IMG/VR virus record: IMGVR_UViG_3300045941_000100
Location: 1 to 20,588 of that record
Direction: 5' to 3' (one strand)
DNA: 20,588 nucleotides
Source of the DNA: a virus
Notes under the pieces: model-generated
Told to the model about the DNA's origin: nothing
The model's input: the letters and a program-made list of their open reading frames with translations, nothing else
Database searches by the model: none
Made by a program: the position numbers and the translations under genes
In this document: piece after piece, positions 1 through 20,588 of the stretch
Numbering within the stretch: the first letter of the stretch is position 1
How the letters are laid out: each line of letters starts with the position of its first letter

Positions 1-449
1 GCACGACCGTCGAGTACGGCTCGTGCACGAGTCGCAACCCCGACGTATTCGGCACGAAGGCGGGCGAGATTTTCGTCGCGGCGCCGGCGACGAGCCTGAC
101 GGTGAATCTCGTCGTCGTGCAGGAGTACTGCCTGCGGGCGTTTCACTCGAACACTTACGCAACGATGTTCAGCCCGAGCTCGCCGGGCAATTCCGGTTTC
201 TCGAACGTGGCGTCGACGGTCGTGCAGCCTCCGACGCCGGGTGTGCCTACGAACATCACGGTCACGTCGACGCGGATCGAGCCGTCGGAATGGACCTGTC
301 GGGATGCCTCGGGAGCCATCCTGACCTCGCACACGAGACAGGATACCGCTCAGACTGCGTGCACCAATCTGGCCATCGCAAGTCTTGGGGCTATTTACGA
401 AATCCGTCCGAGTGGCTACAGAATTTCGGCGGTCGCGCGACTAAAATAG
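1..449 (+). CDS. C-terminal part of a virion/tail-fibre-like protein (5' truncated by window edge)
   Basis: The frame beginning at base 3 is open from the window edge to a TAG at 447-449, giving at least 148 residues with no stop, so the gene starts upstream. The protein is rich in Thr, Ser, Val and Pro, with a Pro-rich linker (PPTPGVPTN) before a small terminal domain. That domain holds a W-x-C-R-D-A-S-G stretch, a S-H-T-R-Q-D stretch and a final Y-E-I-R-P-S-G-Y-R segment. I read it as the end of a fibre or host-contact protein, from composition and from the structural genes that follow; no specific family is recognised. Its last 25 or so codons are homologous to a relic at 1069-1146 beyond the HNH gene, and are less GC-rich than that relic. 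The current 3' end therefore probably arrived with the endonuclease. Confidence 0.65.
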   Translation, partial: TTVEYGSCTSRNPDVFGTKAGEIFVAAPATSLTVNLVVVQEYCLRAFHSNTYATMFSPSSPGNSGFSNVASTVVQPPTPGVPTNITVTSTRIEPSEWTCRDASGAILTSHTRQDTAQTACTNLAIASLGAIYEIRPSGYRISAVARLK

Positions 450-450
450 C

Positions 451-484
451 GAAGCCCGACCACGCGTCAACGTGGTCGGGCTTC
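451..484 (+). terminator. Perfect 14-bp intercistronic hairpin
   Basis: Bases 451-464 are the exact reverse complement of 471-484, with a 6-base loop. The hairpin starts two bases after the fibre stop codon and lies before the HNH ribosome binding site at 504-511. There is no T tract after it (taaccaagcc), so it is either a weak or factor-dependent terminator, or an mRNA-stabilising or processing hairpin. It lies within the segment that seems to have come with the endonuclease gene. Confidence 0.6.
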
Positions 485-516
485 TAACCAAGCCATACCT
501 GTTGAGGAGGTACGTC

Positions 517-1068
517 ATGGCTGAATCGCATCCTATCGAACAATGGCGACCGGTTCTCGGTTTCGAGGACAGCTACGAAGTAAGCGATGCAGGCCGTGTC
601 CGAAGCATTGCCAGACTACGGGCTGGTTACCAGATGATCAGCGGCCGGATGCTGAAGCTGCAAGAGATGCGGACCGGGTACTTGTACGTTGGTCTCTCTC
701 GTGCCCCGCGATACAAGCACGGCTACGTGCACATCATGGTTCTCGAGGCCTTCGTGGGTAAGCGTCCAGCGCCTGGTTACGATGCGCGTCATTTGGACGG
801 AAACTGCCAAAACAATCGGCTACCAAATTTGGCGTGGGGGACGAAGCTCGATAACGCCGCGGACATGCAACGGCACGGAACGACCCCTCGCATGACCGGC
901 GAGAAGCACGGCATGCATCGCCTGTTAACGGAAGACATTGCCCTCATCTTCGAGCTGCGGCGGCAAGGAATGACGCTCGAACAGATCGGATCTGAAGTGG
1001 GCGTTTCGTATGCTCACGTCAGCAACATACTGCGAGGCAAACGATGGAAGCACGTCGCGCCAGGCTAG
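517..1068 (+). CDS. HNH homing endonuclease, NUMOD4 plus HNH plus helix-turn-helix
   Basis: 183 residues from ATG 517, chosen because GAGGAGGT at 504-511 sits 5 bases ahead; an upstream in-frame start at 472 lies inside the hairpin. Residues 5-50 match a NUMOD4 motif (IEQWRPVLGFEDSYEVSDAG, then RVRS). Residues 72-112 form an HNH nuclease core with H72, H92 in ARHLDGN, N100 and the NLAWGT motif. Residues 137-178 resemble a resolvase-type helix-turn-helix (LTEDIALIFELRRQGMTLEQ, then the VSYAHVSNILRGKRW recognition region). Free-standing phage enzymes of this type cut DNA at a specific site and spread by repair. It is inserted between two structural genes and flanked by duplicated versions of the upstream gene's 3' end. 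The key residues are present, so it is probably active. The identification is firm; the target site is inferred. Confidence 0.93.
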   Translation: MAESHPIEQWRPVLGFEDSYEVSDAGRVRSIARLRAGYQMISGRMLKLQEMRTGYLYVGLSRAPRYKHGYVHIMVLEAFVGKRPAPGYDARHLDGNCQNNRLPNLAWGTKLDNAADMQRHGTTPRMTGEKHGMHRLLTEDIALIFELRRQGMTLEQIGSEVGVSYAHVSNILRGKRWKHVAPG

Positions 1069-1146
1069 ATTCTGAATCTCGCGCTCGCGAGCCTCGGCAC
1101 GCCGTTCGAGATGCGGGCGAGCGGCATTCGCATCGTCGCGCGCTGA
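1069..1146 (+). pseudogene. Displaced 3' end of the upstream fibre gene
   Basis: These 25 codons plus TGA follow the HNH stop directly and in the same frame. Translated, they read I-L-N-L-A-L-A-S-L-G-T-P-F-E-M-R-A-S-G-I-R-I-V-A-R. The end of the upstream fibre gene reads N-L-A-I-A-S-L-G-A-I-Y-E-I-R-P-S-G-Y-R-I-S-A-V-A-R. About two thirds of aligned positions are identical and most others conservative, with a two-residue gap. The relic uses GC-rich codons like the surrounding phage genes. Its TGA is one base from the GTG of the next gene, which is the spacing typical of this operon. I infer it is the original exon end, orphaned by insertion of the endonuclease cassette. It has no start codon of its own and is probably untranslated. 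Confidence 0.75.
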
Positions 1147-1147
1147 T

Positions 1148-2173
1148 GTGCTGCGGCTGACGGAGGAGACGGTTCGGTTCAACCGAGGCGCGCGCGCGAA
1201 TGCTCCCAGCGGGGCATCCGATCTCGCCCAACTAGCAGCGAGCCTGTCGTCCGGTCAGTGGTCGTCGTTCACGATGGGCGGTCTCACGGCCGCGATCTTC
1301 GTGGCGACCGGCGCCAGCGATCTGACGATCGGCGAGTTCGCCAGTCGGATGATCTGGGATCCGACGAACAAGAAGATTCAGTACTCCGGCACGTCGCACA
1401 CGGGCGGATCGCCGCTCGCGGGCTCCGGAGGCCTCGCGACGTGGGACGACGCGACGAACCAGTGGACGCGCGAAACGTACACGTGGAACTCGGACGCCGA
1501 GGGTCATGGCTACCAGCACATGACTCGCGACCTGCTCGGGAATCTCTACCGGCGCCACACGAACTCGAGGACGATCAAGCGCCGCGAGTACGGGGATACC
1601 GGCGAGGCGTCCTGGGAGACGGGGCACGTCGCCGACATCACGGGCAACTACGCCAACCAGTTCGCGGGAGGCCTGGAGTGGTTCCCTGAGCTGAACGGCG
1701 GCAGCGGCGGTCTCGTGTTCGTCGACTCGCTGGGCGCGAAGTACACGAACGCCGCGCTCTCGTCGTGGACCGACGCCGATGCCGCTGGCGGCGACCACGA
1801 CCAGAACATCGCCTACTTCGGCGGCAACGTGTACTTCGGCGGCAGCAGCGACGGCGATCTGAATCTGTATCGCATGGGGCCGACCGGCACGATCACCGCA
1901 ATGGCGGATCTGCCGTTCCCCGCGAACACGAACGTCGGGGACGGGATGATGATCGCCGCCCCGAACAACAACGGGCTGTTCCTGCTCGAGGCGGCGAGCA
2001 ACGGTGACTTCCGGTTCTTCAATGGGACGTCGTGGTCGGATCTGGGCTCGCACCAGTTTCAGAACGACGAGTACTTCCTCCCCGTTCCGATCTCGACCTA
2101 CGGCGTGATTCTCGGCGTGACGATCGACTCGTCGGGCGTCGCGACGCCGGCGGCGAAAGTCTACAAGCAGTAG
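1148..2173 (+). CDS. Phage structural protein, beta-rich, propeller-like
   Basis: 341 residues from GTG 1148; the ATG at 1146 stops after four codons. The sequence is rich in Gly, Asn, Asp, Thr and aromatics, with repeated blades of the type 'G-N-V-Y-F-G-G', 'G-L-V-F-V-D-S-L-G', 'G-L-F-L-L-E-A' and 'G-N-L-Y-R-R'. This resembles Kelch or beta-propeller-like phage appendage proteins. No signal peptide or membrane segment is visible. It sits among fibre-type genes and abuts the next gene with no gap (TAG then ATG), so it is probably a virion surface component. Before the HNH insertion its start was one base from the upstream stop; it may then have depended on translational coupling, since no good ribosome binding site is visible. 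No exact family is recognised. Confidence 0.7.
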   Translation: MLRLTEETVRFNRGARANAPSGASDLAQLAASLSSGQWSSFTMGGLTAAIFVATGASDLTIGEFASRMIWDPTNKKIQYSGTSHTGGSPLAGSGGLATWDDATNQWTRETYTWNSDAEGHGYQHMTRDLLGNLYRRHTNSRTIKRREYGDTGEASWETGHVADITGNYANQFAGGLEWFPELNGGSGGLVFVDSLGAKYTNAALSSWTDADAAGGDHDQNIAYFGGNVYFGGSSDGDLNLYRMGPTGTITAMADLPFPANTNVGDGMMIAAPNNNGLFLLEAASNGDFRFFNGTSWSDLGSHQFQNDEYFLPVPISTYGVILGVTIDSSGVATPAAKVYKQ

Positions 2174-2884
2174 ATGGCTACCACTGTCCGATCGTCGTCT
2201 ATCAACGCTGCCGCGAGTGGCACTGCCGTCTCGGTCTCGGCGCCGTCTGGCACGACAGCAGGCGATTTGGGCATCTGCATCGTCTGTTGCAACGGCAACA
2301 CGACGATCGTCGACAACAACGGTGGCACGTCGTTCACGGAGGACCTGAACGACGAGCAGGAGGTCACGGCCGGGATCACGCTGTCGGTTTTCACGCGCCG
2401 GATCCTGGGCGGCGACCCGAGCACGTACAACTTCACGATCGGTGCAAGCGGAAGGTGGACCGCGGTCGCGATCGCGGTTCAGAACCCAGACGGGACCACG
2501 ATTTACGACGTCACTCCGGCGGTAGGCGACAAGACGGCAGCCGCGGCGTTCGGAATCGCTCCGTCCATCACGACGTCGACCGACCAGTCGCTCCACTTCG
2601 CCCTCGTCGGCGTCGACGGCGACACGAACGTCGTGACGGGGACGCCGGCCGGGTACACGGTGCTGCAGAACGGCGGCAATCAGACGATCGCTGTGGCGTA
2701 CAAGGTCATCACGCCCGCTGGCTCTACCGGCGCGCAGCAGTTTGACTTCACGACCGCCAACGGAGTGATCCCGGTGTCCTTTGCGATCGAGAACAACCCC
2801 GCGGCCGGCGGCACGCCGGCTGTGATCAAGTTTGCTCGCAATCGCATGCGGCCCAGAGTCTTCGCTCCCGGCATTGTGCGATAG
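2174..2884 (+). CDS. Phage surface protein, beta-sandwich 'PSGTTAGDL' type
   Basis: 236 residues, ATG immediately after the previous TAG. The N-terminal half has the pattern P-S-G-T-T-A-G-D-L-G-I followed by a hydrophobic strand, then a 'G-G-T-S-F-T-E' strand. The protein at 3428-4174 shows the same layout (A-G-D-I-L-L-A, then P-P-A-G-W-T-E-L). Such modules occur in phage appendage and adhesin-like proteins, so the two look like distant paralogues. The last 25 or so residues are basic and different in character (ARNRMRPRVFAPGIVR), possibly an attachment peptide to the virion. There is no enzyme motif. Function beyond 'virion-associated' is inferred from context. Confidence 0.65.
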   Translation: MATTVRSSSINAAASGTAVSVSAPSGTTAGDLGICIVCCNGNTTIVDNNGGTSFTEDLNDEQEVTAGITLSVFTRRILGGDPSTYNFTIGASGRWTAVAIAVQNPDGTTIYDVTPAVGDKTAAAAFGIAPSITTSTDQSLHFALVGVDGDTNVVTGTPAGYTVLQNGGNQTIAVAYKVITPAGSTGAQQFDFTTANGVIPVSFAIENNPAAGGTPAVIKFARNRMRPRVFAPGIVR

Positions 2885-2892
2885 GAGTTGGA

Positions 2893-3426
2893 ATGTCTCG
2901 ACAAGCGTGGAACGAAACACTGGCGTGGATGACCGCCGACGCTACGGCGGTCCACACGACCACGACCGAGACGATCATCGTCCCGAATGTGACGATTCCG
3001 GCGAACTACATGGCCGACGGGCGCCTCCTGCGCGCTCAGGTCTTCGGCAAGCTGTCGACGACCGGTACACCGACGATGACCTTCGCGGTTCGTTGGGGAG
3101 GCGTCGGAGGGACGCTGCTCGCTACGACTGAGGCGATCACCAACGGTTCGGGCGTGACGAACGTCAACTGGTCGCTCGACGTCTACATCCAAACCCGATC
3201 GAACGGCGCGACAGGCTCGCTGCTCGTTTGGGGCGTTGCTCGAGTTCACACTGCGGCAGGCACGGTGGTCACGAACGTATTCGGCGTGTCGGGCCATGAT
3301 GCGCCCGCGGCGGTCACAGTCGACCTCACTGCCGACACGGCGCTGGCTATCACTGGAGATTGGAGCGCCAACAGCGCCAGCAATACGCTGACAGCGATGG
3401 GCTATTGCCTCGAGGCTCTGAACTAG
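2893..3426 (+). CDS. Phage jelly-roll-like structural protein
   Basis: 177 residues from ATG 2893, with AGGAG at 2883-2887. After a short N-terminal helix (MSRQAWNETLAWM) the protein is almost entirely predicted beta, with repeated Thr/Val strands. The central signature A-D-G-R-L-L-R-A-Q-V-F-G-K-L-S-T-T-G-T-P is typical of small phage proteins with a jelly-roll-like fold, often adjacent to fibre genes. The C-terminus contains an ALAITGDWSANSASNTLT strand pair and ends EALN. I assign it to the virion appendages on fold type and neighbours only. Confidence 0.65.
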   Translation: MSRQAWNETLAWMTADATAVHTTTTETIIVPNVTIPANYMADGRLLRAQVFGKLSTTGTPTMTFAVRWGGVGGTLLATTEAITNGSGVTNVNWSLDVYIQTRSNGATGSLLVWGVARVHTAAGTVVTNVFGVSGHDAPAAVTVDLTADTALAITGDWSANSASNTLTAMGYCLEALN

Positions 3427-3427
3427 T

Positions 3428-4174
3428 GTGCCTGACGTTTCATTCGTCGCGGCGGGGGCGCTCGGCACCGAGGTAGCGGATCAAACGCTGACGGTCGCCG
3501 CTCCGACGTGCGAGGCGGGCGACATCCTGCTCGCTCAGATCATCAACAAAGCGCTGTCGGTGGCGATCACGCCGCCGGCCGGGTGGACCGAGCTCTACCA
3601 GGCGGATGCGGACTGCACGACTGCGGCCGACGACCATCGGGCGGCGTTGTACTGGAAGCGAGCAGCGCTCGCGGATTCGGGGGCGAACTTCGATTTCACG
3701 AAGGCGAGCGGCACGGTGCTGTTCGCTGGCGTCATCTCAGCGTGGAGATGGGCGGACGCCTTCAACCCGATCGACAAGAGCGGCGTAGCGTCGCAGGTCA
3801 ACGCGGCCGCGGCCGACAACGTCACGTTCCCGGCCTACGACCCGTGGAGCGATCGGGCGCACGTGATTTTCTTCTCGTACTACGGGAACGACCTCACGAC
3901 GTTCGGCGCGGCGATGAGCGTGGACACGAATCCCGACTGCACGTTGCGGTACGACTTGGAGTCGAGCGCCGGGAACGATTGCTCGCTCTCGTGCATCTCG
4001 GGAATCTGCGATGGCAGCAGCATCGCGTCGCGCACGTGGGCCAGCGCGTCGACGGCTGATGCTGGGAGCACCGCGCTCGTTGTTGGGCTTGTCCCTCGAG
4101 CGCCGCTCCCGCAGAACTACCAGTTCGTACGCGCTAACGGCGCGATGACCATTTCGGGAAGCAAGCTCCGATGA
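3428..4174 (+). CDS. Phage surface protein, beta-sandwich 'AGDILLA' type
   Basis: 248 residues from GTG 3428, one base after the previous TAG. Residues 30-65 carry A-G-D-I-L-L-A followed by I-T-P-P-A-G-W-T-E-L, a pattern seen repeatedly in phage and secreted beta-sandwich proteins. A second strand set follows (VLFAGVISAWRW), then an Asp/Ser-rich stretch with a cluster of Cys (CTLR, CSLSCISGICD). Its architecture parallels the 2174-2884 product, suggesting an old duplication with extensive divergence. The gene ends TGA 4172-4174, overlapping the ATG of the next gene, so the two are translationally coupled. Probable virion appendage; exact role unknown. Confidence 0.65.
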   Translation: MPDVSFVAAGALGTEVADQTLTVAAPTCEAGDILLAQIINKALSVAITPPAGWTELYQADADCTTAADDHRAALYWKRAALADSGANFDFTKASGTVLFAGVISAWRWADAFNPIDKSGVASQVNAAAADNVTFPAYDPWSDRAHVIFFSYYGNDLTTFGAAMSVDTNPDCTLRYDLESSAGNDCSLSCISGICDGSSIASRTWASASTADAGSTALVVGLVPRAPLPQNYQFVRANGAMTISGSKLR

Positions 4175-5043
4175 GCTTCCCGCAACTGCGCAGCACGGTC
4201 AGAGGCCGCGACTACGGTGCCCCGGCTGCCGCCGATCCGAACGATCTGGCCGCCACCGGTTCGCTGTCGATCAGCGGAGCTGCCGATCTCGATGCGACCG
4301 GCAGCCTAACGGCTGCGGGTGCCGTGTCGATCAGCGGAGCTGCTGATCTTGACGCTCTCGGATCGCTGCTCGCAGCGGGCGCGCTCAGCATCTCCGGCGC
4401 CGCCGACCTGACGGACGCAGCGGACCCGAACGACCTCGCCGCGGTCGGTTCTCTCACGATCAGCGGCGTTGCGGATCTCGACGCCGCTGGCACGCTTACG
4501 GCCGCTGGCGCCGTGTCGATTTCCGGCGCTGCCGATCTCGATGCTCGAGGGAGTCTCGTTGCCGCCGGGGCTCTCAGCATCAGCGGCGCAGCGGACCTCG
4601 ATGCGCGCGGCGCGCTGGTGGCTGCTGGCTCGGTGGTTATTTCTGGCACCGCCGAGCTCACCGAGGCCGGCAATCCGAACGTCACGGCAGCGGGAGCGCT
4701 GTCGATCTCGGGCGCTGCGGTGCTCAATGCGATCGGGTCGCTCGCTGCGGCCGGATCGTTGTCCATCGTTGGCGCCGCGGACCTCAGACAGTCGTCGGAG
4801 CTCGCGGCGACGGGCGCGCTGGTCATCGCCGGCAATGCGGTTATCAGTGCGCGCGGAGCGCTTTCGGCCGCCGGGCAGATCGCGATTCTCGGTGCCGCGG
4901 TGCTGATGGATGCCAACGCGGGTACGCCGCAGGTCAAGCCGGGACGCGCATTCACCGTGCGTGGCGAAGCCAAGACGCAGCGCGCCACGGTCCCGAATCG
5001 AACGCTGACGGCTCGTCCAGGCGACCGAGAACACGACCTCTAG
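4171..5043 (+). CDS. Tandem-repeat protein, eleven 20-residue units
   Basis: 290 residues, starting at an ATGA overlap. Residues 21-250 or so are built from about eleven units of consensus D-A-x-G-S-L-x-A-A-G-A-L-S-I-S-G-A-A-D-L. A short head (MSFPQLRSTVRGRDYGAP) and a basic tail of about 40 residues (PGRAFTVRG, TVPNRTLTARPG) flank the array. The regular alternation of small and hydrophobic residues, with Gly at turns, is what a beta-solenoid or fibre shaft would need. Two units are preceded by an A-A-D-P-N-D-L variant, which hints at a higher-order duplication of about three units. Among fibre-type genes, it is plausibly a shaft or spacer. No named family is recognised, and the number of repeats may vary between relatives. 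Confidence 0.7.
   Translation: MSFPQLRSTVRGRDYGAPAAADPNDLAATGSLSISGAADLDATGSLTAAGAVSISGAADLDALGSLLAAGALSISGAADLTDAADPNDLAAVGSLTISGVADLDAAGTLTAAGAVSISGAADLDARGSLVAAGALSISGAADLDARGALVAAGSVVISGTAELTEAGNPNVTAAGALSISGAAVLNAIGSLAAAGSLSIVGAADLRQSSELAATGALVIAGNAVISARGALSAAGQIAILGAAVLMDANAGTPQVKPGRAFTVRGEAKTQRATVPNRTLTARPGDREHDL
4231..4914 (+). repeat. 60-bp coding tandem repeat array
   Basis: About eleven degenerate 60-bp units encode the 20-residue repeats of the enclosing gene. The best-conserved core is around the codons for S-I-S-G-A-A-D-L (for example 4271-4290, 4331-4350, 4391-4410). Synonymous sites differ between copies, so the array is not freshly duplicated, but the later units (from about 4680) are clearly more degenerate than the first eight. 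Confidence 0.8.
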
Positions 5044-5052
5044 GAGACACGC

Positions 5053-5499
5053 ATGTCGTCAATGGTCAACGACTTCGAGAACCTGCTCGCGCTGCTGTTG
5101 TTCAACAACACCGGCATCGCGAACATCGGCGACGCGACCGGGCTGCCGGGATCGAGCGGCGCCGGGAGCTCGCAGCTTGCGCTCGCCACGTCCGCGCTGG
5201 TGGAGAGCGACACTAGCCTGGCCACGAACGAGGTGGCCTACACCGGATACGCGCGCCCGACGCAGACCCGCAACAGCTCCGGCTGGACGGTCTCCGGCGA
5301 CACGGCGAGCAACGCTGCGCTGGTGCAGTTCGGCGAGATGAGCGCCGGCGGCCCGGACACCGTCGTGCACGTTGGACTCGGCCTGCTCGCCACCGGCAAC
5401 GTGCTGAGGTTGCACCAGGACCTCGCCGCGGATCTAGTCATCAACAACGGCGTCAATCCGCAGTTCGCGATCGGCGCGCTGGATTGGGTTTTCGCGTGA
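5053..5499 (+). CDS. Small phage tail-fibre-like protein
   Basis: 148 residues from ATG 5053 with AGGAG at 5042-5046. It has the outline of a small tail-fibre-like family common in siphoviruses. An N-terminal segment is followed by L-A-L-A-T-S, then E-V-A-Y-T-G-Y-A-R-P and 'S-G-W-T-V-S', and then F-G-E-M-S-A-G-G before a T-V-V-H-V-G strand. In relatives this pattern reads 'LALHTADP...EVxxxYARxxV...F...A..VTHVG'. The protein ends in a strand F-A-I-G-A-L-D-W-V-F-A. It precedes the adaptor-like gene and the minor tail Z homologue. The family assignment is from memory of the motif layout, so moderately sure. Confidence 0.65.
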   Translation: MSSMVNDFENLLALLLFNNTGIANIGDATGLPGSSGAGSSQLALATSALVESDTSLATNEVAYTGYARPTQTRNSSGWTVSGDTASNAALVQFGEMSAGGPDTVVHVGLGLLATGNVLRLHQDLAADLVINNGVNPQFAIGALDWVFA

Positions 5500-5756
5500 A
5501 CCGATACGAAGTCGGACTCGATCAGCCGAACGGCACGGTCGTCGTGCTCAAGGTCAACGGCGCGCCGATCGAGATGAGCTACGACACGGCCAACAAGCTC
5601 GCGGTAATGCTGCGCGGCTACGGCAAGATGGCGAAGCAGAACGCCGGCGACGTTTCGACCAAGGTCGTCGGGTTTGCGAACCTGACCGATGCGGTGCGGG
5701 AGGAATTGCGAATCCAGCGGTCCCGCGATGGCACGGCAGCGTTCATCCGGCAATGA
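5496..5756 (+). CDS. Small conserved phage protein of unknown function
   Basis: 86 residues from GTG 5496, chosen because it overlaps the upstream TGA as GTGA, the commonest junction in this operon; a TTG at 5484 is the longer alternative. The N-terminal half is beta-like (MNRYEVGLDQPNGTVVVLKV), with I-E-M-S-Y-D-T-A-N-K-L-A-V-M-L-R-G-Y following. The C-terminal half is helical and charged. No catalytic or metal motif is visible. It is coupled at its 3' end to the next gene through ATGA. The role is unknown, probably tail assembly by position. Confidence 0.55.
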   Translation: MNRYEVGLDQPNGTVVVLKVNGAPIEMSYDTANKLAVMLRGYGKMAKQNAGDVSTKVVGFANLTDAVREELRIQRSRDGTAAFIRQ

Positions 5757-6211
5757 CGCTCGACCCGAAGGATCCGGACGTTCCGGCGACGTACTCGATC
5801 GACTTCCACGACGCCGTCGTTCGAGAGGCGCGCCGAGACTACGACTTTACGGCCGCGCAGTTCGTCCGTCCGCAGCGCGGGACGGGCTTCTACTACGAGT
5901 GCACGACCGCCGGGCGAACGAAAGGGCAATACCCGGAGTGGCCGAGGGCCGCGGGGCAGACGGTTACCGATGGATCGGTCGTGTGGACAGCTCGTCATCC
6001 GTCGAGTTCGAGCATCCCGAGCATCACGTCGGTCGTGTGGACTGTGCCTAGCGGCTTGACGAAGGACTCTCAATCGGAGGTCGGGCGAGTGGCGTTCGTC
6101 ACGCTCTCTGGTGGAACAGACGGTGTCGACTACGAGATCCTCGCCCGCATGACGCCGAGCTCGGGCAACGTTGTCGAGCAGACGATTACCGTGCCGGTGC
6201 GAGCGCAGTGA
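5753..6211 (+). CDS. Fibre-tail adaptor-like protein with DG-V-W module
   Basis: 152 residues, ATG overlapping the upstream TGA. Residues 30-82 form the small beta module common in phage fibres: G-F-Y-Y-E-C-T-T-A-G-R-T, then E-W-P-R-A-A-G-Q-T-V-T-D-G-S-V-V-W-T-A. The C-terminal 70 residues match the outline of the Gp77-like fibre-tail adaptor family: S-I-T-S-V-V-W-T-V-P-S-G-L, then V-T-L-S-G-G-T-D-G-V-D-Y-E-I and a final T-I-T-V-P-V-R strand. It is therefore likely to link a fibre to the tail. It sits directly upstream of the Z-like gene (GTGA overlap). Confidence 0.65.
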   Translation: MTLDPKDPDVPATYSIDFHDAVVREARRDYDFTAAQFVRPQRGTGFYYECTTAGRTKGQYPEWPRAAGQTVTDGSVVWTARHPSSSSIPSITSVVWTVPSGLTKDSQSEVGRVAFVTLSGGTDGVDYEILARMTPSSGNVVEQTITVPVRAQ

Positions 6212-6762
6212 TCCAGCTCAACATCCGCTCGGACATTCGCCAGGCGGAGCGCTTTCTCACCAACCTGCGCAAGAACGCAGTGAAGAAAGCAGCGGCGAGG
6301 GCGATCAACGACACGCTGATCACGCTCCGGGCCGAGGGCTCGAGGGAGATCAAGGCCGACCACCCGGCGCTCAAGATCTCCGAGATCAAGAAGAACATGG
6401 TCATGAAGAAAGCGCACCAGTACAACCTGGTGGGGCGCTTGAGCACGAGCGGCCGCCCGCTGTCCATGCTGCTGTTCCGGCCCACTAGGGGCAGCAAGCG
6501 AGTCGGAGTGAAAGCGCGCATCGGTCATGCGAGGGGTCAGCTCGACTACCAAGGACGCAAGGCGTTCAGGATCAGGGCGTTTGCAGACGAGGTGTTCGTA
6601 CGCAGATTCGGCCGCGGGCGCCAGGTGCGCCGGCTCAGAGGGCCGTCTATGCCTGGCGTGTTCCGTGCTCAGGGCGTGAAGTTCAAGCGGATTGCTCAAA
6701 ATAGGTGGCAGGTCCGCTTCAACCACCAACTCAAGTATGAGATCGAAATCGCAAAGCGTTAG
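6208..6762 (+). CDS. Z: Minor tail protein Z-like
   Basis: 184 residues from GTG 6208 (GTGA overlap). It has the signature of the lambda gpZ family: an N-terminal helical segment with A-A-A-R-A-I-N-D-T, then S-R-E-I-K-A-D-H-P-A-L-K-I-S-E-I-K-K, the G-R-P-L-S-M-L-L-F strand, a G-V-K-A-R-I segment and the F-R-I-R-A-F-A-D-E-V-F-V-R-R core. It is strongly basic, and its length is near the family norm. In lambda, gpZ works at the head-proximal end of the tail and lies between FII and U. Here it is upstream of the terminase, and the usual place (16109-16381) has no Z gene. Its last 25 or so codons are less GC-rich than the rest and overlap the start of the second HNH gene. Confidence 0.8.
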   Translation: MIQLNIRSDIRQAERFLTNLRKNAVKKAAARAINDTLITLRAEGSREIKADHPALKISEIKKNMVMKKAHQYNLVGRLSTSGRPLSMLLFRPTRGSKRVGVKARIGHARGQLDYQGRKAFRIRAFADEVFVRRFGRGRQVRRLRGPSMPGVFRAQGVKFKRIAQNRWQVRFNHQLKYEIEIAKR

Positions 6763-7606
6763 CGCGTGCTCGTGCGGAAAGCCTCTCGTGCAAAAACCGG
6801 GGCGCGGGCGAGCGGCGGTTCATTGCTCGCGCGCGTGCCGCGATCGTGTCAGCCGGATCTCTGCGGCAGGCAAGGCCAGAGTCAGCCGACAACGCGCCTC
6901 GGAGAAGCTGCGCGGACGTTCTGTTCATCGCAAGCGAGCAGATCGTGACCGAAACAGGACGCGCGGCAGGGTATTCCAGAAGCACTACCGTACCCAAGTA
7001 GATAGGGGCGCGTACTCAGGCTCTCTTGAGGAATACGCCGAGCACATCGAGCGTGTGCGCATGTCGTGCGGTACGCAGGAGTCATGGAAGGCATGGCTGC
7101 CGCCGAAGCCGGAGCCCACAAGGGCGCCAGGGCCAACTCCTGCTGAGCGCTACAGGGCAAGGTACAGGAGCGATCCAGCGTACCGATTGCGTGAGCGCAT
7201 GCGCCGTCAGTTCAAGAAGTGGTTGAGCGGGGAGAGAATCGCAAAGCCATCGTTTCTCTCATCGCTGAACTACACGTGGGCCGAGTTGCGAGATCACATC
7301 GAGAAACAGTTCGTGCGGGGCATGGATTGGAGCAACGCGGGCCGTTGGCACATCGACCATATCGCGCCGAAGTCGTCTTTCGATCCATCAGACGCAGCGC
7401 AGGTGCGTGCGTGCTGGTCGCTCGAGAACCTGAGACCGCTATGGGCATTGGACAACATGCGCAAGGGAGCGCGGCTGAAGTGTACTTGTACCAGTACGCT
7501 TGGGTCCTTCCCGGGCCGGCCACCCACCGCGGCACCGCGTGCCCCGAGGATCGACGATATTTCGCGCCCGATTTTTTCTGGACATTTGGGCGATGGCGCT
7601 GCCTGA
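6737..7606 (+). CDS. HNH endonuclease with N-terminal zinc-finger-like segment
   Basis: 289 residues from ATG 6737, inside the end of the Z-like gene; a TTG at 6692 would be longer. C11, C13, C30 and C34 make a likely zinc-binding pair of Cys clusters. A long Arg-rich helical linker follows (residues 38-165). The nuclease core lies at residues 185-245: W204-H205-I206-D207-H208-I, then W-S-L-E-N231-L-R-P-L and D239-N240-M-R-K-G. This is the usual layout of phage HNH enzymes with an H-I-D-H motif. The family normally ends shortly after 'KGAR', so the last 40 or so Pro/Arg-rich residues may be spurious translation of the region before the terminase gene. HNH proteins next to terminase can take part in packaging in HK97-like phages; a selfish homing role is the alternative. 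Confidence 0.85.
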   Translation: MRSKSQSVSACSCGKPLVQKPGRGRAAVHCSRACRDRVSRISAAGKARVSRQRASEKLRGRSVHRKRADRDRNRTRGRVFQKHYRTQVDRGAYSGSLEEYAEHIERVRMSCGTQESWKAWLPPKPEPTRAPGPTPAERYRARYRSDPAYRLRERMRRQFKKWLSGERIAKPSFLSSLNYTWAELRDHIEKQFVRGMDWSNAGRWHIDHIAPKSSFDPSDAAQVRACWSLENLRPLWALDNMRKGARLKCTCTSTLGSFPGRPPTAAPRAPRIDDISRPIFSGHLGDGAA

Positions 7607-8135
7607 ACGGATCGGCAAGAAAGATGCGTCGGACCTGCTCGACATTTCGCGGCAGACACTCGACAACCGCATAGCGGCTGGTGCTTACAAGTGGCCGCCA
7701 GAAAGCTGGGCCGCGCTGATCGAGCAGGAGTTCGAACGCCGGATGCACGGCGGCACCGCGGCCGACTCCGACGACGCGCGCTTCCGCCGAGCTCGCGCCG
7801 ACAACCACGAGATCGAGGCCGCGAAGAAGCGGGGCGACGTGTTCCCGGTCGACGTGGCCGAGGAAGTGGTGGTCACGCTGTTCGGCGCGTTCATCCAGGA
7901 GACCGAGGGCGCGACGGCGCGGCTGCAGCGCGCGGCGCCGACGTTGAGCGAGGCGATAGGACGTGAGTACCGGACCTTCCGCGAGAACCTGGCCCGCGGC
8001 GTGGAGCGGTGCTGCGAGAATTGGCGACAGCGTGCACGCGCTGGCGCTCCCGCCGCCCGACCGGCACGCGGCCGAGTGGGCGCTGCAGGAGAGGGTGCTG
8101 CCGCCGGGCAGCGCGGAGCCGGGCCCGTTCAATAG
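7593..8135 (+). CDS. Terminase small subunit, Nu1-like
   Basis: 180 residues from ATG 7593, overlapping the HNH frame by 14 bases; longer starts from 7500 would read Pro/Arg-rich junk. Residues 5-42 form a winged-helix DNA-binding unit (R-I-G-K-K-D-A-S-D-L-L-D-I-S-R-Q-T-L-D-N-R). Residues 60-100 hold the R-R-A-R-A-D-N-H-E-I-E-A-A-K-K-R-G-D-V-F-P segment typical of Nu1/gp1-type small subunits, followed by an assembly helix. The protein would recognise the packaging site and recruit the large subunit. The last 40 or so residues (AGAPAARPARGRVGAA) look like the shadow of the overlapping large-subunit gene, so the true C-terminus is uncertain. A small frame difference from relatives could be checked there. 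Confidence 0.8.
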   Translation: MALPERIGKKDASDLLDISRQTLDNRIAAGAYKWPPESWAALIEQEFERRMHGGTAADSDDARFRRARADNHEIEAAKKRGDVFPVDVAEEVVVTLFGAFIQETEGATARLQRAAPTLSEAIGREYRTFRENLARGVERCCENWRQRARAGAPAARPARGRVGAAGEGAAAGQRGAGPVQ

Positions 8136-9951
8136 CTGGCGGACGCCGTACGTTGTCCCGTTCCTGAAGGCGTGCAGCAGTCAGCGATACAAGGAGGTCG
8201 TGCTGATCACGGGCACGCAGCAGTCGAAGACCGACTCGGTGTGCAACGTGATGGGCCATCTGCTGCAGGATCGGCCTTCGCCGCTCGTGTACTTCGCGCC
8301 GACGAAGGACTTCGTCGAGCAGACGTTCGAGCCGCGGTTCGTCGCGATGGTCGATTCATCGGCGGTGCTACGCGGCCGGAAGGCGCGCGGCAAGCGCGAG
8401 CGGCTAACGATGAAGCGCTTCGGCGGCATCAAGGTCCGGTTCGGCTGGACCGGCTCGCCGGCGTCGCTCGCCGGGGATCCGGCTCGCAAGGTCCTCGTCG
8501 ACGAGCTCGACCTGATGGACCTGAACGACCCGAAGCACGGCGATCCGCTCGAGCGGGCCCATGCGCGGCACTCGACGTACGTCGACGGCCAGACGATCGT
8601 GACGAGCACGCCGACGCTAGGCACCGTGGAGGTCGAGGAGCATCCGCAGACGAAGCTCCTGCATTGGAAGAAGTCGGATGACGTGCAGTCGCCGATCTGG
8701 AACCGCTGGCAGGAGGGGACGCGGCATCAATCGTTCGTGATCTGTCCGGACTGCGAGACGCCGTTCTTCCCGCGGCGCGAGCTGCTCGTTTACGCGCAGG
8801 ACGTTCCGCCCGGGGAGCTGACCGAGGTGTTCCTCGGGTGCCCGCACTGCGGGCGCGCGATCGCGGAGTCGGAGAAGGACGGACTGCTCGAGAAGGTGGT
8901 CGCGCTGGCGCCCGGGCAGACGGTCGTCGCCGGCGAGACAGTCGGGCCGGATCCCAAGGGCCGCCGCTGGTCACTTGCGGTTTCCGGGCTTTTGTCACCG
9001 TGGCGCTCGTGGCTCGTCGCGATCCAGCGGTATCTCGAGGCGAAGGCCGCCGGCGACACGAAGCGCGTGCAGGCGATCACGAACACGGAGTTCGGCGAGC
9101 TCTACGCGCTGTCGGGCGAGGCCCCGGAGTGGAAATCGGTGGCGAACCTGCGGCACGCGTATCACTTCGACGAGGTGCCGAGCGGCGTGCGCGTGCTGAC
9201 GTGCGGCGTCGACGTGCAGAAGGACCGGCTGTACTACGCGGTGCGCGGGTGGGGCGCAGCGTTTGAATCGTGGCTGATTCGGCACGGCGAGATTCACGGC
9301 GAGACCGAGCACGATCTCGTGTGGGACGAGCTCGACGCGATGCTGAAGGCGGCGATCGGCGAGAAGCGCATCCGGCTGGCGCTGATCGACTCCGGTTATC
9401 GCCCGGGCGATCCGTGGCGGCGGCCGGACAACCAGATCTACAAGTTCGCGCGGCCGCGGGCAGGACGTGTCGCGGCGACCAAAGGGCACGACACGCAGGA
9501 CAAGCCGGTCCGCGCGTCGAAGATCGACATCAAGTGGAACGGCAAGCTGATCAAGAACGGCCTGCAGATCTGGCACCTCGACACGGACTACTTCAAGACG
9601 TGGATACACGCGCGATTCGAGTGGCCGCCGGATCAGGCTGGCGGGTTCCATCTCGCGGCCGAAACGACCGACGACTACTGCAAGCAGGTGACGGCCGAGG
9701 CGAAGGTCGCGACGGAGTCGGGCCGTGTCGCGTGGACGCCGGTCCGCAAGGCGAACCACTACTTCGACTGCGAAGTGCTGAACGTCGCGGCGGCGCACAT
9801 CTTGAACGTGCACGTGCTGCGTCCGCCGAAAGAGGCCAAGGAAGACGAGGCGACGGAGCTTGTCGGTGATGCTCCGGCGGAGCAGTCGAGCCCTCCGCCA
9901 AAGGCTCGACCGATACCGCCACAGCGGCACAACTGGGTGAAGCAATGGTGA
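8032..9951 (+). CDS. Terminase large subunit, GpA family
   Basis: 639 residues from GTG 8032, chosen because the family N-terminus begins near H-A-A-E-W-A-L-Q-E-R-V-L-P-P; GTG 7963 is a longer alternative. The ATPase shows a variant Walker A (LITGTQQSKTDS, about residues 59-70), Walker B V-L-V-D-E-L-D (about 154-160) and the T-S-T-P-T coupling motif (about 191-195). A four-Cys zinc-ribbon-like insert (C-x2-C about 238-241 and C-x2-C about 270-273) is typical of GpA. The C-terminal nuclease region starts near C-G-V-D-V-Q-K-D-R-L-Y-Y and includes L-I-D-S-G-Y-R. The enzyme packages DNA through the portal and cuts at cos. It overlaps the small subunit by 104 bases. Confidence 0.95.
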   Translation: MHALALPPPDRHAAEWALQERVLPPGSAEPGPFNSWRTPYVVPFLKACSSQRYKEVVLITGTQQSKTDSVCNVMGHLLQDRPSPLVYFAPTKDFVEQTFEPRFVAMVDSSAVLRGRKARGKRERLTMKRFGGIKVRFGWTGSPASLAGDPARKVLVDELDLMDLNDPKHGDPLERAHARHSTYVDGQTIVTSTPTLGTVEVEEHPQTKLLHWKKSDDVQSPIWNRWQEGTRHQSFVICPDCETPFFPRRELLVYAQDVPPGELTEVFLGCPHCGRAIAESEKDGLLEKVVALAPGQTVVAGETVGPDPKGRRWSLAVSGLLSPWRSWLVAIQRYLEAKAAGDTKRVQAITNTEFGELYALSGEAPEWKSVANLRHAYHFDEVPSGVRVLTCGVDVQKDRLYYAVRGWGAAFESWLIRHGEIHGETEHDLVWDELDAMLKAAIGEKRIRLALIDSGYRPGDPWRRPDNQIYKFARPRAGRVAATKGHDTQDKPVRASKIDIKWNGKLIKNGLQIWHLDTDYFKTWIHARFEWPPDQAGGFHLAAETTDDYCKQVTAEAKVATESGRVAWTPVRKANHYFDCEVLNVAAAHILNVHVLRPPKEAKEDEATELVGDAPAEQSSPPPKARPIPPQRHNWVKQW

Positions 9952-9960
9952 GGAGTTGAA

Positions 9961-10233
9961 ATGCGCTATGCAGTAGTCGACGTGGCCACGGACTCGACGA
10001 CGATAGTCACGGGCCGTTGCACGCTTTACGGCATCTACGTAAACACCGCGCTATCGGCTCATGCGCTGCCCATTCTCGACGGAGCGACTCCTGTCATCAC
10101 GCTGATTGCTTCGCTCGCTGCCGGCACTAATCTCCCGCTCCCGTCTCGCGGCATCGACTTCGCGACCTCGCTGATCATCGATCCGAACGACGCAGCGACC
10201 GGGAACATCACGGTCATGTACGACATCCCGTGA
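9961..10233 (+). CDS. Small beta-rich phage protein between terminase and connector
   Basis: 90 residues, ATG 9961 with AGGAG at 9951-9955. The protein is nearly all beta. It ends with F-A-T-S-L-I-I-D-P-N-D-A-A-T-G-N-I-T-V-M-Y, a motif I recognise from small structural-type proteins of siphoviruses, but without an assigned role. It takes a place between terminase and connector that is empty in lambda. Codon use is slightly less GC-rich than the terminase gene. Its stop overlaps the next start (GTGA), so they are co-translated. Decoration or accessory head protein is possible; unproven. Confidence 0.6.
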   Translation: MRYAVVDVATDSTTIVTGRCTLYGIYVNTALSAHALPILDGATPVITLIASLAAGTNLPLPSRGIDFATSLIIDPNDAATGNITVMYDIP

Positions 10234-10760
10234 ACATTCCGACCTCGCTCGTCGCCGGCGACGCCTGGCAGTGGGACGCCGAATACGGCGATTACCCTGC
10301 CGACACATGGACCGCGACTGCGTACTTCCAGAACGCGAGCAACCAGTTCACCGTCGCGTCGACGGCGAACGGCACAGCGCATCGCTTCGCGGCTGCGGCG
10401 ACAGCGACGGACGACTTCAAGGCTGGACACTATTACGTCCAGGTCAGGGTCACGGACGGCGCGTCGCCGGCGACAGTCGAGACCGGGTGGGTTCAGGTCA
10501 TCGCCGACCCGGCGTCCGAGGTCAAGGTCGATCACCGTTCGTGGGCGCGTCGGACTCTCGATGCGATCGAGGCGTTCCTCGAGGGCAACGCCACGACCGC
10601 GCAGCAGAGCATGAGCATCGCTGGTCGGTCGCTGTCTCGCTGGTCGCTTGCTGAGCTGATGAAGTTCAGAGACCAGCTGCGCGGCGAGGTCCGCACCGAG
10701 GAACAGGGATCAGCGGCAGGCCTTGGCCGCAACATCAAGGTGCGTTATGGCCGGCCGTAG
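10230..10760 (+). CDS. gpW-like head-tail connector fused to an N-terminal beta domain
   Basis: 176 residues from GTG 10230. Residues 1-95 form an Ig-like or jelly-roll-like beta domain (N-I-P-T-S-L-V-A-G-D-A-W-Q-W, then H-Y-Y-V-Q-V-R-V-T-D-G). Residues 108-176 have the layout of lambda gpW: helix, A-F-L-E-G-N, a beta hairpin S-M-S-I-A-G-R-S-L-S-R, a second helix W-S-L-A-E-L-M-K-F-R-D-Q-L, and a basic tail G-R-N-I-K-V-R-Y. Position between terminase and portal is where lambda W lies. gpW alone is 68 residues, so this is a two-domain version. The N-terminal half resembles proteins seen next to portal genes in other GC-rich siphoviruses. The gpW match is from pattern and synteny. Confidence 0.65.
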   Translation: MNIPTSLVAGDAWQWDAEYGDYPADTWTATAYFQNASNQFTVASTANGTAHRFAAAATATDDFKAGHYYVQVRVTDGASPATVETGWVQVIADPASEVKVDHRSWARRTLDAIEAFLEGNATTAQQSMSIAGRSLSRWSLAELMKFRDQLRGEVRTEEQGSAAGLGRNIKVRYGRP

Positions 10761-12864
10761 CGGAGCGACGATCACGCTCTCGATCAACGCTCCTGCCATT
10801 GGGTCGCTGCTGCGCAAGGTGTCTCGGCGTGTCTCCAGTGCGTGGCGTGCGTTACGCGGAAAACAGCTCTGGACCCGCATGTATGCCGCCGCGCGCGCGT
10901 CTCGTCTCACCGGCGATTGGCAGGCAGCAAATACCAGCGCAGATTCGGAGCTTTCCAGCAGCCTGACGCAACTTCGGTCACGTTCGCGCGCGCTTTGTCG
11001 CGACGTGAGCTACGCGAAGCGCGCGAAGCAGCTCGTCGTCAACAATGTGATCGGCACCGGCATCGGCATGCAGGGCCAGGTCTACACGACCCGCGATGAA
11101 CTGAACGCGCGGGTGAACGACGAGATCGAGTCGGTCTGGAAAGAGTGGTGCTACGCCGATCACTGCCATACGGGCGGGCGCCTCGACTTCGCGCTATTCG
11201 AGCGCGCGCTGATGGCCCAGGTGTTCGAGGCCGGCGAGGTCCTCGTCCGGAAGCACTACCGCAGGTTCGGCAAGTCGGAGATCCCGTTCGCGCTCGAGCT
11301 CATCGAGGCCGAACGGATCGCTGACGACATGTATACCGCGTCGTTCGAGCGGGGAGGTCGGAACGAGATCAGGATGGGCGTCGAGGTCGATCAATTCGGC
11401 CGCCCGATCGCCTACTACATCCGCCGGCGCCATCCGGGCGAGTTGCGGTTCACGTTCAACATGATGCCGGACGACATCGAGCGCGTGCCGGCCGATCAGA
11501 TCATTCACCTCGCGTTCGGTGATCGCTGGCCGCAGACGCGCGGCGAGCCGTGGATGTCGGCGGTCATTCGCACGGCGCGCGACATGGCCGGCTACATCGA
11601 GGCCGAGATCACGCGCGCGCGAACGCAGGCGTCGGTTCCCTGGACCATCGAGACGCCGGAGGACATCACGTCGTTCGGAGAGGAACAGGCCGATGGCTCG
11701 GTCGAGATGGAGGTCGAGCCTGGTATCGCGAAACGGCTGAACCCTGGCGAGACGATGAACGTGCCGGCGATCGGCTCGCCGAATCCGCAGGTCGAGCCGT
11801 TCATGCGGTATCTGCTGCGGGACTTCGCCTCTGGGCTCGGTGTCAGCTACGCCTCGCTATCGGCCGATTACTCGCAAGGCAACTACTCGAGCTCGCGGCT
11901 CGCGTTGCTCGACGACAGGGACGTATGGCGAGCGTTTCAGACGTGGTTCCTGTGCTCGTTCCGTCAGCCGATTCACCGCGAATGGATGCAGCAGGCGGTC
12001 CTCGCCGGCGCGTTCAAGACGTTCTCGATCGAGTCGTGGGCGCTCGACCGTCGCAAGTACGAGGCCGTGCGCTTCCGTCCGCGCGGCTGGGGCTGGGTGG
12101 ATCCGACCAAGGAAGTCGAAGCGTTCAAGGAAGCGGTGCGCTGCGGCTTCATGACGCTGCAGGACGTCGTGTCGCAGAGCGGCGCCGACATCGAGGAAAT
12201 CTTCGACCAGCGCGAGAAGGAGATCGGTCTCGCGGCCGAGGCCGGCCTAGTGCTCGACACGGACCCGGCGAACGAGATCAAGGCCGAGCCGGAACCGGAC
12301 CCTCCGGCCGAGGCGCCGGACGAGGACGAAGAGGACGACGAGATTGGAGAGAATAGGGCATGGGCAGCCGCGTTGAACTCGCTGGAAAGCGCTTTGGCAG
12401 ACTCGTCGTTGTCGAACGCACGAACCGCCGCAACTCTTCAGGAGACGTGTTCTGGCTTGCGACATGCGATTGCGGCCAGCAACGAGAATACCGCGGCAAG
12501 AATCTCCGAGGAGGCGAAGCGCTCTCGTGCGGATGTGGCCGAAACCAGGAAGGCTATAGAAAGCTCCGAGCGCGCGATCTCACGGGCGTCAGATTTGGTC
12601 GCTTGGTCGCAAAAAGCATCTCAGGATTTACGGTCGGAGGTGCGCGATGGCTTTGCGTCTGTGACTGCGGTGTCCGTAAAACAGTCCGCGGAAATAGCCT
12701 CACTACGGGACACACAACTTCGTGCGGCTGCTATCGACCAGTCAAACATCGCAACCTTGCCGGGCGAAGGTTCGGCAAACTCGTCGCCCGACAAAGAGTT
12801 GCGAGAAAAGGTGGCGATGCACTCTGGCAATGCGCCTGCGATTGTGGCCGGAACGTCGAAGTAA
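10747..12864 (+). CDS. Portal protein, lambda family, with 167-residue out-of-frame-overlap extension
   Basis: 705 residues from ATG 10747; a TTG at 10723 is less likely. Residues 1-538 are a full lambda-type portal: N-terminal basic segment, R-A-L-C-R-D-V-S-Y-A-K-R-A, a long wing, the L-E-L-I-E-A-E-R-I-A-D segment, G-V-S-Y-A-S-L-S-A-D-Y-S-Q-G-N-Y-S-S-S-R, and a final helix F-D-Q-R-E-K-E-I-G-L followed by an acidic Pro-rich tail. Lambda gpB has 533 residues, so the family-length protein ends at base 12360, exactly at the ATG of the HNH gene. The frame then continues 167 codons through that gene in the +1 frame. The extra stretch is Ala/Ser/Glu/Arg-rich and helix-like. It forms the dodecameric DNA gate of the capsid. 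Confidence 0.93.
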   Translation: MAGRSGATITLSINAPAIGSLLRKVSRRVSSAWRALRGKQLWTRMYAAARASRLTGDWQAANTSADSELSSSLTQLRSRSRALCRDVSYAKRAKQLVVNNVIGTGIGMQGQVYTTRDELNARVNDEIESVWKEWCYADHCHTGGRLDFALFERALMAQVFEAGEVLVRKHYRRFGKSEIPFALELIEAERIADDMYTASFERGGRNEIRMGVEVDQFGRPIAYYIRRRHPGELRFTFNMMPDDIERVPADQIIHLAFGDRWPQTRGEPWMSAVIRTARDMAGYIEAEITRARTQASVPWTIETPEDITSFGEEQADGSVEMEVEPGIAKRLNPGETMNVPAIGSPNPQVEPFMRYLLRDFASGLGVSYASLSADYSQGNYSSSRLALLDDRDVWRAFQTWFLCSFRQPIHREWMQQAVLAGAFKTFSIESWALDRRKYEAVRFRPRGWGWVDPTKEVEAFKEAVRCGFMTLQDVVSQSGADIEEIFDQREKEIGLAAEAGLVLDTDPANEIKAEPEPDPPAEAPDEDEEDDEIGENRAWAAALNSLESALADSSLSNARTAATLQETCSGLRHAIAASNENTAARISEEAKRSRADVAETRKAIESSERAISRASDLVAWSQKASQDLRSEVRDGFASVTAVSVKQSAEIASLRDTQLRAAAIDQSNIATLPGEGSANSSPDKELREKVAMHSGNAPAIVAGTSK

Positions 12865-13235
12865 TCGCCAGATCGCTGGTTCACGGCAAAACGACGAGTT
12901 GCGGGTGCGCGTGGCAATTCAGAGCTGGCGGTAGAAGCAAGACTCTTGAATACAGAGCTACGAAACAACAAGAGCGAGAAGCGAAAAAACGCGGCAATGG
13001 CGGGACGTTCTCGCATGATGAGATTGAGCGACTGTACGAACTGCAACAAGGCAAGTGCGCGGTTTGCAGAACAAGCCGCACGCTCGCGAAGATGCACCGA
13101 GATCACATCATCCCGTTGAGCGCTGGCGGAGGTAGTTCGATCGCGAACATCCAACTGTTATGCGCGTCGTGCAACTGCTCGAAGCACGCCAAGCATCCGA
13201 TCGTGTTCATGCAGTCGAGAGGGTTTCTGCTGTAA
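12360..13235 (+). CDS. HNH endonuclease with three zinc-ribbon/AP2-like DNA-binding repeats
   Basis: 291 residues. Residues 5-59, 71-124 and 130-183 are three copies of a unit with 'L-A-G-x-R-F-G-R-L-V', a C-x-C-G pair and a terminal S-C-G-C, the unit found in phage HNH proteins of the AP2-like type. Residues 219-285 carry the HNH nuclease: Y-E-L-Q-Q-G-K-C-A-V-C, H-R-D-H-I-I-P-L-S-A-G-G, N-I-Q-L-L-C-A-S-C-N-x-S-K. All metal and catalytic positions appear intact. The ATG at 12360 lies inside the portal frame at the point where a normal portal gene would stop, so translation is probably coupled. Codon use is less GC-rich than portal or capsid genes, in line with recent arrival. A terminator follows. 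Likely a free-standing homing endonuclease. Confidence 0.92.
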   Translation: MGSRVELAGKRFGRLVVVERTNRRNSSGDVFWLATCDCGQQREYRGKNLRGGEALSCGCGRNQEGYRKLRARDLTGVRFGRLVAKSISGFTVGGARWLCVCDCGVRKTVRGNSLTTGHTTSCGCYRPVKHRNLAGRRFGKLVARQRVARKGGDALWQCACDCGRNVEVIARSLVHGKTTSCGCAWQFRAGGRSKTLEYRATKQQEREAKKRGNGGTFSHDEIERLYELQQGKCAVCRTSRTLAKMHRDHIIPLSAGGGSSIANIQLLCASCNCSKHAKHPIVFMQSRGFLL

Positions 13236-13258
13236 GTTCGGATACATCTCTCTGAAGC

Positions 13259-13288
13259 AACGCCGGCCCAGTGCCGGCGTTTTCGTTT
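13259..13288 (+). terminator. Intrinsic terminator after the third HNH gene
   Basis: A perfect 9-bp GC-rich stem (13259-13267 with 13273-13281), 5-base loop and a T-rich run TTTTCGTTT form a good Rho-independent terminator. It lies between the HNH stop and the ribosome binding site GAGGAG (13290-13295) of the capsid gene, in the middle of what should be one late transcript. Either late RNA polymerase is antiterminated or capsid genes have their own promoter; I see no clear promoter here. Confidence 0.8.
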
Positions 13289-13302
13289 GAGAGGAGCTAA
13301 AT

Positions 13303-15204
13303 GTGGAAGTGATTCAAGTTCCGGTTCTCAAGAGAGAACTGGAGATAGAAGGCTTCGCGATGCGAAAGGCCGAAGATGGCCAGTATCGCCTGACGTTCTC
13401 GGCATCATCGGCATATCCGGTGGAGCGTTTTTTCGGCACAGAAGTGCTGGACCACTCGGGCGTCAGGCTGGACCGCATCAAACGAGGCGCCGTCCCACTG
13501 TTGTTCAACCACGACTTCGACAAGCCCCGCGGCATGGTCGATTCAGCGCGTGTCGATGGTGAGCGCCTAGTCGTTGACGCGCATCTTTTCGATACGCCCG
13601 AGTCGCAGTCTCTGAGGTCAATGATCGAGGGAGGTCTGCGCAACGTCTCCATCGGCTATCGATTGCACGAAGTCGAAGAGTTGAGCGACGGGACGACGCA
13701 CGTCCGCGACTTCGAGCCATACGAGATTTCCATTGTGAGTGTTCCGGCTGACCCAACTGTCGGCATCGGCCGCGATTTGCACGGAGAAAAATTCGAGGTG
13801 CGGATGCTCCGCGCCTCTCCCGTTGTTTCAACCCCCAAGTCGGCGCAAGCCGCGAAGGAAGCAGCAATGAGCGAACAGCTCAACACCGCCGCGGCGGGCG
13901 CAAGCGCCGAGCAAGTGAAAGTGTCCGCCATCCAGGCGGAGCGCGGTCGGCGCGACGCGATCATCGCTCTCTGCAAGGGCAATCGCATCGACGCGCGCGC
14001 CGAGAACACGTGGATTCAGGACGGCACGCCGATCGAGGACATTCGCAACGACAAGGGCGAGGTGACGACGAAGGGCGTCGCGAGCCAGATCCTCGACGTC
14101 ATCGAGGAGCGTGGCAAGGCGCGCCCGGCCGTGGCGTCGGAGCTCGGCTTGACGCCGAAGGAGCGTGACAAGTTCAGCCTGTTCCGCGTGATCCGTCACC
14201 TGAAGGATCGCGGCGACATGGCAACTCGTCAGGCCGCGGCGTTCGAGCTCGAATGCTCCGCGGCCGTCGCCAAGAAGCTCGGCCGCGACGGCACGGCGAG
14301 CGTCTTGATCCCGGCAGAGGTGCTGACGCGCCCGATGTCGGTGGAGGCCATGCAGCGCGCGATGGCGACGACGCCGGGCTCGAAGGGCGGCTATCTCGTG
14401 AACGTCGAGAACATGGGCTTCATCGACATCCTGCGCAACCGCTCGGTTACGCGGAATCTCGGCGCCCGCGTGCTCTCGGGTCTCGAGGGCAATCTCGTCT
14501 TCCCGCGTCAGACCGGCAAGCAGAGCGTGACGTGGCAGGCCGGCGAGCACACGAGCGTGACCGCTGGCGATCAGGCGCTCGGCCAGCTCTCGATGACCCC
14601 GAAAACCGCGATCACGATCACGGACGTGTCGGAGCAGCTGCTGCGGCAGTCTTCTCCGTCGGCCGAGCAGTTCGTGATGGCGGATCTCGCGGCGGTCATC
14701 GCGATCGACGGCGTGGACGCGGCCGCGATCAACGGCACGGGCGGGGCCCAGCCGCTGGGCGTGAAGAACACGACCGGCATCACGAGCGGCCAGGACTCGG
14801 CCACGGCGACCTACGCGAAGGTTCTCGCGTTCCCGGTCGCGGCCGGCGCGGTCAACGCGATCCGTGGCAACCCCGGCTTCGTGACCAACATCGCGGGCGC
14901 CGCGGTGCTGATGCAGAAGTCGCGGTTCTCGAACACGGACACGCCGCTGTGGGAAGGGAACCTCATGGACGGCAGCCTCGTCGGGTTCCGCGCCATGTCG
15001 AGCGAGCAGCTCGCCTCCGGCAACCTGATCTTCGGCTCGTGGGACGAGCTGGTGATCGGCGAGTGGGGCGTGCTCGAGCTCGCCACGGATACCGGCGGCA
15101 CGCGGTTCAACACCGCGACCGTGGGCATCCGCGCGATGTGGATGGTCGACGTGCTGCTGCGGTATCCGCAGGCGTTCGTCGTGTCGACCAACCTGTCGGC
15201 GTAG
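13303..15204 (+). CDS. Prohead protease fused to HK97-fold major capsid protein
   Basis: 633 residues from GTG 13303, with GAGGAG 7 bases upstream; the ATG at 13301 stops after three codons. Residues 1-155 are a U35/S78-type prohead protease: H70 in L-F-N-H-D, S116 in N-V-S-I-G-Y and E141 in Y-E-I-S-I-V-S-V-P-A-D-P are the likely catalytic residues. Residues 190-300 are a helical scaffold-like delta region. The capsid fold follows, with V-E-A-M-Q-R-A, G-G-Y-L-V, the I-D-I-L-R-N-R-S-V-T-R-N-L-G-A segment, the F-P-R-Q-T-G-K-Q-S-V-T-W helix/E-loop region and P-Q-A-F-V-V-S-T near the end. Fusions of this kind are known in some siphoviruses. An internal ATG at 13867 with AAGGA at 13854-13858 could also make the capsid part (445 residues) separately. 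Confidence 0.93.
   Translation: MEVIQVPVLKRELEIEGFAMRKAEDGQYRLTFSASSAYPVERFFGTEVLDHSGVRLDRIKRGAVPLLFNHDFDKPRGMVDSARVDGERLVVDAHLFDTPESQSLRSMIEGGLRNVSIGYRLHEVEELSDGTTHVRDFEPYEISIVSVPADPTVGIGRDLHGEKFEVRMLRASPVVSTPKSAQAAKEAAMSEQLNTAAAGASAEQVKVSAIQAERGRRDAIIALCKGNRIDARAENTWIQDGTPIEDIRNDKGEVTTKGVASQILDVIEERGKARPAVASELGLTPKERDKFSLFRVIRHLKDRGDMATRQAAAFELECSAAVAKKLGRDGTASVLIPAEVLTRPMSVEAMQRAMATTPGSKGGYLVNVENMGFIDILRNRSVTRNLGARVLSGLEGNLVFPRQTGKQSVTWQAGEHTSVTAGDQALGQLSMTPKTAITITDVSEQLLRQSSPSAEQFVMADLAAVIAIDGVDAAAINGTGGAQPLGVKNTTGITSGQDSATATYAKVLAFPVAAGAVNAIRGNPGFVTNIAGAAVLMQKSRFSNTDTPLWEGNLMDGSLVGFRAMSSEQLASGNLIFGSWDELVIGEWGVLELATDTGGTRFNTATVGIRAMWMVDVLLRYPQAFVVSTNLSA
13854..13869 (+). promoter_or_regulatory. 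Candidate internal ribosome binding site and start for separate capsid protein
   Basis: AAGGA followed 8 bases later by ATG (13867) occurs in the linker between the protease and capsid modules, the only place where an internal start would be useful. The predicted product begins MSEQLNTAAAGASAEQV, which looks like a natural capsid precursor N-terminus. It may be a relic of formerly separate genes or a working second start. Confidence 0.45.
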
Positions 15205-15206
15205 CC

Positions 15207-15416
15207 ATGAAGGTCCGCGCACTGCGCGGCGTCTGCGTCGGTGTCGACCGGCACTTACGGGCCGGCGACACCGCCGACGTCGACGACGCCTCCGTTCAAT
15301 TCCTCGCCAGCATCGGCGCCGTGGAAATCGTCAAGGACGAGCCGGCCCCGGTTCCTGTCGAGGTTCAGAAACCCGCACCAGCGCCGGCCAAGAAATCCGG
15401 CAAGAAGGAGACCTAG
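15207..15416 (+). CDS. Small capsid-associated protein
   Basis: 69 residues from ATG 15207, two bases after the capsid stop. Residues 1-40 form a small, beta-like domain (M-K-V-R-A-L-R-G-V-C-V-G-V-D-R-H-L, then G-D-T-A-D-V-D-D-A, F-L-A-S-I-G-A-V-E). This is a known phage pattern directly downstream of the capsid gene. A Pro/Ala/Lys tail (PAPAPAKKSGKKET) follows. In lambda this site holds FI, which helps packaging, but I see no sequence similarity to FI. A stabilising or assembly role is inferred. The ribosome binding site of the next gene overlaps its last codons (AAGGAG 15405-15410). Confidence 0.65.
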   Translation: MKVRALRGVCVGVDRHLRAGDTADVDDASVQFLASIGAVEIVKDEPAPVPVEVQKPAPAPAKKSGKKET

Positions 15417-15419
15417 ACC

Positions 15420-15809
15420 ATGTTACTCAATCAAGCCTCCGCCGCGACAGCTTCGACGCTGCTCATCGATGCGGATCTTGCGTACGCCGCTACGGCGAAT
15501 ATGACCTCCGGCTCCGCCGCGTGGTTGGATGTTCGAACCTACGACGGAGAGATTCTCGTGATTCAGCACATTGCTGCGGTCACGGGCTCTGTCGCTGGCA
15601 AGCTCCAGTCGGCTACCGACGCGAACGGCAGTGGTGCGGCCGACATCACCGGCGCTACGTTCACCTCGGTTACCTCGGCCAACAACACGCAATCCATCGC
15701 GGTCGATCCGAAAAAGGTAGTCGGTGGCTTCCTCGGCTACGTCGGAACGATCGTCACTGGACCAGTAGTCGGCAGCGTTACGGCGGCTGGCAAGAAGAAG
15801 ATCGTCTGA
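15420..15809 (+). CDS. Small structural protein, possible head decoration
   Basis: 129 residues from ATG 15420 with AAGGAG about 10 bases upstream. The protein is rich in Ala, Thr, Ser and Val, with almost no charged residues until the last few (GKKKIV). Predicted beta strands (Y-D-G-E-I-L-V-I-Q-H-I, G-F-L-G-Y-V-G-T-I-V-T-G) and lack of motifs fit a small virion protein. Its place, two genes after capsid and before the neck protein, is that of decoration or head-completion proteins. Similar 'QTATASTLLIDADLAY'-type proteins occur there in siphoviruses. Function is inferred. Confidence 0.65.
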   Translation: MLLNQASAATASTLLIDADLAYAATANMTSGSAAWLDVRTYDGEILVIQHIAAVTGSVAGKLQSATDANGSGAADITGATFTSVTSANNTQSIAVDPKKVVGGFLGYVGTIVTGPVVGSVTAAGKKKIV

Positions 15810-15811
15810 CA

Positions 15812-16108
15812 GTGATCGAAACTGACGCCGATCGCCTGGCGACGATCCAGGCGGTCGGCGAGCAGTTCGACACCGGCAAGCCGACGCGCCTTTGGGCGAT
15901 CTTCGACGAGGCGTACCTCGAGACCGACCTCGATCGGTTCACGGTGGCGAATCGTGAGCCGATGTTGCAGTGCCGAACGTCTGACGTCGCCGCGCACGAA
16001 CTCGTCAAGCAGTCGAAGGTCACGCGCGTGGCGGACGGCGCGTCGTACGCCGTCAAGGACCTCGAGCCTGACGGCACGGGCATGACCATCATCCGGTTGC
16101 AAAAGTGA
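15812..16108 (+). CDS. Head-tail joining protein, FII-like
   Basis: 98 residues from GTG 15812, three bases after the previous stop. The pattern of an N-terminal helix, T-R-L-W-A-I-F-D-E-A-Y-L-E, then P-M-L-Q-C-R-T-S-D-V and V-T-R-V-A-D-G-A-S-Y-A-V-K-D-L-E-P-D-G-T-G-M-T-I-I-R-L matches the small beta-barrel neck proteins of the lambda FII type. In lambda, FII (117 residues) attaches to the connector and gives the tail its docking site. Position and length fit. Its TGA overlaps a GTG (16105) that would have begun the disrupted helix-turn-helix gene. Confidence 0.7.
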   Translation: MIETDADRLATIQAVGEQFDTGKPTRLWAIFDEAYLETDLDRFTVANREPMLQCRTSDVAAHELVKQSKVTRVADGASYAVKDLEPDGTGMTIIRLQK

Positions 16109-16265
16109 CTCTTGCGAATCTCTCGGGCTCTCGCTCGCACAGGCAGCGAAGCAAGTTGAAGTGTCTGTGCGAACGTGGGCTCGGTGGGAGACGTCCGAAA
16201 CGGTCCCGCCTGGAGCTGTGAAGTTGTTCAAGATTCAGAACGGGCTGGAGAAACCAGCGAAGTAA
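16105..16265 (+). pseudogene. Helix-turn-helix gene disrupted by an apparent 1-base frameshift
   Basis: A 50-codon stretch ending TAA 16263-16265 reads E-S-L-G-L-S-L-A-Q-A-A-K-Q-V-E-V-S-V-R-T-W-A-R-W-E-T, a convincing helix-turn-helix of the Cro/XRE type, with a tail V-P-P-G-A-V-K-L-F-K-I. That frame has no ATG, GTG or TTG before it back to a stop at 16083-16085. GTG 16105 overlaps the upstream TGA in the manner usual here and reads M-T-L, but is then out of frame by one base. Supplying one base near 16114 would give M-T-L-x-E-S-L-G-L-S. So this is either a recent 1-base deletion, a sequencing error, or a frameshifted product. If functional it would bind DNA. Confidence 0.6.
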
Positions 16266-16280
16266 ACATTGGGACACGGT

Positions 16281-16340
16281 GGGGCATGGTCACGCAGTGG
16301 CGTGGTCGGCTCTGGTAGGGCAAGGCTGGGCTAGGCAAGG
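16281..16340 (+). repeat. Imperfect GGCnnGG repeat tract
   Basis: Seven short units lie in 60 bases of non-coding sequence: GGCATGG (16283), GGCGTGG (16299), GGCTCTGG (16308), GGCAAGG (16319), GGCTGGG (16324), GGCTAGG (16329) and GGCAAGG (16334). The strand is strongly G-rich. It lies just downstream of the helix-turn-helix frame and immediately before the terminator. Binding site, RNA structure and simple drift are all open. Confidence 0.6.
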
Positions 16341-16368
16341 CTCACATCTAATGATGTGGGCCTTTTTT
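16337..16368 (+). terminator. Intrinsic terminator
   Basis: A 12-bp stem (16337-16348 with 16353-16364, including one G-T wobble) with the 4-base loop TAAT is followed by a run of six T (16363-16368). This is a textbook Rho-independent terminator. It lies upstream of the tail terminator gene start and downstream of the helix-turn-helix frame. As at 13259, it implies antitermination of late transcription or an internal transcript end. The 16109-16381 interval holds no other gene. Confidence 0.85.
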
Positions 16369-16381
16369 GTTGGAGCGAGAG

Positions 16382-16858
16382 TTGACACACCGCGCCGAGC
16401 AGATCGTTCAGGCGATTGCGACCGTGCTCACCGCGGCGCTCGAGCCGAGTGGTGCGCACGTCTACACGCACAGGTCCTACACGCTCGACGGCGGCCAGGA
16501 CGAGCTGCCTGGCGTCTCGGTCGACTTCGGCGAGCTCACGATCGCCGAGGAAACCGAGGACGAGCTGTATTGGTTGCTCGAGGTCCCGATCACGGCCGTC
16601 GTCAAACTGCCGACCGAAAGTGAGGTCAAGACGTCGCTCATGGCGCTCGCGCGGCAGATTCACCAAGCGATCATGGTCTCGCCGGGTGTCGGTCTGCCGT
16701 GGCGCGTGACGTTAGGACTCACGTTCGTCATCACCGTGCATCCGCTCGGGTGGGACGCTCCAGAGTACAACGCCGAGGGCGAAGAGATCGTCGGCAAACT
16801 GACGATCAACTGGAGCGTCGATTTCAGGACCGACGTTGACGACACCGGCGACGGTTAG
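16382..16858 (+). CDS. Tail terminator, gpU-like
   Basis: 158 residues from TTG 16382, preferred because GGAG at 16372-16375 is correctly spaced and the TTG at 16367 lies inside the terminator T run. The protein begins with a helix (R-A-E-Q-I-V-Q-A-I-A-T-V-L), has D-E-L-P-G-V-S-V-D-F-G strands, then E-D-E-L-Y-W-L-L-E-V-P-I-T-A-V-V and a second helix L-M-A-L-A-R-Q-I-H-Q-A-I-M. This is the alpha/beta layout of gpU-type tail completion proteins. Lambda U is 131 residues. In that family a hexamer caps the tail tube at the head-proximal end. It lies directly before the tube gene as in lambda. Sequence similarity is weak, so synteny carries most weight. Confidence 0.65.
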   Translation: MTHRAEQIVQAIATVLTAALEPSGAHVYTHRSYTLDGGQDELPGVSVDFGELTIAEETEDELYWLLEVPITAVVKLPTESEVKTSLMALARQIHQAIMVSPGVGLPWRVTLGLTFVITVHPLGWDAPEYNAEGEEIVGKLTINWSVDFRTDVDDTGDG

Positions 16859-16882
16859 CAATCACTTCAAGGAGCATCATTT

Positions 16883-17275
16883 ATGGCGACCTTTCACGGC
16901 CGCTCTGGCCAGGTGTTCATCGGGGCGAACCAAGTCGCCGAGGTGAACGAGTTTTCGGTGGAACTCACTGCGGAGTACGCCGAAGACACGAACATGAGCG
17001 ACCAGGACAAGACGAGCCACGCCGACCCGATTCGGTCTGGGACTGGCACGATCACCTGCTGGTGGGACGACACCGACGCGACAGGCCAAGAGCTGCTCAA
17101 CGTCGGGGAGTCGGCGACGCTGCTGCTTCGCCCGGAAGGAACCGGTAGCGGGTTGAATCAACTGTCGTTCACTGCCCGTGTCACGAACGAGGGCATCACG
17201 GTCCGCAAGGGCGAGATCGTCTCTCGGACGGTCGCCTTCCTGATTAGCGGCGCGGTCAACAGGGCGACGCAGTAA
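16883..17275 (+). CDS. Major tail tube protein
   Basis: 130 residues from ATG 16883, with AAGGAG at 16869-16874, the strongest ribosome binding site in the tail block, as expected for an abundant protein. The pattern G-R-S-G-Q-V-F-I-G-A-N-Q-V-A-E-V-N-E-F-S-V, then S-G-T-G-T-I-T-C-W-W-D-D-T-D, L-L-L-R-P-E-G-T-G, and a final I-V-S-R-T-V-A-F-L-I-S-G-A strand is that of small siphovirus tube proteins. These form hexameric rings stacked along the tail. Its stop overlaps the next ATG by one base (TAATG). Confident from pattern and position. Confidence 0.85.
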   Translation: MATFHGRSGQVFIGANQVAEVNEFSVELTAEYAEDTNMSDQDKTSHADPIRSGTGTITCWWDDTDATGQELLNVGESATLLLRPEGTGSGLNQLSFTARVTNEGITVRKGEIVSRTVAFLISGAVNRATQ

Positions 17276-17634
17276 TGGCTGACGCAACCGCGGAACAACT
17301 GCTCAGCGGGTTCAAGCGCGAGAAGAAATCCGCCGAGGTCGACGGCGTCGGCACGGTCTACTTCTACGATCCGCCGTCCGTGGCCGAACGTGACGCCTAT
17401 TACCGCCACCTCCGATTCGAGGACGGCGGCGTGTCGATCACGTTGGAGGGCATCGTCGACGGCATCATCGCGCGTGTGAAGGACGCGAACAGCCGGCCGT
17501 TGTTCAAGCAGATCCACCGCGCCCGCATCCTCGAAGAGATGTCGGAGGAGCGGCTGATGTCGATCTGGCGCGCGATCGGCGGTGACAAGATGAGGCCAGC
17601 CGGCGACCTCTCCGAGGCTGCCGAAAAAAAATAG
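17275..17634 (+). CDS. Tail assembly chaperone, short (G-like) form
   Basis: 119 residues from ATG 17275 (TAATG junction), lying between tube and tape measure, the usual place of the lambda G gene. It is helical and charged: A-E-Q-L-L-S-G-F-K-R-E-K-K-S-A-E-V, then E-E-M-S-E-E-R-L-M-S-I-W-R-A-I-G-G-D. It ends E-A-A-E-K-K at a TAG. These proteins bind the tape measure and help tube assembly. An A-run (17624-17631) just before the stop allows a longer product. Confidence 0.8.
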   Translation: MADATAEQLLSGFKREKKSAEVDGVGTVYFYDPPSVAERDAYYRHLRFEDGGVSITLEGIVDGIIARVKDANSRPLFKQIHRARILEEMSEERLMSIWRAIGGDKMRPAGDLSEAAEKK

Positions 17635-17768
17635 CTGACGACGCGGGGCTATCGAACCTGCTCCACGTCGCGTTCCGGCTCCACAAAACCCCTTCCGAAG
17701 TAGCCGACATGAGCGTCATCGAATACGAGTTGTGTCTGGCGTTCATGAAGCGAGAACGACGTGGCTGA
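17275..17768 (+). CDS. Tail assembly chaperone, -1 frameshifted (GT-like) form
   Basis: A -1 shift on the A8 run changes the reading from A-A-E-K-K-stop to A-E-K-K-I-A-D-D-A-G-L-S-N-L-L. It continues to TGA 17766-17768, adding about 45 residues. The added part contains H-V-A-F-R-L-H-K-T-P-S-E-V-A-D-M-S-V-I-E-Y-E-L-C-L-A-F-M-K-R, the helical signature of the T domain that contacts tape measure and tube in other siphoviruses (P-x-E-x-x-x-M-x-x-x-E). It has no start codon suited to separate translation. The tape measure start (17761) overlaps its last codons. This is the conserved frameshift of long-tailed phages. Confidence 0.8.
17624..17631 (+). other. Programmed -1 ribosomal frameshift site
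   Basis: Eight A residues read as AA-AAA-AAA in the zero frame, three bases before TAG. Tandem slippage of two Lys tRNAs on A-AAA-AAA is the standard route for tail chaperone frameshifting. The open -1 frame after it is homologous in layout to T domains. Confidence 0.75.
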
Positions 17769-18990
17769 TCCGACCGCCTCATTCCTGATCAGTGCCAGGG
17801 ACGCCACCGGCGTCGCCGTCGCCTCGGCTGAGCGCAACCTGAAATCGCTGGCCGCCACCGCGCGCGCGACGCGCAGCATTTTCGCGTCGTTTGGAATTGG
17901 CATCGGCGTGAACGCATTTGCGCGTTGGATCAAACACTCGATCGAGGCAAAAGAAGCCCTTGGTGTCACGGCCGAGGAGCTGAAGGCGACCCAGGCCGCG
18001 GTGAGCGACCTCTCGAAGGCGTGGGACGGACTCGGCCAGTCGATCGCTAAAGCGTTGACGCCTGCGCTGTCTGGCACTGCGCGTCTCATGAACGACGTTC
18101 GGATGATGCTCGATCCGACGCCGATCGAGGAGTATCAGCTTGCGCTGGCCGCGGCACAGCGGGACTTCGAAGAAGCGACTTCTCTACTGGCCGGATTCAA
18201 GAGGTCTGGATTCGATCCGTTCGGAGCCGACGAGAAGGCGCTAGAGCGGCTATCTCTAAACTTGCAGAACGCAGCGAAGGCGTTGCAGGACTTGCGGGCC
18301 GCGGCGCCGCCCAAGCCGATCGAGCTGTTCGACATGTCGGCGTTCAAGATGCTCAGCGAGAAGGATCTTTCAACACAGCTCGGCCTCATGAAGGACGTGA
18401 AGGTCCACATCGAGCCGGTCATTGATCCGAACGACGATCTGTTCGTCGACCTGCCGAAGCCGATCGAGCTTCCGGTGGTGCTACAGCTCGAGTCGCTGCC
18501 AGCTCAGATCCGCGAGGTGTCGAACGACATGAGCGAGGAATGGGGACGACTCACGGAGTCGATGGGCCGCTCGTTCCGAGATTCATTCGTCGACTTCTTG
18601 GTTGACGGTGAATTCAGGTTCAAGGACTTTCTGAAGCGCCTGGCCGCCGAGTTCGCGACGTCGGCGATCTTCAGCGCCATCGGCTCGACCTTCACCCCTG
18701 GCACCTTCTTCGCACAGTTCTTCGGCGGTTTCCGTGCCGAAGGCGGGCCGCTCGAGCAAGGGAAGTGGTACATCGCTGGCGAGAGAGGTCCGGAACCGAT
18801 TTGGGGTGGAGGGCCAGGGGCGTTTGCGGCGGCGGGCGGAGGACGTGGCGGCCCGAATATCACGATCCAGAACCACATCGACGCGCGCGGCGCTTCAATG
18901 GACCTCATTGCGCGGCTGCCCGCGATTCTCGAGGCGAACAGCAAGGCCACCGAAGCGCGCATCCGCGACAGCATGAGACGCGGTAGATAG
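17761..18990 (+). CDS. Tape measure protein (short)
   Basis: 409 residues from GTG 17761, overlapping the chaperone end by 8 bases. N-terminal residues are of the 'MADPTASFLISARDATGVAV' type, followed by A-E-R-N-L-K-S-L-A-A-T, as in lambda-like tape measures. A long helical centre with many heptad-like A/L positions follows. The end carries F-R-D-S-F-V-D-F-L, F-K-D-F-L-K-R-L-A-A-E-F-A, a Gly-rich stretch and G-E-R-G-P-E-P-I-W, the last common to tape measure C-termini. It runs in the tail lumen and sets tail length. Using about 1.5 angstrom per residue gives a tail near 60 nm, against about 135-150 nm in lambda (853 residues). No peptidase or lysozyme domain is visible. Confidence 0.85.
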   Translation: MADPTASFLISARDATGVAVASAERNLKSLAATARATRSIFASFGIGIGVNAFARWIKHSIEAKEALGVTAEELKATQAAVSDLSKAWDGLGQSIAKALTPALSGTARLMNDVRMMLDPTPIEEYQLALAAAQRDFEEATSLLAGFKRSGFDPFGADEKALERLSLNLQNAAKALQDLRAAAPPKPIELFDMSAFKMLSEKDLSTQLGLMKDVKVHIEPVIDPNDDLFVDLPKPIELPVVLQLESLPAQIREVSNDMSEEWGRLTESMGRSFRDSFVDFLVDGEFRFKDFLKRLAAEFATSAIFSAIGSTFTPGTFFAQFFGGFRAEGGPLEQGKWYIAGERGPEPIWGGGPGAFAAAGGGRGGPNITIQNHIDARGASMDLIARLPAILEANSKATEARIRDSMRRGR

Positions 18991-18993
18991 ACG

Positions 18994-20588
18994 ATGGGAG
19001 TTATCGCGCTCCCCCTACTGAGCCCGCAGGGGCCGATAGGACCGGTCTTCGAGTGGGGGCTGCGGTCGAACACGGCCGTGAGCCGCTCGCCATTCACCGG
19101 TGCTACGAGGACCGCCGAGCGCCTTGGGGGACCGCAATTCGCAACGCTCCGCTATCGCAACCTCCACGATTCAGAAGCCGCCCGTCTGCGCTCGTTCCTG
19201 ATGCAGTGCCGCGGGATGGCCAGCCGGGTCTACGTTCCGGACTTCTCGTACACGCAGCGCGGTTCGTTCCCAGCGACCGAGCTGTTTCCAAATACGACCT
19301 TTAGCGACACGTCTGGTTTAAGTCCAAGTTCTGAGACGACGCTAACTGTCTCCAATAACATTCTGCGAGCAACGCGCACAGCGGTCACTACGGATCAGTT
19401 TACGGCTAGGGCGTCGTCTCCGGTGACTGTTGTTCAGTATGCTCCATACTCACTGCGATTCATCGTGCATCAGGGGCGTGGAGCCTATGCAGCAGGGCTC
19501 AGGACCTACGACAACAGTATTCCTAACGTGATCGGATCGACCGTTACGACATTCGGTAGAGTTGATGGCGTGGTCGTGCCTATTAGCACTAGTTCAACGC
19601 CTGCACTGTTAGACCAGGCTGCCTCTGCGCTGATAGCCGGAGACTATTTCGGGGTTTCGTTCGCGTCGTTTGCTCGCTGCGCACTTGTAGACAACGGGGC
19701 GAATTCGCTCTTACATTCGGACGCTCCGAGTAATGCAGCGTGGACCAAAATCCAATCAAGTGCGAGTGCAGTTGGAGGGACCGCACCGGATGGTGTTGGC
19801 GATGCGGAAGCGATAATCGAAAACAGCGCGACTAACTTTCACTATATTGAGCAGTCTGCGTCACGTTCTTCTGTGGCCGAAGATTTGTGTGCGTTCGGCT
19901 ACTTCAAACGTAGGACCGGTACGCGCGACGTAGCTGTCGTGGTAGATGATGGCGCAGGTAATGGCGGAACCTGCATTTTTGACCTTAATGCTGGCATCGC
20001 TGGAACGCCAGGGGCGAGCGGCACAGGGACTAATGTGCGGGCGTTCATAGCGTCTGCTGGTAGCGGATGGTACTACTGCGCGATCGTCGCTAGATGTCCT
20101 GCGTCAACTTCGATCCGCGCGCAGTTCTTGATGAATAACGCCGGGAGTAATAACTACACTGGCGATGGTGCGTCGAGTATCTACGCATGGCGAATGGGTA
20201 ACACGCCGGCGTCTCTGCCGACTCGGGGGATGCAAACGACAGTCTCCGGTGATGCGGATGGAACCTCTCAGACCGGGGCGGCTCTCTATATCAAGGGATT
20301 ACCAGCCAGCACGAACGGCCTGCTGTTAACTGACGATCTAGTAGAAATCGTCACTCCCGGCTCATCCGAGTTGAAGCGCGTCACGACCACACTCAACAGT
20401 GATGCGGCAGGTATGGGATTTCTGCAATTTGAGCCGCCGTTGCGCCAGTCTCCGGCGAACAACGCTGCGGTTCTCATCCTGAAGCCTCTCATGCGTTGCC
20501 TGCTCGACGATAACTCCGTCGACTGGTCAGTGACCCAAGGCTCGTTCACCGATCTACAGTTCCGTGTTGTCGAGGACGTGGTGCCGAC
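18994..20588 (+). CDS. Distal tail protein with inserted carbohydrate-binding-like region (3' truncated by window edge)
   Basis: 531 codons open from ATG 18994 to the window end, with no stop, so the C-terminus lies beyond. Residues 1-90 have the phage pattern F-E-W-G-L-R-S-N-T-A-V-S-R-S-P-F-T-G, then L-R-S-F-L-M-Q-C-R-G-M-A-S-R-V-Y-V-P. The C-terminal part from about residue 416 continues this family: G-D-A-D-G-T-S-Q-T-G-A-A-L-Y-I, G-L-P-A-S-T-N-G-L-L-L, V-T-T-T-L-N-S-D, F-L-Q-F-E-P-P-L-R-Q-S-P. Between them, residues 95-411 are extra. Residues 246-411 match the lectin-like module S-N-A-A-W-T-K, A-P-D-G-V-G-D-A-E-A, N-F-H-Y-I-E-Q-S, G-S-G-W-Y-Y-C and Y-T-G-D-G-A-S-S-I-Y-A-W. Receptor binding at the tail tip is the natural reading. 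The extra part is visibly less GC-rich. Confidence 0.75.
   Translation, partial: MGVIALPLLSPQGPIGPVFEWGLRSNTAVSRSPFTGATRTAERLGGPQFATLRYRNLHDSEAARLRSFLMQCRGMASRVYVPDFSYTQRGSFPATELFPNTTFSDTSGLSPSSETTLTVSNNILRATRTAVTTDQFTARASSPVTVVQYAPYSLRFIVHQGRGAYAAGLRTYDNSIPNVIGSTVTTFGRVDGVVVPISTSSTPALLDQAASALIAGDYFGVSFASFARCALVDNGANSLLHSDAPSNAAWTKIQSSASAVGGTAPDGVGDAEAIIENSATNFHYIEQSASRSSVAEDLCAFGYFKRRTGTRDVAVVVDDGAGNGGTCIFDLNAGIAGTPGASGTGTNVRAFIASAGSGWYYCAIVARCPASTSIRAQFLMNNAGSNNYTGDGASSIYAWRMGNTPASLPTRGMQTTVSGDADGTSQTGAALYIKGLPASTNGLLLTDDLVEIVTPGSSELKRVTTTLNSDAAGMGFLQFEPPLRQSPANNAAVLILKPLMRCLLDDNSVDWSVTQGSFTDLQFRVVEDVVP

Follow-up and report, generated by a model that had tools for sequence, protein, structure and literature searches.

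The window analysed here is a viral contig of 20,588 bases, from an uncultured phage, with tail, terminase, portal and head genes aboard. Its left end comprises, in this order, an upstream gene, a hairpin, a gene for an HNH endonuclease, 78 bases and a gene that starts with GTG at position 1148 (Table 1). The upstream gene terminates at 447-449 with CTNLAIASLGAIYEIRPSGYRISAVARLK as its final codons, its protein ending in ...ACTNLAIASLGAIYEIRPSGYRISAVARLK, and the HNH gene has its stop at 1066-1068. Beyond this stop the HNH frame continues as ILNLALASLGTPFEMRASGIRIVAR, a run of 25 codons (1069-1143) that we shall call the relic, closed by a TGA at 1144-1146, one base ahead of the GTG. Stops and starts adjoin in the same manner at other gene junctions of the window (2173/2174 and 3426/3428). 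For the gene at 1148, scans of viral contigs recovered only a distant relative, L003, where it corresponds to the C-terminal third of a protein of 902 amino acids (2285-4993); because of the place of this match, the gene may have been split off from that for a larger tail protein.

Table 1. Features at the left end of the window
Feature	Position	Strand	Basis
Upstream gene, apparently chimeric, 5' end cut off by the contig	3..449	+	ORF; GC3 change point
C-terminal domain, 63 residues, TVTSTRI...RISAVARLK	258..446	+	67% identity over 58 amino acids to L017; model
Present 3' end of the upstream gene (functional copy), putative replacement, GC3 about 0.5	360..449	+	Alignment with the relic
Hairpin, perfect, stem of 14-15 bp	451..484	+	Folding
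HNH endonuclease gene, NUMOD4 + HNH_3 + HTH, 183 amino acids, I-HmuI-like	517..1068	+	Pfam/PHROG; catalytic positions; PDB 1u3e
Relic, putative native 3' end of the upstream gene left stranded, ILNLALASLGTPFEMRASGIRIVAR and stop	1069..1146	+	Homology, composition, L017 match
Next gene, GTG start 1 nt past the relic stop	1148..2173	+	ORF; L003 is a distant relative

The C-terminus encoded by the upstream gene and the relic resemble each other over a short but well-defined core, with 14 of 20 residues identical and clear homology between 366-434 and 1075-1143. Their local alignment reaches a BLOSUM62 score of 64, a value attained by none of 20,000 shuffles (maximum 44), and the best other place for the same alignment in the six frames of the window, on either strand, scores 37. 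When the whole domain was compared with the window by tblastn, the relic was matched at E = 9e-4 and no further copy of the domain came up elsewhere. The domain of L017, a gene on another viral contig, used as an independent query, likewise matches the relic (E = 0.009, 57% over 23 residues), and because of this the relic is, as judged by its sequence, a real member of the domain family, with the caveat that it is only 25 codons long. At the level of DNA the two copies are far apart: they differ at 31 of 75 bases and use other codons for 12 of the 16 residues that they share, and the upstream copy is therefore not a recent duplicate of the relic.

L017 was picked up by scanning viral contigs with a degenerate motif of the gene end. 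It is HNH-free, it ends in the same domain in a single copy, and its record has no match to the HNH protein of the window. In DNA the relic is 73% identical to L017, close to the 71% of the front half of the domain, and the present 3' end is 62% identical, figures to be read with the reservation that the relic and L017 are both GC-rich, which raises identity by itself. The same ranking of the two ends is seen in the proportion of identical codons among the residues shared with L017 (12/23 in the front half, 9/12 in the relic, 5/13 in the present 3' end). Outside the domain the L017 protein is different, the domain being joined there to another front part: positions 11-571 encode an apparent N-terminal signal peptide, a proline-rich linker and then the C-terminal domain found in the upstream gene of the window, an arrangement which suggests that the L017 product is exported or surface-exposed and that the domain is modular. 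The model of the domain (mean pLDDT 84) predicts a beta-beta-alpha-beta-beta order, in which the part that is doubled at the locus comprises the helix end and the two final strands; on this model a domain devoid of such an end would be cut in half. Comparison of the predicted fold gave no confident match. As the upstream protein has no Pfam or PHROG match, its identity as a fibre protein, proposed in an earlier note on this DNA, is not established.

Which of the two ends is native can be asked from composition. The third-position GC (GC3) of the upstream gene falls from 0.86 to 0.51 at a change point best placed at 336 (permutation p = 0.002), a loose position with a range of about 285-378, and its first 98 codons differ from its last 50 (Fisher p = 1.6e-4). 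Along the locus, GC3 is 0.86-0.87 in the front part, about 0.5 in the present 3' end, 0.66 in the HNH gene, 0.85-0.90 in the relic and 0.88 in the next gene. Windows of 25 codons with a GC3 as low as that of the present end are found in the other genes of the window in 107 of 4725 instances, about 2%. A codon-usage likelihood contrasting native with HNH usage over the upstream gene placed no clear break, where GC3 placed one. When the present front is joined to the relic, an uninterrupted reading frame results, which runs through ...DTAQTACLNLALASLGTPFEMRASGIRIVAR to a stop and has the expected end of the domain; that front and relic together would constitute the old gene agrees with the DNA comparison to L017, subject to the reservation about GC content. 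Much of what the earlier note had read from the letters is thus borne out: the two C-termini are homologous far above random expectation and strongly diverged in nucleotides, the relic has the GC-rich codon usage of the phage with its stop one base from the GTG, and a less GC-rich, diverged 3' end completes the upstream gene, with the joined flanks in frame and a native-looking end behind a complete HNH gene. The boundary that it had set at 373 did not hold, the shift beginning further upstream.

The gene that separates the two ends encodes an intact protein. It is preceded by a ribosome-binding site, GAGGAGGT, and its product displays NUMOD4 (1.9e-14), HNH_3 (E 9.7e-11) and, at the C-terminus, HTH_3 (3.8e-5) domains in Pfam. 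The catalytic positions H72, H92, N100, N104 and N113 are invariant across 8 sequences, and a match to I-HmuI (PDB 1u3e) spans residues 9-179 (E 3.8e-9). By these signs the HNH gene is complete and full length, with intact catalytic positions. I-HmuI, the HNH nuclease of a Bacillus phage, is encoded within a group I intron, whereas no intron was detected around the HNH gene of the window: a search of 1-2200 against Rfam returned no intron family up to E = 1. Weak Rfam matches at 450-524, below gathering scores, were set aside as reflections of the hairpin. The latter is part of a segment that folds strongly (440-520, -36.9 kcal/mol, z -5.6); it has no U-run on the plus strand and is terminator-like only on the minus strand, and may be a terminator that was carried in or a DNA structure.

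Relatives of the locus were sought widely. Phage and plasmid searches, in DNA and in protein, for the upstream gene, its domain or the next gene turned up nothing useful; no orthologue came from scans of viral contigs for the upstream gene, the HNH gene or either of the end motifs, and motif scans of bacterial genomes gave chance matches only. As none of these phage, plasmid, viral-contig and bacterial-genome searches yielded an HNH-free orthologue of the locus, the ancestral state is a reconstruction and has not been seen. Neither was a donor of the present 3' end found among phages, plasmids and viral contigs. Judged by terminase, the closest viral relative is L007 (83%), a fragment of 6.2 kb that ends short of the locus. 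Homologues of the HNH gene were sampled at 20 annotated phage loci, and at none of them was the end of the upstream gene repeated after the HNH stop. A candidate second case, L028, flagged by a frame-free survey, was unsupported when tested with annotated frames.

Two other endonuclease genes are present in the window, and neither has such a relic. One is an HNH gene (phrog_374, 12360-13235), which shares 505 bases, read in a different frame, with the end of the portal ORF (10723-12864). The relatives L007 and L008 have the major head gene shortly after the portal gene and no HNH gene between the two; this second HNH gene is therefore an insertion for which an HNH-free counterpart exists, and behind it the portal gene has left no relic of its end. 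Between it and the major head gene, at 13262-13286, there is a terminator-like GC-rich stem followed by TTTT. The other, an ORF of endonuclease VII or HNH-like type (6692-7606), overlaps the end of a neck gene and the start of the ORF that precedes the large terminase gene.

The best explanation of this layout, to which we give a probability of about 0.68, is that a free-standing HNH gene of homing type entered the 3' end of the upstream gene, bringing along a diverged version of that end, and left the native one stranded. The ancestral gene would have continued from the present front directly into about 1072-1146 and stopped a single base short of the GTG (1148). What came in would have consisted of a donor 3' end, its stop, the hairpin and the HNH gene. 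On the left, exchange would have taken place at some point of about 285-378, inside the C-terminal domain common to both; on the right, the join would lie at the codons equivalent to C-T-N (360-368 and 1069-1077). Because the donor end would complete the small beta-beta-alpha-beta-beta domain, the gene product would stay whole, and the resident end, cut off from its upstream reading frame, would be left behind as an untranslated relic. Cutting by the HNH protein at these conserved codons may plausibly have driven the event, and their change may plausibly protect the copy now in place. The relic is probably untranslated, because it lacks both a usual start codon and a visible ribosome-binding site. 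The next gene, which formerly would have adjoined the stop of a translated gene, may have lost translational coupling. The earlier overall reading is thus supported in part: a putative replacement 3' end, a stranded native-looking end and an endonuclease free of any detected intron stand, and the name of fibre is not established.

An identical anatomy would be expected if the endonuclease had played no part, ordinary recombination within the shared domain having produced a mosaic, with the 3' end, the hairpin and the HNH gene coming from a relative and an unequal join on the right sparing the old end. Phages do recombine at gene ends, and NUMOD4-HNH genes are usually intergenic and devoid of a relic. 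Yet such a passive origin, which we consider unlikely, leaves unexplained why an intact nuclease of homing type sits exactly between both ends and stops at the first codon of the relic, and elsewhere this layout is tied to mobile endonucleases (PMC3630166). We give a smaller chance still to tandem paralogues, in which case a second gene carrying the same C-terminal domain would have lost its front when the HNH gene entered, and the relic would be its remaining end. The modular nature of the domain, with its other front part in L017, and the many synonymous differences between the ends, as in old paralogues, would suit such a history; it predicts neither the composition break inside the upstream gene nor the poorer match of its last codons to L017, and the domain has no other copy in the window. 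In number of donors, the simplest account is a duplication of the gene end in place as the HNH gene inserted, with the upstream copy diverging afterwards. This is very improbable: it is the translated copy that has the lower GC3, with the recoding of 12 of the 16 shared residues, and an untranslated relic should have decayed, yet it is still open and GC-rich. Least credible is an assembly chimera of two co-occurring phage variants, conceivable in that the record is an unfinished viral contig, yet at odds with junctions that are in frame, with a completed gene and an HNH gene that are both intact and with a right edge that falls on the HNH stop codon.

Entry of an HNH gene with a replacement 3' end, the reading that we favour, has its closest parallel in fungal mitochondria, where mobile endonuclease ORFs with replacement of the C-terminus are known in atp6 of Allomyces and in atp6, atp9, cox2 and nad3 of Glomus, the old end being no longer expressed in Glomus atp6 and cox2 (PMC3630166). 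The window shares with them an in-frame 3' end of other composition, of a foreign origin that we infer here, with the endonuclease ORF behind it, and a native end kept downstream of the ORF and diverged from the inserted one. It differs in that LAGLIDADG or GIY-YIG ORFs are involved there, in mitochondrial core genes, and an HNH gene in a phage gene here, and in that close relatives and RT-PCR are available for the fungi, whereas the present case is known from its sequence alone. By analogy it works like the fungal mitochondrial type, yet it is not a member, because of its HNH protein and of the phage contig on which it lies.

Phages have free-standing homing endonucleases of their own, the seg and mob genes of T4 (PMC2988022) and the HNH genes of Skunavirus (PMC12724721), with which the window shares a stand-alone gene outside any intron, packed between phage genes. 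A review and a recent survey describe co-conversion of flanks for such genes, and cutting at a distance from where they are inserted (PMC2988022, PMC12724721). Since the known ones generally cleave at a good distance from their own place of insertion (PMC2988022), a gene inserted where it cuts would depart from the usual phage pattern; the window also differs in its relic, the 20 sampled homologues having none of the neighbouring gene. Open-access text yielded no report of a native gene end stranded in a phage, which makes for limited evidence.

Free-standing homing genes are thought to be largely confined to intergenic spaces unless they reside in introns or inteins. It is about as likely as not that phage HNH genes can move as units which bring the gene that they cut a new 3' end, in the manner of the mobile ORFs of fungal mitochondria, the unit healing the broken gene, recoding the cut site and stranding the old end. 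If this were true, a free-standing nuclease could invade a coding region with neither intron nor intein. Since the relic is a direct trace, for which other phages can be screened, the frequency of such events is testable by computation. A cassette furnished with its own healed gene end could enter coding sequence, and chimeric gene ends would arise as a by-product.

Follow-up and report, generated by a model that had tools for sequence, protein, structure and literature searches.

Out-of-frame insertions of HNH endonuclease genes are known from phages. The ShiLan domain is one such case, with an HNH gene lodged in the DNA methylase gene of a phage (PMC11855218, 2025), and in Aeromonas phage Aeh1 the endonuclease gene mobE is inserted in nrdA (reviewed in PMC2988022 and PMC3653736); the free-standing endonuclease genes of phage T4 overlap the gene upstream by 11 to 24 bp (PMC2988022). 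Portal proteins with long helical ends are known as well: the P22 portal has a native 123-residue C-terminal coiled-coil barrel, 15 nm long, the last 50 residues of which are dispensable (PMC4992974). In the literature on overprinting and homing endonucleases, we came across no account of a portal protein lengthened by an out-of-frame HNH gene, which is the arrangement considered here.

The DNA analyzed, referred to below as the window, is a virus record of 20,588 bases; the features of the portal locus described here lie on its + strand. The portal reading frame (10747..12864) runs from an ATG at 10747 to a TAA stop at 12862-12864 and encodes 705 amino acids, including the extension. It specifies a lambda-type portal: residues 52 to 398 match PF05136 with an E value of 7.5e-95, and the best Foldseek matches of the portal model are lambda portal structures. 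PF05136 is the only Pfam match in the 705-residue protein, and the tail thus has no match in Pfam. The HNH gene (12360..13235) starts at an ATG at 12360, stops at 13235 and encodes 291 amino acids, with CDCG/SCGC-type repeats followed by the HNH domain; PF01844 and PF14279 match at HNH residues 233 to 280, the protein falls in phrog_374, and both the gene and its HNH domain are intact. The portal frame is +1 relative to this gene. At the junction, gggcATGggc, it is read as GCA (12358-12360) and TGG (12361-12363); there is no portal-frame stop at the start of the HNH gene, and the frame continues for 167 codons, or 501 bases (12361..12861), within it. The two genes overlap by 505 bp, and the portal-frame stop, at 12864, leaves the last 371 bases of the HNH gene uncovered. 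In both respects the initial annotation of this locus was correct: the frame does read through an intact endonuclease gene, and base 12363, a G, would give a portal TGA if it were an A. The HNH-frame stop TAG at 12354-12356 directly precedes the HNH ATG, and GGAGAG at 12345..12350, 9 nucleotides upstream of that ATG, is a possible ribosome-binding site for the HNH gene. Elsewhere in the window, a second HNH-type gene (6738-7606) probably begins inside the final 25 bases of the gene ahead of it, which stops at 6762, and its 3' end overlaps the beginning of the gene that follows; homing-gene insertions with short overlaps thus recur in this genome.

Each of the described systems shares part of this arrangement. 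Like ShiLan, the HNH gene of the window lies in another frame of an open phage gene, with no intron or intein found, and is probably retained in the host protein. However, ShiLan is internal, its host frame reads through it, and its host is a dispensable enzyme, whereas in the window the host is an essential virion gene, affected at its 3' end, and the host frame neither stays open through the whole HNH gene nor resumes beyond it. Relatives of the HNH gene that appear ShiLan-like are found in two other loci (L309, 2755-5229; L314, 624-3269), where they seem to be wholly contained, in another frame, in a longer helicase-like open frame; L309 may also hold an intein. Aeh1 and the window have in common a free-standing HNH endonuclease that interrupts its host gene without being spliced out, the host protein remaining functional; nrdA, however, is split into two working halves, while the window portal loses its last codons and gains a 167-residue tail in a foreign frame. 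The T4 endonuclease genes also start inside the upstream coding region, although their overlaps are far shorter than the one in the window. The P22 portal is similar in the predicted length and the helical nature of its C-terminal tail; the P22 barrel is native, however, whereas the window helix follows a disordered linker, is not homologous to it and has been predicted for the monomer only.

Comparison with related portals, which are approximately 47 to 86% identical to that of the window, shows what the native 3' end would have looked like. In the first set of relatives collected, the portals normally end 89 to 136 residues past the motif DPTKEV, compared with 254 in the window, and the portal gene is normally followed by a gene for a fused prohead protease and capsid protein. 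The window retains this gene at 13303..15204; it encodes the prohead protease and the major capsid protein as a single fusion, as it does in most relatives, where it lies directly 3' of the portal gene. Portal and capsid genes are adjacent, with no HNH gene between them, in relatives up to 86% identical; among 152 distinct portal 3' ends, this type of HNH gene lies behind the portal in only two, those of the window phage and of a second phage discussed below, and the other 150 are without it. The acidic Pro/Glu/Asp linker of the window (12301..12357), located by alignment near the native portal end, is the point from which relatives continue for a further 10 to 15 codons (..PAxxRVxSxxR*), commonly closing with motifs such as EPAERRVFSFQR or PARVVSIAR; these codons are missing from the window portal. 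The initial annotation had the portal reaching normal family length exactly at the HNH ATG, and relatives do end at about that point, but the loss of these last codons means that the agreement is not exact.

In some relatives the last portal codons also encode a possible RNA signal. A terminator-type hairpin with a T-rich tract lies inside the last portal codons at 14 of 46 portal ends, compared with 0.1 expected from codon shuffles and with 1 of 215 interior control pieces; carriers, in the last 60 bases of the portal gene, include L005, L007, L118, L123, L131, L132, L135, L141 and L150. The conserved C-terminal motif (RRVFSF..) may therefore largely read out an RNA signal between the portal and capsid genes. 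At the portal/HNH junction of the window this hairpin is absent. Instead, it sits behind the HNH gene at 13259..13281 (AACGCCGGCCCAGTGCCGGCGTT, followed by TTCGTTT), approximately 20 bases before the start of the capsid gene. The surrounding bases could be translated as NAGPVPAFSFERS*, a peptide similar to the native tails, and by its position and the hairpin the segment 13259..13300 is probably what is left of the portal's original tail and stop; the peptide match is weak (P = 0.036), with two frames in contention, so it is the hairpin that carries the claim of a displaced tail. The simplest reading of these sequences is that the HNH gene entered the 3' end of the portal gene, so that the native tail and stop came to lie beyond it. 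Since the hairpin has been displaced, the point of entry in the window would have been slightly upstream of the native portal stop.

The second phage, L179 (IMGVR_UViG_3300046526_000616), has a portal with approximately 53 to 59% identity to that of the window phage and repeats the arrangement. Its portal frame (1393-3606, 737 residues) runs 154 codons past the start of an HNH gene (3141-4070, 309 amino acids) in the +1 frame, and the HNH protein is 37% identical to that of the window and belongs to the same family. At 3141-3330, where the portal tail overlaps, the L179 protein has a degenerate first CDCG/SCGC-type repeat, with SRRC in place of SCGC; its third repeat and its HNH domain are intact. 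The HNH gene begins in the context gaaCTATGggt and ends in ctcCTATGAcc, so that CTATG occurs at both edges, and the HNH stop TGA overlaps the ATG of the capsid gene as ATGA. An ATGA junction of this kind is present at 54 of the 152 portal ends. An HNH gene that has a G after its ATG and is placed at an ATGA junction leaves the portal in the +1 frame, and we infer that in L179 the portal TGA became TGG upon such an insertion; the TGG stands at the same junction position as in the window, where the HNH gene likewise begins with ATGG. The earlier proposal that a TGA had been lost through a single base, at 12363, fits the ATGA junction of L179, whereas in the window the native tail appears to have been displaced behind the HNH gene instead.

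Could the apparent extension be an artifact, or be removed before it reaches the virion? A sequencing or assembly error at the junction could in principle hide the real stop, since one base, an A at 12363, would yield it. Two other IMG/VR contigs, from samples that are possibly not independent, are identical over 5.4 kb and 5.7 kb spanning the junction, and a distant phage, L179, also reads TGG at this point; an error is thereby largely refuted, and we give it next to no weight. A search of the INPHARED collection for near-identical phages returned a 90-base match only. The suggestion that the HNH segment is an intron or an intein, removed before or after translation to leave a normal mature portal, draws on the frequent carriage of HNH genes by introns and inteins and on the native-tail remnant behind the gene, but only about 20 to 60 bases lie outside the HNH gene, and the probable remnant is in another phase. 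The HNH gene, moreover, does not share the portal frame and has an in-frame stop ahead of it, which rules out an intein, and an Rfam search gave no intron match at E values up to 1, on which grounds a group I or group II intron was also rejected. We consider splicing of either kind highly improbable. Scarcely more credible is a -1 ribosomal shift near the junction, by which translation would end at the TAG at 12354-12356, giving a portal of near-normal length, or would produce a portal-HNH fusion: the position of that HNH-frame stop directly before the HNH ATG would suit it, but no slippery heptamer is seen at the junction by eye, and relatives need nothing comparable. Because there is no stop, no intron and no clear frameshift site, the tail is expected to be translated.

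Whether the frame has been kept open is a separate question, and the two phages give different answers. As a null, the HNH codons were shuffled synonymously, with alternative codon pools drawn either from genes of phages or from the HNH gene in full. For the window, which had been chosen for its long run, the first +1 stop falls at or after codon 167 in 5% of shuffles (4 to 8% under the other pools), and the HNH gene as a whole has two +1 stops where 2.7 are expected (P = 0.46). In L179, which had been noticed among long portal tails, there is no +1 stop in the first 154 codons and there are eight afterwards (P = 0.0043 by synonymous shuffles; P = 0.007 and 0.06 under two other codon pools). 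None of 109 control HNH genes had an open run with a P value of 0.01 or less; one control with a long +1 run, L273, was rejected because its HNH start had been called too far upstream, inside a normal preceding gene. A separate, unbiased search of portal loci for HNH genes found no counterexample with a short run, and none of the 152 portal ends combines this HNH type with an early portal-frame stop, the observation that the initial annotation had named as grounds for its refutation. The check that it had proposed, whether the +1 frame of related phages is open beyond what the HNH codons predict, has a positive outcome in L179, but the window is near chance. Taken by itself, the window shows no selection, and chance nearly explains its open frame. 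The third-position GC of the portal frame is 0.62 in the window overlap and 0.84 in the portal gene proper; that of the HNH frame is 0.56 in the overlap and 0.65 in the rest of the gene in the window, and 0.49 and 0.61, respectively, in L179. The lower HNH values in the overlaps are a weak sign that fits a +1 frame that is also coding. The +1 peptides of the two phages show no likeness beyond what the alignment of their HNH genes imposes (P = 0.51).

The added peptide had also been described as helix-like, and AlphaFold2 predicts approximately 110 helical residues in each of the two tails. In the window, modeled with aligned relatives, a disordered linker is followed by one predicted helix of 109 residues (portal residues 558 to 666), with pLDDT values mostly between 71 and 87; in L179, helices are predicted at residues 578 to 655 and 660 to 697, with pLDDT values mostly between 67 and 78. 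The helix propensity of the +1 peptides, however, equals the shuffle null (P = 0.6 in the window and 0.3 in L179) and was rejected as evidence of selection; the helix-like makeup is a by-product of the HNH codons, and because the helix-prone composition comes from those codons, the AlphaFold2 helices alone do not demonstrate function. Amphipathicity separates the two phages. The hydrophobic moment of the L179 tail is 0.91, compared with 0.61 ± 0.08 in shuffles, with its peak at 100 degrees (P = 0.0003 to 0.0007; at most approximately 0.002), and that of the window tail is 0.72, with a peak near 100 degrees (P of approximately 0.14). No control HNH gene among the 109 reached a P value of 0.005 or less for the moment, and the control values were otherwise roughly uniform. 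The window tail also has a proline-free run of 133 residues (P = 0.022). Long tails occur naturally in this portal family: L361, which has no HNH gene, has a coiled-coil tail of approximately 200 residues in ordinary coding sequence, resembling the window portal in its long helical C terminus and differing from it in the absence of the HNH gene. Several other relatives, likewise lacking the HNH gene (L198, L218, L189, L201 and L188), have natural long portal tails made of other repeats, including beta-type repeats such as VNVAAPEV. Given these natural tails and the native P22 barrel, a helical tail on this portal is physically reasonable.

We propose that a free-standing HNH endonuclease gene of homing type inserted itself where the portal gene meets the protease/capsid gene and, as comparison with the relatives shows, removed the native portal stop. 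Portal ribosomes would then run on for 167 codons in the HNH +1 frame, which is open, while the HNH protein would be made by internal initiation at its own ATG, possibly with the GGAGAG at 12345 as its ribosome-binding site. Read in the +1 frame, the repeat-rich HNH gene yields little proline and much Ala, Ser, Glu and Arg, so the tail would have been helical from the start: a flexible linker and then a helix of approximately 16 nm, projecting beyond the portal's end and probably reaching into the head. It would be tolerated since portals in this family have a disordered and variable end in any case, which in some relatives is extended and in one is a coiled coil. In L179, the statistics indicate that selection has since kept the +1 frame open and amphipathic. 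We regard this account, from invasion and loss of the stop to selection in L179, as reasonably probable. Within it, a translated and tolerated helical portal tail is likely, and a selected function of the tail is plausible.

The neutral explanation is that the insertion is recent, the frame is open by chance and the tail, idle or trimmed by the head protease, is a harmless or slightly harmful by-product that will eventually be ended by a stop. The near-chance openness of the window frame, the undepleted total of +1 stops, a helix propensity no different from the null and the identity of all three copies of the locus are all as this would predict; on the other side, L179 repeats the arrangement with significant openness and amphipathicity, and altering one base in the second codon of the HNH gene would be enough to end a harmful tail. 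We put it only a little short of an even prospect, and for the window phage it remains strong. The signal of selection in L179 tilts the balance toward a tail that matters in that phage. The view of the initial annotation, that this is an overprinted capsid extension born of a selfish gene, is supported by the frame through the HNH gene, the lack of an intron and the recurrence in L179, but the evidence for selection comes from L179 and not from the window, and its further step, to virions with twelve such tails, is an inference. That the tail is a new virion domain overprinted on a selfish gene, kept open in at least two distant lineages as an amphipathic, 12-fold helical barrel in the head, we think rather unlikely, and the assembly of twelve tails into a barrel is speculation.

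If the proposed history is correct, what sets it apart from the known out-of-frame HNH insertions, exemplified by ShiLan and Aeh1 mobE, is the portal extension, which we have not found described. It would represent an uncomplicated way for a selfish gene to equip an essential structural protein with a new domain: a stop codon is lost upon insertion, and the +1 frame of the invader already reads as a helix. No long search of sequence space would be needed, because the HNH code itself supplies the helix-prone sequence. The same route predicts that homing genes located at ATGA junctions, with a second codon that does not begin with A, will give rise to +1 extensions of the genes upstream.
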